Shown here: positions 1 to 64,000 of the stretch, piece after piece
Layout: every line of letters starts with the position of its first letter
Position numbering within the stretch: the stretch's first letter is position 1
From: Mycolicibacterium monacense
Lineage (GTDB): Bacteria > Actinomycetota > Actinomycetes > Mycobacteriales > Mycobacteriaceae
DNA length: 64,000 bases
Direction: 5' to 3'
Assembly: GCF_010731575.1 (NCBI RefSeq)
Contig: NZ_AP022617.1
Span: 186,001-250,000 of the forward strand
Position numbers and translations under genes: made by a program
Notes under the pieces: model-generated
Told to the model about the DNA's origin: nothing
The model's input: the letters and a program-made list of their open reading frames with translations, nothing else
The model's database searches: none

Positions 1-138
1 TGACACACCACGTCGCGTGGCGCCGGTATCGCGCATGGGCTCGTCGGGCACCGTTCCCATGCCGTTGCCGTAGAACACCAGCCCGACCACCACGGCCACG
101 GCGGCCAAGATCAGCAACAACACACCCAGCACCACCAT
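1..138 (-). CDS. Partial small membrane protein (3' part outside window)
   Basis: The reading frame starts at ATG 138 behind a GGGAGG ribosome site and is still open at the window edge, so only the first 46 residues are visible. They form one strong hydrophobic segment (VVLGVLLLILAAVAVVVGLV) followed by a polar tail with GNGMGTVPDEP. It reads like a single-pass membrane protein with its C-terminus on the other side. It lies 70 nt beyond the ectD stop in the same direction and may be co-transcribed with the ectoine genes. I do not recognise the family. Confidence 0.6.
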   Translation of the reverse strand, partial: MVVLGVLLLILAAVAVVVGLVFYGNGMGTVPDEPMRDTGATRRGVS

Positions 139-208
139 CGCGCGCCTCCCGTCGACCTCACGTTTGGGACCGCATACCCAGAACCGGGCCGGGTCGAACT
201 CGGGACAG

Positions 209-1108
209 TCAGTTACCGACTCGCCGCATATCCCGGGCGGCGAGGTACTCCGGGCGAGGCCTCGACGCCGCGAACGGCTCCGACAACCGGTTCTCCACCG
301 AGTTGAACACCAGGAAGATGTTCGACCGCGGAAACGGGGTGATGTTCGAACCCGACCCGTGCATCAGGTTCGAGTCGAACCACAGCGCGGTGCCCGCGGG
401 ACCCGTCACCTGGTCGATCCCGAATCGCTCGGCCGCGGCGGTCAACGTGTTGCGGTCCGGCACGCCCGCCTCCTGACGGATCAGTGAGGATTCGTGGTTG
501 TTGGCGGGCGTCGCGCCGACGCACGGGTAGAACACCTCATGTGAACCCGGCATGACCATGAGCGACCCGTTGTACGGGAAGTTCTCGGTCAGCGCGATGG
601 AACACGAGACCGCGCGCATCGCCGGCATGCCGTCCTCCGCATGCCACGTCTCGAAATCCGAGTGCCAATAGAAGCCGCCACCGGTGAACCCCGGCATCAC
701 GTTGATTCGCGCCTGATGGATGTAGACGTCGCTGCCCAGGATCTGGCGCGCCACGGGGAGGACGGTGTCGAGCGAGATGACCTCGGCGATGACCTCGCTG
801 AACAGATGCGGCTGGAACACCGACCGGATGCCTCCGGTGCGCTCCCGGATGATGCGCGGGTCACCCGCGTCGGCCACGGTGCTGATCCGGGCCAGCTCAT
901 CCTGCAGTGGCGCTAACCAGATGGGGTCCAGCGTGTCGGGCCGCACGAGGTAGCCGGCACCGGCCATCGTCCGTAGGTCAGCTCCGGTGAGCGGACCGTC
1001 GGGCTCTCGACCCCACACGGTCGGTTCGGCGCGCGTGATGGGCTCAGTAGGCTGGTCGAGTCTGGTGGGGTAGTGGTCGCGCACCCGGTGCGCCGTGTCG
1101 ACCGCCAT
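209..1108 (-). CDS. ectD: Ectoine hydroxylase EctD
   Basis: Fe(II)/2-oxoglutarate dioxygenase that converts ectoine to 5-hydroxyectoine in the cytoplasm. The 299-residue protein has the family signature FYWHSDFETWHAEDGMP, with metal ligands H149 and D151, and the second histidine H250 in LMHGSGSN. Length matches known EctD (about 300). An upstream in-frame start would add 26 residues of poor quality. I prefer ATG 1108 because its A is the last base of the ectC stop (TGATG), which implies translational coupling. It is the last gene of the order ectA-B-C-D. Confidence 0.95.
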   Translation of the reverse strand: MAVDTAHRVRDHYPTRLDQPTEPITRAEPTVWGREPDGPLTGADLRTMAGAGYLVRPDTLDPIWLAPLQDELARISTVADAGDPRIIRERTGGIRSVFQPHLFSEVIAEVISLDTVLPVARQILGSDVYIHQARINVMPGFTGGGFYWHSDFETWHAEDGMPAMRAVSCSIALTENFPYNGSLMVMPGSHEVFYPCVGATPANNHESSLIRQEAGVPDRNTLTAAAERFGIDQVTGPAGTALWFDSNLMHGSGSNITPFPRSNIFLVFNSVENRLSEPFAASRPRPEYLAARDMRRVGN

Positions 1109-1497
1109 CAACTCGCCACCGGCGCCGGATAGGCACCGGACTCGTCGTGGACCTCCTGACCCGTGACCGGCGGGTTGAACACGCACAGCATGCGGAGCTG
1201 TTCGTGACAGGTGACACGGTGGCGCTCGTGACCGTCGAGCAGGTACATGGTGCCCGGCAGGAGCGGGAACTCTTCTCCGGTCTCGTGATCGGTCAGCGTG
1301 CCGGAACCCTCGACGACCCAGACCGCCTCGACGTGGTGGCGGTAGTGGAACTCGCTGACCGAGTTCGCGTTGATGGTGGTCTCGTGGAACGAGAAGCCGA
1401 CGCCGTCGTCGGCGAGAACGATCCGCTTGGATCTCCAGTCCTTGGCCGCGACATCGCGCTCCGTACCGGTGATGGCCTGCGTGGTACGCACGATCAT
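1108..1497 (-). CDS. ectC: L-ectoine synthase EctC
   Basis: Cupin-fold cyclase that closes N-gamma-acetyl-diaminobutyrate to ectoine, the last step of ectoine synthesis. The protein has 129 residues, the usual length. It begins MIVRTTQAITGTERDV and contains the typical segments FSFHETTINAN and EFHYRHHVEAVWVVEG, then a cupin second motif with LLPGTMYLLDGHERH. It lies 31 nt after ectB and overlaps the ectD start by one base, so the cluster is one transcript. Confidence 0.96.
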   Translation of the reverse strand: MIVRTTQAITGTERDVAAKDWRSKRIVLADDGVGFSFHETTINANSVSEFHYRHHVEAVWVVEGSGTLTDHETGEEFPLLPGTMYLLDGHERHRVTCHEQLRMLCVFNPPVTGQEVHDESGAYPAPVAS

Positions 1498-1528
1498 CGG
1501 GTGAATCCTTCCTCTCGGTGCATGTGGG

Positions 1529-2818
1529 TCACGACAGTGCGGCCGCGACGGACTCAGCCAGGACGGAGATCCCCGCCTCGAGGTCGGCTGTCGACGTGGT
1601 CAGCGGCGGAAGCAGTTTGACCACTTCGTCCGAGGGGCCGCTGGTCTCCATGAGAACGCCCCGCTCGAACGCCTTGCGGCACACCGTGGCCGCCACGGGC
1701 GCGTCGGTGAACTTCAGGCCCTGCGCCATCCCGCGTCCCCGAGCGCTGACCCCCTCGTACTCGGAGGCGATGGCTTCCAGCCGATCACGGACCATGGCCC
1801 CCTTGGCCGACGTCTGCTCCGCGAACTCGCCGTCTCGCCAGTAGGTCTTCAACGCGGCGGTGGCGGTGACAAAGGCGGGGTTGTGGCCGCGGAAGGTTCC
1901 GTTGTGCTCACCGGGGGCCCACACGTCGAGGTCTCTGCGGAACAGCGTCAGTGCCATCGGGAGGCCGTAGCCACTGATGGATTTCGACAGCGTGACGATG
2001 TCCGGGACGATGCCGGCCTCCTCGAAGCTGAAGAAGGCACCGGTGCGCCCGCACCCCATCTGCACGTCGTCGACGATCAGCAGGATCTCCCGCCGCCGGC
2101 ACAACTCCGCGAGCGCCCGAAGCCATTCCGCCCGTGCGACGTTCAACCCGCCTTCACCCTGCACGGTTTCCACGATCACCGCAGCCGGGCGGTTGAACCC
2201 GCTTCCGGAGTCGTCGAGTACACGCTCGAACCAGTGGAAGTCCTCGGTGACACCGCCGAAGTAGTTGTCGTAGGGCATCGGCGTGGTGTGCACCAGTGGG
2301 ATGCCCGCGCCGGCACGTTTCATCGAGTTGCCGGTCACCGACAGTGCTCCCAGCGTCATCCCGTGAAAGGCGTTGGTGAAGTTGATGATCGCTTCGCGAC
2401 CGGTCACTTTTCTGGCGAGCTTGAGCGCCGCCTCCACCGAGTTCGCGCCGGTGGGGCCGGGGAATTGCACCTTGTAATCGAGACCGCGCGGTTCGAGGAT
2501 CAGCTCCTGAAATGCCTGCAGGAAATCACTTTTCGCGGTCGTCGCCATGTCGAGCGAGTGCACGATCATGTCACCGGTCAGATACTCGACGAGCGGTTTC
2601 TTGAGAGCTGGGTTGTTGTGTCCATAGTTCAATGCGCCTGCGCCGGCGAAGAAGTCGAGATACCGGCGGCCCGATGTGTCGGTCACCCACGAGCCTGAGG
2701 CGTTGGCCATGACGGTGGGCCACCCCCGGCAGTAGCTACGTACCTCGGATTCGACCGCGGAGTACACCTCGGGTAGGTCGGATACTGCGACGGCAGTCGT
2801 GTCCGCAAGGGTTGACAT
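1529..2818 (-). CDS. ectB: Diaminobutyrate--2-oxoglutarate transaminase EctB
   Basis: Class III PLP aminotransferase that makes L-2,4-diaminobutyrate from aspartate semialdehyde and glutamate, the first committed step to ectoine. The 429-residue protein has the PLP-phosphate segment GPTGANSVEAA, the cofactor aspartate in LLIVDDVQMGCGRTG and the Schiff-base lysine K279 in VTLSKSISGYG. It is separated from ectA by 21 nt and from ectC by 31 nt. The combination with EctA and EctC settles the substrate against other class III enzymes. Confidence 0.95.
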   Translation of the reverse strand: MSTLADTTAVAVSDLPEVYSAVESEVRSYCRGWPTVMANASGSWVTDTSGRRYLDFFAGAGALNYGHNNPALKKPLVEYLTGDMIVHSLDMATTAKSDFLQAFQELILEPRGLDYKVQFPGPTGANSVEAALKLARKVTGREAIINFTNAFHGMTLGALSVTGNSMKRAGAGIPLVHTTPMPYDNYFGGVTEDFHWFERVLDDSGSGFNRPAAVIVETVQGEGGLNVARAEWLRALAELCRRREILLIVDDVQMGCGRTGAFFSFEEAGIVPDIVTLSKSISGYGLPMALTLFRRDLDVWAPGEHNGTFRGHNPAFVTATAALKTYWRDGEFAEQTSAKGAMVRDRLEAIASEYEGVSARGRGMAQGLKFTDAPVAATVCRKAFERGVLMETSGPSDEVVKLLPPLTTSTADLEAGISVLAESVAAALS

Positions 2819-2839
2819 GGTTCCTTTCCAGAAGAGGTG

Positions 2840-3427
2840 TCAATCGGCGAGGGTTGTGGTGAGGGGGCCGATACGGAGTAGCGGCTCGTCGTCGTGGGCC
2901 TCGTCAGCGTCGAGGTGCGCTGCGGAGAAGTGCGGCTGCTCGGCGATGGGGACGCGGTGACGCCGGGCGAATGCACCGAAAAGCGCACGTGAGGGGGCGT
3001 TCGAAGGCGCCACCGTGGTCTCTACCGTGATCGGGTGCCCGTGCCGGTCTTTTCTCACCCTGTGCACCAGGGCGTCGAGCATCGTCCCGGCCAGTCCGGT
3101 GCCGCGGGCGGCGGAGGTGACTGCGACCTGCCAGACGAACAGCACCTCGGGCCGGGTCGGCGGGTGGTACGCGGTGATCAGGCCGCACAGATCGTCACCA
3201 CGGTCGGCAACGATCGACGTGTCGGCGAAGTCCGTCGCCAGTAGGACGTAGGCGTAGGTGGAGTTGACGTCGAGTACCCCGGTCTCGGAAACCAGGCGGT
3301 GCATGGCGATCGCATCGGACTTGGTGGGGCGGCGAAGATATCGAAGCCACGAATTTCGTTGTCTGACAGTGTCATCTGACCCCGTCGTCCAGGTTGTGGC
3401 GCGGGGATCGGTGTTCAAGGCATGCAT
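2840..3427 (-). CDS. ectA: Diaminobutyrate acetyltransferase EctA
   Basis: GNAT-fold enzyme that acetylates diaminobutyrate from acetyl-CoA, the second step of ectoine synthesis. The 195-residue protein carries the EctA pattern VLDVNSTYAYVLLATDFADT and the acetyl-CoA loop SAARGTGLAGTMLDAL. The tail is rich in Asp, Glu and His. The start at ATG 3427 has no clear ribosome site. A second ATG lies far inside, at the conserved core, so the N-terminal end is the least certain part. It is the first gene of the ect operon; a palindrome lies 50 nt upstream. Confidence 0.93.
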   Translation of the reverse strand: MHALNTDPRATTWTTGSDDTVRQRNSWLRYLRRPTKSDAIAMHRLVSETGVLDVNSTYAYVLLATDFADTSIVADRGDDLCGLITAYHPPTRPEVLFVWQVAVTSAARGTGLAGTMLDALVHRVRKDRHGHPITVETTVAPSNAPSRALFGAFARRHRVPIAEQPHFSAAHLDADEAHDDEPLLRIGPLTTTLAD

Positions 3428-3477
3428 GGGTGTTGGTCGAAGTCACCACCGAACTAGTCATCGAGTTTCGTCAGTTA

Positions 3478-3495
3478 CGCGTCATCGGTGACGCG
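3478..3495. promoter_or_regulatory. Inverted repeat upstream of ectA
   Basis: CGCGTCA and TGACGCG are perfect inverted arms around a 4-nt loop (tcgg), about 50 nt before the ectA start in an otherwise empty divergent region. The position fits an operator for the ectoine operon, which osmotic or MarR-type regulators control in other bacteria. No regulator gene is adjacent, so the assignment is inference only. Confidence 0.35.
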
Positions 3496-3675
3496 ACGTT
3501 AAGACAGCTAACGAAGCCAAATCAAGCGAGGTCCTCGGGTCGATCCACGGGTGGCTGATGCCTGATCCGCTCTTGACCAGCGTCGAGACCCTTGCGCAGG
3601 GGACTTCATTGCGTCACGGCAACGTTATCGAATTGTTACCAAAGGCTGTCGCGCCCCGCCGACCGATCGTGGACG

Positions 3676-3699
3676 ACAGTACAGATTCTGATGTACTGT
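3676..3699 (+). promoter_or_regulatory. Palindromic operator with embedded -10 box for cmtR-like gene
   Basis: Perfect arms ACAGTAC (3676-3682) and GTACTGT (3693-3699) are separated by 10 nt. The right arm contains TACTGT, which fits the mycobacterial -10 pattern TANNNT, exactly 6 nt before the GTG start at 3706. This predicts a leaderless transcript whose promoter is covered when the ArsR-family repressor binds. Metal binding would release it and induce both the sensor and the exporter. Confidence 0.7.
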
Positions 3700-3705
3700 C
3701 GGACG

Positions 3706-4044
3706 GTGCTGACGCTGACCCACACCGATGCCCTCGCGCGGTTCGGCCACGCGCTGTCGGACATCACCCGCGCGCGAATCCTGCTGCGGCTGAGCCGGGC
3801 CTCCGGATACCCCTCCGACCTGGCCGAACAACTCGGGGTCAGCCGGCAGATACTGTCCAACCATCTGGCCTGTCTGCGCGGCTGCGGCCTGGTGGTGGCG
3901 GTACCGGAGGGCCGGCGCAGCCGCTACGAACTGGCCGACCCGCGGATCGGCGCGGCGCTCGACGATCTGATGGGGCTGGTGCTGGCGGTCGACCCGAACT
4001 GCTGTTGCACCGGTGACGACGGCGACGGATGCAGGTGCTGCTGA
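3706..4044 (+). CDS. CmtR-like ArsR/SmtB metal-responsive repressor
   Basis: Winged-helix repressor of 112 residues. Start GTG 3706 is chosen because it gives the usual family length (CmtR about 118), matches the family N-terminus (LTHTDALARFGHALSD), and sits 6 nt after a -10 box. The recognition helix region is PSDLAEQLGVSRQILSNHL. The segment LACLRGCGLVV supplies two cysteines in the places used by CmtR, the Cd(II)/Pb(II) sensor of M. tuberculosis. The tail adds seven more cysteines (CCC, then CRCC), more than CmtR needs. It overlaps the exporter start by one base. Specificity for Cd/Pb is inferred from these cysteines. Confidence 0.85.
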   Translation: MLTLTHTDALARFGHALSDITRARILLRLSRASGYPSDLAEQLGVSRQILSNHLACLRGCGLVVAVPEGRRSRYELADPRIGAALDDLMGLVLAVDPNCCCTGDDGDGCRCC

Positions 4045-4733
4045 TGGCCGCCGATCGAGCCCTGACCGCACACCGGCGCGAGACACTTTCGCGACGCATC
4101 CGGTGGTTCGTCACGGCCACCATCTCCTACAACATCGTCGAGGCGATCGTCGCGCTCGCCGAAGGCTCGCGGGTGTCGTCCTCGGCGCTGATCGGCTTCG
4201 GCCTGGACTCGGTCATCGAGGTGTCCTCGGCTGCGGCGGTGGCCTGGCAGTTCGCCGGCCGCGATCCCGAAGCGCGGGAGAAGGTCGCGCTGCGCGTCAT
4301 CGCGTTCTCTTTCTTCGCGCTCGCGGCGTTCGTGACGGTCGACGCCGTCCGCTCACTGTTCGGTATCGGTGAGGCCCGGCACTCGACGGTCGGCATCGTG
4401 CTGGCGGCCGTGAGCCTTGCGGTCATGCCGGTGCTGTCCTGGGCGCAGCGCCGGGCCGGCCGCGAGTTGGGGTCGCTGTCGGCGGTGGCCGACTCGAAGC
4501 AGACTTTGCTGTGCACCTATCTCTCGGCGGTGCTGCTGGCGGGGCTGGTGCTCAACAGCGCCTTCGGGTGGTCCTGGGCCGATTCGGTGGCCGCGCTGGT
4601 GATCGCCGCCATCGCGGTCAAGGAGGGACGCGAAGCCTGGCGCGGGGAGGCCTGCTGCGCCGCGCCACCGCGCGACGCCGCGAACTGCTGCGAGGCCGAA
4701 CGCGACGGGGCACCCGGCGAAACCGCCCTCTGA
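4044..4733 (+). CDS. CDF-type cation efflux protein with divergent metal site
   Basis: Integral membrane exporter of 229 residues with about six hydrophobic segments, of the cation diffusion facilitator type. Start ATG 4044 overlaps the repressor stop as TGATG; an in-frame ATG at 4029 is possible. The usual metal motifs (HxxxD in two helices) are altered. The first reads IGFGLDSVIE and the second ADSKQTLLCT, so Asp/Glu and Gln/Cys replace the normal His/Asp pairs. The C-terminal tail has two Cys-Cys pairs (ACCAAPP, NCCEAE). Together with the Cys-rich repressor this suggests export of a soft metal such as Cd or Pb, rather than Zn. Confidence 0.8.
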   Translation: MAADRALTAHRRETLSRRIRWFVTATISYNIVEAIVALAEGSRVSSSALIGFGLDSVIEVSSAAAVAWQFAGRDPEAREKVALRVIAFSFFALAAFVTVDAVRSLFGIGEARHSTVGIVLAAVSLAVMPVLSWAQRRAGRELGSLSAVADSKQTLLCTYLSAVLLAGLVLNSAFGWSWADSVAALVIAAIAVKEGREAWRGEACCAAPPRDAANCCEAERDGAPGETAL

Positions 4734-4791
4734 CGACGCCGAACTGTGCCACGATCCGTCTCGGCGACAGCCGCGAGACGGGGGTTCGACG

Positions 4792-6591
4792 ATGGAACGC
4801 ATTCCGATGTGGCTCGGGATCGGTGCGGTGGCCGCCGGTGTTTCGGCGGCCGCACTCGCCGGCGCCGGGGCGGCCGCGGCCGAGACCGAATCCGACGGCT
4901 CCGGCCCGTCTCCGGCGGCCTCCAACTCCGAACCGGCGGATCCTGGACCCGCGGCGGACGCCCCCGCCGACGACACGACTCCTCAGGACGCCGAACCGGA
5001 ACCCGAGCCCGGTCCCGAGGACGAGGACCTCGACGAAGGTCTCGAGGAGGAACTCGGCGACGAGGTCGAGGAGGTCGGGGAGGTCGAGGAGGAACTCGGC
5101 GAAGACCCTGTCGAGAACGATCCCACCGAGGAGCCGGTCGACGAGGCCGTCGACGAGCAGCTCGAGGAACAGCTCGAGGACGTCACGGTGCCCACCCCGG
5201 GCGCCGCCGGCGACACCGGGGGAGAGCCCACCGACGCCACCGGCGACGAAGCCACCGACGCCAAGAAAGAAGAGGCCGCCACCGACGTGGAGGTTCCGGT
5301 GACGGTCACCGAACCTGCGCCCGTGGACGACGCCGCCCCCGAAGCGGGCTTCACCACCACCGCCGCGATGATGAGCCGGCAGGGCGACGAAAAAGACATC
5401 ACGACAAGCGATTTCGTGGCTCCGGCACTGTCGGTCCCCGCGCTGCCGACGCCGCTGCCCTCACCGTTCGGGTTCGTGCAGCAGCTTCCCCCGGTGGTCA
5501 AGGCGTTCGGGTCGGTCGTGTTCGACATCCTCGGCGCCGTCACGAAGTTCATCACCGGCCCACCGCAACTCCCGCCCGGCAGCACCGTCACCGTCCGCAC
5601 GTCGACTCTGGAGATCGCCGACGGCCGCCGCGTGAGCGCCGACTGGTACTTCCCCGACACGGACGAACCGCCCACGCGGATCATCTACCTGCAGCACGGT
5701 TTCCTCGCCAACGGCACGATGTACAGTCACACCGCCGCCTACCTGGCCGAGCGCACCAACAGTGTGGTCGTCGCGCCGACTCTGACCTCGAACCCGTTTC
5801 GGGCCGACGACTTCTGGCTCGGGGGCGACCCGATGTACCGCGCCGTCGCCGAACTGTTCACCGGCGACCGCGAGGCGCTCAACGCGAGCGCGGCCGCCGC
5901 GGGCTACGCCACCCGCTACGGCGCCACCGCCACCCTGCCCAGCGACTTCGTCCTGGTCGGCCACTCCCTCGGCGGCGGCCTGGTCGCCGGTGCCTCCGGT
6001 CATTACGCCCGATTCGTCACCGCCAGTGGCGAATCCAACCACCTCGCCGGTGTCATCTCGCTCGACGGTGTCCCGCCGCGCAACGACATCGTGGAGAACT
6101 CACTGGCGGCGCTCGACGCGACCGGCACCTACATTCCGTTCCTCGAGCTGCACGCGCCGACCAACCTTTTCAACTCCACCAGCAACATCACCCAGGCGCT
6201 GAACGCGGGCCGCGCCGGCAAGTTCCACGGTGTCGAACTCGACGGCGGCGTGCACATGGACTCGATGCTGGGCGGCAACCCCGTCATCCAGCTGTCCGCC
6301 TATGTGGTCGCCGGGTTCCCGAAGCCCCAGAATCCGCCCGCCGCACAACAACTGATGGCGGGCTGGATCAACGACATGTTCGCCGACCGGATCGACGCCG
6401 ACACCGGGGCCTGCGCCGGTGCCGAGTGCACCGGCATCTATGGGCCACCCGGGTCGCGGGTCGAGATCCCGACCGGCAAGGGCCGCGCCACCGCGAGGGT
6501 CCTCGGCAGCGCGGTCGCGACCTCACGGCCGACGCTCATCCCGGTGTCGCTGTGGCAGTCGACCCGCGCGGTGCTCCTACCGGTGGCCTAA
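4792..6591 (+). CDS. Secreted alpha/beta hydrolase with acidic low-complexity N-terminal region
   Basis: Protein of 599 residues. Residues 1-30 form a signal peptide (IGAVAAGVSAAALAGAGAAAA). Residues 31-190 are disordered and extremely acidic, with Glu/Asp runs such as LEEELGDEVEEVGEVEEEL, then Ala/Thr/Pro-rich sequence. From about residue 290 there is an alpha/beta-hydrolase core with IYLQHGF (oxyanion loop) and the nucleophile elbow VGHSLGGG. A late HMDSMLGG may hold the catalytic histidine. Substrate is unknown; lipase or esterase action at the cell surface is likely. Its stop overlaps the stop of the convergent dipeptidase gene. Confidence 0.8.
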   Translation: MERIPMWLGIGAVAAGVSAAALAGAGAAAAETESDGSGPSPAASNSEPADPGPAADAPADDTTPQDAEPEPEPGPEDEDLDEGLEEELGDEVEEVGEVEEELGEDPVENDPTEEPVDEAVDEQLEEQLEDVTVPTPGAAGDTGGEPTDATGDEATDAKKEEAATDVEVPVTVTEPAPVDDAAPEAGFTTTAAMMSRQGDEKDITTSDFVAPALSVPALPTPLPSPFGFVQQLPPVVKAFGSVVFDILGAVTKFITGPPQLPPGSTVTVRTSTLEIADGRRVSADWYFPDTDEPPTRIIYLQHGFLANGTMYSHTAAYLAERTNSVVVAPTLTSNPFRADDFWLGGDPMYRAVAELFTGDREALNASAAAAGYATRYGATATLPSDFVLVGHSLGGGLVAGASGHYARFVTASGESNHLAGVISLDGVPPRNDIVENSLAALDATGTYIPFLELHAPTNLFNSTSNITQALNAGRAGKFHGVELDGGVHMDSMLGGNPVIQLSAYVVAGFPKPQNPPAAQQLMAGWINDMFADRIDADTGACAGAECTGIYGPPGSRVEIPTGKGRATARVLGSAVATSRPTLIPVSLWQSTRAVLLPVA

Positions 6592-7382
6592 CCCGTCAGC
6601 GAGGACGGGTCGACGGGGAAGTCGAAGTAGGTGTCCGGGTACGTCTCGGGTTTGAACGTGAAGTGCCACCACTCGTTCTCGTAGTTCTCCAACCCCTGCT
6701 TCTCGAGCCCGTCCTTCAGCAGCAGCCGGTTCTTGAGCTGCTCACCCTGGATCCGCGGGTCGAGCGTGTGCGCCAGGGTGTCGAAGCAGTCGTAACCGGT
6801 GCCCATGTCGATGGTGTTGTCGCCGAAGCGTTCCGCGACCGGTGCGGCGCAGTCGACCAGTGGCTGGCCCGGCACGAAGGCCGGCTGCTCCTTGGCAGGC
6901 AACGCGACCAGCGTGAGGTCGACGGTGCTGCCGCGGCTGTGCCCCGAGTTCTCGGCGATGTACCCGTCGGCGAACAGCTGCGTCTTGTCCACTCGGGGGT
7001 AGAACTCGGCCTTCATCCGCTGGTCGGGCAGGTTCTTCGCCCACGCCACGAAATCGTTCACGGCGCGCTGCGGCCGGTAGCAGTCGTAGACCTTCAGCGA
7101 GTAGCCCTGTTCGACGAACTCCTGCTGCGCGCGCCGTAGCGCCTCGGCCGCCGGCCGGGTGAGCAGGCACAGCGGCGCCCGGTACCCGTCGACCGGATCA
7201 CCGGTGAAGTTGTGCGGCGTGATGTAGCGGACGTCCAGCAGGATCGACGGGTCGACGTCGGTGAGCGAGACGAAGTCCGCCGGGGCCGTCGGTTCGGGCT
7301 GGGCCGAAGCGACCGGCGCCGCCACCGCCGCCAGCACCGCGGCGGACACGATCCCCAGCACACCCCTCAGTGTTTTCGGCAT
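6588..7382 (-). CDS. Secreted D-Ala-D-Ala dipeptidase (VanX/M15D family)
   Basis: Zinc peptidase of 264 residues. A Sec-type signal peptide (residues 1-28, ending ASAQP) places it outside the membrane. The metal motif SGHSRGSTVDLT corresponds to SxHxxGxAxD, with the third ligand in NEWWHFTF. YDCYRPQRAV is the usual substrate-site arginine segment. The family cleaves D-Ala-D-Ala. Because this copy is exported and no vanHA genes are nearby, a role in cell-wall turnover is more likely than glycopeptide resistance. Confidence 0.88.
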   Translation of the reverse strand: MPKTLRGVLGIVSAAVLAAVAAPVASAQPEPTAPADFVSLTDVDPSILLDVRYITPHNFTGDPVDGYRAPLCLLTRPAAEALRRAQQEFVEQGYSLKVYDCYRPQRAVNDFVAWAKNLPDQRMKAEFYPRVDKTQLFADGYIAENSGHSRGSTVDLTLVALPAKEQPAFVPGQPLVDCAAPVAERFGDNTIDMGTGYDCFDTLAHTLDPRIQGEQLKNRLLLKDGLEKQGLENYENEWWHFTFKPETYPDTYFDFPVDPSSLTG

Positions 7383-7443
7383 GTGCCCATTGCAACACCA
7401 CGGCGGGCATCGCGCTGCGTCACGGTGAGCAGAAAGTGAACGT

Positions 7444-7479
7444 GCGATGTAAAACTATCGGGGATTGTCACCACATCGC
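7444..7479. promoter_or_regulatory. Inverted repeat before the NCS1 permease gene
   Basis: GCGATGT (7444-7450) and ACATCGC (7473-7479) are perfect arms 22 nt apart in the divergent region between the dipeptidase and permease genes. The segment between the arms is AT-richer than its surroundings and could hold a promoter. This may be the operator of a local regulator that is not encoded next door. Confidence 0.3.
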
Positions 7480-7535
7480 TCAAGGATGGACACCGCAACG
7501 GCGCGGCTGACCTCTTTCGGAGAACAGGAACCGCC

Positions 7536-8966
7536 ATGTCCGCTGTCGCCACCGGTGAACCGGCCCCCGAGGTCACCGAGCGCCTCGAATCCGACCTCAC
7601 CGTCATCCCGGAGTCCGGACGGACGACCGACGTACGCGGTCAGTTCTGGATCTGGGCGGGGGCCAACATCGCGCCGATCAACTGGGTCCTCGGCGCCCTC
7701 GGCGTCACGATGGGCCTGGGTCTGTGGGAGACGATCGCCGTGCTCGCGGTCGGCAACCTGATCGGGATGTCGCTGTTCGGCATCTTCGTCGTGATCGGCC
7801 AGCGCACCGGGGTCACGGGAATGGTGCTGTCCCGGGCCATCTTCGGCCGCCGCGGCGCCTACGTGCCCGCCGCCGTCCAGGCGGTCGTGTGCATGGGGTG
7901 GTGCGCGGTGAACACCTGGATCGTGCTCGACCTGGTGATGGCGCTGCTCGGGCGCATCGGCATCGCCGATCCCGACAGCACCGCACACGGTCCGCGGATC
8001 GTGGTGGGTGCCGTCATCATGGTCATCCAGGTGGTGATCGCCTGGTTCGGCTACCGGGTGATCGCGGCGTTCGAACGCTGGACCGTGCCGCCGACCGTGG
8101 CGATCCTGGTCGCGATGACGGCGGTCGCCTGGTTCGGCCTCGACGTCGAATGGGGTTACGCCGGTGATGCGGCACTGACCACCGGAGAGCACATCGCCGC
8201 CCTGTCGGCCGTGATGACCGCCATCGGAATCGGCTGGGGCATCACCTGGTTCGGCTACGCCGGCGACTACTCGCGGTTCGTGTCCACCACCGTGCCCGCC
8301 CGCAAACTCTTCGTGGCCAGTGCGCTGGGCCAGTTCATCCCGGTCCTCTGGCTGGGCGCCCTGGGGGCGACGCTGGCGACGCTCAGCTCGTCCGCGGATC
8401 CGGGCGAGATCATCGTCGACGCCTACGGCGCGCTGGCCATCCCGGTCCTGCTGCTCGTCGTCCATGGACCGCTGGCCACCAACATCCTCAACATCTACAC
8501 GTGCACGGTGTCGACCCAGGCGCTCGACATCCACATCAACCGCCGCATCCTCAACCTGGTCATCGGCGCCGTCGCCATGGTCGGGGTCGTGCTCTTCGTG
8601 CTCAACGGCGACTTCGCGCTGATGATCGACAGCTGGCTGGTCGGCATCGTCGGCTGGGTGGCGCCGTGGGCCGCGGTGGTTCTGGTGCACTGGTTCGTGA
8701 TCGCGCGCCGCGAGGTCGACCCCGAGGCGCTCCTGGCGCCGCCCGGCGCGGGGCTGCTGCCGACGGTGCGGCCGACCGCCCTGGTGGCACTGGGTGTCGG
8801 CATCCTCTTCACCTGGATGTTCATGTACGGCATGACACCGCTGCTGCAGGGTCCGGTCGCGAGCGCGCTGGGCGGCGTCGACCTGTCGTGGCTGGCCGGC
8901 GGAATCGCCGCGGCGGGTACCTATCTCGCACTGGAGGCGATCCGCGGGCGGCAACTGCAGAAGTGA
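7536..8966 (+). CDS. NCS1-family nucleobase/cytosine-type permease
   Basis: Membrane transporter of 476 residues with about 12 hydrophobic segments. The first membrane helix holds the NCS1 pattern WIWAGANIAPINWVLGALG. A later segment, GWGITWFGYAGDYSRF, matches the family substrate/Na+ region. NCS1 proteins import cytosine, uracil, purines, allantoin or hydantoins with H+ or Na+. No catabolic gene is adjacent, so the substrate cannot be chosen. Start ATG 7536 follows a GGAG-type site. Confidence 0.88.
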   Translation: MSAVATGEPAPEVTERLESDLTVIPESGRTTDVRGQFWIWAGANIAPINWVLGALGVTMGLGLWETIAVLAVGNLIGMSLFGIFVVIGQRTGVTGMVLSRAIFGRRGAYVPAAVQAVVCMGWCAVNTWIVLDLVMALLGRIGIADPDSTAHGPRIVVGAVIMVIQVVIAWFGYRVIAAFERWTVPPTVAILVAMTAVAWFGLDVEWGYAGDAALTTGEHIAALSAVMTAIGIGWGITWFGYAGDYSRFVSTTVPARKLFVASALGQFIPVLWLGALGATLATLSSSADPGEIIVDAYGALAIPVLLLVVHGPLATNILNIYTCTVSTQALDIHINRRILNLVIGAVAMVGVVLFVLNGDFALMIDSWLVGIVGWVAPWAAVVLVHWFVIARREVDPEALLAPPGAGLLPTVRPTALVALGVGILFTWMFMYGMTPLLQGPVASALGGVDLSWLAGGIAAAGTYLALEAIRGRQLQK

Positions 8967-8995
8967 TGTCACCGGATGGCGCTAACGTCCGTCCC

Positions 8996-9226
8996 ATGAG
9001 TCACCGACTTGTGCGCATCTATCGCGAGGGGCGAGCGGCGTACCCCCACACCATCGACTGCCCCTACACCGGGGATTTGGTGGCCGCGCGCATGTGGCGG
9101 CTGGGGTGGCAGAAGGCCCGCGACGAACACCGTGGCATTCCGCCGGTCACGGAGACGCTGCAGCGGATGAGCGAACAACTGGCCGACCTCGCACCGCTGG
9201 CCGAGCGGTTGGGGGATCACGACTGA
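8996..9226 (+). CDS. Ribosome modulation factor (RMF/CrpP)-like small protein
   Basis: A 76-residue basic protein starting at ATG 8996. Residues 12-45 align by eye with E. coli RMF: a G-rich start, then CPYTGDLVAARMWRLGWQKA, which reproduces the RMF pattern CPY-x(3)-L-x(2)-R-x(2)-W-x(2)-GW-x(2)-A. RMF dimerises 70S ribosomes in stationary phase; the related CrpP was described in drug resistance. Mycobacteria normally hibernate ribosomes with HPF/RafS proteins, so function here is open. It lies 29 nt after the permease stop and may share its transcript. Confidence 0.65.
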   Translation: MSHRLVRIYREGRAAYPHTIDCPYTGDLVAARMWRLGWQKARDEHRGIPPVTETLQRMSEQLADLAPLAERLGDHD

Positions 9227-9313
9227 GGTCTGCGAGGTCGGCCTCGGTCTGAGGCCAAGCGACACAACCTGATTGACAACTCATCGGTGATGTCCGACTT
9301 ACGGTGAGCCGTC

Positions 9314-11856
<2,543 letters not shown>

Positions 11857-11874
11857 CCGCCTAAGGGGGAAGCG

Positions 11875-12330
11875 ATGGACGTACATCGGGGCTGGGGTGT
11901 CGTACCCGCAGCGGTGATCGGCTTGGCGGTGCTACCCGGCTCCGCCGCCGCCACCCCGGCCGAAGGCGACGTGGTGCGCACGGACCTCGCGAAGGGGGAG
12001 ACGGACCAGCCGGTGTCCATCACCACGGCGCCGGGGGAGCGCAGCTCGCTGCTCGTGCAGGACCTGCAGATGCGCCCCGGCTCGAGCAGTGGCTGGCACA
12101 CCCATCCCGGCCCGGAGCACTCGGTGATCACCGGCGGGACGGTCGAGTTGCAGACCGCCGCCGACTGCGCCGTCGTCCCCTACGGGGCGGGGCAGGCCGT
12201 GTTCATCCCGGCAGGCCTCGCACACCGGGTCGCCAACACCGCCCCCCACGACGCCCACGTCGTCGCCACCTACACGGTGCCCACAGGTGCACCGGCCCGC
12301 GGCGACTCGCCCGACGTGTGCCGAAAGTAG
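11875..12330 (+). CDS. Exported small cupin-domain protein
   Basis: A 151-residue protein. Its first 25 residues form a signal sequence ending AAATPAEG. The rest is a single cupin barrel with GWHTHPGPEHSVITGG (His-x-His and Glu/His ligands) and AVFIPAGLAHRVAN for the second motif. A divalent metal is therefore likely. Enzymatic or binding role is unknown. Its last 13 nt overlap the amidase gene, and it follows the antigen-85-like gene closely, so the three are probably co-expressed. Confidence 0.75.
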   Translation: MDVHRGWGVVPAAVIGLAVLPGSAAATPAEGDVVRTDLAKGETDQPVSITTAPGERSSLLVQDLQMRPGSSSGWHTHPGPEHSVITGGTVELQTAADCAVVPYGAGQAVFIPAGLAHRVANTAPHDAHVVATYTVPTGAPARGDSPDVCRK

Positions 12331-13088
12331 CCCTGCGGTCCGGCGATCCGGTTTGGCTCGCCGATGTCGTACGCGCAGAGGGCCTTTCAGTGGTCGAGCA
12401 CCCGGGGTGGACGCAGCGCGGGCACGGCGATTTCGACGACATCCGCGGGGTGATGGTGCACCACACCGGATCGGACACCGCCACCGCCGCCTCGATCGCC
12501 GACGGCCGCCCGGACCTGGCCGGGCCGCTGTCGCAACTGCACATCGCCCGCGACGGCACGGTGACGGTCGTCGCCGCCGGGGTCGCCTGGCATGCGGGTG
12601 CCGGACGGTATCGGTGGCTGCCGGCGAACACGGGGAACCGGCACACCATCGGCATCGAATGCGCCAACACCGGGACCGGCCCCACCGCACCCCACCGCAC
12701 GAACTGGCCCGACGCCCAGTACCTCGCGTTGGTGCGCTGCTGTGCGGCGATCATGCGGCGCCTCGGGTTCGGCGCCGCCCGCACGATCGGCCACCGGGAG
12801 TACGCGGGCGGGGTCCAGGGCAAGTGGGACCCCGGCGCGATCGACCTGGACACCCTGCGTGCCGACATCCAGGCGCGGATCGGCTTCGCCGACGCGCACG
12901 TCGCCGAGGCGCAGCGACGGCTCAAGTACGCCTACCGGCGCTACGCCGGACATCTCGAGATCGACGGTGTGTACGGGCCGGAAACCGAGGCGGCGGTGCG
13001 TGAGTTCCAGCGCAGAACCCCGGGTCTGCTTGCCGACGGCATCGTCGGGCCGGCCACCGCCGCGGCTCTGGGTGTGGCGGCGCGATAG
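12318..13088 (+). CDS. N-acetylmuramoyl-L-alanine amidase with peptidoglycan-binding domain
   Basis: Protein of 256 residues, Amidase_2 type (residues about 40-180) followed by a PG_binding_1 domain (about 195-253). Zinc ligands are in VMVHHTGSD and IGHREYAGG. The binding domain has the usual GVYGPETEAAVREFQR and GIVGPATAAAL repeats. It cleaves the bond between muramic acid and the stem peptide. No signal peptide is visible, which resembles phage lysins, but no phage genes are near and M. tuberculosis Rv3594 has the same plan. Start GTG 12318 overlaps the cupin gene by 13 nt. Confidence 0.85.
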   Translation: MPKVALRSGDPVWLADVVRAEGLSVVEHPGWTQRGHGDFDDIRGVMVHHTGSDTATAASIADGRPDLAGPLSQLHIARDGTVTVVAAGVAWHAGAGRYRWLPANTGNRHTIGIECANTGTGPTAPHRTNWPDAQYLALVRCCAAIMRRLGFGAARTIGHREYAGGVQGKWDPGAIDLDTLRADIQARIGFADAHVAEAQRRLKYAYRRYAGHLEIDGVYGPETEAAVREFQRRTPGLLADGIVGPATAAALGVAAR

Positions 13089-13113
13089 CCCGAAACGGGC
13101 CGCCAGCGAATAT

Positions 13114-13137
13114 CCGGCCACCAGTAGCCGTGGCCGG
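13114..13137 (+). terminator. Hairpin after the amidase gene
   Basis: Arms CCGGCCAC and GTGGCCGG pair perfectly around an 8-nt loop, 25 nt after the amidase stop. There is no U-run, as is common for mycobacterial terminators. Confidence 0.45.
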
Positions 13138-13359
13138 CCCCACGATGCCGTCGGATCCGATGGCCGGACCGGGGTGGCGGCGACCCCGAAACGGACAGGG
13201 GCGGGGAATTTGCTGGCGTGTCCCGGTGTGATCTCCCGCTCACTTTTCGGCGCAAAGGTAAGAACTCGCGCTTTCGGGCATTCCGATGTTTGATCATGGC
13301 CGCTTTGCCGGAATCGTTAACATGCAGGCCACCGAGGTGTGCCAATTCGCCACAAAAAG

Positions 13360-13396
13360 GTCACGACTGCGTAACGAAGAGTTTCCTAAGTATGCT
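13360..13396 (+). promoter_or_regulatory. Candidate promoter with direct repeat before the propeller gene
   Basis: GTCACGA (13360) and GTAACGA (13371) are direct repeats one helical turn (11 bp) apart. They lie just before TATGCT (13391-13396), a good -10 box. Tandem sites of this kind are typical of OmpR-class activators, and MtrA is one mycobacterial candidate. This assignment is inference. Confidence 0.35.
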
Positions 13397-13554
13397 CTGA
13401 GAGTCTCTCCGGCGCGGGTGGACTTAGGACGAAAACGCCGGGAAAAGCCGGGTTGCCCTGTCGCTAGACTCGGATCGGACCGCGCCATCCCGGCGCGATG
13501 AACGACTGAACACAACGGCCGGTGCACGCCATACCGGCGGAGGTGCCGAGACTC

Positions 13555-14601
13555 ATGGCAAATATTTTCACGCGTAGGAAACCCCCCGTAGCCGCCCCGA
13601 AGGTTACGGCTATGACCGCACAGGATCCGCAGGTCGCGGTGCTCGACGTGGCTGCACTGCCGCGCGGACCGGTCGGCGACCTCGCCGTCGACAGCGCATC
13701 CGGTTTCGTGGTCACGACCAACCCCGCGGACCGTTCGATCACCGTGTTCGACGCCGACACCCTCGGCTCGGCCAGGGTGGTGGCGGTGGGCGGCACCCCC
13801 GGCCTCGTCGCCGTCGCCGAGGACCGCGCCTACGTCACCACGTCCTCGCTGCACGACGATGCGGTCACCGTGGTCGACACGCGGGTGGGCACCGTCATCG
13901 CGCGCTACCCGCTCGCCTTCACGGCCACGGCGATGACCATCAGCCCCGACGGCAAGCGCGTGTACATCGGCCGCACCGGTGACCAGGACGTCGACGTCGC
14001 GGTGCTCGACACGGCGGCGGAACGTTTCGGCACCATCGGCATCGGCTACCGGCCCGGGACCACCGTGGACGCCGTCCGGGTCGACGCCGCGGGCCGTCGG
14101 CTGTACGTGGCCACGACGGGTCTGGCGGGCAGCGCCCTGCTCACCGTCGACATCGAGACCGCTCGCGTGGTGCGCCGGTTGCGGCTGCCGTCGCCGATCC
14201 GCGATCTCGCCCTCGGGCGCGACGGGCTGGCCTACGTGCTGCGCTCCGACCGCCGCTACGGCGGCAGCATCGACGTCATCGACCTCGGTGCCAACGTGGT
14301 CATCGACTCGGTCGCCATCGGCGGCGCGCCCACGCAGCTGACCGTCAGCCCCGACGGTTCGCGTGCCTACGTCGTGGACTACGACCGGGTGGCCGTGTTC
14401 GACGCGATGACCAGTGAGGTCGTGGACGAGATCACCGGTGAGGGATCCCCGGCGTGCGTGGCCGTGCGTGAGGACGGCCGCCGGATCTACGTCGCCGACC
14501 ACGCCGGCGCCATGACGTCACTCGCCACGCCCCGGAAGCATTTCGCGGCGACCGATCCGATCGTCCGGCCCGACATGCGGGAACTGTCGCCCGCCGTCTA
14601 A
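13555..14601 (+). CDS. YVTN-type beta-propeller protein
   Basis: Protein of 348 residues made of repeated blades such as ISPDGKRVYIG, VSPDGSRAYVVDY and VREDGRRIYVADH, the YVTN/YncE propeller pattern. No signal peptide is obvious; the N-terminus is basic (MANIFTRRKPP). ATG 13555 is preferred to ATG 13522 because a GGAGG-type site precedes it. Propellers of this class bind ligands or proteins rather than catalyse, and the role here is unknown. The stop overlaps that of the convergent response-regulator gene by 4 nt. Confidence 0.7.
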   Translation: MANIFTRRKPPVAAPKVTAMTAQDPQVAVLDVAALPRGPVGDLAVDSASGFVVTTNPADRSITVFDADTLGSARVVAVGGTPGLVAVAEDRAYVTTSSLHDDAVTVVDTRVGTVIARYPLAFTATAMTISPDGKRVYIGRTGDQDVDVAVLDTAAERFGTIGIGYRPGTTVDAVRVDAAGRRLYVATTGLAGSALLTVDIETARVVRRLRLPSPIRDLALGRDGLAYVLRSDRRYGGSIDVIDLGANVVIDSVAIGGAPTQLTVSPDGSRAYVVDYDRVAVFDAMTSEVVDEITGEGSPACVAVREDGRRIYVADHAGAMTSLATPRKHFAATDPIVRPDMRELSPAV

Positions 14602-15299
14602 CGCCACTGATAACGCGTCTTGGGCCGCCCCGCCCTGCCGTAGTCGGTGAGGCGGGTGACGGTGCCGTCGTCGGCAAGCCGCTCGAGGTAGCGCCATGCC
14701 GTCACCCGGGACACGCCCACCTGTGAGGCGACCTGGTCCGCGGTGAGCCCGTCGGCGGAATCGCGCACCGCCCTGGCGATCTCGTCATTGGTGCCCGGTG
14801 CGGTGCCCTTGGGTGCCGTGGCCCGGTCGGCGGAACCCCGGAGTTCGGCGAGGGCCCGGTCGACCTCGGTCTGGCTGGCCGCGTCGATACCCGCGGGCAG
14901 CGCGTCGCGGTAGCGCCGGTAGCGCTCCAACCGGTCCCGGAACGCCGCGAAGGTGAACGGTTTGAGCAGGTACGCCAGCGCGCCGTGCGATACCGCCGCC
15001 CGCACCATCTCCAGGTCGCGCTCCGAGGTGATCGCGATGATGTCCGGTGCCGGGCGCAGCCCCGACAGCGCCGAGGCCAGCGAGATCCCGGTGGCGTCCG
15101 GCAGGCCGAGGTCGAGCAACACCAGATCGATCGGGTGCTCACCGGTCGCCGCCTCCGACGCCGCCCGCATCGCGTCGCGCGCGGTGTGCGCGACCGCCGC
15201 GGTGGCGAAACCGGTCAGGCGCGACAGGTAGGTCTGGTGGGCCTCGGCGATCAGCGGATCGTCCTCGACGATGAGCACCGAGATCGGCCGAGTGCTCAC
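14598..15299 (-). CDS. CitB/DcuR-type response regulator
   Basis: Protein of 233 residues. The receiver domain (about 7-125) has acidic pocket residues EDD and phosphoacceptor D63 in LVLLDLGLPDATG. The C-terminal helix-turn-helix is LTADQVASQVGVSRVTAWRYL. This is the regulator class that partners CitA/DcuS kinases for citrate and C4-dicarboxylates. Start GTG 15299 overlaps the kinase stop as GTGA, so the pair is translated together. The dicarboxylate carrier gene starts just beyond the kinase gene on the other strand and is the obvious target. Confidence 0.88.
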   Translation of the reverse strand: MSTRPISVLIVEDDPLIAEAHQTYLSRLTGFATAAVAHTARDAMRAASEAATGEHPIDLVLLDLGLPDATGISLASALSGLRPAPDIIAITSERDLEMVRAAVSHGALAYLLKPFTFAAFRDRLERYRRYRDALPAGIDAASQTEVDRALAELRGSADRATAPKGTAPGTNDEIARAVRDSADGLTADQVASQVGVSRVTAWRYLERLADDGTVTRLTDYGRAGRPKTRYQWR

Positions 15300-16873
15300 G
15301 AGACTCCCAGCGGCACCGTCACGGTCACCACCGAACCGTAGGTGACGTCGGCGGTGACCGTACCGCCGTGCCTGGCCGCCACCTGCGCGACGAGCGCCAG
15401 TCCGAGCCCGTGATGTGCCTTCCCGTCACCCGGCTTCGTCGAGTAGCCGCGCTGCATCGCCCGCGCGAACGTCTCCGGATCCATCCCCGCGCCGCTGTCG
15501 GCCACCCGCATCAACAACCGGGTCTCGTCCTGGTTGACCGTCACCTCCACCCACGGGTCGTCGCGGTCGCAGGCGTCCATCGCGTTGTCGACGAGATTGC
15601 CCAGCACCGTGACCATCTCCTGGCCCGACAGCGCTTCGCTGTGCGACGGCAGATGGGTGTCCTCGGTGACGGTCAGCGCGATGCCCCGTTCGTCTGCCTG
15701 CGCGGTCTTGCCCAGCAGCAGTGCCACCAGCGCGGGTTCGGCGACGGCCTCCGACAGTCGGTCGACGAGGCGCTGCGACAATTCGAGTTCGTGCGTCGCG
15801 AAGCGCACCGCGTCCTCGGGACGGCCCATCTCCACCATCGTGATGACGGTGTGCAGCTTGTTCGCCGCCTCGTGCGCCTGCGCCCGCAGCGAGTCGGTGA
15901 GGACCTGCAGCGAGCTGAGTTCGCCCAGCGCGCCCTGCAATTCGGTGCGGTCACGGATCGTCACCACCTCCGACTCGGAGCCGGCGACCCGCGAACGGTT
16001 CACCACCAGCACCCGTTCGTCGGTGACGTGCACCTCGTCGCGCACCCCGGGATCGGAGGTCTGCAGGAACGGGGGCAGGGCCGCGCGGTCGATCGGCCCG
16101 GGCGGCAATCCGAGCAGGCGGCGCGCCTCGTCGTTGACCAGCGCCACCCCGTCGTGGTCGAGCACCACCAGACCCTCGGACACCGAATGCAGGATCGCGT
16201 CGTGGTGTTCGTACATCACGCGCAGTTCGTCGGGCCGCAGGCCGTGGGTCTGGCGCATCAGGCGCCGCCGGATCAGCCACATGCCGATCGACGAAACGAC
16301 CACTGCCGCAAGGGTCACCGCCGCGATCGTGGGAACCTGCGAGCGCCACCGCTGCGCCAGCGTCTGTTGCGTGATCCCCGCCGACACCAGGCCGACGATG
16401 CGGTCGCCGTCCCGAACCGGCGCGACGGCGCGGATCGAGGGACCCAGCGTGCCGGTGTAGACCTCGCTGAACGTCTCACCGCGTAGGGCGGGTTCGGTGG
16501 TCCCGAGGTAGCGGCCGCCGATCTGCCCGGGATCGGTGTGGGTGAACCGGACCCCGTCGGGCGCCATGATCGTGATGAACGCGATCCCGGTCTGGGTGCG
16601 GACCGCTTCGGTGACCGGTTGCAGAAGCTCTGTCGCCCTTCCGGATTCGATGGCCGCAGCGGTCGACGGCGAATCCGCGAGCGCGGTCGCGATACCGACG
16701 ACCTGCTGGCGCGCCGCCTCGTCGCCGTCGCGGCGCGCGTCGATCAGCGCGAGCGTGCTGCCGGCCACCACGATGACCGCGATCACGAGAATCTGCAGCG
16801 CGATGGCCTGCCCCGCGAGGGAGCGGGGCCGCGAGCGGCCTATCCACTCGGACCAGGGACGGGGCACCGGCAC
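15296..16873 (-). CDS. CitA/DcuS-type sensor histidine kinase
   Basis: Membrane kinase of 525 residues. One transmembrane helix at 23-45, an extracytoplasmic Cache-type sensor (about 48-178), a second helix at 182-202, a PAS domain (about 215-300), then the kinase. The phospho-histidine is H334 in LRAQAHEAANKLHTV, typical of the CitA/DcuS group. LGNLVDNAMDAC and VADSGAGMDP are the ATP site. It should sense an external organic acid and phosphorylate the adjacent regulator. Start GTG 16873 follows GGAGG. Confidence 0.88.
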   Translation of the reverse strand: MPVPRPWSEWIGRSRPRSLAGQAIALQILVIAVIVVAGSTLALIDARRDGDEAARQQVVGIATALADSPSTAAAIESGRATELLQPVTEAVRTQTGIAFITIMAPDGVRFTHTDPGQIGGRYLGTTEPALRGETFSEVYTGTLGPSIRAVAPVRDGDRIVGLVSAGITQQTLAQRWRSQVPTIAAVTLAAVVVSSIGMWLIRRRLMRQTHGLRPDELRVMYEHHDAILHSVSEGLVVLDHDGVALVNDEARRLLGLPPGPIDRAALPPFLQTSDPGVRDEVHVTDERVLVVNRSRVAGSESEVVTIRDRTELQGALGELSSLQVLTDSLRAQAHEAANKLHTVITMVEMGRPEDAVRFATHELELSQRLVDRLSEAVAEPALVALLLGKTAQADERGIALTVTEDTHLPSHSEALSGQEMVTVLGNLVDNAMDACDRDDPWVEVTVNQDETRLLMRVADSGAGMDPETFARAMQRGYSTKPGDGKAHHGLGLALVAQVAARHGGTVTADVTYGSVVTVTVPLGVS

Positions 16874-16897
16874 CTCCGTTGAACGAAATGAACTAAA

Positions 16898-16915
16898 ACG
16901 TGACCTGGCTCACGT
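16898..16915. promoter_or_regulatory. CRP-type palindrome between kinase and dctA
   Basis: ACGTGACCTGGCTCACGT is a palindrome with core GTGA-N6-TCAC, the recognition core of CRP (Rv3676-type) in mycobacteria. It lies 50 nt before dctA and 25 nt before the kinase start. Carbon-state control of dicarboxylate uptake would be sensible. Binding is inferred. Confidence 0.55.
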
Positions 16916-16965
16916 CCTGGCCGAACCTACTTGCAGACCGCACCCGATGTCGACCTGGAGGATTC

Positions 16966-18342
16966 ATGAGCGTCACCCTCGACCCACCGCCCGAGGCACC
17001 CGCCGCCAAGCGGCGCGACCGCACCCACTGGCTCTACATCGCCGTCATCGTGGCCGTGGTGGCCGGTGTGGCGGTCGGAATACTGGCGCCCGAGGTGGGC
17101 AAGAGCGTCGGCGTGCTCGGCAGCATGTTCGTCGACCTGATCAAGATGATGATCGCACCGGTCATCTTCTGCACGATCGTGCTGGGCATCGGCTCGGTCG
17201 CCAAGGCCGCCACCGTCGGCAAGGTCGGTGGTCTGGCGTTCGTGTACTTCCTGGTGATGTCCACCTTCGCGCTGGCGATCGGCCTGGTGGTCGGCAACAT
17301 CCTGCACCCCGGCACCGGGATGAACCTGTCGGAGAGCACGGCGGGCAAGGGCGCCGAACTGGCCGAGAAGGCCCACGAGTCCGGCGGACTGCTGGACTTC
17401 GTACACGGCATCATCCCCGACACCCTGGTCTCGGCGCTGACCGCGGGCAGTGTGCTGCAGGCGCTGTTCGTCGCGCTGCTGGTCGGTTTCGCGCTGCAGG
17501 CGATGGGACGCTCCGGTGAGCCGATCCTGCGCGGCGTCGAGCACCTGCAGAAGCTGGTCTTCAAGATCCTGGTGATGATCCTGTGGCTGGCGCCCATCGG
17601 GGCGTTCGGCGCGATCGCCAACGTCGTCGGCCAAACCGGTTGGGCCGCAGTCACACAACTGCTCACACTGATGCTCGGCTTCTACCTCACCTGCGCGGTG
17701 TTCGTCTTCGGGGTGCTCGGCGCCCTGATGCGGGCGGTGGCAGGCGTCTCGATCTTCAAGCTCGTCCGCTACCTGGCCCGCGAATACCTGCTGATCGTGT
17801 CGACCTCGTCCTCGGAGTCGGCGCTGCCGCGGCTGATCGCGAAGATGGAACACCTCGGGGTCGAGCGGAGCACCGTCGGCGTCGTCGTGCCGACCGGCTA
17901 CTCGTTCAACCTCGACGGCACCGCGATCTACCTGACGATGGCATCGCTGTTCATCGCAGGCGCGCTGGGTGATCCGCTGTCACTGCCCGAGCAGATCGGT
18001 CTGCTGGTGTTCATGATCGTCGCCTCCAAGGGCGCTGCCGGGGTGACCGGTGCGGGGCTCGCCACGCTCGCCGCCGGTCTGCAGAGCCACCGTCCCGACC
18101 TGCTCGACGGCGTCGGCCTGATCGTCGGGATCGATCGGTTCATGTCGGAAGCCCGTGCGGTGACGAACTTCTCGGGCAACGCGGTGGCCACCATCCTGGT
18201 CGGGTCGTGGACCAAGACCCTCGACCGCGACCGGGTGGATGCGGTGCTGCGCGGAGACGATCCGTTCGACGAGCTCACCATGGTCGACGACCATGCCGCC
18301 GACACCCGGCGTGCCGAGGAGCGCGTGCCCGCACCGGCGTAG
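16966..18342 (+). CDS. dctA: C4-dicarboxylate/H+ symporter DctA
   Basis: Glutamate-type symporter family (DAACS) protein of 458 residues that imports succinate, fumarate and malate. Signature regions are present: the Ser-rich loop IVSTSSSESALPRLI, helix 7 motif YSFNLDGTAIY, and the second loop GAAGVTGAGLATLAAG. Start ATG 16966 follows GGAGG; an upstream frame extension to 16900 runs through the CRP-like site and is rejected. The divergent CitA-type kinase and its regulator probably control it. A strong hairpin follows the gene. Confidence 0.92.
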   Translation: MSVTLDPPPEAPAAKRRDRTHWLYIAVIVAVVAGVAVGILAPEVGKSVGVLGSMFVDLIKMMIAPVIFCTIVLGIGSVAKAATVGKVGGLAFVYFLVMSTFALAIGLVVGNILHPGTGMNLSESTAGKGAELAEKAHESGGLLDFVHGIIPDTLVSALTAGSVLQALFVALLVGFALQAMGRSGEPILRGVEHLQKLVFKILVMILWLAPIGAFGAIANVVGQTGWAAVTQLLTLMLGFYLTCAVFVFGVLGALMRAVAGVSIFKLVRYLAREYLLIVSTSSSESALPRLIAKMEHLGVERSTVGVVVPTGYSFNLDGTAIYLTMASLFIAGALGDPLSLPEQIGLLVFMIVASKGAAGVTGAGLATLAAGLQSHRPDLLDGVGLIVGIDRFMSEARAVTNFSGNAVATILVGSWTKTLDRDRVDAVLRGDDPFDELTMVDDHAADTRRAEERVPAPA

Positions 18343-18356
18343 GGCACGACCGGAAC

Positions 18357-18387
18357 GACCCGACCGGTGTCCCGTCCCGGTCGGGTC
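18357..18387. terminator. Bidirectional hairpin between dctA and the small secreted protein gene
   Basis: GACCCGACCGG and CCGGTCGGGTC are perfect 11-nt arms with a 9-nt loop, placed between two convergent genes. Short T runs follow only weakly. It can stop transcription from both sides. Confidence 0.7.
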
Positions 18388-18399
18388 TTCCGGCGCGTA

Positions 18400-18717
18400 T
18401 CAGGCCGTGCAGTTCAGCGTGACCGAGACCGACCGGCCGACGACGATCGGATTGAACGCGTTGATGTTGTAGTCGTCGTCGATACCGATCCGGTCGATCG
18501 GCGAGAACGACGTGACGGTCCGCGGATTGCGGACGTTGGTCACCACACACTCGCTCAGCGGCGCCGAACCGACGCGGTCGATGTTGACCGTGTAGCCCTC
18601 ACGCTGCAACCGGTTGATGGTGTCCTGTGCCGAATCGTCCGCCGACGCCAGACCTGCCGGTGCCGCGATGACCCCGCACACCGCGGCGCTTGCCGCAAGA
18701 GCCCACTTCGTACGCAT
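18400..18717 (-). CDS. Small secreted protein, function unknown
   Basis: A 105-residue protein with an N-terminal signal peptide (MRTKWALAASAAVCGVIAAPAGLASA, cleaved near ADDSA). The mature part contains two cysteines that could form a disulfide (SECVVTN and LNCTA at the end). Start ATG 18717 is chosen over the longer frame because the signal peptide begins there. Similar small exported proteins of unknown function are widespread in mycobacteria. Confidence 0.7.
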   Translation of the reverse strand: MRTKWALAASAAVCGVIAAPAGLASADDSAQDTINRLQREGYTVNIDRVGSAPLSECVVTNVRNPRTVTSFSPIDRIGIDDDYNINAFNPIVVGRSVSVTLNCTA

Positions 18718-18843
18718 GGCTCGTCTCCGTTCCTCTGTCCCCATTGTCGTCCGCTAGAACCCCGGGCGATATAGGAAAACTTCCCGCGTACCAGAGATCT
18801 GTGGTGGAAACGACGTGGCGACCGGAATGGTTCAACGACGGTT

Positions 18844-20037
18844 TCAGCGGTCGGCGCGCTGATAGGCGGTGACCACCGCCGCGCCACCCAACCCGATGTT
18901 GTGCTGCAGCGCCGCGCTGACGTTGTCGACCTGACGCGCGTCGGCGGTTCCCCGCAGCTGCCACGTCAGCTCGGCGCACTGCGCCAGGCCCGTCGCGCCC
19001 AGCGGGTGGCCCTTGGAGATCAGTCCGCCCGACGGGTTGACCACCCACCGTCCGCCGTAGGTGGTGTCGTCGTTGTCGATCAGCTTCGGCGCCTCACCCT
19101 CACCGCACAGGCCCAGCGCCTCGTACAGCAACAGTTCGTTGGCCGAGAAGCAGTCGTGCAGCTCGATCACCTGGAAGTCGGCGGGACCCAGTCCGGACTG
19201 CGCGTAGACCTGTTGGGCCGCTTTGACATTCATGTCGTAGCCGATCAGGTTCTTGGCGGTGCCGTCGAAGGTGCTCTCGAAGTCGGTGGTCATCGCCTGG
19301 CCGACGATCTCGACGGCGCGGTCGGCGAGCCCGTGCTCGTCGACGAACGCCTCACTGGCCAGGATCGCCGCACCCGAACCGTCGGAGGTGGGTGAGCACT
19401 GCAGCTTGGTCAGCGGGTCGGAGATCATCCGGGAGCCGAGGATGTCGTCGAGGGTGTACTCCTCCTGGAACTGGGCGTAGGGGTTGTTGACCGAATGCTT
19501 GTGGTTCTTGTAGCCGATCTTCGCAAAATGCTCGGCGGTGGAACCGTGCCGGCGCATGTGCTCTCGGCCGGCCGCGCCGAACATCCACGGCGCCACCGGC
19601 ATCGCGAACTCGTCGATCTCGGCCATCGCCTTGATGTGGCGACCCATCGGCGACTCCCGGTCGCTCGCCCCGCCGCTCAGCGATCCGGGCTGCATCTTCT
19701 CGAAGCCCAGCGCGATGGTGCAGTCGGCCAACCCGCCGCGGATCGTCTGGGCGGCCAGATACAGCGCCGTCGAACCCGTCGAGCAGTTGTTGTTGACGTT
19801 GACCACCGGGATGCCGGTCATGCCGAGTTCGTAGAGCGCGCGCTGACCCGAGGTCGAGTCACCCGAGCAGTACCCGACGAAGCCGTGCTCGACCGCCGAG
19901 TACTCGATGCCGGCGTCGGCCAGCGCGTTGGTCCCCGACTCCTTCGCCATCTGCGGGTAGTCCCAGCCTTCACGAGAGCCCGGCTTCTCGAACTTCGTCA
20001 TCCCGACTCCGACGACGAACACGCGGTTTCCCCTCAT
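18844..20037 (-). CDS. ltp1: Ltp1-type lipid-transfer protein/thiolase
   Basis: Thiolase-fold protein of 397 residues with the SCP-x/lipid-transfer type active-site cysteine C85 in [13 protein letters not shown] and the ending [11 protein letters not shown]. It strongly resembles M. tuberculosis Ltp1 (Rv2790c), for example in [15 protein letters not shown]. Relatives act in side-chain degradation of sterols, where they perform thiolase or retro-aldol chemistry. Start ATG 20037 gives the family N-terminus; 14 more upstream codons are open but weak. The divergent gene shares a KstR-type palindrome 43 nt upstream, in line with a cholesterol or lipid role. Confidence 0.85.
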
Positions 20038-20079
20038 GGCGTTCCCTTCGCTTACGGCCCGATGTGGTGTAGACCACAA

Positions 20080-20093
20080 TAGAACGTGTTCTA
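20080..20093. promoter_or_regulatory. KstR-type operator in divergent promoter
   Basis: TAGAACGTGTTCTA is a perfect palindrome fitting the KstR consensus TnnAACnnGTTnnA. KstR is the TetR repressor of the mycobacterial cholesterol regulon. It sits 43 nt before ltp1 and 21 nt before the divergent oxidoreductase, so it can control both. Confidence 0.75.
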
Positions 20094-20114
20094 GTGAGCC
20101 GTGAAGGAGGCGTC

Positions 20115-21170
20115 GTGGCGTTACGGGTGGTGCAGTGGGCGACCGGCGGTGTCGGCGTCGCCGCGATCAACGGTGTCCTCGAACACCCCGAGCTCGAACT
20201 GGCCGGCTGCTGGGTGCATTCGAAGGCCAAGGCGGGCAGGGACGTCGGGGAACTGATCGGGACCGACCACCTCGGTGTCACCGCCACCGACAGCGTCGAC
20301 GACATCCTCGCCATGGACGCCGACGCGGTGATCTACTCGCCGCTGCTGCCCGACCCGAACGAGGTCGCCGCCCTCTTGCGGTCGGGCAAGAACGTCGTCA
20401 CCCCCGTCGGCTGGTTCTACCCCGGTGAGAAGGAGGCCGCGCCCCTGCGCGCCGCCGCGCTGGAAGGCGGCGTCACCCTGCACGGCACGGGCATCGCACC
20501 AGGGGGGATCAGCGAGAAGTTCCCGCTCGTCATGTCGATCATGTCCACGGGCGTGACGTTCGTACGCGCCGAGGAGTTCTCCGATCTGCGCACCTACGAC
20601 GCCCCCGATGTGGTGCGTTACGTGATGGGCTTCGGCGACACCCCGGAGAAGGCGCTCTCGGGGCCGATGCAGAAACTGCTCGACGGCGGGTTCATCCAGT
20701 CGGTGAAGATGGTCGTCGACAAGATGGGATTTCGGGCGGACCCCGTGATCCGCTCGTCTCAGGAGATCGCCGTCGCGACCGCCCCGATCGAGTCACCGAT
20801 CGGCGCCATCGAACCCGGGCAGGTGGCGGCGCGGCGGTTCCACTGGGAGGCGACCGTCGACGGCGAGGTCGTCGTCCGCGTCACCGTCAACTGGCTGATG
20901 GGTGAGCAGAACCTCGACCCCGCCTGGGAGTTCGGCGAGGCGGGGGAGCGCTACGAGATGGAAGTGCACGGCAATCCGGATTTCACGGTGACGGTCAAGG
21001 GATTTCAGCCCGACAGCGTCGAGGCGGGTCTGGAGAGCAACAACGGCATCGTGGCGACCGCGGCACACTGCGTGAACTCCGTGCCCGCCGTCTGCGCCGC
21101 CGCGCCGGGCATCGCCACTTACCTCGACCTGCCGTTGATCAGCGGCCGCGCGGCCCAGCGGCTGCGCTGA
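20115..21170 (+). CDS. NAD(P)-binding DapB-like oxidoreductase
   Basis: Protein of 351 residues with an N-terminal Rossmann fold ([20 protein letters not shown]) and the arrangement of dihydrodipicolinate reductase-type dehydrogenases (LGV...[28 protein letters not shown]). Mycobacteria have many copies, several linked to lipid and sterol catabolism. Substrate is unknown. Start GTG 20115 follows AAGGAGG; GTG 20094 is in frame but lies against the KstR-type box. Shared control with ltp1 suggests a role in sterol or fatty acid breakdown. Confidence 0.7.
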
Positions 21171-21171
21171 A

Positions 21172-21822
21172 TCAGACTCGGGCGGCGCGCTTTCTGATCT
21201 CGTCGGGAAGGGCCTCGACGTCGTGCAGCCGGGACAGCAGATCCGGTTCGCCGAACAGGGCGCGGAACACCAGTCCGACGGTGACGTCGCTGTCGGGCCG
21301 GTCGACCACCTCGATCCCGTCGCCCGCCCGCACCGGTCCGGATTCGATGACCCGCAGATAGGCGCCGGGAACCGCCGCCTCGGTGAAGGTCTTGATCCAG
21401 CCCCGGACGCCGAGGTGCGCGGCGAAGGTGCGGCACGGCGTCCGGGGTGAGGTGACCTCGAGGAGCAGACCGCCGGCGCCCACCCGCCACCGCTCGCCGA
21501 TCACCGCGCCGGTCACCTCGACACCGGAGGTGGTGAGGTTCTCACCGAAGTTGCCGTCGGCCAACGACCGTCCCAGCGTGGTCTGCCAGCGGTCGAGGTC
21601 TTCGCGCGCGTAGGCGTACACCGCCTGATCGTCGCCGCCGTGCAGCTTCATGTTGCCGATCACGTCGCCGGTCAGACCGCTGCCGAGCCCCTTGCGCAGC
21701 GGCCCGGGCGCCCGCACGTGCACCGCATCGGCGGTCGGCACCTTGTCGATCCCGGTGACCTTCGACGCGCGGGCGGGGTTCGGACGGGGTCGGGCGACGT
21801 TGACACTTAGCACGCGGGACAC
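21172..21822 (-). CDS. MOSC-domain protein (YiiM-like)
   Basis: Protein of 216 residues with the MOSC fold: GDVIGNMKLHGGDDQAVYAY, GENLTTSGVEVTGAVIGERWRVG and the conserved cysteine in TSPRTPCRTFAAHLG. MOSC proteins handle molybdenum cofactor-bound sulfur or reduce N-hydroxylated compounds; YiiM does the latter in E. coli. Start GTG 21822 is supported by a TAACCT box (21829-21834) 6 nt away, a leaderless-type promoter. The stop codon abuts that of the convergent oxidoreductase gene. Confidence 0.82.
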   Translation of the reverse strand: MSRVLSVNVARPRPNPARASKVTGIDKVPTADAVHVRAPGPLRKGLGSGLTGDVIGNMKLHGGDDQAVYAYAREDLDRWQTTLGRSLADGNFGENLTTSGVEVTGAVIGERWRVGAGGLLLEVTSPRTPCRTFAAHLGVRGWIKTFTEAAVPGAYLRVIESGPVRAGDGIEVVDRPDSDVTVGLVFRALFGEPDLLSRLHDVEALPDEIRKRAARV

Positions 21823-21884
21823 CGCTACAGGTTAGGGCGATGCGGGGCGGCCGGCTGCACTCACACCTGGCACACTGCCTGCCT

Positions 21885-22745
21885 GTGACGAAGCGAGCAC
21901 TGGTGCTGGCCGGTGGGGGTATCGCGGGCATCGCGTGGGAGACCGGGGTGCTGCGCGGCATCGCCGACGAAGCGCCCGACACCGCCCGCGCACTGCTGAC
22001 CGCCGACGTCCTGGTGGGCACCTCGGCCGGGTCGACGGTGGCCGCGCAGATCGGCAGCGGTCTGGGCATCGACGCGCTCTACGACCGGCAGCTGGCGGCG
22101 GCGTCGGCCGAGATCGACCCCGGGGTCAGCATCGACACGATCACCGGTGTCTTCCTCGCCGCGCTGACCGATCCGGACGCGACGACCACCCAGAAGCTGC
22201 AACGCATCGGCGAGATCGCGCTGTCGACGCCGACCGTCGCCGAGCACGTGCGCCGCGCGGTGATCGAACAGCGGCTGCCCAGCCACGACTGGCCCGACCG
22301 CGATCTGCGGGTGACGGCGATCGACACCGCCACGGGCGAACTGGTCACCTTCGACCGGACCGCGGGTGTGAGCCTGGTCGACGCCGTGGCCGCCAGTTGC
22401 GCGGTCCCGGGGGTGTGGCCGCCGGTGACGATCGGCCCACGGCGCTTCATGGACGGCGGTGTGGGCAGCACCGTCAACCTGGCCGTCGCCGCGGACTGTG
22501 AGGCCGCGATGGTGCTGGTGCCCTCCGGCCGGTCCTCGCCGTCGCCGTTCGGCAGCGGGGCGGTCGCCGAGGTGGACGGTTTCCCGGTTCCCACCTTGGG
22601 CGTCTTCGCCGACGACGAGGCGTTGGCCGCGTTCGGCGCGAACCCGCTCGACCCGGCGTGCCGGATACCGTCCGCGCAGGCCGGCCGGGCGCAGGGCCGC
22701 CGGGTGGCCGCCGGCGTCACCGACTTCCTGGCGGGTCAGGTCTGA
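21885..22745 (+). CDS. Patatin-like phospholipase (Rv1062-type)
   Basis: Patatin-fold serine hydrolase of 286 residues. The oxyanion motif GGGIAGIAWETG, the nucleophile in VGTSAGSTVA, and the catalytic Asp in FMDGGVGST form the usual Ser-Asp dyad. Start GTG 21885 is chosen because the family begins TKRALVLAGGG. Length matches Rv1062 (285). It is followed by a second patatin on the opposite strand, with the two genes overlapping by 10 nt at their ends, as in the Rv1062-Rv1063c order. Confidence 0.88.
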   Translation: MTKRALVLAGGGIAGIAWETGVLRGIADEAPDTARALLTADVLVGTSAGSTVAAQIGSGLGIDALYDRQLAAASAEIDPGVSIDTITGVFLAALTDPDATTTQKLQRIGEIALSTPTVAEHVRRAVIEQRLPSHDWPDRDLRVTAIDTATGELVTFDRTAGVSLVDAVAASCAVPGVWPPVTIGPRRFMDGGVGSTVNLAVAADCEAAMVLVPSGRSSPSPFGSGAVAEVDGFPVPTLGVFADDEALAAFGANPLDPACRIPSAQAGRAQGRRVAAGVTDFLAGQV

Positions 22746-23770
22746 AGCAGCGAGGCCGCCTGCGGCTGCTCGAACTGGTCGAGCGCCTCGACGGCCAACT
22801 GCCTGCCCAGCTCGATGACCTCGGCTGCGCGGTGGAAATCCAAACTGCGACAAGCTGATCGGGGAATCTCGATGAGCAGGTCGGGCGGATAGGCCGCGAG
22901 GGTGTGGCGGGCCAGCGCCGCCTGGGCGATGTCGATGGTGCGGTTCATCACGGCGAAACTGCCCAGTCTCGGCAGCGCCAACTCCTTGGCGGAGTCGACG
23001 AGTTGGTCGGCGCTGGTTTCTGTTTCGGGCTCGCCGGTGCTCTCCCCGTCCTCGTCCTCGGGGGTGGTGCCGAAGCGGCTGATCATGGACCGCACCGCCG
23101 GGGTGTCGAGGACCGCGCGCGCGGACTTCGAGTCCAGGAGCGCAGAAGTGCTGCGCAGCAAGCGGTTCAGCCAGTCGGCCGTCGAATGTGCCGCGTCGTC
23201 GTCGGGTTCGCCGCCACCGGACTCGCTACCACCGAGGCTCACCGCGATCGTCACGTCGGCGTTCACCGCGGCGACGGGCGCCATCGGCAACGGATCGAGG
23301 ATGCCACCGTCCGCGAGCAACCGCCCGTCGAGCACATGGGGTGTGATGACGCCGGGGATCGCGATCGACGCGCGGATCGCCGCGTCCACCGGCCCGCGCT
23401 GCAGCCACACCGACCGGCCGGCGATCAGGTCCGTCGTGACGGCCGTATACGGCACCGGCAGGTCCTCGATGCACACGTCGCCGAGCAGCTCGCGGACCGC
23501 GTCGATGATCTTCTCCGCACGCAGTACGCCCGGCGCGGTGAGTGACGGATCCAGCAGGCGCAGGACTGCGCGCTGAGTCAGCGACTTCGCCCACTCGGCG
23601 TACTCGTCGAGCTTGCCCGCGGCCTGCAACCCGCCGACCAGTGCGCCCATCGAGGAGCCCGAGATGCCCACGACCTCATAACCGCGGTCCCGCAGTTCGT
23701 GGATGACGCCGACATGCGCATACCCACGCGCCCCGCCGCTTCCGAGCACGAGAGCGACGCGTTTGGTCAT
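22736..23770 (-). CDS. Patatin-like phospholipase (Rv1063c/RssA type)
   Basis: Protein of 344 residues: oxyanion loop LGSGGARGYAHVG, nucleophile GISGSSMGALVGGL, catalytic Asp in LLADGGILDPLP. These are the features of the RssA/NTE patatin group, which hydrolyses phospholipids or acylglycerols. Residues about 205-270 form an acidic, low-complexity insert (PEDEDGESTGEPETETS). No signal peptide. Its promoter would lie in the 40-nt gap after lpqV, so it may be read through from that gene. Confidence 0.85.
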   Translation of the reverse strand: MTKRVALVLGSGGARGYAHVGVIHELRDRGYEVVGISGSSMGALVGGLQAAGKLDEYAEWAKSLTQRAVLRLLDPSLTAPGVLRAEKIIDAVRELLGDVCIEDLPVPYTAVTTDLIAGRSVWLQRGPVDAAIRASIAIPGVITPHVLDGRLLADGGILDPLPMAPVAAVNADVTIAVSLGGSESGGGEPDDDAAHSTADWLNRLLRSTSALLDSKSARAVLDTPAVRSMISRFGTTPEDEDGESTGEPETETSADQLVDSAKELALPRLGSFAVMNRTIDIAQAALARHTLAAYPPDLLIEIPRSACRSLDFHRAAEVIELGRQLAVEALDQFEQPQAASLLQT

Positions 23771-23810
23771 GGCGTCATTCTCCGCCCTTTTCGTGCACCG
23801 TGATTCGAAG

Positions 23811-24260
23811 TCAGCCGCATAGTTCGTCGGCGGCGGCCTCCGCGGCCACGATCACCGCTGACTGACGTCCGGGGGGGAGCTTCGACCACGGTGTGCCGAA
23901 CGTTCCCGGACCCGCGGAGTCGGTGCCCTGCAATTCGGCCAGATACGGCTCCAGCTGGGCTTTCAGGTCACCGCCGCGGCCGGCCATCCACTGCCGGGCG
24001 GTGTTGCACGCCTGGAAGTACTCATCTTCGGTGGACTCGGCGGGGGCGCCCACTGCCGTCGTCACCCCGCCGGGGGAGACCTCGACCGCGCCGGGCGCCG
24101 CACTACGGGCCTCCGTCGTGGTCGGCGACGCCTCCACCTGCGAGGAAGCCTGCGATGACGATGGCGTCGAGGCGTCGTCACCGCCGGACGAACAGGCCGC
24201 GAGCGCCAGAGCGCCGGCGAGGGTGGCGGCCGCGAAGAGGCGGGGCAGGCATCTGCGCAT
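23811..24260 (-). CDS. lpqV: Lipoprotein LpqV
   Basis: A 149-residue lipoprotein. Lipobox LAAC puts the acylated cysteine at residue 23. A Ser/Thr/Ala linker follows, and then the conserved core VEVSPGGVTTAVGAPAESTE and YFQACNTARQWM, which matches the M. tuberculosis LpqV (Rv1064c) sequence as I recall it. Function is unknown. It is divergent from the cysteine dioxygenase leader. Confidence 0.87.
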   Translation of the reverse strand: MRRCLPRLFAAATLAGALALAACSSGGDDASTPSSSQASSQVEASPTTTEARSAAPGAVEVSPGGVTTAVGAPAESTEDEYFQACNTARQWMAGRGGDLKAQLEPYLAELQGTDSAGPGTFGTPWSKLPPGRQSAVIVAAEAAADELCG

Positions 24261-24288
24261 GCGCCCAATCTATGCAACACTGGCCGCC

Positions 24289-24330
24289 GTGATGGAGCGG
24301 ACCGCGGTTCTGGAGTGTTGTCGGGCCTGA
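24289..24330 (+). CDS. Leader peptide with Cys-Cys before cysteine dioxygenase
   Basis: A 13-codon frame, GTG-start, reading V-M-E-R-T-A-V-L-E-C-C-R-A then TGA. It begins 7 nt after AACACT (24276-24281), a -10-like box, so it may be translated from a leaderless mRNA. It ends 40 nt before the cysteine dioxygenase start. Poly-cysteine leaderless ORFs are an established class of cysteine-responsive attenuators in mycobacteria. Two adjacent Cys codons close to the stop, right before a cysteine-degrading enzyme, fit that class. Expression is not proven. Confidence 0.55.
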   Translation: MMERTAVLECCRA

Positions 24331-24370
24331 CGCCCACCCTCAGACCCGTCTGCCTCCTGGAGTTTCCCGC

Positions 24371-24901
24371 ATGTCCGTGCACACCCTTGCCCCTGCCGTT
24401 CCCGCTGTCTCCGCCCCCACCCGGTTGCGCCTGCCCGATCTGCTGCATGCCACCGACCGCGGCGCCGACGACGTGCTCAACGGGCGTTACGACCACCTGC
24501 TGCCGCGCGGCGGCGTCCCCACCGACGACCGCTGGTACACGCGGCTGCACGGTGACGACGAACTCGACATCTGGCTGATCAGCTGGGTGCCCGAACGGTC
24601 GACCGAACTGCACGACCACGGCGGTTCACTCGGTGCGCTCACCGTGTTGTCCGGGTCGCTGTCCGAAACCCGTTGGGACGGTGAAGGGTTGCGGCAACGG
24701 CGGCTCGCGGCCGGCGATCAGGCCGCGTTCCCGCTCGGCTGGGTGCACGACGTGGTGTGGGCGCCGGACACGACCACCGGCCCCACGCTGAGCGTGCACG
24801 CCTACTCACCGCCGTTGACCGCCATGTCCTACTACGAGGTCACCGATCGGAAGACGTTGCGGCGCAACCGGACCGAGCTGACCGAATCCCCGGAGGGCTG
24901 A
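24371..24901 (+). CDS. Cysteine dioxygenase (Rv1065-type)
   Basis: Cupin-type thiol dioxygenase of 176 residues that oxidises L-cysteine to cysteine sulfinate with iron and O2. The iron ligands are in TELHDHGGSLGALTVL (two His) and the later LGWVHDV. The downstream SVHAYSPPLTAMSYYEV matches the bacterial type I enzyme. The next gene, a rhodanese, begins one base after the stop codon, so both act in cysteine sulfur disposal. A short Cys-Cys leader frame precedes it and suggests feedback by cysteine supply. Confidence 0.88.
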   Translation: MSVHTLAPAVPAVSAPTRLRLPDLLHATDRGADDVLNGRYDHLLPRGGVPTDDRWYTRLHGDDELDIWLISWVPERSTELHDHGGSLGALTVLSGSLSETRWDGEGLRQRRLAAGDQAAFPLGWVHDVVWAPDTTTGPTLSVHAYSPPLTAMSYYEVTDRKTLRRNRTELTESPEG

Positions 24902-24902
24902 C

Positions 24903-25277
24903 ATGACCAGCCGCATCGACCGGATACTCGAAGACGCCCGCGCCAGGCTGCGCCGGATGCCCGCCGCCGAGGTGCCCGCCGCGCTCGCCCGCGGCGCGGT
25001 GCTCGTCGACATCCGCCCGCAGGCCCAGCGTGCTCGCGAAGGCGAGGTGCCCGCCGCGCTGGTGATCGAGCGCAACGTGCTCGAGTGGCGCTGCGACCCC
25101 ACCAGCGACGCGCGGATACCGCAGGCCGTCGACGACGACGTCGAGTGGGTGGTGCTGTGCTCGGAGGGTTACACGTCCAGCCTCGCCGCGGCGTCGCTGC
25201 TCGACCTCGGCCTGCACCGGGCCACCGACGTCGTCGGCGGTTACCACGCGCTCGAGGCCGAAGGCGTTCTCGTCTAA
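24903..25277 (+). CDS. Rhodanese-domain sulfurtransferase (Rv1066-type)
   Basis: Single rhodanese domain of 124 residues. VLVDIRPQAQRAREG opens the fold and the active-site cysteine is C86 in VVLCSEGYTSSLAA. It probably carries a persulfide sulfur. ATG 24903 is one base after the cysteine dioxygenase stop, indicating a two-gene operon. It overlaps the end of the convergent hydrolase gene by 4 nt. Confidence 0.88.
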   Translation: MTSRIDRILEDARARLRRMPAAEVPAALARGAVLVDIRPQAQRAREGEVPAALVIERNVLEWRCDPTSDARIPQAVDDDVEWVVLCSEGYTSSLAAASLLDLGLHRATDVVGGYHALEAEGVLV

Positions 25278-26971
25278 CTGTTCTCGTCGGAGTGCAGCAC
25301 CGGCCGAAGCCGCTCGGTCTTCTCCGGCGTCCACCCGGGCGGCTGGAGCACCGCCGCCCACCCGTTGACGACGTCCCTGACGTAGACGTGGCCGTGTCCG
25401 TCCGGGACGTCGACGGCCACCGCCATATCCGCCGACACCTGCAGGAACGTCACCACCGGTATCCACTTCATCCGGGCGGTGCGGTCGTAACCGGGCGGCT
25501 CCTTCAGCCAGTCCGGCCGGGCGAACAACAGGTCGGGGTTCCACCACGCGATCGGGTCGGACGCGTGCTGCAGGTACACCACCCGCGGTGTGCCCCAGGG
25601 CCGGTCGGGCCGGTCGAGGTCGTCGGGGCGGGCGACGAACCGGACGTTCTCCCCGCTGTCGTAGATCGGCAGCCATTGCGGTGAGCCGGGATCGCGCTGC
25701 CGGGTCAGCTCGTTCCAGATGGTGTTGTTGAACGTGGGCCCGGAGAACAGCGCACCGTCGGTCCGCGCGATCAGGTTGTTGAGGGCGAGGAACGGCGCCT
25801 CGCCGCCGAAGGATCCGAGGCTCTCACCGAAGACGACGAGGCGGGGGCGCTGGGCTTCGGGCATCTCCCGCACCAACGCGTCGACCGCCTCGAACAACGC
25901 CTGTCCGGCCTGTCGGGCGTTCTCCTTGTCGACGAGGAACGACAGCCAGCTGGGCAGGAACGAGTACTGCATCGACACGATCGCGGTGTCGCCGTTGAAC
26001 ATGTACTCCAGCGCCGAGGCCTCCGCCTCGTTGATCCACCCCGTGCCGGTGGTGGTGGCGACCGCGACGACCGCGCGGTTCAGCCCGCCGGTGCGCAGCA
26101 GTTCCTCGGCGGCCAGCCGGGCCGTCGCCCGGATGCCGTCGGCCGAATTGAGCCCGGCATACGCGCGGATCGGTTCGATCGCCGGTGCACCGTTGAAGGC
26201 GCTGAGCTCGGCGACCGTCGGCCCCCCGGAGACGAAGACGCGGCCCTGGTGACCGAGTGACTCCCAGCTGACCAACGACTGCGGACCACCCGAACGCAGC
26301 GGGCTCTCCGGCGCGGGGGTGTCGGGATCGGTCTCGTCGTTGACCGTCTCGAACGTGTTGTTGATCGCGCTCATCAGACCGCGGACCACGACGCCGTTGA
26401 GCAGCGCGATCGACAGCGCGAGCAGCAGGGCCACCACGACCACCGCCGAGACCCGCGGCGGGGCAACACGATTGAGCTGCCGGACCAGGAAGACGACCAG
26501 ACGCCGGATCAGCTGACCCACCTCGACGAGGGCGAACAGCACGACGATCGCCAGCACCGCGGTCAACGGATGGTCCCAGAAGCCCATCCGCGGCACACCC
26601 ATCAGATCGCGGATCTGGTCTTGCCAGACGTGGAAGTACACGATCATCAGCACCTGGCCGACGACGCCCACCACGACCAGTGCCACCCACGCCCATTTCG
26701 GGGCAGGCGGGCTGGTGTCCCGGGAGAGCATGTAACGCGTGAGCCACACCGCGAACACGCCGATGGCGTAGCCGGCCGCACCGGCGCCGCCGCTGACCAG
26801 GCCCTGGAACAGCGGACCGCGCGGCAGCAGCGACGGGGTGAGCGAGAACCACACGAACACCAGGCCGGTGGCCGTGCCGAAGAACGTGTAATGCCGCAGC
26901 CACCAGGCCCGTTTCGGCGGTGGGGTCTCCTGCGGAGGCGTCTCCTCGACGGTCTGCGCGGTGTCGGTCAC
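25274..26971 (-). CDS. Membrane alpha/beta-hydrolase-family protein (Rv1069c-type)
   Basis: Protein of 565 residues. The N-terminal third has about five hydrophobic segments, including HYTFFGTATGLVFVWFSL. The C-terminal half carries an alpha/beta-hydrolase-like domain with the serine in VVFGESLGSFGGEAPF and later YLQHASDPIAWWNPD. Length and plan match M. tuberculosis Rv1069c. Substrate unknown, lipid likely. It lies 9 nt after echA8, hence in the echA9-echA8 transcript. Confidence 0.82.
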   Translation of the reverse strand: MTDTAQTVEETPPQETPPPKRAWWLRHYTFFGTATGLVFVWFSLTPSLLPRGPLFQGLVSGGAGAAGYAIGVFAVWLTRYMLSRDTSPPAPKWAWVALVVVGVVGQVLMIVYFHVWQDQIRDLMGVPRMGFWDHPLTAVLAIVVLFALVEVGQLIRRLVVFLVRQLNRVAPPRVSAVVVVALLLALSIALLNGVVVRGLMSAINNTFETVNDETDPDTPAPESPLRSGGPQSLVSWESLGHQGRVFVSGGPTVAELSAFNGAPAIEPIRAYAGLNSADGIRATARLAAEELLRTGGLNRAVVAVATTTGTGWINEAEASALEYMFNGDTAIVSMQYSFLPSWLSFLVDKENARQAGQALFEAVDALVREMPEAQRPRLVVFGESLGSFGGEAPFLALNNLIARTDGALFSGPTFNNTIWNELTRQRDPGSPQWLPIYDSGENVRFVARPDDLDRPDRPWGTPRVVYLQHASDPIAWWNPDLLFARPDWLKEPPGYDRTARMKWIPVVTFLQVSADMAVAVDVPDGHGHVYVRDVVNGWAAVLQPPGWTPEKTERLRPVLHSDENS

Positions 26972-26980
26972 CCGTGCAAT

Positions 26981-27754
26981 CTAGCGATGCGTGAAGTTGG
27001 CCGGGCGCTTCTCGCTGAACGCCGCCATACCTTCCTTCTGATCCTCGGTCGCGAAGGTGGAGTGGAAGAGCCGGCGTTCGTAGAGCAGGCCCTCGGTCAG
27101 CGTGGACTCGAAGGCACGGTCGACCGCTTCCTTGGCCATCCGGGATGCGTTGCGCGACATCCCCGCGATCGTCGCGGCCACCTCGTTGGCCTCGTCGAGC
27201 AGTCGGTCGGCGGGCACCACCCGTGACACCAGACCGCTGCGCTCGGCCTCCTCGGCGCCGATCGTGCGGCCGGTCAGGATCAGGTCCATCGCCTTGGCCT
27301 TGCCGATCGCGCGGGTCAGCCGCTGCGATCCGCCCATGCCGGGCAGCACGCCCAGCTTGATCTCGGGCTGGCCGAACTTCGCGGTGTCGGCGGCGATGAG
27401 GATGTCGCACATCATCGCCAGCTCGCATCCGCCGCCCAGGGCGTAACCCGCCACGGCGGCGATGGTCGGGGTGCGGGTGGCGGCGAATTTGCCCCACAGC
27501 GCGAAGAAGTCCGAGGTGAACACCTCGGCGAACGACAGGCTCGCCATCTCCTTGATGTCGGCGCCCGCCGCGAAGGCCTTCTCGCTGCCGGTGACGACGA
27601 TCGCGCCGATACCCTCGTCGGAGTCGAATTCGGCTGCCGCTGTGGTGACTTCGGCCATCACCTGCGAGTTGAGCGCATTGAGCGCCTTGGGGCGGTTCAG
27701 CGTGATCGTGCCGACCCGGCCCTCGCGGGTGACGAGGATGGTCTCGTAGTCCAT
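26981..27754 (-). CDS. echA8: Enoyl-CoA hydratase EchA8
   Basis: Crotonase-fold enzyme of 257 residues that hydrates trans-2-enoyl-CoA in beta-oxidation. The oxyanion loop [11 protein letters not shown] and both catalytic glutamates ([14 protein letters not shown] and the [14 protein letters not shown] segment) are intact. Length and context match Rv1070c. It lies 19 nt after echA9 and 9 nt before the hydrolase gene. Confidence 0.92.
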
Positions 27755-27773
27755 GGCTGCTCCTTAGGGGTCG

Positions 27774-28811
27774 TCAGGGAAAGGTGAGTTCGGGATCGGC
27801 GGGTGCGAAATAGGCGTCGACGTCCGCGGCGGTGACCTCGTCGACCGACTGATGCGACCACTTCGGGTTGCGGTCCTTGTCGACCAGTTGGGCGCGGATG
27901 CCCTCGACGAAGTCGTGTGAGCGCAGCGACGCACACGAGACGCGGTATTCGTCGCGGAGCACGTCCTCCAGTGTGTCGAGTCGGCCTGCCCGGCGGACGG
28001 ATTCGAGCGTGACGGCCAGCGCGACGGGCGAGCGCGACGCGATGAGGTCGGCGGCGTCGTTGGCCGGGCCGGCGGCGTGGCCGCGCAGGGCGGCGATGAT
28101 GTCGGCGACGGTGTCACCCGCGTAGCACTCGTCGATCCAGTCACGTTGGGCGAGGAGCTGACTGGGCGGCGGCTCGGTGGTGTGGGCGGCCAGCGCGGCG
28201 TCGACCCCGTCGGCGACGACCGCGGCCTTGAAGGCGTCGAGCTGGTCGTGGGGGACGAAGTGGTCGGCGAACCCCATGGCGATCGCGTCGGCCCCGGAGA
28301 ACGGGGCGCCGGTGAGCGCGGCGTGGAGGCCGAGCAGGCCGGGGGCGCGGGAGAGCAGGTAGGTGCCGCCGACGTCGGGGATGAAGCCGATGCCGACCTC
28401 CGGCATGCCCATCTTCGTGGTGTCGGTGACCACCCGCACGTCGCCGTGCGCGCTGACCCCGACGCCGCCGCCCATGACGATGCCGTCCATCACCGCCACA
28501 TACGGTTTGGGATAGCCGCCGATGTAGGAGTTGAGCTGGTACTCCTCGAACCAGAACCGCCGCGCGTCCGCGCCGCCGGCCTTGGCGCTGTGATAGAGCG
28601 CGATCACGTCGCCGCCCGCGCACAGACCCCGTTCGCCGGCGCCGGTGAGCAGGACGGTCCGGACACCGTCGTCCTTCTCCCAGGCGTGCAGCGCGTCGGC
28701 CAGCGTGGTCACCATGCCGTGGGTCAGCGAGTTGATCGCCTTCGGCCGGTTCAGCGTGACGAGGCCAACGCCGTTCTCCACAGAAACTAGGACATCCTCG
28801 TTTTCCGCCAC
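27774..28811 (-). CDS. echA9: EchA9, 3-hydroxyisobutyryl-CoA hydrolase-type
   Basis: Crotonase-superfamily protein of 345 residues, the same length as Rv1071c. LCAGGDVIALYHSAKAGG and VMGGGVGVSAHGDVRVV are typical of 3-hydroxyisobutyryl-CoA hydrolases of valine breakdown, rather than hydratases. Start GTG 28811 is fixed by homology (VAENEDVLVSVENGVGL) and by a TACATT box 7 nt upstream. The longer frame upstream is rejected. First gene of an operon with echA8. Confidence 0.9.
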   Translation of the reverse strand: MAENEDVLVSVENGVGLVTLNRPKAINSLTHGMVTTLADALHAWEKDDGVRTVLLTGAGERGLCAGGDVIALYHSAKAGGADARRFWFEEYQLNSYIGGYPKPYVAVMDGIVMGGGVGVSAHGDVRVVTDTTKMGMPEVGIGFIPDVGGTYLLSRAPGLLGLHAALTGAPFSGADAIAMGFADHFVPHDQLDAFKAAVVADGVDAALAAHTTEPPPSQLLAQRDWIDECYAGDTVADIIAALRGHAAGPANDAADLIASRSPVALAVTLESVRRAGRLDTLEDVLRDEYRVSCASLRSHDFVEGIRAQLVDKDRNPKWSHQSVDEVTAADVDAYFAPADPELTFP

Positions 28812-28818
28812 GGGAAGC

Positions 28819-28824
28819 AATGTA
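28819..28824 (-). promoter_or_regulatory. -10 box of leaderless echA9 promoter
   Basis: On the minus strand TACATT lies exactly 7 nt before GTG 28811, the usual geometry of a leaderless mycobacterial transcript. Confidence 0.6.
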
Positions 28825-28980
28825 GATCGTCGCCCGTGCCCGGCGCACGACGGGTAAGGTTTCGCTCGACTGTCCTGGGAAGTTCCTGTGAGATCTTGAC
28901 ACCGATTTCGGGAACTCATGCCGGACCGTCGATCGTTGATCGTGTGTTCGTCATCGAACCACCTATGAGAGGACCCGACG

Positions 28981-29829
28981 GTGCGCGAGAGCAGCAACCC
29001 GGTATTCCGCTCCCTGCCGAAGACGCAGGGCGGATACGCGACATTCGGTACCGGAGCCGCCGGCTACGGTGCCCAGCAGGTACACGCTGAGCCGTATACG
29101 ACGCAGTACCCGGAGCAGACCGGCGTCGCCCGGCCGATGACCATCGACGACGTCGTCACCAAGACCGGCATCACGCTGGCCGTGCTGTCGGCCGTCGCCG
29201 TCGTCTCCTACTTCCTCGTCGGCATGAACCCGGCGCTGGCCGGCCCGCTGACCATGATCGGCGCCATCGGCGGCCTGGTGGTCGTCCTGATCGCGACCTT
29301 CGGCCGCAAGCAGGACAACCCGGGCGTCGTGCTGACCTACGCGGGCCTGGAAGGTCTGTTCCTGGGCGCGATCTCGTGGCTGTTCGGCAACGTCATCGTC
29401 GCCGGCGGTAATGCCGGCGCGCTGATCACCCAGGCGCTGCTCGCCACGTTCGGTGTGTTCTTCGGCATGCTCGTCGTCTACAAGACCGGCGCCATCCGCG
29501 TCACCCCGAAGTTCACCCGCATGATCGTCGCCGGCCTGTTCGGCGTGCTGGTGCTGATGCTCGGCAACTTCGTGCTCGCGCTGTTCGGTGTGGGCGGCGG
29601 CGAGGGCATGGGCCTGCGCAGCGGCGGCACGATCGCCATCATCTTCTCGCTGGTCTGCATCGGCCTCGCGGCGTTCAGCTTCCTGATCGACTTCGACGCC
29701 GCCGACCAGATGATCCGCGCCGGTGCGCCGGAGAAGGCCGCGTGGGGCGTCGCCCTGGGCCTGACCGTCACGCTGGTCTGGCTGTACATCGAGATCCTGC
29801 GGCTGCTCAGTTACTTCCAGAACGACTAG
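28981..29829 (+). CDS. Bax inhibitor-1/YccA-family membrane protein (Rv1072-type)
   Basis: Protein of 282 residues. A polar N-terminal 60 residues with Gly, Tyr and Gln (GYGAQQVHAEPYTTQYPEQ) precedes seven hydrophobic helices. The BI-1/LFG family includes Ca2+-leak channels. This variant (YccA-like, with AGLEGLFLGAISWLF and DFDAADQMI) is common in actinobacteria. Start GTG 28981 matches the conserved MRESSNPVFRSL N-terminus. A strong hairpin terminator follows. Confidence 0.88.
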   Translation: MRESSNPVFRSLPKTQGGYATFGTGAAGYGAQQVHAEPYTTQYPEQTGVARPMTIDDVVTKTGITLAVLSAVAVVSYFLVGMNPALAGPLTMIGAIGGLVVVLIATFGRKQDNPGVVLTYAGLEGLFLGAISWLFGNVIVAGGNAGALITQALLATFGVFFGMLVVYKTGAIRVTPKFTRMIVAGLFGVLVLMLGNFVLALFGVGGGEGMGLRSGGTIAIIFSLVCIGLAAFSFLIDFDAADQMIRAGAPEKAAWGVALGLTVTLVWLYIEILRLLSYFQND

Positions 29830-29843
29830 CAGCCCTCTAGGGA

Positions 29844-29870
29844 AGCCCGGCACCGGTGGTGCCGGGCTTT
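29844..29870 (+). terminator. Intrinsic terminator after BI-1 gene
   Basis: AGCCCGGCACC and GGTGCCGGGCT are perfect 11-nt arms around GGT, followed by TTTCT. It starts 15 nt after the stop codon and is the most canonical terminator in the window. Confidence 0.88.
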
Positions 29871-29883
29871 CTGCTATTGCATG

Positions 29884-29948
29884 GCGTTGACTTTGCGCCT
29901 ACGGCGTTCGCCACCCGCACTTTCGCGCCTCCAGCGCAGAGTCGACGC
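29884..29948. repeat. Left palindromic repeat flanking the DUF559 gene
   Basis: Arms GCGTTGACTTTGCGC and GCGCAGAGTCGACGC pair along all 15 positions if two G-U pairs are allowed. They enclose a 35-nt centre with CGGCGTTCGCCACCCGCAC. The right-hand copy at 30885-30945 has the same arm and centre sequence (TTCGCCACTCGCAC), so the two are direct copies of one element around the gene. Confidence 0.75.
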
Positions 29949-30043
29949 GGGGCGGTATGCACAGTGCGCGATTCGTCCACATGCCGAGCTGTGGGCTGTG
30001 AAACGACGAACGGCGCGTCGGCGGCCGTCACGACACTTCGGCC

Positions 30044-30889
30044 ATGGACGATCTGCCCTTCATCGGATCCGAGGCGTTGGCGGATGGACGGCTCACTCGG
30101 TACGAGCTTCGCCGCTACCACCGGGCGATCATGCCGGACGTCTACGTCGATCGGCGGGCGGAGCCGTCGCTGCGTCAACGCACGGTGTCGGCATGGTTGT
30201 GGACGCGGCGCGAAGGTGTCGTCGCGGGACTGCCAGCTGCCGCGCTGCATGGCGCGAAATGGATCGACGACGACGTCCCGGTCGAGTTGATCTGGCGAAA
30301 TGCACGAACCCCACCGGGCGTCGTCACCCGCGCGGACGCACTTCTCGACGGCGAGGTTGCGACACTCGACGGTCTGCCGGTCACGACTGCCGATCGCACC
30401 GCATTCGACCTCGGCCGGCGGGGTCCGCTCACCGCGGCAGTGGCCCGGCTCGACGCCTTGATCCGGGCGACCGATGTCGGGGTCGGCGACATCGAGGCGC
30501 TCGCCGCAGCGCATCCCCATACGCGGGGCCTGCGCCAGTTGGAGAAGGCGCTCGATCTCGTGGACGTCGGCGCCGAATCGCCGAAGGAGACGTGGTTACG
30601 CCTGCTGTTGATCCGCCACGACTTTCCACGCCCGCGAACCCAGATCCCGGTCCCTGCCCCCGACGGCCACACCACCTACTACCTCGACATGGGTTGGGAA
30701 GACCTCGAGTTGGCCGTCGAGTATGACGGTGACCACCACCGGACGACGAAGGACCGTTTCGCCTACGAGATCCAGCGTGCAGAGGACATCGCGGCGGCGG
30801 GTTGGCACGTCGTCAGGGTGGCGGCGCGCAGCCGGGAAGCCGACGTGATCCGCCGCGTGACCCGCGCTTGGCGGCTACGCACCAGTTGA
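30044..30889 (+). CDS. AbiEi-like/DUF559 (Vsr-fold endonuclease-like) protein
   Basis: Protein of 281 residues. The N-terminal part resembles the winged-helix and linker of AbiEi-type proteins (RLTRYELRRYHRAIMPDVYV, LPAAALHGAKWI). From about residue 178 there is a DUF559 domain of the Vsr/PD-(D/E)XK nuclease fold: E179/E182 in GAESPKETWLR, D215 in YYLDMG, and E226/D228/D230 in AVEYDGDHHR. The acidic residues expected of a nuclease are therefore present. No partner gene lies beside it. Two long palindromic repeats bracket it, and its stop codon is inside the right one. It occupies the place of Rv1073 in the otherwise conserved order, so it is probably an acquired or mobile unit. Confidence 0.75.
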   Translation: MDDLPFIGSEALADGRLTRYELRRYHRAIMPDVYVDRRAEPSLRQRTVSAWLWTRREGVVAGLPAAALHGAKWIDDDVPVELIWRNARTPPGVVTRADALLDGEVATLDGLPVTTADRTAFDLGRRGPLTAAVARLDALIRATDVGVGDIEALAAAHPHTRGLRQLEKALDLVDVGAESPKETWLRLLLIRHDFPRPRTQIPVPAPDGHTTYYLDMGWEDLELAVEYDGDHHRTTKDRFAYEIQRAEDIAAAGWHVVRVAARSREADVIRRVTRAWRLRTS

Positions 30890-30945
30890 CTCTGCGCTGA
30901 CGGCATTCGCCACTCGCACGTTTGCGCCGTGAGCGCAGAGTCAAC
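30885..30945. repeat. Right palindromic repeat flanking the DUF559 gene
   Basis: Perfect 14-nt arms GTTGACTCTGCGCT and AGCGCAGAGTCAAC. Inside them, ACGGC and GCCGT extend the hairpin. The copy overlaps the stop codon of the DUF559 gene and ends 9 nt before the fadA3 stop. It matches the left copy in arms and centre. Confidence 0.8.
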
Positions 30946-30953
30946 GAAAAGGG

Positions 30954-32171
30954 TTAGGAGAGCCGTTCGATGATCATCGCCATGCCCTGACCGCCGCCCA
31001 CACACATCGTCTCCAGACCGAACTGCTTGTCGTGGGTCTGCAGATTGTTCAGCAGCGTGGCGGTGATCCGGGCGCCGGTCATACCGAACGGATGCCCCAG
31101 CGCGATCGCGCCGCCCGAGACGTTGAGCTTGTCCTCGTCCATGCCCAGCGCCCGCGCGGAGCCCAGCACCTGGACGGCGAACGCCTCGTTGATCTCGTAG
31201 AGGTCGATGTCGGCGATGCCCATCCCGGCATTGCCCAGCGCCTTCTTGACGGCCTCGATCGGACCCAGGCCCATGATCTCCGGCGACAGCCCGGACACCC
31301 CGGTCGCGACGATGCGCGCCAACGGCGTCAGGCCCAGGTCGCGGGCCTTCTCGTCGCTCATGATGACCACGGCGGCGGCGCCGTCGTTCAGCGGGCAGGC
31401 GTTACCGGCGGTGATCGTGCCGTTGGGCCGGAAAACCGGCTTGAGCTGGCTGATCTTCTCGTAGGTGGTACCGGCGCGCGGGCCGTCGTCCTTGGACACG
31501 ACCGTGCCGTCCGGCAGCGTCACCGGCGAGATCTCCCGCTCGAAGAAGCCGTTGTTGATGGCCTCCTCGGCGCGGTTCTGCGAACGCACCCCCCAGTGGT
31601 CCTGGTCCTCGCGGCTGACGCCCGTGAAGAGCGCGACGTTCTCGGCGGTCTGGCCCATCGCGATGTAGACGTCCGGCAGGTTGCCGTCCTCGCGGGGGTC
31701 GTGCCACTCGTCGCCCCCGGCGGCGGCCTGGTTGGACCGTTCCTGGGCCTCGGCGAACTTCGGGTTCTTGGTGTCGGGCCAGCCGTCGGCGTTGCCCTTC
31801 GCGAAGCGCGACACCGTCTCGACGCCCGCCGAGATGAACGCGTGGCCCTCGCCGGCCTTGATCGCGTGGAACGCCATCCGGGAGGTCTGCAGCGACGACG
31901 AGCAGTACCGGTTCACGGTGGTGCCCGGCATGAAGTCGTAACCCAGCTGCACGGCCACCGCGCGGCCGATGTTGAAGCCGGACTCGCCTGCGGGCTGACC
32001 GCAGCCCATGATCAGGTCGTCGATGTCGCGCGGGTCCAGCGAGGGCACCTTGTCCAACGCGGCGCGCACCATCTGGGCGGCGAGGTCGTCGGGCCGCATG
32101 TCGACCAGCGACCCCTTGTTGGCGCGGCCGATCGGCGAACGCGCGGTCGAGACGATGACGGCTTCAGGCAT
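30954..32171 (-). CDS. fadA3: Acetyl-CoA acyltransferase FadA3
   Basis: Thiolase of 405 residues, the last step of beta-oxidation. The nucleophile C90 is in VNRYCSSSLQT, the histidine in IALGHPFGMTGARI and the second cysteine in TMCVGGGQGMAM, all at family positions. The place after the BI-1 gene corresponds to Rv1074c. It lies downstream of the GDSL esterase gene with a short hairpin between them. Confidence 0.92.
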   Translation of the reverse strand: MPEAVIVSTARSPIGRANKGSLVDMRPDDLAAQMVRAALDKVPSLDPRDIDDLIMGCGQPAGESGFNIGRAVAVQLGYDFMPGTTVNRYCSSSLQTSRMAFHAIKAGEGHAFISAGVETVSRFAKGNADGWPDTKNPKFAEAQERSNQAAAGGDEWHDPREDGNLPDVYIAMGQTAENVALFTGVSREDQDHWGVRSQNRAEEAINNGFFEREISPVTLPDGTVVSKDDGPRAGTTYEKISQLKPVFRPNGTITAGNACPLNDGAAAVVIMSDEKARDLGLTPLARIVATGVSGLSPEIMGLGPIEAVKKALGNAGMGIADIDLYEINEAFAVQVLGSARALGMDEDKLNVSGGAIALGHPFGMTGARITATLLNNLQTHDKQFGLETMCVGGGQGMAMIIERLS

Positions 32172-32190
32172 GACGGCTCCTCGTTTCGCT

Positions 32191-32209
32191 GGCTAGGTGA
32201 AACCTAGCC
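32191..32209 (-). terminator. Hairpin between GDSL esterase and fadA3 genes
   Basis: GGCTAGGT and ACCTAGCC are perfect arms with loop GAA and include the esterase stop codon. It could be a weak internal terminator or an operator for fadA3. No U-run follows. Confidence 0.4.
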
Positions 32210-33160
32210 TGGGGATGCGATGACCGGAGCGGGCACCCCGGTGGTGCGCCGCCACAGCCGGGTGATCCCGCCCAGCTTGGCCAGCAATGTGCTGACGTCC
32301 GCGGCCCGGGTCGGCAACGCCTGCTCCGACGCCCCGGTCGGGCTGTGCTCCCCGAGCGCCACGCACAGCGCGGGCAGCAACTGGCTGGCGGCCAGGGCAT
32401 AACCCGCCGCCGAGGGATGGAACATGTCGTCGGAGAACAGCACGTCGGGCTGTTTGTAGAACTCCGGTGCGAGCAGGTCGGAGAACGGCACCGGGACGCC
32501 ACCCTGGGCGCGTACGGCCGCCGCCTGTGCCCGCGCCAGGCGCAACCCCTTGGCCCGGGCCACCGTGCGCAGCGGCTGCGGGATGGCGGTGATCACGCCG
32601 AAGTCCGGACACGTGCCCACGACGACGACCGCATCGCTGGCCCGCAGGCGGGCGACGGCTTTGCCGAGCCTGCTCGCCGACTGCGAGACGCCGTTGAGCG
32701 CCGTGACGTCGTTCGCGCCGATCATGATGACGGCGGCGTCCGGCGGCGGTCCGGCCACGAACATCGCGTCGATCTGACCGGACAGGCCCTTGGAGGTGGC
32801 GCCGACGATCGCCTTGGTGCTCAGCCGGATGCGCTTACCGGACTGCTCGGCCAGGCCGCGCGCGATCAGCACGCCCGGCACCTCGTCGGCGGTGCGGCAG
32901 CCGTATCCGGTCGCGGTGGAGTCGCCGAAGATCATCAGATGCAGGTCGAACGGGTCACCCCGGTGCCACTTCTCGACGGGACCACCGCCGGGGGAGTAGA
33001 CGCCGTCCGCGCGCGGCGGCACGTCCCAGGACTTCGGGATGACCTGGCGGGCCTGGTCGGCCTGTCCGGTGAGCAGGTTTCGCACCCCGATGTAGGCGGA
33101 GCCAGTCGATGCGAGCGTGGCCGCCACCGCAGCCGCCAGGGCACCGCGTGATGCGCGCAC
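32204..33160 (-). CDS. SGNH/GDSL-type esterase (Rv1075c-type)
   Basis: Exported hydrolase of 318 residues. A hydrophobic N-terminus (ALAAAVAATLASTGSAY) is a signal peptide or anchor. SGNH blocks are visible: IFGDSTATGYGC (Ser), GATSKGLSGQ (Gly), IGANDVTAL (Asn) and DDMFHPSAAGYALA (Asp-His). Length fits Rv1075c (314). Start GTG 33160 is preferred because a TAAACT box lies 7 nt upstream. Probable ester or acyl-glycan hydrolase of the envelope. Confidence 0.85.
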   Translation of the reverse strand: MRASRGALAAAVAATLASTGSAYIGVRNLLTGQADQARQVIPKSWDVPPRADGVYSPGGGPVEKWHRGDPFDLHLMIFGDSTATGYGCRTADEVPGVLIARGLAEQSGKRIRLSTKAIVGATSKGLSGQIDAMFVAGPPPDAAVIMIGANDVTALNGVSQSASRLGKAVARLRASDAVVVVGTCPDFGVITAIPQPLRTVARAKGLRLARAQAAAVRAQGGVPVPFSDLLAPEFYKQPDVLFSDDMFHPSAAGYALAASQLLPALCVALGEHSPTGASEQALPTRAADVSTLLAKLGGITRLWRRTTGVPAPVIASPG

Positions 33161-33167
33161 AGTTGAC

Positions 33168-33173
33168 AGTTTA
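33168..33173 (-). promoter_or_regulatory. -10 box of leaderless GDSL esterase promoter
   Basis: Minus-strand TAAACT sits 7 nt before GTG 33160, leaderless geometry. Confidence 0.55.
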
Positions 33174-33250
33174 GGGACCGCCCGCGTGGCGACCCCCGAC
33201 CGGCGATCACGGTGCGGTATCAAACCCGGTACGAAATTTGTTTAGACCAT

Positions 33251-33266
33251 TGTGATATCGGTTACA
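33251..33266. promoter_or_regulatory. CRP-like site upstream of lipU
   Basis: TGTGATATCGGTTACA differs from the CRP palindrome TGTGA-N6-TCACA at one base. It lies about 80 nt before lipU and 90 nt before the divergent esterase gene. Candidate only. Confidence 0.45.
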
Positions 33267-33343
33267 AGTGCGAAGCTGAGTTACGGAGATCGGCTGAGTA
33301 GCTGAGCACACCTGGCACTACAACGGCGTAGAAGGTGGTGGCG

Positions 33344-34396
33344 ATGACGGCACCGAGTAGGGTCCCGAGCTCCTCGTATGCTGGCCTCCGGGCGGGTCGA
33401 CCGCAGAAGCCGCGGCGCTTCCCGGTCAGCGACGGCGCAACGGTCGAGGTGGTCGAAGACGGCCCGAGCATCCCCGCGCGACTCATGTCGCTGGCGGCGA
33501 TGATGACGATCAAGCCCACGCTGACGATCGGTAGCCTCGCACCGAAGATGCCCTGGCCGTGGGGTGCCGTCGACTTTGCCTGCCGCGCCCTGCGCCCGGC
33601 CCCGGGCACCGTCCGCGCCACCATCGGCCTGCAGAACTGCACCGCCCAGCTGGTGCGGGCGCCCGGCGTCCTGCCGGCCGACGGCAAGCGCAGCGTGATC
33701 CTCTACATGCACGGCGGCGCTTTCCTGACGTGTGGCGTCAACTCGCACAGCCGGCTCGTGACGGCGCTGTCGAAGTTCGCTGACAGCCCGGCGCTGGTCG
33801 TCAACTACCGGATGATCCCCAAGCATTCGGTGGGTCAGGCCGTCGACGACTGCTACGACGCCTACCTGTGGCTGCGCCGCAAGGGCTACGAACCCGACCA
33901 GATCGTGCTGGCCGGTGACTCGGCGGGTGGATACCTGTCGCTGGCCCTCGCCGAGCGGTTGCAGCTCGAGGACGAGACCCCCGCCGCGGTGGTCACCATG
34001 TCCCCGCTGTTCGAGCTCGACAACGAGGCCCGCGCCAACCACCCGAACGTCCGCAGCGACGCGATGTTCCCGCAGCGGGCGTTCCACGCCCTGGTCGAGC
34101 TCATCGAGCACGCCGCCGAGAAGCATCTCGTCGACGGCCGTCCCGAGCCGGTGTACGAACCGCTCGACCACATCGAACCCGGGCTGCCGCGCACGCTGAT
34201 CCACGTGTCCGGCTCCGAGGTGCTCATCAGCGACGCCCGTAAGGCGGCGCGTCTGCTGGCCGCCGCCGGCGTCCCGGTCGAGGTCCGGGTGTGGCCGGGG
34301 CAGATGCACGTCTTCCAGCTCGGGGCGCCGCTGGTGTCGGAGGCGCAGCGTTCGCTGCGCCAGATCGGTGAGTACATACGAGAGGCCACCTGGTAG
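33344..34396 (+). CDS. lipU: Alpha/beta hydrolase LipU (HSL/lipase family)
   Basis: Hormone-sensitive-lipase-type esterase of 350 residues. Oxyanion motif YMHGGAFLTCG, nucleophile VLAGDSAGGYLSLAL, and catalytic Asp/His in HVSGSEVLISDARK and GQMHVFQL. Family members hydrolyse short-chain esters or acylglycerols. Rv1076 (LipU) occupies the same place before cbs. ATG 33344 is taken as start; GTG 33335 or 33338 are also possible and would add three residues or fewer. Confidence 0.87.
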   Translation: MTAPSRVPSSSYAGLRAGRPQKPRRFPVSDGATVEVVEDGPSIPARLMSLAAMMTIKPTLTIGSLAPKMPWPWGAVDFACRALRPAPGTVRATIGLQNCTAQLVRAPGVLPADGKRSVILYMHGGAFLTCGVNSHSRLVTALSKFADSPALVVNYRMIPKHSVGQAVDDCYDAYLWLRRKGYEPDQIVLAGDSAGGYLSLALAERLQLEDETPAAVVTMSPLFELDNEARANHPNVRSDAMFPQRAFHALVELIEHAAEKHLVDGRPEPVYEPLDHIEPGLPRTLIHVSGSEVLISDARKAARLLAAAGVPVEVRVWPGQMHVFQLGAPLVSEAQRSLRQIGEYIREATW

Positions 34397-34425
34397 TCGT
34401 TCGGCGCGCCTGGGACGATGGAGTC

Positions 34426-35820
34426 ATGCGCATCGCCCAGCACGTCAGTGAGCTCATCGGCAACACCCCTCTGGTACAGCTGAATTCTGTTGTCCCCGAG
34501 GGGGCTGGCACGGTCGCGGCGAAGATCGAATACCTCAACCCCGGCGGCAGCTCCAAGGACCGGATCGCGGTCAAGATGATCGACGCCGCCGAGGCCAGCG
34601 GTGAGCTCAAACCGGGCGGCACCATTGTCGAACCGACATCGGGCAACACCGGCGTCGGGCTCGCGCTGGTCGCCCAGCAGCGCGGCTACAAGTGCATCTT
34701 CGTCTGCCCCGACAAGGTCAGCGAGGACAAGCGCAACGTGCTGCGCGCCTACGGCGCCGACGTGGTGGTGTGCCCGACGGCGGTGGCCCCCGACGATCCG
34801 GACAGCTACTACAGCGTCTCCAACCGCCTCGTCACCGAGATCGAGGGCGCGTGGAAGCCCGACCAGTACTCCAACCCGATGGGGCCGGAGTCCCACTACG
34901 AGACCACCGGGCCGGAGATCTGGCGCGACACCGACGGCAAGGTCACCCACTTCGTGGCCGGCGTCGGCACCGGCGGCACCATCACCGGCGCCGGGCGGTA
35001 CCTCAAGGAGGTCTCCGGCGGGAAGGTCCGCGTCATCGGCGCCGACCCCGAGGGCTCGGTGTACTCCGGAGGCACCGGTCGCCCGTATCTGGTCGAGGGT
35101 GTCGGCGAGGACTTCTGGCCGTCGGCCTACGACCCCGCCGTGCCGGACGAGATCATCGCCGTCTCGGACGCCGACTCGTTCGACATGACGCGCCGGTTGG
35201 CCCGCGAGGAGGGCCTGCTGGTGGGCGGCTCGTGCGGGATGGCCGTGGTGGCCGCGATCGAGGTCGCGCAGAAGGCCGGTCCGGACGCGTTGGTGGTGGT
35301 GTTGCTGCCCGACGGCGGCCGCGGCTACCTGTCGAAGATCTTCAACGACTCGTGGATGTCGTCCTACGGATTCCTGCGCAACCGGCTGGACGGGTCGATC
35401 GAACAGCCGACCGTCGGAGATGTGTTGCGCGGCAAGTCCGGTGAGCTGCCCGACCTGGTGCACACCCATCCGTCGGAGACGGTGCGCGACGCCATCGGGA
35501 TCCTGCGCGAGTACGGCGTCTCGCAGATGCCCGTCGTCGGCGCCGAACCACCCGTGATGGCCGGTGAGGTCGCGGGCAGCGTCTCGGAACGCGAGCTGCT
35601 GTCGGCGGTCTTCGAAGGCCGCGCCAAGCTGGCCGATGCGGTGGCCGAGCACATGAGCCCGCCCATGCCGCTCATCGGGGCGGGCGAGTTGGTCAGCACC
35701 GCCGCCAAGACCCTGCGCGAATGCGATGCGCTGATGGTGGTCGAGGAGGGTAAACCGGTCGGTGTGGTCACCCGCCACGACCTGCTCGGCTTCCTGTCGG
35801 ACGGCAGCACGCGGCGTTAG
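34426..35820 (+). CDS. cbs: Cystathionine beta-synthase
   Basis: PLP enzyme of 464 residues, the length of Rv1077, that condenses serine and homocysteine. K44 in YLNPGGSSKDRIA binds PLP; TSGNTGVGLALVAQQ and GVGTGGTITGAGRYL complete the site. Residues from about 335 form two CBS domains (SGELPDLVHTHPSETV, LADAVAEHMSPPMP), which may bind an adenosyl ligand. With MetB 2 kb away it gives both arms of transsulfuration. Confidence 0.95.
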   Translation: MRIAQHVSELIGNTPLVQLNSVVPEGAGTVAAKIEYLNPGGSSKDRIAVKMIDAAEASGELKPGGTIVEPTSGNTGVGLALVAQQRGYKCIFVCPDKVSEDKRNVLRAYGADVVVCPTAVAPDDPDSYYSVSNRLVTEIEGAWKPDQYSNPMGPESHYETTGPEIWRDTDGKVTHFVAGVGTGGTITGAGRYLKEVSGGKVRVIGADPEGSVYSGGTGRPYLVEGVGEDFWPSAYDPAVPDEIIAVSDADSFDMTRRLAREEGLLVGGSCGMAVVAAIEVAQKAGPDALVVVLLPDGGRGYLSKIFNDSWMSSYGFLRNRLDGSIEQPTVGDVLRGKSGELPDLVHTHPSETVRDAIGILREYGVSQMPVVGAEPPVMAGEVAGSVSERELLSAVFEGRAKLADAVAEHMSPPMPLIGAGELVSTAAKTLRECDALMVVEEGKPVGVVTRHDLLGFLSDGSTRR

Positions 35821-35935
35821 TGGGATGCCATGGCGGCCATGCCTTCTGCCGTTGTGGTGAATCCGGTGCGCCGGGCGTGATCTTCGGTACTGTTAGCTCG
35901 CTCGTTCACAGCTGACCGCACATCGGAGAGCGACC

Positions 35936-36889
35936 ATGACCGACCAACCTCCCCCACCGCCCGGAAACTATCCGCCGCCGCCTCAGGGCGGTTACCCGCC
36001 GCCCCCGCCGCCCGGTGGCTACCCGCCTCCGCCCACCCAGGGCGGTTATCCGCCGCCGCCCCCCGGTGGCTACCCGCCACCGCCGCCGCCGCAGGGCGGG
36101 TATCCGCCACCCCCACAGGGCAACTACCCGCCTGCCGGTTATCCCGTTGGGCCCCAGGGTGGTTACCCGCCCGCCGGCTTCGGGCCCGGTGGCTACAGCG
36201 TGGGCGAGGCCTTCTCGTGGGCGTGGAACAAGTTCGGCAAGAACGCCGTTCCGCTCCTCGTCGCCACCCTGGCCTACGGCCTCATCATCATCGTCATCCA
36301 GGCGCTGACCAATACGCTGTCGGCGGCGGTGGATCCGGGTGACTCCACCAACTACATGTCCGACGGCAGCGGCTTCGAGTTCTCCTACACCATCGACAGC
36401 CCGGCCGGGATCATCGTCGCGTTCATCGGCTGGCTGATCTCACTCGTGGTCGCCGCGGCCGTGCAATCCGCTTACCTCGGCGGCATGCTCGACATCGCCG
36501 ACGGGCGAGAGGTTTCCATCGGGTCCTTCTTCCGGCCGCGCAACATCGGCAGCGTCATCATCGCGGGCCTCATCGTCGGCGTCATCACCACGGTGGGTTT
36601 CCTGCTGTGCGTCATCCCCGGCCTGATCGCGAGCATCATGTTGATGTTCACGGTGGTCAGCCTGCTCGACCGCAACCTCGCGCCGATCGAGGCCGTCAAG
36701 ACCAGCTTCGACATCAGCAAGGGGAACTTCGGAAGCGTCTTCCTGGCCTGGCTGGTGATGGTCGTGACGGTGTTCGTCGGAGCCCTGCTGTGCGGTGTCG
36801 GCCTACTGGTGGCCGCCCCCGTCGCCACGCTGATCCTCGTCTACACCTACCGCGTCCTCACCGGCGGTCAGGTCGCACCCAAGCAGTAG
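35936..36889 (+). CDS. pra: Proline-rich antigen Pra homologue
   Basis: Membrane protein of 317 residues. Residues 1-85 are repeats of GGYPPPPP or close variants, about eight in number. The rest holds about four to five hydrophobic helices (NAVPLLVATLAYGLIIIVIQ and later ones). It matches Pra (Rv1078, 36-kDa antigen), which is shorter; the extra length is in the repeats. The repeat DNA is prone to slippage, so repeat number may vary. It may help anchor other envelope proteins. Confidence 0.88.
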   Translation: MTDQPPPPPGNYPPPPQGGYPPPPPPGGYPPPPTQGGYPPPPPGGYPPPPPPQGGYPPPPQGNYPPAGYPVGPQGGYPPAGFGPGGYSVGEAFSWAWNKFGKNAVPLLVATLAYGLIIIVIQALTNTLSAAVDPGDSTNYMSDGSGFEFSYTIDSPAGIIVAFIGWLISLVVAAAVQSAYLGGMLDIADGREVSIGSFFRPRNIGSVIIAGLIVGVITTVGFLLCVIPGLIASIMLMFTVVSLLDRNLAPIEAVKTSFDISKGNFGSVFLAWLVMVVTVFVGALLCGVGLLVAAPVATLILVYTYRVLTGGQVAPKQ

Positions 36890-36895
36890 CCCACG

Positions 36896-38065
<1,170 letters not shown>

Positions 38066-38107
38066 GAACCCATGTCTACACGGCGCTTCGATAGGCTCGA
38101 CGGTGTT

Positions 38108-39286
38108 ATGACTGAACAGCGCAGCGCCCACGGACCCGCCCACGGACTCGCCACTGGACTCGCCACGAAGGCCATCCACGCCGGGTACGCCCCCGACCCC
38201 CGCACCGGTGCGGTCAACACGCCGATCTACGCCAGCTCGACCTTCGCCCAGGACGGTGTCGGAGGGCTGCGGGGCGGCTTCGAGTACGCCCGCACCGGCA
38301 ACCCGACGCGGCAGTCCCTGGAGTCGGCGCTGGCCGCGGTGGAGGAAGCCGGGTACGGCCGGGCCTTCGCCTCCGGGATGGCCGCCACCGACTGTGCGTT
38401 GCGCGCGGTGCTGCGCCCCGGTGACCATCTCGTCATCCCGGACGACGCCTACGGCGGCACGTTCCGGCTGATCGACAAGGTGTTCTCCCAGTGGGGCATC
38501 AGCTACACGGCGGTCGCGCTGTCGGACCTCGACGCCGTCCGGGCGGCGATCACCCCGCAGACCAAGATGATCTGGGTCGAGACGCCGACCAACCCGCTGC
38601 TGTCGATCGCCGACATCGCCGGTATCGCAGGCATCGCGGCCGAATCGGGGCTGAAGGTGTTGGTGGACAACACCTTTGCCTCGCCCGCGTTACAGCAGCC
38701 GTTGCTGCTCGGCGCGGACATCGTGTTGCACTCCACCACGAAGTACATCGGCGGACACTCCGACGTGGTCGGCGGCGCGCTGCTGACCAACGACGAGGAA
38801 CTCGACACGGCGTTCGCCTTCCTGCAGAACGGATCGGGCGCCGTCCCAGGACCGTTCGACGCCTACCTCACCCTGCGCGGACTCAAGACGCTGGTGGTGC
38901 GGATGCAGCGACACAGCGAGAACGCTGCGGCGGTCGCCGAATTCCTCGACGGCCACCCGGCGATCGACACGGTGCTCTATCCCGGTCTGCCCAGCCATCC
39001 CGGCCACGACGTGGCCGCCAAGCAGATGAGCGGGTTCGGCGGCATGGTGTCGGTGCGGCTACACGGCGGGCCCAAGGCGGCTCGCGAATTCTGCGCCCGC
39101 ACAGGCATTTTCATCCTCGCCGAATCGCTGGGCGGGGTGGAGTCGCTGATCGAGCATCCGGGTGCGATGACGCACGCGTCCACCGCCGGATCCCAACTCG
39201 AGGTGCCCGAGGATCTGGTGCGGCTGTCGGTCGGCATCGAGGACCGCGCGGATCTGATCGCCGACCTGGAGCAGGCGCTAGCCTAA
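38108..39286 (+). CDS. metB: Cystathionine gamma-synthase MetB
   Basis: PLP enzyme of 392 residues that joins O-succinyl- or O-acetylhomoserine and cysteine. K212 in VLHSTTKYIGGHSDVVGG is the cofactor lysine. SSTFAQDG, FEYARTGNPTR and the C-terminal SLGGVESLIEHPGAMTHAS are the family blocks. Corresponds to Rv1079. Start ATG 38108 is 42 nt from the divergent dehydrogenase start. The last 9 nt overlap the convergent GPP34 gene. Confidence 0.93.
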   Translation: MTEQRSAHGPAHGLATGLATKAIHAGYAPDPRTGAVNTPIYASSTFAQDGVGGLRGGFEYARTGNPTRQSLESALAAVEEAGYGRAFASGMAATDCALRAVLRPGDHLVIPDDAYGGTFRLIDKVFSQWGISYTAVALSDLDAVRAAITPQTKMIWVETPTNPLLSIADIAGIAGIAAESGLKVLVDNTFASPALQQPLLLGADIVLHSTTKYIGGHSDVVGGALLTNDEELDTAFAFLQNGSGAVPGPFDAYLTLRGLKTLVVRMQRHSENAAAVAEFLDGHPAIDTVLYPGLPSHPGHDVAAKQMSGFGGMVSVRLHGGPKAAREFCARTGIFILAESLGGVESLIEHPGAMTHASTAGSQLEVPEDLVRLSVGIEDRADLIADLEQALA

Positions 39287-39949
39287 CGCCGCGCGCAGCG
39301 CCGCCGCGGTGACCGCGAGGTTCACCTCGGCCAGCCCGGTCGGCGACTCGTCGACCCAACTGCCGAGCGAGATCTCACCGGCCCGGCCGTGCACCCACCG
39401 CCAGCCCCGGTCGTTGAGGCTCAGCAGCGCGCCCAGCCCGTCCACCGCGTGCAGCAGCGTGATGACCGCCGCCGTCGAGGGGGTGGGCGGTGTGCGGTCG
39501 AACAGCGCCGAGAGCACCTGGGAGCGGGAGTGCGCGGCCCGGTCGCGGTTGGCCACCGGCCACCCGTACTGGTGGCCGATCCGCTTACTCCGCTTACCGG
39601 GCAGTTCGACCCGACCGATCTGGCCGGTGGCCTCCAGGTGGGCGAGCAGCGCGTCCTCGGTGTGCCTGCGCAGTCGGTCGATCGCCACCGGCGGGCGCAG
39701 GGCGCGGCGCTGCAGAAGCCGGAAGGCCGGTTCGGCGACGGGGTCGAGCGGGCCGCGGGGCGTCAAGGCGACGAGCCGGCCGGCCGGCGCGGGGTCACCG
39801 TCGACGGCGGGCCGGATGAGGCACGCGTGTGCGAGGTCGAGAAGCACCGCGGCGGCGAGTACCCGCTCGCGGCGCGGCTTGTCCAGGCACGGCTGCGCGG
39901 ACGCGTTGTCCAGCAGCAGCAGTAACAGGTCTTCGGCGATGCGCGCCAT
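39278..39949 (-). CDS. GPP34 (Golgi phosphoprotein 3-like) family protein
   Basis: Protein of 223 residues. The start MARIAEDLLLLLLDNAS and the segment VLAAAVLLDLAHACLIRP are the GPP34 pattern (LxLLLLDDxxG, AxxLxDLAxxGRI). In eukaryotes GOLPH3 binds phosphatidylinositol-4-phosphate. Actinobacterial copies are common and of unknown role, and this one may bind membrane lipids. It begins 6 nt after greA and so is co-transcribed with it. Confidence 0.75.
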   Translation of the reverse strand: MARIAEDLLLLLLDNASAQPCLDKPRRERVLAAAVLLDLAHACLIRPAVDGDPAPAGRLVALTPRGPLDPVAEPAFRLLQRRALRPPVAIDRLRRHTEDALLAHLEATGQIGRVELPGKRSKRIGHQYGWPVANRDRAAHSRSQVLSALFDRTPPTPSTAAVITLLHAVDGLGALLSLNDRGWRWVHGRAGEISLGSWVDESPTGLAEVNLAVTAAALRAALG

Positions 39950-39955
39950 GGACCG

Positions 39956-40450
39956 TCAGGAGTGGTACGGCTCCGCGCTGACGAGGGTGACCTCGACCGT
40001 GCTGCCGCTGGGGACGGTGTAGGTGCGCGTCTCGCCCACCTTCGCGTCGATCAACGCGGCGCCCAGCGGCGACGCGGGGGAGTACACCTCGAGCTTGCCG
40101 TCGTTGACGGCCTGCTCACGGGTGCCGATCAGGAACGTCTCAGTGTCCTTCTCGTCACCGTCGTAGTACACCTTGACCACGGAGCCGGGCAGTGCGACGC
40201 CCGACTGCTTGGGCGCTTCGCCGACCTTGGCGTTGTTGAGCAGCTCCTGCAGCTGGCGGATGCGCGCCTCTTCCTGACCCTGCTGCTCGCGGGCGGCGTG
40301 GTAGCCGCCGTTCTCGCGGAGGTCGCCCTCCTCGCGGCGGTCGTTGATCTCGGCGGCGATGACGGGGCGGTTGGCGATCAGCTGGTCCAGCTCCGCCTTC
40401 AGCCGGTCGTATGACTCCTGGGTCAACCACGTGACCTGAGTGTCAGTCAT
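39956..40450 (-). CDS. greA: Transcription elongation factor GreA
   Basis: Transcript-cleavage factor of 164 residues, the same length as Rv1080c. The N-terminal coiled coil bears the acidic tip [20 protein letters not shown], which enters the RNA polymerase channel. The C-terminal FKBP-like domain ends with [18 protein letters not shown]. Start ATG 40450 (MTDTQVTWL) is conserved; the frame open upstream is not. Confidence 0.95.
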
Positions 40451-40578
40451 GTCCTTCGCGCTCCTGTCGTCGTTGTCTCGCGCTGTGTTCGCGTACGAAG
40501 TCTTTGGGGTCGAGGGCCGGGCGCTCGTGGCGTGTATCGCTGCAGCCCCCGACTCGTGCCTCCCCCGGCACGAAGATG

Positions 40579-40600
40579 CGTGTAAATGCAGCAATACACG
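40579..40600. promoter_or_regulatory. Inverted repeat upstream of greA
   Basis: CGTGTA and TACACG lie 10 nt apart in the 244-nt gap between greA and the DUF4307 gene. It may be an operator, or part of a greA promoter. Nothing else is recognisable in that gap. Confidence 0.3.
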
Positions 40601-40694
40601 GCCCCAGCCGGAACCGTGTACCGGTCGATCCTACCACCGACGCGTCAGCGGACGTTCACGATTTCGCTGTCGTTCGTTCGCCGGGCGCCACGCG

Positions 40695-41117
40695 CTACGG
40701 TGCCACCAGGTAGGGCGGCACGTCGAGCCCGCATCCGTAGACGTCTCCGATCACCGGCGGTTTGCTGGCTTCGACCACCGTCGTGACCTGCACCGTCGCC
40801 TGTTCCGACGGTGGCACGAGGATCTCGCGACGGCCGGTCTCGCTCCCGTCCTTGGACCGCGCCCGCACGATGCACACCGCGGGTCGCGAAGGGTCCTCGC
40901 GGGTGACGCTGACCGTCACCTCGACGGTGCGGTCGTCGATGATCCGGTAGGCCCCGAGCTCACCCTCGACCTCCTGGGTGCCCAACCGCTGGGAGGCCAC
41001 GATCGCCAGGATCACCCCCGCGACGACCACGCCGGCGGCCAGGACGGCGGCCACCAGCCGACGCGTCCGGCGTGAGACCCGCTGCCGCCCGTAACGGGCG
41101 GCGGGACGTTCGATCAT
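40695..41117 (-). CDS. DUF4307 membrane protein (Rv1081c-type)
   Basis: A 140-residue protein with a basic start (ERPAARYGRQRVSRRTRR), one transmembrane helix (residues about 22-42), and an exported domain with two cysteines (AVCIVRA and YGCGLDV). These match the DUF4307 pattern and Rv1081c in length and place. Function unknown. It is divergent from mca. Confidence 0.85.
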   Translation of the reverse strand: MIERPAARYGRQRVSRRTRRLVAAVLAAGVVVAGVILAIVASQRLGTQEVEGELGAYRIIDDRTVEVTVSVTREDPSRPAVCIVRARSKDGSETGRREILVPPSEQATVQVTTVVEASKPPVIGDVYGCGLDVPPYLVAP

Positions 41118-41256
41118 GCGTTTGGGGTGCCCGTCGGTCGGCGTGCTCTGTCAGGACTGAGACTATAGAGCGCAACGGGTGCGACCTCGAAGACGAGCCC
41201 GGGCCCGAAACTGCCCGGGGCATAGTCGCGACGATGCCGTAGTTAGATGAGATGAG

Positions 41257-42129
41257 ATGAGTGAACTGCGCTTGATGGCGGTGCATGCGCACCCCGACGA
41301 CGAGTCGAGCAAGGGTGCCGCCACCATGGCCAAATACGCCGACGCGGGCGCCCGCGTGATGGTGGTGACGCTGACCGGTGGTGAGCGCGGCGACATCCTG
41401 AACCCGGCGATGGACATTCCGGAGGTGCACGGCCGGATGGCCGAGATCCGGCGTGACGAGATGGCCAGGGCCGCCGAGATCCTCGGCGTCGAACACCGCT
41501 GGCTCGGATTCGTCGACTCCGGACTGCCCGAGGGTGATCCGCTGCCGCCGCTGCCCGACGGCTGTTTCGCGCTGGCTCCCCTCGAGGAGTCCACCGAGGC
41601 GCTCGTGCGGGTCATCCGGGAGTTCAGGCCGCACGTGATGACGACCTACGACGAGACGGGCGGTTATCCGCACCCGGACCACATCCGCTGCCACGAGGTG
41701 TCGGTGGCCGCGTACGAGGCGGCCGGCGACTACCTGCGGTACCCCGACGCGGGTGAGCCGTGGAACGTGTCGAAGCTGTACTACATCCACGGGTTCCTGC
41801 GGGATCGCATGCAGACGCTGCAGGACGAGTTCGCCAAGCACGGGCTCGAAGGGCCGTTCGCGAAATGGCTCGAGCACTGGAACCCCGACCGCGACATCTT
41901 CGCCAAGCGGGTGACCACCCGGGTGGAGTGCGCGAAGTACTTCCCGCAGCGTGACGATGCGCTGCGGGCACACGCCACCCAGATCGACCCGAACAGCTTC
42001 TTCTTCGCGGCGCCGCTCGAGTGGCAGGAACGGCTCTGGCCGACGGAGGAGTTCGAACTGGCCCGCTCACGCATTCCGGTCACCCTGCCCGAGACCGATC
42101 TCTTCGAGGGCGTCGAGGTGGACCGATGA
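41257..42129 (+). CDS. mca: Mycothiol S-conjugate amidase Mca
   Basis: Zinc amidase of 290 residues that cleaves mycothiol conjugates to mercapturic acids for detoxification. Metal ligands H12 and D15 in [13 protein letters not shown], third ligand in [17 protein letters not shown]/MshB fold. The length equals Rv1082 (288), and long C-terminal residues after [12 protein letters not shown] separate it from MshB. The downstream small membrane protein overlaps it as ATGA. Confidence 0.95.
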
Positions 42130-42431
42130 TCGAGACGGTGTTGCTGGCGACGGAATGGCTGGCCCAGGAGCAGCCCCGCGAGACCGGCCCGGACTTCGGC
42201 AAGGCCAGCCCGTTCGGTCTGCTCATCGTCGCGGCACTTCTGGTCGCGGTCTTCCTGCTGGTGTGGTCGATGAACCGGCACCTCAAGCGGTTACCGGAGT
42301 CGTTCGACCCCGAACATCCCGAACCCGATCAGGCCGTGGACGACGGCACCGTCGACCTCGGTGGCGATCCCGGCGCGGGCCCCCGCAGCGTTGCCGAGAA
42401 CGGGAACCCCCCGCGTGAGTCCGGCGGGTAA
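42126..42431 (+). CDS. Small membrane protein (Rv1083-type)
   Basis: A 101-residue protein with one transmembrane segment ([19 protein letters not shown], residues about 31-49) and a polar, acidic cytoplasmic tail ([14 protein letters not shown]). Start ATG 42126 overlaps the mca stop by 4 nt, so translation is coupled. The end overlaps the next gene by 17 nt. Rv1083 has the same position and plan. Function unknown. Confidence 0.78.
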
Positions 42432-44409
42432 CGAACTCGGCGGGGCCACCAGCCCCTACCTGCGCCAGCACGCCGACAACCCGGTGCACTGGCGTCAGTG
42501 GACCCCGGCCGCGCTGGCCGAGGCCGCCGAACGTGACGTGCCGATCCTGCTGTCCATCGGATACGCGGCCTGCCACTGGTGTCACGTCATGGCCCATGAA
42601 TCGTTCGAGGACGACGAGGTCGCGGCCGCCGCCAACGCCGACTTCGTGTGCATCAAGGTCGACCGCGAGGAGCGGCCGGACCTCGACGCGGTGTACATGA
42701 ACGCCACCGTCGCGCTGACCGGTCAGGGCGGTTGGCCGATGACGTGTTTCCTCACCCCCGACGGGCGGCCGTTCTTCTGCGGCACGTACTACCCGAAACC
42801 GAACTTCCTGCAGTTGCTGGCCGCCGTCGCCGAAACGTGGCGGGAACGTCGCGGTGAGGTGGAGGAGGCGTCCGACCGCATCGCCGGCGAACTGCGCAAC
42901 ATGGCGGGCGGGCTCCCCGGGGGCGGACCGCCGGTGCGGCCGGAACTCTGCGACGCCGCGGTCGCCGCGGTGCTGCGCGACGAGGACACCGCCCGCGGCG
43001 GTTTCGGGGATGCGCCGAAGTTCCCCCCGTCGGCACTGCTGGAGGCCCTGCTGCGCCACCACGAGCGCACCGGGTCGCCGGAGTCGCTCGCCACCGTGGA
43101 GCGCACCGCGACCGCGATGGCCCGCGGCGGTATCTACGACCAGTTGGCGGGCGGCTTCGCGCGGTACAGCGTCGACGCCGAATGGGTGGTGCCGCACTTC
43201 GAGAAGATGCTCTACGACAATGCGCTGCTGCTGCGGGCGTATGCCCACTGGGCGCGTCGCACGGGTGCTCCGCTGGCCCGCCGGGTGGCCGGTGAGACGG
43301 CCCGGTTCCTCATCCACGACCTGGGTGCGGACGCGATGTTCACCTCGTCGCTCGACGCCGATGCCGATGGCGTCGAGGGCCTCACCTATGCGTGGACACC
43401 CGCGCAGCTTCGCGACGTGCTCGGCGACGACGACGGAAGCTGGGCCGCAACGGTTTTCGGTGTCACCGACGCCGGGACGTTCGAACACGGCACCTCGGTG
43501 CTGCAACTACTTGCCGACGCGGACGACCCGGCGCGCCTGGAACGGGTGCGCACCGCGCTGCGGGCCGCGCGGTCGACCCGTCCGCAGCCCGGCCGTGACG
43601 ACAAGGTCGTCACCGCGTGGAACGGGCTGGCGATCACCGCACTCGCCGAGGCCGCCGTCGCCCTCGGGGACCCCGAATTGCTCGACGCCGCAACGGGTTG
43701 CGCACGTGCCGTCGTCGATCTGCACGTGGTCGACGGCCGGTTGCGCCGCGCCAGCCTCGGCGGCCGGGTGGGGGAGAGCGCGGCGATCCTCGAAGACCAC
43801 GCCGCGCTGGCCACCGGATTGCTCACCGTCCACCAGGCGACCGGGGAAGCGCGGTGGCTCGAGACCGGTCTGCACCTCGTCGATGTCGCGCTGGACCACT
43901 TCGCCGACCCGCAGCGCGACGGGTACTGGTTCGACACCGCCGACGACGCCGAGGCGTTGGTGCTGCGGCCCTCGGATCCGTTTGACGGTGCGACACCGTC
44001 GGGTGCGTCGCTGATCGCCGAGGCGCTGCAACTGGCCGCGCACCTGGCGCCGCCGTCGCGGGCCGGGCGGTACGGCGCTGCCGCCGACGCCACGCTGGCC
44101 ACCGCGGCGCTGATCCTCGAACGGGCGCCGCGATCCGGCGGGCACTGGCTCGCGGTGGCCGAGGCCGCCGTCCGCGGACCGATCCAGATCGCGGTGGCCT
44201 GTGACCCGGCCGCCTCCGAATTGCTGGCTGCCGCACGGGTACTCGCACCGGGTGGGGCGATCGTGGTGGGCGGTCCGGTGGGCTCGTCGGAACTGCTGAC
44301 CGACCGTGACCGTGTCCGCGGCGCCGACGCCGCGTACGTCTGCCGGGGCCGGGTGTGCGACCTCCCGGTGACGACCCAAGACGAGTTGGCCGCCGCGCTC
44401 ACCGTGTAA
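42415..44409 (+). CDS. Thioredoxin-fold DUF255/YyaL-like protein (Rv1084-type)
   Basis: Protein of 664 residues. The N-terminus has the signature GGATSPYLRQHADNPVHW and a thioredoxin-like site IGYAACHWCHVMAHESF (CxxC). The rest is a long glycosidase-like helical barrel (GGIYDQLAGGFARYSVD, PHFEKMLYDNALLL). The family is conserved from bacteria to man (SPATA20) without firm function. Start GTG 42415 matches the conserved N-terminus; the frame open from 42361 is rejected. It overlaps the previous gene by 17 nt. Confidence 0.87.
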   Translation: MSPAGNELGGATSPYLRQHADNPVHWRQWTPAALAEAAERDVPILLSIGYAACHWCHVMAHESFEDDEVAAAANADFVCIKVDREERPDLDAVYMNATVALTGQGGWPMTCFLTPDGRPFFCGTYYPKPNFLQLLAAVAETWRERRGEVEEASDRIAGELRNMAGGLPGGGPPVRPELCDAAVAAVLRDEDTARGGFGDAPKFPPSALLEALLRHHERTGSPESLATVERTATAMARGGIYDQLAGGFARYSVDAEWVVPHFEKMLYDNALLLRAYAHWARRTGAPLARRVAGETARFLIHDLGADAMFTSSLDADADGVEGLTYAWTPAQLRDVLGDDDGSWAATVFGVTDAGTFEHGTSVLQLLADADDPARLERVRTALRAARSTRPQPGRDDKVVTAWNGLAITALAEAAVALGDPELLDAATGCARAVVDLHVVDGRLRRASLGGRVGESAAILEDHAALATGLLTVHQATGEARWLETGLHLVDVALDHFADPQRDGYWFDTADDAEALVLRPSDPFDGATPSGASLIAEALQLAAHLAPPSRAGRYGAAADATLATAALILERAPRSGGHWLAVAEAAVRGPIQIAVACDPAASELLAAARVLAPGGAIVVGGPVGSSELLTDRDRVRGADAAYVCRGRVCDLPVTTQDELAAALTV

Positions 44410-44419
44410 CCTGCGGCAC

Positions 44420-44779
44420 ATGGCCGTCGACCCCAAAGCCCTGGTTCAGCGTTACCTCGACACCGTCGCCTCCGGCACCGCCGACGATGTCGCCGCGCTG
44501 TACGCCGAGGACGCCACGCTGGAGGACCCCGTCGGCGGAGGCGAGGTGCACATCGGACGGCACGCGATCGCCGGCTTCTACAAGAACACGGACGGCGTCG
44601 AGATCAGCACCGAACTGCTGACGATCCGCGTCGGCGGTAACGAGGCCGCGTTCCTGTTCGCGATCACCGTCGGCGGCGCCATGCGCATCGAACCGATCGA
44701 GATCATGACGTTCAACCATGACGGGCAGATCGCCTCGATGAAGGCCTACTGGGGTCCGGACGACGTCACCCAGCTGTGA
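44420..44779 (+). CDS. SnoaL-like/ketosteroid isomerase-type protein
   Basis: A 119-residue NTF2-fold protein. LVQRYLDTVASGTADDVAALYAEDATLEDPVG gives the usual tyrosine and acidic pair (shown here as separate motifs YLDTV and DATLEDPVG), and ends MKAYWGPDDVTQL. It resembles delta-5-3-ketosteroid isomerase, which shifts a double bond in steroids. Substrate unproven. It lies 10 nt after the DUF255 gene and its stop is inside the hairpin. Confidence 0.72.
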   Translation: MAVDPKALVQRYLDTVASGTADDVAALYAEDATLEDPVGGGEVHIGRHAIAGFYKNTDGVEISTELLTIRVGGNEAAFLFAITVGGAMRIEPIEIMTFNHDGQIASMKAYWGPDDVTQL

Positions 44780-44826
44780 TTTCGGCGTGCTGGGTCGCGC
44801 TGGGCGCGACCGCGCACGCCGAAATC
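44778..44826. terminator. Long hairpin, GATTTCGGCGTG family, copy 1
   Basis: Outer arms GATTTCGGCGTGC and GCACGCCGAAATC (13 nt, perfect), then inner arms GGTCGCGC and GCGCGACC around a TGG loop. It overlaps the stop codon of the KSI-like gene and ends 2 nt before the stop of the convergent hemolysin gene. Probable bidirectional terminator, and one of three related copies. Confidence 0.75.
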
Positions 44827-44828
44827 GC

Positions 44829-45572
44829 CTAGCTCGAGAAGACCGCGAACCACATCGCGATGTAGTGGCAGATCGCCGCGACGGCGGTGCACGCGTGGAA
44901 GAACTCGTGATGGCCGAAGGTCGTCGGCCACGGATTGGGCCACTTCAGCCCGTAGAGCACCCCGCCGATGCTGTAGAGCGCGCCGCCGACGATCAGCAGC
45001 ACCACCGCGGAGACCCCCGCGCCGTCCATGATCGGGCCGATGAACCAGGCCGCCACCCAGCCGAGCAGCAGGTACAGCGGCACCCCGACCCACGCCGGGG
45101 CCGACGGCCAGAACATCTTGAGCAGCACTCCGGCGAGCGCACCGCCCCACACGATCCAGAACAGCACCATGCCCTTGCCCTCGGGCAGGGCCAGCAGGGC
45201 GAACGGTGTATAGCTGCCCGCGATGAAGATGAAGATCATCGAGTGGTCGGCGCGTTTCATCCACTTGCGCGCCACCGGGGAACGCCAGTTCACCCGGTGA
45301 TAGGTCCCGCTGACGGCGAACATCGCCACGATCGTGAGCGTGTAGATCAGCGTCGCGATCCCCGCGCGGGTGGACACGACCGCCCACGACACCGACACCA
45401 GCGTCGCCCCGCAGATCACCGCGACGACGGCGGAGTAGACGTGGATCCAGCCGCGCGCCCGCGGCTTGCCGATGAACTGTGCCACCCGTTCGGCGACTGC
45501 CTCGGGGAAGTCCTCCGGATCGGCCGGCGAACGCGGCTCGTCGGCGTCGATCGGTGTGGACGGGGTCGTCAT
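44829..45572 (-). CDS. Hemolysin III/YqfA-family membrane protein (Rv1085c-type)
   Basis: Protein of 247 residues with about seven transmembrane helices, PAQR/hemolysin III type. The metal residues are visible: [28 protein letters not shown] and the final [13 protein letters not shown] with its histidines. The name is historical; most act as membrane hydrolases or receptors. Start ATG 45572 follows a GAGGTGAC site. The 45 N-terminal residues are polar. Confidence 0.87.
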
Positions 45573-45627
45573 GTCACCTCCGTCAACTCGGTTGGGGCAC
45601 TCGGCCGCCACAGTAGTCTGAATACTC

Positions 45628-46419
45628 ATGGACATCATTCCCCGCGGTCTCAAGGAGCCTGCATACCGGCTCTATGAGATGCGGTTGCGTCAGGAGCTGA
45701 TGCGGTCCAAATCACAACTGCCGCGCCACATTGCGGTGTTGTGTGACGGCAACCGCCGGTGGGCGCGTGACGCCGGTCACGACGACGTCAGTTACGGCTA
45801 TCGCGTGGGTGCGGCGAAGATCGCCGAGATGCTGCGCTGGTGTCAGGCCGCGGGTATCGAGATGGCCACCGTCTATCTGCTGTCGACCGAGAACCTGCAA
45901 CGGGACGCCGACGAACTCGCCGAGCTCATCGAGATCATCACCGGTGTCGTCGAGGAGATCTGCGCACCGGCCAACCGGTGGAGCGTGCGCACCGTCGGCG
46001 ACCTTTCGCTGCTCGGCGACGAACCTGCGCGGCGACTGCGCGACGCGGTGGAATCCACGACGGGCAACGGCACTGCCTTTCATGTCAACGTCGCCGTCGC
46101 CTACGGCGGCAGGCAGGAAATCGTCGACGCGGTGCGCGCGCTGCTCAGCAAGAAGCTCGCCGACGGAGTCACGGGGGAGCAGTTGGTCGAGGCGGTCACC
46201 GCCGAGGCGATCTCCGAGAACCTCTACACCTCCGGTCAGCCCGATCCGGACCTGGTGATCCGGACCTCCGGTGAGCAGCGGCTGTCGGGGTTCCTGCTGT
46301 GGCAGAGCGCCTATTCGGAGATGTGGTTCACCGAGGCGTACTGGCCGGCGTTCCGGCGGGTCGACTTCCTGCGCGCACTGCGCGACTACACCCGCCGGGA
46401 TCGCCGCTACGGCACCTGA
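45628..46419 (+). CDS. (2Z,6E)-farnesyl diphosphate synthase (Rv1086-type)
   Basis: Cis-prenyltransferase of 263 residues. [14 protein letters not shown] holds the catalytic D40, followed by [13 protein letters not shown] and the isopentenyl-diphosphate site [18 protein letters not shown]. tuberculosis Rv1086 (262) is the short-chain enzyme that makes Z,E-farnesyl diphosphate, the precursor of decaprenyl phosphate for cell-wall synthesis. Start ATG 45628 lies 8 nt after TAGTCT, a leaderless-type geometry. Confidence 0.92.
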
Positions 46420-46440
46420 GACGCGTGCCACACTTGTGCC

Positions 46441-47793
46441 ATGGCTGCGCTGTCCGCCGTGGTCTTCGCGCTGAGCTGGTGGCTGGGGCTGTACCTGCTC
46501 GCGCGCAACCCGCGTAAGCCGGTCCTGCTGTCGGCCGCGGTCGGGCTGACCGGGTTCGCCGTCGTGGTGGCCCTCGATGCCGTGCGCGTGGCCAGCGGCG
46601 CCGACGTGCTCGGCCGGGTCGAGATCTACCTCGTCGTCGTACCGGGCGTCGCGTGGTTCGCGGTGCTGCTCGAACTGTCGCGGCCGCCGGACACCGCCCG
46701 CGGCCGGACCGGTGAGCTGATCGCCGTGCTGTGCGTGGCGGCAGCGGCGTTGGCCGGCGCCGCGATGGCCGGCAGCGTCGAGGGTCCGCTGCGGCCCGGG
46801 CACTGGGTGATGTTCGCCGCGGTCTCGGTCTCCGCGCTCGCCGCGATGGTGCTCGCGGTGCGCCGCGGTGTGAAACCCGTTCCGGTGGTGGGTTTCCTCG
46901 TCATCGCGACCCTGTTCTTCGCGCTGGGCAACGCGATCCTGGTGATACCGCTCGGCCTGGTGCCGAGCTGGCTGGCGTTGGCGTCAACGGGTTTCGACGT
47001 GGCCCTGCTCGGTGTCGCCGTGGCGATCTGGGATGCGTTCGACGAGGGGCAGGCGCTGCGGGCCGACATGCGACGGTCCTTCGTCGCCACCACGGCGGTG
47101 GCGCTGCTGTTCGGCGGTCAGGTGCTCGTCGGGATGGTGCTCGCGGGTCCGGGCACCGCGCTGGTGGTGCTGCTGTTCACCAGCCTCGCGCTGGCGATCG
47201 CGGTCAACGTGCTCGCCGATCCGCTGGCCGGGGTGCTGGACCGGCTGGCGTTCTCCCATTCCCCGGACCTGCGCGCCGACCGGGCGGTGCTTCGCCGCAC
47301 CGAGGCTGCGCTGCCGCGGCGTGCGGCCAACCCGCTCGACGACGTCGACGACGAGACCTTCGCCCGGCTGACCCGCCGCGCGCTCGGGCACTACGGCGAC
47401 CTCGCCAAGCTGATGGCCAACCCGTTGACGGCGCTGCCCGTCATCGACGAGCGGCTCGCCGCACGGGGTGCGCCCGATCAGCCGCTGGAGCGGGCCAACG
47501 AACTGCGCGCACTGCTCGCCGAGCGGATCGCCCGGCTCAAACCGCGCGACGGCGAGGACTTCGGCACCACCGAACAGTGGCGGCACTACAACTCGCTGTA
47601 CTTCCCCTACGTGGCCGGGGTGCGGGCCTACGCCCAGAACGCCACGCCCGCGGGACTCGACCCCGTCGCCCGGCGGGCCTGGCAGTGGTTCGTCACCGAG
47701 GTGCCGCAGCGGTCCCTGCACAACTGGCAGACCGCCGCGGCCAAGGTGATCGCCGCCGATCTGCGCAGCGATCTGGTCAGCGCCCGCGGCTGA
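46441..47793 (+). CDS. Multi-pass membrane protein, function unknown
   Basis: Protein of 450 residues. The first 270 residues contain about eight hydrophobic helices, reminiscent of 7-8TM sensor regions. The last 170 are soluble (LADPLAGVLDRLAFSHSPDLRADR, GHYGDLAKLMANPLTALPVI, HYNSLYFPYVAGVRAYAQN) and carry no domain I know. I see no kinase or nucleotide motifs. It stands in place of the PE/PE_PGRS genes that follow Rv1086 in M. tuberculosis. Confidence 0.6.
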   Translation: MAALSAVVFALSWWLGLYLLARNPRKPVLLSAAVGLTGFAVVVALDAVRVASGADVLGRVEIYLVVVPGVAWFAVLLELSRPPDTARGRTGELIAVLCVAAAALAGAAMAGSVEGPLRPGHWVMFAAVSVSALAAMVLAVRRGVKPVPVVGFLVIATLFFALGNAILVIPLGLVPSWLALASTGFDVALLGVAVAIWDAFDEGQALRADMRRSFVATTAVALLFGGQVLVGMVLAGPGTALVVLLFTSLALAIAVNVLADPLAGVLDRLAFSHSPDLRADRAVLRRTEAALPRRAANPLDDVDDETFARLTRRALGHYGDLAKLMANPLTALPVIDERLAARGAPDQPLERANELRALLAERIARLKPRDGEDFGTTEQWRHYNSLYFPYVAGVRAYAQNATPAGLDPVARRAWQWFVTEVPQRSLHNWQTAAAKVIAADLRSDLVSARG

Positions 47794-47909
47794 CAAGAAC
47801 CCGCTGACCTGCGGTTGGCAGTAGTCGGCAGCGTTCGGTGTCGATCTGGCAGTGCGCTTCTCGCAGCATCGGTGGTGTCCGAGGAAGCCTCAACGCCGAG
47901 GAGCCAGCA

Positions 47910-48329
47910 ATGACCGCCGTCCACAACTCCGTCCTCACCCGCCCGCTGTCCGACTCCACCGATTCGCTGCTGCGTTTCGCGCTGCGCGCCGACGCGACCC
48001 TGTGCGCGGCGCTCGGCCTGTTCGTCGCGATGGCCGCCGATCCGCTGTCGCGGCTCTCAGGGTTGTCGGCCACCGCCGAATGGATCGGCGGCGCACTGCT
48101 CGTCGGCTACGGCGCCCTGCTCTACGTGCTGGCCGCCGTACCCGACGTGCGCCGCGTGGGGGTCGGTGCGCTGGCCGGCAACGTCGGTTTCGCGATCGCC
48201 GTCGCGGCCGTGCTCATCGGCGGGTGGTTGCCGCTGACCCCGGCGGGGGTGGCCATGACCGCCACGTTCGCCGCGCTGACGTTGGCCCTCGCCTACCTGC
48301 AGTACCTCGGAGTGCGCCGTCTGGTGTGA
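47910..48329 (+). CDS. Four-helix membrane protein, tandem paralogue A
   Basis: A 139-residue protein with four hydrophobic helices and short tails. It starts LLRFALRADATLCAALGLF and ends LQYLGVRRLV. The next gene has the same pattern (LLRLAMRADAVLTGLVG, and LQYVGWRRL at the end), so the two are duplicates that have diverged. Function unknown. Confidence 0.65.
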   Translation: MTAVHNSVLTRPLSDSTDSLLRFALRADATLCAALGLFVAMAADPLSRLSGLSATAEWIGGALLVGYGALLYVLAAVPDVRRVGVGALAGNVGFAIAVAAVLIGGWLPLTPAGVAMTATFAALTLALAYLQYLGVRRLV

Positions 48330-48385
48330 CGCCCGCACCCGGCCCCCCTGATCTCACGAATGAACCCACCACCGAAGGAGAAGAA

Positions 48386-48781
48386 ATGACCGTCACCGCC
48401 CCCACCCAGACCCGGGACCGCCTGCTGCGACTGGCCATGCGTGCCGACGCCGTGCTGACCGGTCTCGTCGGTGTCGCCGCGGTCCCGCTGGCCGACACCG
48501 CGGCCGAATGGTCCGGCACCACAACGACCATCGAGTACTCGCTCGCCGCGTTCTTCATCGTCTACGGCCTCGTGGTGTTCGGGCTCTCCACGCTGCCGTC
48601 GCTGCACCGCGCGGGTCTGGCGGTGATCGCGGCCAACTTGGCCTACACCGTCGCCGCGGTGGTCGTGGTCGTCAGCGACGTGTGGTCGATGACGACCGTC
48701 GGCGTGGTGCTGACGCTGGCCACCGGGGTCTACACCGCGGTGTTCGCCGAGCTGCAGTACGTGGGCTGGCGCCGCCTCTGA
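48386..48781 (+). CDS. Four-helix membrane protein, tandem paralogue B
   Basis: A 131-residue partner of the previous gene, starting at ATG 48386 after an AAGGAGAAG site, 56 nt downstream. Four helices in the same order and the same terminal motifs. They may form a heterodimer or be regulated together. A long hairpin ends the pair. Confidence 0.65.
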   Translation: MTVTAPTQTRDRLLRLAMRADAVLTGLVGVAAVPLADTAAEWSGTTTTIEYSLAAFFIVYGLVVFGLSTLPSLHRAGLAVIAANLAYTVAAVVVVVSDVWSMTTVGVVLTLATGVYTAVFAELQYVGWRRL

Positions 48782-48786
48782 CTTGC

Positions 48787-48844
48787 CGAGCAGACACAAA
48801 TGTCCCCGACACGCCGAGCTGTCGGGGACATTTGCGTCTGCTCG
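48787..48844. terminator. Long hairpin between membrane protein and coaA
   Basis: 24-nt arms, positions 48787-48810 and 48821-48844, pair except for one A-C mismatch, with a 10-nt loop. The arms contain ATGTCCCCGAC and GTCGGGGACAT. It lies between two convergent genes and should end both transcripts. It is unrelated in sequence to the GATTTCGGCGTG family. Confidence 0.75.
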
Positions 48845-48858
48845 CGGGGGGCGGTGAG

Positions 48859-49797
48859 TCAGAGCTTGCGCAGGCGCAACCGGTTGATCGCGTGGTCGGC
48901 GTCCTTGCGCAGCACCAGCGTCGCCCGCGGCCGGGTCGGCAGGATGTTCTCGATCAGGTTCGGCCGGTTGATCGAATGCCAGATGTCGCGGGCAGCGAAG
49001 ACGGCCTGTTCGTCGGTCAGCGTCGCGTAGTGATGGAAGTGCGACGCCGGATCGGCGAACGCCGTCGACCGCATCGTCAGGAACCGCGAGATGTACCAGC
49101 CCTCGATGTCCTCGAGGCGCGCGTCGACGTAGACCGAGAAGTCGAACAGGTCCGAGACCATCAGCGCCGGGCCGGTCTGCAGCACGTTGAGACCCTCGAG
49201 GATCAGGATGTCGGGATGACGGATCACCTGCTTCTCGCCGGGCACGATGTCGTAGAGCAGGTGTGAATACACCGGCGCGCAGGCGTAATCGGCGCCGGAC
49301 TTCACCGCGGTGACGAAGCGCATCAACGCCCTGCGGTCATAGCTCTCCGGAAAACCCTTGCGGTGCATGATGTTCCGGCGGCCCAACTCCGCATTCGGGT
49401 AGAGGAACCCGTCGGTGGTGACCAGGTCGACGCGGGCGTGGTTACCCCACCGCGCCAACAGCGCCTGCAGCACACGAGCGGTGGTGGACTTGCCGACGGC
49501 CACACTGCCCGCGACGCCGATGATGAACGGGACCGGCCGGTCGGGGTTCTGCTGCGGTTCGCCGAGGAACTCCGACGTCGCGGCGAACAACCGTTGCCGG
49601 GCGGCCACCTGCAGGTGGATCAGCCGGGCCAGCGGGAGGTAGACCTCCTCGACCTCGAGGAGGTCGAGTTTCTCGCCGAGACCGCGGAGCTTCTTGAGCT
49701 CGTCCTCGGTCAGTTTCAGCGGCGTAGACATCCGGAGCGCACGCCACTGGGTGCGGTCGAACTCCACGTAGGGGCTCGGTTCGCTCAGCCGCGCCAT
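48859..49797 (-). CDS. coaA: Pantothenate kinase CoaA
   Basis: Type I pantothenate kinase of 312 residues, the length of Rv1092c, catalysing the first step of CoA synthesis. P-loop [17 protein letters not shown] at residues 95-110, [15 protein letters not shown], and the C-terminal [15 protein letters not shown]. Essential in M. tuberculosis. It reads towards the convergent membrane-protein pair. Confidence 0.96.
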
Positions 49798-49862
49798 GGG
49801 ATCAGTCTTGCAGTACGGGCTCCGGGGTGAACGCCTGGGGCGAGGAGATTAGCGTTGCGGGC

Positions 49863-51104
49863 ATGGAGCCCGACACCCTGATCCGCGAATATCTGCTCCT
49901 CGGTCTGCGCTTCGACCGCGTCGAGGACGGCTACGTCGACTCCTTCACCGGTGACCCCGCGCTGCGGGGCGCGGTGGCCGACGAGCCCGCACCCGACCCC
50001 GCCGATCTCGCCCGCCAGGCCGACCGGCTGCTGGCCGCGGTGCCCGACACCCCGCGTACCGGCGGATTCGACGAGGCGCGCGCCGACTACCTGGCCGCGC
50101 ACCTGCGGGCGCTGGCGCTGGCGGGCCGGAAGTTCGCCGGTGAGGACGTCGGGTTCGTCGACGAAGTCGAGGCGTACTTCGACGTGCGGATCACCAAGGG
50201 CGATCCGGAGGCCTATCGGCAGGCGCATGTCGCGCTGGACGAGGCGCTCGGCGGCAGTGGACCGCTGGCCGAGCGGATCCAGGCGCACCGCACCGCCGAC
50301 GAGATCCCGCCCGAGCGTCTCGAGGAGTGCATCCACGCGTTCTCCAGCGCGCTGCGCGACCGGGTGCGGGCGACGTATCCGCTGCCCGACACCGAGACCA
50401 TCACCTACGAGGTCGTCACCGACAAACCGTGGTCGGGGTTCAACTACTACCTGGGCAACTACCGGTCGACGGTCGCGGTGAACGCCGACCTCAAACAGCA
50501 GATGGCCAACCTGCCGCGACTGGTCGCCCACGAGTCGTATCCGGGTCACCACACCGAGCACTGCCGCAAGGAATTCGGGCTGGTCGACGGTAAGGGCCAG
50601 GCCGAGCAGACGATCTTCCTGGTCAACACGCCGCAGTGCCTGATGGCAGAGGGGCTGGCGGATCTGGCGCTGTACGCGGCGATGGGGGACAGGGCGAGCG
50701 AAGCGACGGGGGATGGGCACGGCTGGGGGAGCTGGGCCGCGGAGATCTACGCCGACCTCGGGCTGCGGTTCGACGGGGCGCGCGCCGAGGCGGTGTCGGC
50801 GGCGACGACGGCGCTGGCCGACGTGCGTCAGGACGCGGCGATCATGCTGCACGACGAACACCGCCCGGTCGACGACGTCGTGGCGTTCCTCAAGCGGTGG
50901 CTGCTGGTCGACGACGACCGGGCGCGGCAGATGCTGCGGTTCCTGTCGTCGCCGCTGTGGCGGGCGTACACCAGCACCTACGTCGAGGGGTACCGCCTGC
51001 TGCGGGGATGGCTCGACGCGCGGCCCGCCGGGGTCGGGCTGACCGAGCGGTTCGGCCGGCTGCTCGACGAGCCGTTGATCCCGTCGGCGTTGCGCGTGGC
51101 CTGA
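49863..51104 (+). CDS. DUF885-type putative metallopeptidase
   Basis: Protein of 413 residues. The family metal motif is [17 protein letters not shown] (HExxxGHH plus a later His), near residue 220, and the downstream [16 protein letters not shown] supplies the distal Glu. Members are thought to be zinc peptidases. No signal peptide, so it is cytoplasmic. Start ATG 49863 is taken; the frame open from 49827 is weak. Residues about 276-289 ([13 protein letters not shown]) look like an inserted Gly/Asp-rich strip. It is not at this position in M. tuberculosis. Confidence 0.72.
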
Positions 51105-51108
51105 CTTT

Positions 51109-51171
51109 CGCCGAGTGTGCGATTTCATCCGCGACACGCGGGGTGGGGCGTATCAGTTCGCACACTCGGCG
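51109..51171. terminator. Long palindrome between the DUF885 gene and glyA
   Basis: Arms CGCCGAGTGTGCGA and TCGCACACTCGGCG (14 nt, perfect) enclose a second hairpin CCGCG-aca-CGCGG. It starts 4 nt after the DUF885 stop and 53 nt before glyA. Likely terminator, or a repeat element. Confidence 0.65.
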
Positions 51172-51223
51172 CAGATGGCGGGCGATTTCTGCCCCGGCGC
51201 CCTGCGCGATTACGCTCGACAGC

Positions 51224-52702
51224 ATGACTGCAGACTCCGTGACCTCGTCGGCGGCCGCTCCGGGCGCCGAGTACGCCGCCACCGCGAGCACGGCCTACCA
51301 GGCCGCGCTCCAGGTCATCGAGTCCGTCGAACCCCGGATCGCGGCGGCCACCCGCAAAGAGCTGGCCGATCAACGGGATTCACTCAAGCTGATCGCCAGC
51401 GAGAACTACGCCTCCCCGGCCGTGCTGCTGACCATGGGCACCTGGCTGAGTGACAAATACGCCGAGGGCACCATCGGCCACCGGTTCTACGCGGGCTGCC
51501 AGAACGTCGACGTCGTCGAGAGCGTCGCCGCCGAACACGCCCGCGAACTGTTCGGCGCGCCCTACGCCTACGCCCAGCCGCACTCCGGCATCGACGCCAA
51601 CCTGGTCGCCTTCTGGGCCATCCTGGCCACCCGCGTCGAGGCGCCCGGACTGGCCGAACTCGGCGCCAAACACGTCAACGACCTGTCCGAGGCGGACTGG
51701 GAGAGCCTGCGCAACAAGCTCGGCAACCAGCGGCTGCTCGGCATGTCGCTCGACGCCGGCGGGCACCTCACCCACGGCTTCCGCCCCAACATCAGCGGCA
51801 AGATGTTCCACCAGCGCAGCTACGGCACCGATCCGGAGACCGGGCTGCTCGACTACGACAAGCTCGCAGCCGCCGCCCGCGAGTTCAAACCGCTGATCCT
51901 CGTCGGCGGCTACTCCGCCTACCCGCGCCGGGTGAACTTCGCCAAGCTCCGCGAGATCGCCGACGAGGTCGGCGCCACCCTGATGGTCGACATGGCCCAC
52001 TTCGCCGGTCTGGTCGCCGGCAAGGTCTTCACCGGTGACGAGGATCCGGTGCCGCACGCCCACGTCGTCACCACCACCACGCACAAATCGCTGCGCGGCC
52101 CGCGCGGCGGTCTGGTGCTGGCCCAACCCGAGTACTCCGACGCCGTCGACAAGGGCTGCCCGATGGTGCTCGGCGGTCCGCTCTCGCACGTCATGGCCGC
52201 CAAGGCGGTCGCGCTCGCCGAGGCGCGTCAGCCGTCGTTCCAGGCCTACGCCCAGCGCGTCGCCGACAACGCCAAATCGCTCGCCGAGGGTTTCCTCAAG
52301 CGGGGCGCCCGGCTGGTCACCGGCGGCACCGACAACCACATCGTGCTGCTCGACGTGACGAGCTTCGGTCTGACCGGCCGGCAGGCCGAGTCGGCGCTGC
52401 TCGACGCCGGCGTCGTGACCAACCGCAACTCGATCCCGGCCGACCCCAACGGCGCCTGGTACACCAGCGGCATCCGATTCGGCACCCCGGCACTGACCAC
52501 CCGCGGCTTCGGCGCCGCGGAGTTCGACCGGGTCGCCGAACTGGTCGTCGACGTGCTGAACAACACCCAGCCCAATTCGACCGGACCCACTGGGTTCTCC
52601 AAGGCCAAGTACACGCTGGCCGACGGCACCGCCGAACGCGTCCACGCGGCGTCGGCGGAGATGCTCGACGCCAACCCGCTGTATCCGGGTCTCACGCTCT
52701 GA
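51224..52702 (+). CDS. glyA: Serine hydroxymethyltransferase, long form
   Basis: PLP enzyme of 492 residues that moves a one-carbon unit between serine and tetrahydrofolate. [39 protein letters not shown] and the cofactor lysine K287 in [14 protein letters not shown] are standard. It is about 65 residues longer than usual GlyA (about 425): an N-terminal extension of about 25-30, and an insert of about 35 at residues 134-170 ([20 protein letters not shown]) between the conserved [10 protein letters not shown] and [13 protein letters not shown]. It takes the place of Rv1093, upstream of desA2. Confidence 0.9.
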
Positions 52703-52715
52703 CGCGACGCGCCGC

Positions 52716-52755
52716 GGGAATTTTACGATTCCCACAGGATTGGGTTACTGTAACC
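52716..52755 (+). promoter_or_regulatory. Two palindromes across the desA2 promoter
   Basis: GGGAAT-tttacg-ATTCCC (52716-52733) and GGTTAC-T-GTAACC (52743-52755) are both perfect. TACTGT (52746-52751), a -10 box, sits inside the second, 6 nt before ATG 52758, and a -35-like TTACGA falls in the first at the correct spacing of 17. A bound dimer would block the promoter. The TetR regulator MadR controls desA genes in mycobacteria, and one palindrome may be its operator. Confidence 0.6.
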
Positions 52756-52757
52756 GC

Positions 52758-53585
52758 ATGGCACAGAAACCTGTCCCTAACGCGCTGACCCTCGAGCTGG
52801 AGCCGGTCGTCAAGGACGAACTGCGTCGCCACCTCGACTCCGAGGACCTCTGGTTCGCGCACGACTACGTGCCGTTCGACCAGGGCGAGAACTTCGCGTT
52901 CCTCGGCGGTCGGGACTGGGACCCGTCGCAGGTGACGCTGCCCAAACACGTCACCGACGCGCTCGAGATCCTGTTGATCACCAAGGACAACCTCGCCGGC
53001 TACCACCGCGAACTCGTCGAGCACTTCATCCTCGAGGAGAAGTGGGGCCGTTGGATCGGCCGCTGGACCGCCGAGGAACATCTGCATGCCGTCGCGCTGC
53101 GCAACTACCTGGTCGTCACCCGCGAGGTGGACCCGGTCGCCAACGAGGACGTGCGCGTCGAGCACGTCATGAAGGGCTACCGCGCCGACCGCTTCAGCCA
53201 GATCGAGACGCTGGTGTTCATGGCGTTCTTCGAGCGGTCCCACGCCGTGTTCACCCGCAACCTCGAGGCGCAGATCGCCGAGCCGGTCCTCAAGGGACTG
53301 GTCGGCCGGGTCGCCGCCGACGAGGAGCGCCACGAGGTGTTCTTCGCCAACCTGGTCGCGCACTGCCTGCAGACCCACCGCGACGAGACCGTGGCGGCGA
53401 TCGCCGCGCGGGCCCGCGAACTCGGGGTGGTCGGCGGTGACATCGACGCCTACCAGGACAAGGTGGCCGCGATGGCCGAACACGGCATCTTCGACGAGGC
53501 CCAGTTGCGCAAGGTCATCTCCGACCGGATCAGCGCCTGGGAACTGTCCGGTGAACCGGTGTTGCAGGAGTTCACGAACGCTTAA
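52758..53585 (+). CDS. desA2: Acyl-ACP desaturase DesA2
   Basis: Di-iron protein of 275 residues, the same length as Rv1094. First metal motif WTAEEHLHAVALRNYL (EExxH) and second ADEERHEVFFANL. FILEEKWGRWIG precedes them. The family desaturates fatty acyl chains bound to ACP for mycolate synthesis; it is essential in mycobacteria. Start ATG 52758 is 6 nt after a -10 box, giving a leaderless mRNA. Confidence 0.94.
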   Translation: MAQKPVPNALTLELEPVVKDELRRHLDSEDLWFAHDYVPFDQGENFAFLGGRDWDPSQVTLPKHVTDALEILLITKDNLAGYHRELVEHFILEEKWGRWIGRWTAEEHLHAVALRNYLVVTREVDPVANEDVRVEHVMKGYRADRFSQIETLVFMAFFERSHAVFTRNLEAQIAEPVLKGLVGRVAADEERHEVFFANLVAHCLQTHRDETVAAIAARARELGVVGGDIDAYQDKVAAMAEHGIFDEAQLRKVISDRISAWELSGEPVLQEFTNA

Positions 53586-53654
53586 CCTGGCGCGCGCCAC
53601 ACACCGGCGCGCCTGCGCGGCGCAGTCCCTGCGACGGGAGTAGCGTCGGCTCCG

Positions 53655-53789
53655 ATGGCTAGCGAATTGCTCTGCTGTCCGGGCGGTACCCGATCGTTGC
53701 GATCACGAGAGGGCCGGCCCCGGCCCTGGTGCCGCAGTGTCCGCCGACAGGTTCGCGGGGGACCCGCGGATACCAGGAGCGCTACGTGA
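53655..53789 (+). CDS. phoAT: PhoAT, small antitoxin-like partner of PhoH2
   Basis: A 44-residue Arg-rich frame from ATG 53655: [16 protein letters not shown] and on, ending at TGA 53787-53789. The stop overlaps the phoH2 GTG as GTGA. In mycobacteria, phoAT is an often-unannotated gene upstream of phoH2, proposed to act with it as a toxin-antitoxin-like pair. The short size, overlap and ELLCCPGGT start fit it. TAGCGT (53641-53646) lies 8 nt before the ATG, so a leaderless start is possible. Confidence 0.7.
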
Positions 53790-55099
53790 CCGATTCGCCT
53801 CTCCGGACCTACGTGCTCGACACCTCCGTATTGCTGTCCGATCCCTGGGCAACAACGCGGTTCGCCGAGCACGAGGTGGTCGTCCCGCTGGTGGTCATCA
53901 GTGAATTGGAAGCCAAACGGCACCACCACGAGTTGGGCTGGTTCGCCCGGCAGGCGTTGCGCCTGTTCGACGACCTCCGCCTCGAACACGGTCGCCTCGA
54001 TCAGCCGATACCCGTTGGCTCCGAAGGCGGGACGCTGCACGTCGAGCTGAACCACAGCGACCCGTCGGTGCTGCCCGCCGGCTTCCGGAACGACAGCAAT
54101 GACGCCCGGATCCTCACCGTCGCAGCGAATCTCGCCGCCGAGGGGAAATGCGTCACGCTGGTCAGCAAGGACATCCCGCTGCGCGTCAAGGCCGGTGCCG
54201 TCGGGCTGACCGCCGACGAGTACCACGCCCAGGACGTCGTGGTGTCCGGCTGGACCGGCATGGACGAGATCGACGTGACGACCGACGAGGTCGACGCGCT
54301 GTTCGCCGACGGTGAGATCGATCTGGCCGCGGCGCGGGATCTGCCGTGCCACACCGGCGTTCGGCTGTTGGGCGGTAGCTCGCACGCACTCGGGCGGGTC
54401 AACGCCGCCAAGCGCGTGCAGTTGGTGCGGGGTGATCGCGAAGTGTTCGGCCTCCGGGGAAGGTCCGCCGAACAACGCGTCGCCCTCGACCTGCTGCAGG
54501 ACGAATCGGTGGGCATCGTCTCACTCGGCGGTAAGGCGGGCACCGGTAAATCGGCGCTGGCGCTGTGCGCGGGCCTCGAGGCGGTGCTCGAGCGGCGCAC
54601 CCAGCGCAAGGTGGTGGTGTTCCGCCCGCTCTACGCCGTCGGCGGACAGGATCTGGGCTACCTGCCGGGCAGCGAGAGCGACAAGATGGGTCCGTGGGCG
54701 CAAGCCGTCTTCGACACCCTCGAAGGGCTGGCCAGCCCCGCGGTGCTCGAAGAGGTGCTCGCGCGCGGAATGCTCGAAGTGTTGCCGCTCACCCACATTC
54801 GCGGTCGCTCGCTGCACGATTCGTTCGTGATCGTCGACGAGGCGCAGTCGCTGGAGCGCAACGTCCTGTTGACGGTGCTGTCCCGCCTGGGCGCCGGTTC
54901 GCGGGTGGTGCTCACCCACGACGTCGCCCAGCGCGACAACCTGCGGGTCGGGCGTCACGACGGCGTGGCGGCGGTGATCGAGAAGCTCAAGGGCCACCCG
55001 CTGTTCGCCCACATCACCCTGCAGCGCAGCGAACGCTCGCCGATCGCCGCACTGGTCACCGAGATGCTCGAGGAGATCAGCCCCGGCGCGCTGCCGTGA
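53786..55099 (+). CDS. phoH2: PhoH2: PIN-domain RNase plus PhoH ATPase
   Basis: Protein of 437 residues, near Rv1095 (433). An N-terminal PIN ribonuclease domain begins [13 protein letters not shown] (D12), with further acidic residues in [12 protein letters not shown]. The PhoH ATPase follows: Walker A in [15 protein letters not shown] and Walker [13 protein letters not shown]. It unwinds and cuts RNA. Start GTG 53786 overlaps the phoAT stop, so synthesis is coupled. A 25-bp palindrome ends the transcript. Confidence 0.93.
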
Positions 55100-55103
55100 C
55101 GTG

Positions 55104-55156
55104 GTGATTTCGGCGTGGTTGGTCGCGCCCAGCGCGACCAACCACGCCGAAATCAC
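55104..55156. terminator. Long hairpin, GATTTCGGCGTG family, copy 2
   Basis: Perfect 25-nt arms (55104-55128 and 55132-55156) around CCA, 4 nt after the phoH2 stop. The outer sequence GTGATTTCGGCGTG and the inner GGTCGCGC are shared with copies at 44778 and 61478. It lies between tandem genes and is directly followed by the DosR-type box. Confidence 0.8.
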
Positions 55157-55170
55157 AGGACCTAAGGCCC
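55157..55170 (+). promoter_or_regulatory. DosR-type box before acg/usp/devR/devS operon
   Basis: AGGACCTAAGGCCC matches 11 of 14 positions of the DosR core GGGACTWWAGTCCC, 35 nt before the nitroreductase start. CATGCT (55194-55199) lies 6 nt before ATG 55206 as a weak -10. This is a typical DosR promoter layout. Confidence 0.65.
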
Positions 55171-55205
55171 TAGGCAGTTGCTTCGGTGTCGGCCATGCTG
55201 GAGTC

Positions 55206-56183
55206 ATGTCGGACACCATGGTCGATAGCGAGGTCATCCGGGGCGCTGTCCAATTGGCTTGCCGTGCGCCGTCATTGCACAACAGCCAACCCTGGCGCTG
55301 GGTCGTCGACACCGACGGGCTGAAGCTGTTCCTCGACCCCGCGCGGCTGATGTTCTCGGCGGACAGTTCCGGCCGCGAGGCCGTGATCAGTTGCGGCGCG
55401 GTACTTCACCATCTTCGGGTCGCGTTGGCGGCCGCGGGATTTGCCGCCCACGTCGACCGGCTGCCGGACCCGAACCACCGCGACCACCTGGCGACGGTCA
55501 CCGTGACGTCGATGGACTTCGTCACCGAGGCCCACCGGCGGCGTGCCGACGCGATCCTGTTGCGCCGCACCGACCGTCTCCCGATGGCGGCCGCGCCGGC
55601 CTGGGAGTCCTTCGAACAGTGGATGCGCACCCGCCTGGAGGCCGACGTCCAACTCGACGTGCTGGCCGACCACGCCCGCCCCCGGCTCGCCGAGACCTCT
55701 CACATGACCGAGGCCCTGCGCCTCTACGACTCGTCGTACCACGCCGAACTCAGTTGGTGGACGGCGCCGTTCGAGATCAGCGCGGGTATCCCGCAGAGTG
55801 CGCTGGTGTCCGCCGAAGAGAGCGAACGGGTCGACCTCGGCCGGAGCTTCCCCGTCACCCGGGGCGCGGAGCGGCGCGCGGCCATCGACGAGGACCGCGC
55901 CACCATCGTCGTGCTGTCCACCGATGGCGACGACCGCCTCGACGCGCTGCGCAGCGGTGAGGCGATGTCCGCGGTGCTGCTCGAGGCCACCATGGCCGGG
56001 CTGGCCACCTGCACCGTCACCCACGTCACCGAACTGGAGTCCAGTCGCGCGCTCGTCGGCGGATTGCTCGAGCGGGAGGCGCGGCCACAGGTACTGATAC
56101 GCATCGGGCTGGCACCCGCGATCGAACAGGTGCCCCCGCCCACGCCACGCAGGGCCCTCGAGGAGGTCCTGCAGTTCGGTTAG
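55206..56183 (+). CDS. Acg-family nitroreductase-like protein 1
   Basis: Protein of 325 residues related to Acg (Rv2032), Rv3131 and Rv3127. RAPSLHNSQPWRWVVD opens the FMN/nitroreductase fold, with RRTDRLPM and SGEAMSAVLLEATMAG further on. Acg proteins are thought to sequester FMN and are DosR-induced. It heads the operon with usp, devR and devS; 9 nt separate it from usp. Confidence 0.85.
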   Translation: MSDTMVDSEVIRGAVQLACRAPSLHNSQPWRWVVDTDGLKLFLDPARLMFSADSSGREAVISCGAVLHHLRVALAAAGFAAHVDRLPDPNHRDHLATVTVTSMDFVTEAHRRRADAILLRRTDRLPMAAAPAWESFEQWMRTRLEADVQLDVLADHARPRLAETSHMTEALRLYDSSYHAELSWWTAPFEISAGIPQSALVSAEESERVDLGRSFPVTRGAERRAAIDEDRATIVVLSTDGDDRLDALRSGEAMSAVLLEATMAGLATCTVTHVTELESSRALVGGLLEREARPQVLIRIGLAPAIEQVPPPTPRRALEEVLQFG

Positions 56184-56192
56184 GAGGCCGCC

Positions 56193-56978
56193 ATGACAGA
56201 GCGTCACCCGGTGGTCGTCGGCATCGACGGATCCCGGGCCGCACTGGACGCGGCGCTGTGGGCGGTCGACGCGGCGGTCGGCCGCGACACCCCGCTGCGG
56301 CTGCTGTACGCCATCGAACCGGCCGACCACGATGTCGCGGCGGCGGCGCGTGGACTCGCCATCGCGGACCTCGCCGTGCGCGATGTGTTCACCGCCATCC
56401 AGGCGACCGAGCGTCCGGTTCGCATCGAGGTGGAGATCGTGCAGGACAGCGCTGTGCGGGCACTTGCGTCGGCGTCCCGGTCGGCGGCGCTGGTGTGCGT
56501 CGGCGCGGTCGGTCTACAGGACGCCATCCCGGGCCGTATCGGCTCCACCGCCGCCACGCTGGCGCGTTCGGCGCACTGCCCGGTGGCGCTGGTGCGCCAC
56601 AACACCGACGGCTACGTCCTGGCCGAGGTCGAGGACTGGTCCGACAGCGGCGCCGTGCTGCGCCATGCGGTCGACGAGGCGCTGCTGCGCCGCGTTCCGC
56701 TACGGGTGTTGACGCCGGGCTCGGAGTCGGCGCGAGCGCCGGCGGCCCGCACCCTGGACGGCTGGCGACGACGCCATCCCGATCTCGAGATCGACCTGTT
56801 GACCAGCGACGACGGGGTTGTGGACTTTCTGGCCGGTGACGCAGGCCGGGTGCAGCTCGTCGTCGTCGGTGCTGAAAGAGCGCGCGGCCCAGGCGAGTTC
56901 ACCGACCCGCGCGGACGGTCGGTGCTGCGGGAGGCCGGATGCACGCTGCTCACTTGCCATCGGCAGCATCGGTTGTGA
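56193..56978 (+). CDS. Tandem-type universal stress protein (Rv3134c-type)
   Basis: Protein of 261 residues with two UspA units. The first (about 5-140) keeps [18 protein letters not shown] and the ATP loop [18 protein letters not shown], so ATP binding is likely. The second (about 150-258) is degenerate. Rv3134c occupies the same place just before devR in M. tuberculosis. Start ATG follows AGGAGG. Regulated with the DosR operon. Confidence 0.88.
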
Positions 56979-56989
56979 GACTGTCGACC

Positions 56990-57637
56990 ATGGTCAGGGT
57001 CTTTCTCGTCGACGATCACGAGGTGGTGCGTCGCGGGCTCATAGACCTGCTGAGCGCCGATCCCGAACTGGACGTGGTGGGCGAGGCCGACTCGGTGGCC
57101 TCGGCGCTGGCCCGCATCCCCACCCTGCAACCCGACGTCGCGGTCCTCGACGTGCGGCTGCCCGACGGTAACGGCATCGAACTGTGCCGCGACCTGCTGT
57201 CCCGGCTGCCCGACCTGCGGTGCCTGATGCTGACTTCGTTCACCTCCGACGAGGCGATGCTCGATGCGATCCTGGCCGGGGCCAGCGGATTCGTCGTCAA
57301 GGACATCAAGGGGATGGAGTTGGCGCAGGCGATCAAGGACGTCGGGGCCGGCCGTTCGCTGCTGGACAACCGCGCCGCGGCGGCGCTGATGTCCAAGCTG
57401 CGCGGCGACGTCGAACGCTCCGATCCGCTCTCGGGACTGTCCGCCCAGGAGCGGGTGCTGCTCGACCTGCTCGGGGAGGGTCTGACCAACAAGCAGATCG
57501 CCGCGCGGATGTTCCTGGCCGAGAAGACGGTCAAGAACTACGTGTCCCGGCTGCTGGCCAAACTGGGGATGGAGCGGCGCACCCAGGCCGCGGTGTTCGT
57601 ATCGAAGCTCGACCGCCCCGGGCAGCGTGACAGCTAG
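56990..57637 (+). CDS. devR: Hypoxia/NO response regulator DevR (DosR)
   Basis: NarL-type regulator of 215 residues. Receiver with [14 protein letters not shown], phosphoacceptor D54 in [11 protein letters not shown], and the DosR-typical [18 protein letters not shown]. The C-terminal LuxR helix-turn-helix is [20 protein letters not shown], with DNA-contact Lys and Asn retained. Closely matches M. tuberculosis DosR (217). Start ATG 56990; a frame from 56939 is open but not conserved. It should activate the two DosR-type boxes seen here. Confidence 0.95.
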
Positions 57638-59353
<1,716 letters not shown>

Positions 59354-60310
59354 TCAGTCCGGCAGCGGGCGGCGCGGGGTGGCGGGCAGTGCGACCGCGT
59401 CGCGGGGCAGCCAGCCGACGCGCAGCAGCATCTGCGGATGCGCCTGCACTTCGAAGATCTCCTCGCGCAACGTCGCCCGGGTCGCGGCGATCTCCAGCGG
59501 TTCGGTGACCGGGCAGCTGGCCAGTCCGATCGACGTCGCCGTGAGCAGGACGACGCTGGTGGCCTCCCCGGCGCGCAACCGGGCCGGCGCATCGTCGTCG
59601 CGGGTGCCCAGGGCCAGCACCGCCGCATTGTCGGCATCGTCGGCGGAGCCCGACGGCTGCGCCATGGCGGTGCCGGCGAACACCCGTGGCGGTACCGCCG
59701 CGGCGGTGTCGGCGGGCGGAATGTTGGTCGCGGGCACCCCGGCCACCGACCCGTGCCTGCCGGTCCACGCGGTGAGCTCGCGCAGATAGGCGTCGTCGTG
59801 CAGGTGTTCGCGTACCGCCAGGTCCACCGCGGCGCGCAGACCGGTCAGCGACTCCACCCGGCGCAGCGACACTCCGAACCGGGCTGCGCGTGCCCCCATC
59901 ACGGCGATGTCGGCGGGGGAGACCTCACGGCTGCTGTAGCGTCGGCGGTCGGTGCGGCGGCGCGGGATGGCCGCGGCGAGCGCCAGCTCCTGACTGGTCG
60001 GTGCCTGCGGCGAAAGCGTCAGCACCGCAAGGTGATTCGTGTCCGACGGATCGGGGAACCGCTGCACCCGCGCCTGCCAGCCCAGCGCCGCGAGCGCGAC
60101 GACGGCGTGGTGCAGCGTCGCGCCACAGCTGAGCAGGAAGTCGCGACCGTCGGGGTCGATGTGACGCAGATGCAGGCGGGGTACGGCGAACAGATCCAGC
60201 CGGTCGGCGCCGACGTGCCAGCGCCACGGCTGGCTGTTGTGCACGGACGGGGCCCGCACGGCCGACGCCAGTGCCGCCCGCAGCGTGTCCGCGTCGGGAA
60301 AGCTGGTCAC
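59354..60310 (-). CDS. Acg-family nitroreductase-like protein 2
   Basis: Protein of 318 residues of the same family as the one heading the devR operon: RAPSVHNSQPWRWHV, RRRTDRRRYSSREVSP, AGEATSVVLLTATSIG. It is like Rv3131, which neighbours devS in M. tuberculosis. Start GTG 60310 is preceded by a GGGAGG site. A DosR-like box lies 36 nt upstream. Confidence 0.83.
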   Translation of the reverse strand: MTSFPDADTLRAALASAVRAPSVHNSQPWRWHVGADRLDLFAVPRLHLRHIDPDGRDFLLSCGATLHHAVVALAALGWQARVQRFPDPSDTNHLAVLTLSPQAPTSQELALAAAIPRRRTDRRRYSSREVSPADIAVMGARAARFGVSLRRVESLTGLRAAVDLAVREHLHDDAYLRELTAWTGRHGSVAGVPATNIPPADTAAAVPPRVFAGTAMAQPSGSADDADNAAVLALGTRDDDAPARLRAGEATSVVLLTATSIGLASCPVTEPLEIAATRATLREEIFEVQAHPQMLLRVGWLPRDAVALPATPRRPLPD

Positions 60311-60345
60311 CCTCCCAGGTTCACGCGGCGGGCGGCGCGTCGGTA

Positions 60346-60359
60346 GGGCACAAAGGCCC
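60346..60359. promoter_or_regulatory. DosR-like box in divergent promoter
   Basis: GGGCACAAAGGCCC fits 10 of 14 positions of the DosR core. It lies 36 nt before the nitroreductase start and 44 nt before the epimerase gene on the other strand. Weaker than the first box, but the location in the Dos locus supports it. Confidence 0.5.
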
Positions 60360-60402
60360 GAACGCGTGATTGATCGGGAAGACGCCGGGTAGTCACCCGA
60401 GT

Positions 60403-61479
60403 ATGTCCACACGCCTCGTGATCACCGGAGCCAGCGGAAACGTCGGAACCGCCCTGCTGCAGCGGCTCGCCGATGCCGGGGGCTACACCGTCACCGGGGT
60501 GACCCGCCGCAAGCCTCCCGAGTCCGGCATCTACCGCTCCGCGCAGTGGCGTCAGCTCGACCTGGCCGAACACGACGCCACCACCAGGCTGCAGGCCGTG
60601 ATGGGCGACGCCGACGCCGTCGTCCACCTCGCCTGGGGGTTCCAGCCGACCCGCAACGTGCAGTACCTCGACGCCGTCGGTGTCGGGGGCACCCGGGCGG
60701 TGCTGCGCGCCGCCGACGTCGCCGGCGTCGGCCAGCTGGTGCACATGTCGTCGGTGGGCACCTATGCCGCCGGGCGCTACGGGCAGTACGTCGACGAGAC
60801 CTGGTCGACCGCGGGTATCGACACCTCGCCCTACAGCCGCGCGAAGTCCGCCGCCGAGGCGCTGCTCGACGACTACGAGCGCAGCCACCGCGACGGTCTG
60901 ACGATCGCGCGGATGCGGCCCGGGTTCATCGTGCAGCGCAGCGCCGCAGGGGGTTTGCGTCGTTACACGCTGCCCGCGTTCATCGAGCCGCGGTGGCTGC
61001 GGTTCCTGCCGGTGCTTCCGCTCGACCGCGGCCTGGTCGTGCCGATCATCCACGCCGACGACGTCGCCGACGCGATTGCCCGGACCGTCGAGCGCCGCGC
61101 TGCGGGACCGTTCAACCTGATGGCCGAACCCCCGGTGCGCCGTGACGATCTCGCCGAGGCCCTCGGTGCGTATCCGGTGCACGTGCCGTCGAGTCTGCTG
61201 CGTCCGGCGGTGGCGCTGTCGTGGCGGGCGCGGCTGCAACCGATGGACGAGGGTTGGCTGGACATGGCGTTCAGCGTGCCGTTGCTCGACACCGGCCGCG
61301 CGCAGTCGGAGCTCGGCTGGAAGCCGGTCCGCACGTCGATCGAAGCCCTCGTCGACATGGGCGAGGGGTTCAAGAACTGCGCCGACACCGAGAGCCCGGT
61401 GCTGTCCTACCGGGGCCCGCTGACCAGCGTGCTGCGGGATCTGCGCGCCGGCCCGATCACCGACCGCAAAGTCCCGTGA
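60403..61479 (+). CDS. NAD-dependent epimerase/dehydratase
   Basis: Short-chain dehydrogenase of the extended type, 358 residues. N-terminal Rossmann motif VITGASGNVGTALLQRL, a Ser-Ser in HMSSVGTYAAG, and YSRAKSAAE as the Tyr-x3-Lys site. Substrate is likely a nucleotide sugar or lipid-like compound, not determinable here. Start ATG 60403. The stop lies in the following hairpin. Confidence 0.8.
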   Translation: MSTRLVITGASGNVGTALLQRLADAGGYTVTGVTRRKPPESGIYRSAQWRQLDLAEHDATTRLQAVMGDADAVVHLAWGFQPTRNVQYLDAVGVGGTRAVLRAADVAGVGQLVHMSSVGTYAAGRYGQYVDETWSTAGIDTSPYSRAKSAAEALLDDYERSHRDGLTIARMRPGFIVQRSAAGGLRRYTLPAFIEPRWLRFLPVLPLDRGLVVPIIHADDVADAIARTVERRAAGPFNLMAEPPVRRDDLAEALGAYPVHVPSSLLRPAVALSWRARLQPMDEGWLDMAFSVPLLDTGRAQSELGWKPVRTSIEALVDMGEGFKNCADTESPVLSYRGPLTSVLRDLRAGPITDRKVP

Positions 61480-61526
61480 TTTCGGCGTGCGCAGTCGCGT
61501 CCAGCGCGACCGCGCACGCCGAAATC
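61478..61526. terminator. Long hairpin, GATTTCGGCGTG family, copy 3
   Basis: 15-nt perfect outer arms (GATTTCGGCGTGCGC and its complement) and a nearly perfect inner stem around GTCGCG and CGCGAC. It joins the stops of the convergent epimerase and fumC genes (61479 and 61528). Same sequence family as copies at 44778 and 55104. Confidence 0.75.
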
Positions 61527-61527
61527 G

Positions 61528-62949
61528 CTACTTGCCCTGCTTGACCTTCGCCATCGCCAGCACGTCGAGGCGGCGGTCGAGTTCCTCCTCGGAGAGCTTG
61601 TCGCCGATCAGCCCGCGGTCGATGACCGTCTGGCGGATCGTCTTCTTCTCCTTGAGCGCCTCCTTGGCGACCTTGGCCGCCTCCTCGTAACCGATCGCCG
61701 AGTTCAGCGGCGTCACGATCGACGGCGACGACTCGGCCTGCTCACGCATGTGCTCCTCGTTGGCGACCAGGCCGTCGATGCACCGCTCGGCGAACAGCCG
61801 CGACACGTTGGTCAGCAGCTTGAACGACTCGAGCAGGTTGCGCGCCATCATCGGGATGTACACGTTGAGCTCGAACGCGCCGGCCGCGCCACCCCATGCG
61901 ACGGCGGCGTCGTTGCCGACCACCTGGGCGGCGACCTGCGTGACGGCTTCGGGCAGAACGGGATTCACCTTGCCCGGCATGATCGAGCTGCCCGGCTGCA
62001 GATCCGGCAGCTGGATCTCGGCCAGGCCGGTCAGCGGGCCCGAACCCATCCAGCGGATGTCGTTGGCGATCTTGGTCAGCGACACCGCGATCACCCGCAG
62101 GGCGCCGGACGCCTCGACCAGCCCGTCGCGGGCGGCCTGCGCCTCGAAAGAGTCCTTGGCCGTGGTCAATTCGCCCAGACCGGTCTGGTCGACGAGCACC
62201 TCGACGACCTTGGCGCCGAAACCGTCGGGCGCGTTGAGCCCGGTGCCGACGGCGGTACCGCCGATGGCCAGCTCACCCAGTCGGGGCAGCGTCGCCTTGA
62301 CCCGTTCGATACCGGCCTCGATCTGACGGGCGTAACCGCCGAACTCCTGGCCCAGCGTCACCGGCACCGCGTCCATCAGGTGGGTGCGGCCGGACTTCAC
62401 GACCGTGCGCCACTGCCGCGCCTTGCCGGCCAGCGATTCGTGCAGCACCTCGAGCGCCGGGATCAGGTGGCGCACAGCGGCTTCCGTCGCCGCGATGTGA
62501 GTGGCCGTCGGGAACGTGTCGTTGGAGCTCTGCGACATGTTCACGTCGTCGTTGGGGTGGACGGTCACGCCGTTCGCCGCCGCGATCGAGGCGATGACCT
62601 CGTTGGTGTTCATGTTCGAGCTGGTGCCCGAACCGGTCTGGAACACGTCGATCGGGAACTGGTCGTCGTGACGCCCGTCGGCGATCTCGGCGGCCGCGGC
62701 GATGATCGCATCCGCCTTTTCGGGAGCGAGCAGGCCGAGATCCTTGTTCACCTGCGCGCAGGCGCCCTTGAGCAGTCCCAGCGCGCGGATCTGGGTGCGC
62801 TCGAGGCCGCGGCCCGAGATCGGGAAGTTCTCGACGGCGCGCTGGGTCTGCGCCCGCCACAGCGCATCCTTGGGCACCCGGACCTCGCCCATGGTGTCGT
62901 GTTCGATGCGGTACTCGGTGTTCTGGTCGACAGCGCTGTCGGCGGTCAT
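61528..62949 (-). CDS. fumC: Fumarase class II
   Basis: Fumarate hydratase of 473 residues, as Rv1098c (474). The signature [17 protein letters not shown] near residue 320, [15 protein letters not shown] and [13 protein letters not shown] are all intact. TCA cycle enzyme. It lies 18 nt after glpX and is co-transcribed with it. Confidence 0.96.
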
Positions 62950-62967
62950 GGATGCCCTTCTGATCGG

Positions 62968-64000
62968 TTACGGCAGGGGATAGGCGGCGTTGCTGTCGCC
63001 GGTGAAGTCGACAGCGGAGTACTCGTTGAGCTTGGACAGCCGGTGGTAGGCCTCGATCATGCGGACCGTGCCGGACTTCGACCGCATCACGATCGACTGG
63101 GTGGTGCACCCGCCGCCGCTGTAGCGCACACCCTGCAGCAGGTCGCCGTCGGTGACGCCGGTCGCGCAGAAGAACACGTTCTCGCCCGACACCAGATCCT
63201 CGGTCTTGAGGACGCGATCGATGTCGTGGCCGGCGTCGATGGCCTTCTGGCGTTCCTCGTCGTCCTTGGGGGCGAGCTGGGCGTGGATGGCGCCGCCCAT
63301 ACAGCGGATGGCGGCGGCGGTGATGATGCCCTCGGGGGTGCCGCCGATACCGGCCAGCATGTCGGTACCCGAATTCGGCCGGCACGCCGAGATCGCACCC
63401 GCGACGTCACCGTCGGAGATCAGCCGGATGCGGGCGCCGGCGTCGCGGACGTCGGCGATGAGCTGTTCGTGACGCGGCCGGTCGAGGATGCAGACCGTCA
63501 CGTCGCGCACCGACAGCCCCTTGACCTTGGCCACGGCGCGCACGTTCTCGCCGATCGGCGCGGTGATGTCGATGGCGTCGACGGCGTCCGGACCGACGGC
63601 GATCTTGTTCATGTAGAACACCGCCGACGGGTCGAACATCGCGCCGCGCTCGGCCACGGCGAGCACCGAGATCGCGTTCGGCATGCCCTTGCTCATCAGC
63701 GTGGTGCCGTCGATGGGGTCGACGGCGAAGTCGCAGTCCGGCCCGTCGCCGTTGCCGACCTCCTCGCCGTTGTAGAGCATCGGCGCGTTGTCCTTCTCGC
63801 CCTCGCCGATCACCACGACGCCGCGCATCGACACCGAGTTGACCAGTTCGCGCATCGCGTCGACCGCTGCGCCGTCGCCGCCCTCCTTGTCCCCGCGCCC
63901 CACCCAGCGGCCCGCCGCCATGGCGCCGGCCTCGGTGACGCGGACGAGTTCGAGGGCGAGGTTGCGGTCGGGGGCTTCTCTGCGGCGCGATGAGCTGCTT
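62968..64000 (-). CDS. glpX: Fructose-1,6-bisphosphatase class II GlpX (5' end outside window)
   Basis: The frame is open through the window start side, so the N-terminal residues are missing; what is visible reads [20 protein letters not shown], then [18 protein letters not shown] and [16 protein letters not shown]. These are metal and phosphate sites of the class II enzyme. It matches Rv1099c, the main gluconeogenic FBPase of M. tuberculosis, with about 18 N-terminal residues missing. The ATG at 63921 inside is not the true start because the conserved N-terminal helix lies upstream of it. Confidence 0.93.

Follow-up and report, generated by a model that had tools for sequence, protein, structure and literature searches.

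A mycobacterial AbiEi-EDxHD nuclease gene and the palindromes that may be its dedicated sites

A gene for a predicted nuclease of Mycolicibacterium monacense lies between two long, related palindromes, and the question raised by this locus is whether the protein acts on the repeats that bracket it. The gene is part of a stretch of 64,000 nt (the window; NZ_AP022617.1, positions 186,001-250,000, assembly GCF_010731575.1), and the genome is referred to as G000. A sequence-only reading of the window had proposed that the nuclease is paired with palindromes of its own in the manner of RAYT-REP systems. The core of this proposal is supported by the private pairing of gene and repeat, by co-variation with the protein, by copies elsewhere in the genome, and by the co-occurrence of gene and palindrome.

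The gene and the palindromes around it

The locus consists of an 846-nt gene that sits between two copies of a 62-nt repeat, which are 82% identical and 999 nt apart (Table 1). As the sequence-only reading had described, both copies are long palindromes of one family with common arms and TTCGCCAC/CGCAC centres, one before the gene and one over its stop codon, with the TGA inside the right copy. The start codon follows the end of the left palindrome after 96 nt. The right palindrome is strong, with 20-nt arms that are 95% complementary (folding z -5.7), and the left one is weaker (folding z -2.5). The arms read GTTGACTC and GATTTCGG and carry no GTAG at the foot. As a pair the two copies score 34.5, and random points of the same geometry in the window reached a score of 18 in 2 of 383 cases. 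A hairpin at about 29843-29869 is placed outside the unit because the close relative G002 has it too and lacks the nuclease gene there. The neighbors of the nuclease gene are a Bax-inhibitor-1-like gene and a thiolase gene, one to each side; the slot would correspond to that of Rv1073.

Table 1. Features of the nuclease locus and solo palindromes in the window (window coordinates)
Feature	Position	Strand	Remarks
Left flanking palindrome, GTTGACTTTGCGCC ... CAGCGCAGAGTCGACG type	29886-29947	+	Family D1; fold; matched pair
AbiEi-DUF559/EDxHD nuclease gene, 281 aa	30044-30889	+	
Residues 1-174, AbiEi-like winged helix and AbiEi C-terminal-like domain	30044-30565	+	Predicted DNA reader
Residues 15-25 (GRLTRYELRRY)	30086-30118	+	Helix 19-25; co-varies with repeat type
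Residues 83-97 (IWRNARTPPGVVTRA)	30290-30334	+	Loop joining strands 80-83 and 93-96; co-varies with repeat type
Residues 175-281, Vsr/EDxHD nuclease domain (fold match)	30566-30886	+	Conserved E182, D215, E226, H232, D242
Right flanking palindrome	30885-30946	+	TGA 30887-30889 inside is the stop codon of the gene
Solo palindrome, L026 family (L026 = G000:C1:4948568-4949419)	44778-44826	.	Overlaps stop codon of left gene; absent in G011 and G009
Solo palindrome resembling L025 family	48787-48844	.	By eye; arm AGCAGACxCAAATGTCCCCG
Solo palindrome resembling L019 family	51109-51171	.	By eye
Solo palindrome, L026 family	55104-55156	.	Just after stop codon of ORF 53729-55099; collapsed remnant in G002
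Solo palindrome, L026 family	61478-61526	.	Overlaps stop codon, between convergent genes

Judged by its modeled fold, the protein joins two parts: residues 1-174 are an AbiEi-type DNA reader, and residues 175-281 an EDxHD/Vsr-type nuclease. The fold matches, to AbiEi and to I-Bth0305I/Vsr (EDxHD), are clear, and with its conserved residues the domain agrees with the Vsr-type DUF559 nuclease that had been claimed, though both Pfam matches score below gathering. These two, MTES_1575 (E 6.6e-6) and DUF559 (E 0.0024), were the sole matches of a Pfam scan up to E 1, which gave no Y1 HUH (Transposase_17) match. PADLOC returned weak AbiEi matches, and NCBIfam no useful match among 6 proteins.

G000 carries 13 homologues, the window gene included, and every one of the 98 mycobacterial genomes searched has at least one (1 to 15 each). 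Across the class, a homologue at E up to 1e-10 was found in 166 of 296 genomes and 74 of 114 genera; plasmid records (7 in 72,556) and phage records (1 in 50,697) are nearly devoid of them. At four loci (G042:C30, G095:C18, G095:C46, and L173) the nuclease gene matches in two reading frames and is probably broken, a hint that loss may not be rare. A further observation concerns a TCCACA box, often TTCATCCACAG, that was searched for in the 200 nt before the start codon. It occurs there on the gene strand in 76 of 188 loci and on the other strand in 40, at a median of -69, with downstream counts of 9 and 4. The window copy lies at 29976-29981, and we take the box to resemble a DnaA box.

Private repeats and the protein segments that follow them

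The link between gene and repeat shows in the pairing of the two sides. In G000, 12 of the 13 homologues have the same repeat on their upstream and downstream sides, and this repeat differs from gene to gene. In nine mycobacterial genomes, 49 of 67 genes have matched sides at score 18 (the 67 are those fetched, 4 to 13 per genome and not always every homologue), compared with none of 482 mismatched pairs, in which the upstream side of one gene was set against the downstream side of another from the same genome. The 18 genes that have no pair at this threshold count against the best explanation, and one of the 49 matched pairs, L210, turned out to be an insertion-sequence artefact.

Score 18 was reached in 123 of 189 loci with enough flank; of these, 83 have a direct and 40 an inverted best shared segment, as palindromes would give. 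Since repeats are shared among related genes, shuffled cross-species pairs matched often too (78 of 658 at score 20), a problem that the within-genome control avoids. Loci were not turned to the gene strand for the random-geometry control, the [CT]GAnnnTGC count, and the arm sequences, by which the pairing is little affected. The fixed arm formula [CT]GAnnnTGC was rejected as a family rule, being present on both sides in 47 of 140 loci only.

The bracketing rule is strong in mycobacteria and patchy outside. Relatives with flanking repeats are also present in other actinobacterial families, and 5 of 19 non-mycobacterial loci (L221, L227, L229, L276, and L278) reached score 18 against 118 of the 170 others. 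Some of the outside loci have a different architecture. L221 is flanked by arrays of a 21-nt half-site, with 3.9 copies upstream and 4.5 copies downstream in reverse complement, and L229 by 26-nt arrays of 5.8 and 6.8 copies in inverted orientation. L227 and the subthreshold L228 have 57-58-nt palindromes on both sides, and at L225 repeats of the GTGATCTTG type stand at a greater distance from the gene.

Repeat similarity rises with protein identity (Spearman 0.49, 131 loci). A repeat is shared at score 18 by none of 3385 locus pairs below 45% identity, by 298 of 603 at 60-70%, and by all 34 above 80%. Overall identity was then removed, and 11-residue windows were compared over pairs at 40-72% identity with 100 bootstraps. 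The residual signal lies in residues 11-31 and 83-105, with peaks of 0.19 (window 15) and 0.20 (window 87), and a lower signal of 0.12 is seen at residues 43-57. The lower bootstrap bound exceeds 0.05 for windows that begin at 11-21, 43-47, and 83-95; of the 100 bootstraps, 65 had the start of their best window at 87 or 89 and 31 at 15. The nuclease part gave a mean of -0.02 and a best window of 0.06. In the structure model, residues 19-25 form a helix in the winged-helix region, and residues 84-92 a loop between two strands. Beyond protein relatedness, the repeat type tracks segments of the DNA-reading half, most strongly residues 15-25 and 83-97, and not the nuclease. With modest correlations and loci of common descent, the location is well supported and individual residues are less so. 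Sequence-specific recognition of each palindrome by its own protein is, on these comparisons, very probable.

The anatomy of the sites fits a protein that binds in pairs. The sites measure 49-61 bp overall. The 49-bp sites of the L026 family consist of two inverted 23-bp half-sites around approximately 3 bp, and each half-site has a 12-nt outer box, three freer bases, and an inner box. PMC7319586 describes AbiEi as binding two 23-bp inverted repeats 3 bp apart, and the pairs of Rv2827c as standing 13 bp apart. Window-family palindromes span about 57-61 bp, close to the target of nearly 60 bp on which I-Bth0305I dimerizes according to PMC3943268.

A competing explanation treats the palindromes as RNA or DNA hairpins, such as terminators or mRNA stabilizers, that are useful at gene ends independently of the nuclease. 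The placement of the palindromes at gene ends suits hairpins, and so does inner-stem covariation in the window family, where columns 15-41 are Watson-Crick paired in 87 of 88 palindromes (43 expected) and covariation is also seen within G022 and G078. In G073, however, none of 11 window-family tests reached P 0.05, and a single one of the 48 column-pair tests of the L026 family did so (12 in each of four genomes), many L026 columns being nearly invariant. The L026 copies compared were 13 of 35 in G000, 20 of 45 in G081 (19 distinct), all 16 in G085, and all 10 in G019; the most variable column pair, 20-30 in G081, was paired in 8 of 19 against 9.9 expected. Set against the covariation in the window family, the results for L026 and G073 disfavor the hairpin as the selected object. 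The repeats are moreover private to each nuclease and co-vary with its DNA-reading half, and the flanking repeats of L221 and L229 are tandem arrays and not hairpins. Useful hairpins are consequently a very unlikely explanation. The little covariation between L026 halves favors two protein half-sites over a selected hairpin, and the palindrome symmetry is read mainly as that of two such half-sites, though less surely in the window family, which shows covariation in G022 and G078. Rfam gave one chance-level match, which is irrelevant.

Copies away from the gene and the history of the slots

Copies of the palindromes are also found away from the genes. Counts were made with exact arms, for the window type as GACTCTGCG, 28-50 nt, and CGCAGAGTC, and include the copies that flank genes. 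Window-type palindromes are present in 35 of 98 mycobacterial genomes, with up to 15 copies, and the reversed pattern in none of the 98. Of the 36 genomes with a close homologue (E up to 1e-100), 29 have palindromes (143 copies), and of the 62 without one, 6 do (11 copies). This raw count overstates the link since the flanking copies of the gene itself are included. When two copies are discounted per gene-bearing genome, 17 of 36 genomes (92 copies) stand against the same 6 of 62 (P 4e-5), and three other cut-offs gave P 2e-4 to 2e-3, in statistics that ignore phylogeny. There are counter-cases in both directions: G020 has four window-type copies and no close gene, and in G006, G042, G052, and G095 a close gene is present without any exact window-type copy.

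The L026 family gives a marginal result. Before discounting, its palindrome is present in 18 of the 40 genomes with the gene (180 copies) and in 5 of the 58 without (35 copies); with two copies discounted per gene, 10 of 40 (139 copies) remain against 5 of 58, at P 0.04 with phylogeny ignored. The 22 of 40 genomes that have an L026-type gene and lack the exact-arm palindrome are counted against the link, and copies are present without a matching gene in G008 (16, in a genome 70% complete) and G054 (14). G000 itself has 35 L026-type copies, of which two lie beside the L026 gene, 33 away from it, and three in the window. Genomes that have any exact-arm copy of the two counted families carry 1-45, flanking ones included. 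The co-occurrence that the sequence-only reading had predicted is supported, less strongly after flanking copies are discounted, and the repeats did not prove to be spread everywhere without regard to DUF559 genes.

The dispersed copies prefer the ends of genes. Among 22 palindromes with context, the two of the window gene included, 19 lie within 25 nt of a gene 3' end, and 8 provide the abutting gene with its stop codon through their own TGA, according to heuristic gene calls. The outer arms contain TGA, so a palindrome at a gene end can supply the stop codon; the eight cases are 30887-30889, 44777, and 61477 in the window and L297, L298, and L300-L302.

This placement bears on a second alternative, autoregulation, in which the protein would be an AbiEi-like repressor with a nuclease domain, the flanking palindromes its operators, and the dispersed copies its regulon. 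Such a role has precedent, as AbiEi and Rv2827c autoregulate through inverted repeats (PMC7319586), and 123 of 189 loci have one copy no more than 300 nt upstream of the gene. A matching copy is, however, found downstream too, few of the palindromes are promoter-like given their position at gene 3' ends and the stop codons they supply, and a repressor leaves the conserved nuclease residues unexplained. Autoregulation is therefore considered unlikely.

The slot between the Bax-inhibitor and thiolase genes was followed through the 30 loci that scored best among the 95 genomes with a match. A homologue fills 23 of them (one in two frames), five have none, and two could not be assigned. The sequence-only reading had the nuclease gene replace Rv1073 in a conserved gene order, which is too strong, as the same slot is filled by a homologue in these 23 loci, the window included. 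The 13 filled loci that were compared carry differing palindromes. Empty sites had been expected to lack both gene and palindrome, and among the five gene-less loci this holds for one. A second has a half-site-like remnant, two retain a single window-type palindrome, and one has palindromic sequence of other types. In G065 (L157 and L210), extra sequence follows the Bax-inhibitor gene at the slot, and a nuclease gene comes about 2 kb further on, between inverted copies of about 370 nt that are probably an insertion sequence.

Gene and neighbor may not always share one history. Between G095 and G000, the last 300 nt of the Bax-inhibitor gene are 98% identical and the nuclease genes 72% (670 nt aligned); between G028 and G000, the values are 83% and 76%. 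The discordance is best read as allele exchange at a fixed slot, which these alignments suggest, and fast divergence is an alternative. At the L017 slot, the flanks align at 91-92% in G002 while the whole cassette and its palindromes differ, and the cassette differs in G095 too. The L019 slot looks variable as well, with the same neighbors around 1.1-3.9 kb of other sequence in G095, G042, G054, G019, G011, and G040.

The L026 slot was read with G054 and G019 left out. It holds palindrome, gene, and palindrome in G000 and G011, a single palindrome in G095 and G040, neither in G002, and 585 nt of other sequence in G042; G013 aligns end to end. Compared with G002, the ends of the insert are the outer edges of the palindromes, and no target-site duplication is visible by eye at this junction against the empty site of G002, where the flanks differ at 2-4 of 45 bases. 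In relatives, the five solo sites of the window show absence or a collapsed remnant (Table 1) or, at 51109 in G042 and G040, palindromes of other types. The remnant, L424 of G002, is a short palindrome, GTGATTTCGGTGCCGAAATCGC, that looks collapsed by loss of its middle, and that genome has no L026-type match at E 1e-60.

L026-like copies are 82-100% identical within a genome (6 pairs) and 65-78% identical at the same site across genomes (12 pairs), in a hand-picked set; further copies outside this set are 84-94% identical to others of their own genome. Concerted evolution would produce such a pattern, with greater likeness within a genome than between genomes at one site.

For 10 of the 13 G000 paralogues, the slot is common to at least one of three relatives, so the gain of new slots looks rare or slow. 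The common slots also suit a reading in which shared ancestry is all there is, and old resident repeats were copied with the gene in the absence of a functional link. This is the least probable account of all: matched and mismatched pairs separate inside single genomes (49 of 67 against 0 of 482), and the signal is confined to segments of the DNA-reading half.

A role in defense or addiction was also weighed, in which a restriction-like nuclease would be kept by selection against foreign DNA and its flanking sites would serve as decoys, self marks, or a switch. The weak PADLOC matches to AbiEi point this way, and the diversification of specificity and the allele differences at single loci recall restriction systems. 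The two neighbors of the window gene are, however, neither methyltransferase nor toxin, and the chromosome itself is rich in sites of one family, which makes a defense role highly improbable.

A possible mechanism and its relation to known systems

The reading that is somewhat favored takes the palindromes as dedicated binding sites of the bracketed protein, and gene and palindromes together as a selfish REP-like unit. A dimer would read two inverted half-sites, probably with the helix at residues 15-25 and the loop at 83-97, a step for which the indications are strong; reading through these two segments would give each paralogue its private site. The nuclease would then nick or cut at cognate palindromes, and recombinational repair could lead to three outcomes. 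Repair from another copy would spread and homogenize the palindromes, repair between two palindromes would delete the gene and leave a solo palindrome, and whole cassettes could be exchanged at a fixed locus. Spread driven by the nuclease in this way, with cutting at the palindrome followed by copying, deletion, or exchange, is given slightly less than an even chance. Further points that weigh against the favored reading are the apparent rarity of new slots, the patchy rule outside mycobacteria, the near absence of homologues from plasmids and phages, and junctions at which no target-site duplication was seen. A wider proposal is made a little more tentatively still: the palindromes may form a mobile class built on a homing-type nuclease, in which AbiEi-EDxHD proteins with private 49-61 bp sites replace the transposase, copy and homogenize the palindromes by cut and repair, and carry or shed their own gene.

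Among known systems, REP-RAYT comes closest in layout. PMC3733652 describes a gene flanked by its own palindromes, several families per genome with an enzyme each, and solo copies near gene 3' ends. The window system likewise has cognate palindromes on both sides, several families with a separate enzyme for each, and copies elsewhere in the genome, the solo ones mostly near gene 3' ends. It differs in the enzyme, which is an AbiEi-EDxHD/Vsr nuclease here and an IS200/IS605-like Y1 HUH tyrosine transposase in RAYT, in palindromes that have no GTAG tag, and in copy number, with 1-45 exact-arm copies per genome having any in the two families counted.

The EDxHD homing endonuclease I-Bth0305I shares the predicted EDxHD/Vsr-like catalytic fold. 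No intron or intein is seen here, however, and an intact palindrome stands on each side of the gene, so that the target is uninterrupted if the palindrome is the target; the cassette differences at one locus would be compatible with site-specific homing. AbiE type IV toxin-antitoxin systems resemble the L026-type sites in their paired inverted 23-bp half-sites and the protein in its two-domain DNA reader (winged helix and C-terminal domain). They differ in that the window gene, the locus that was checked, has no neighboring AbiEii (DUF1814) toxin gene, that a nuclease domain is fused to the reader, and that sites lie on both sides and dispersed. Vsr, DUF559, and MTES_1575 endonucleases belong to the same catalytic domain family, and a private palindrome is not a known part of Vsr.

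Since it has neither a HUH transposase nor a GTAG tag, its target is not interrupted, and the locus holds no AbiE pair, the system is provisionally rated as one of its own kind that would work like REP-RAYT; by layout alone, it would be a variant of REP-RAYT. In the open literature, the scope of which excludes most subscription-journal papers, no description of DUF559/AbiEi genes with palindromes was found. Stem-loop families of M. tuberculosis, Myt-1 among them, are listed in PMC2267715.

These observations link a large, functionally dark protein family to repeats that are scattered through the same genomes. They name the protein segments that may set specificity and provide dozens of natural enzyme-site pairs with a directly testable code. 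They also offer a possible cause of gene swapping at the level of the locus and may point to a second way of making REP-like elements, one with unrelated chemistry. If the nucleases cut, the natural pairs with their long private sites would be useful as rare-cutting tools.
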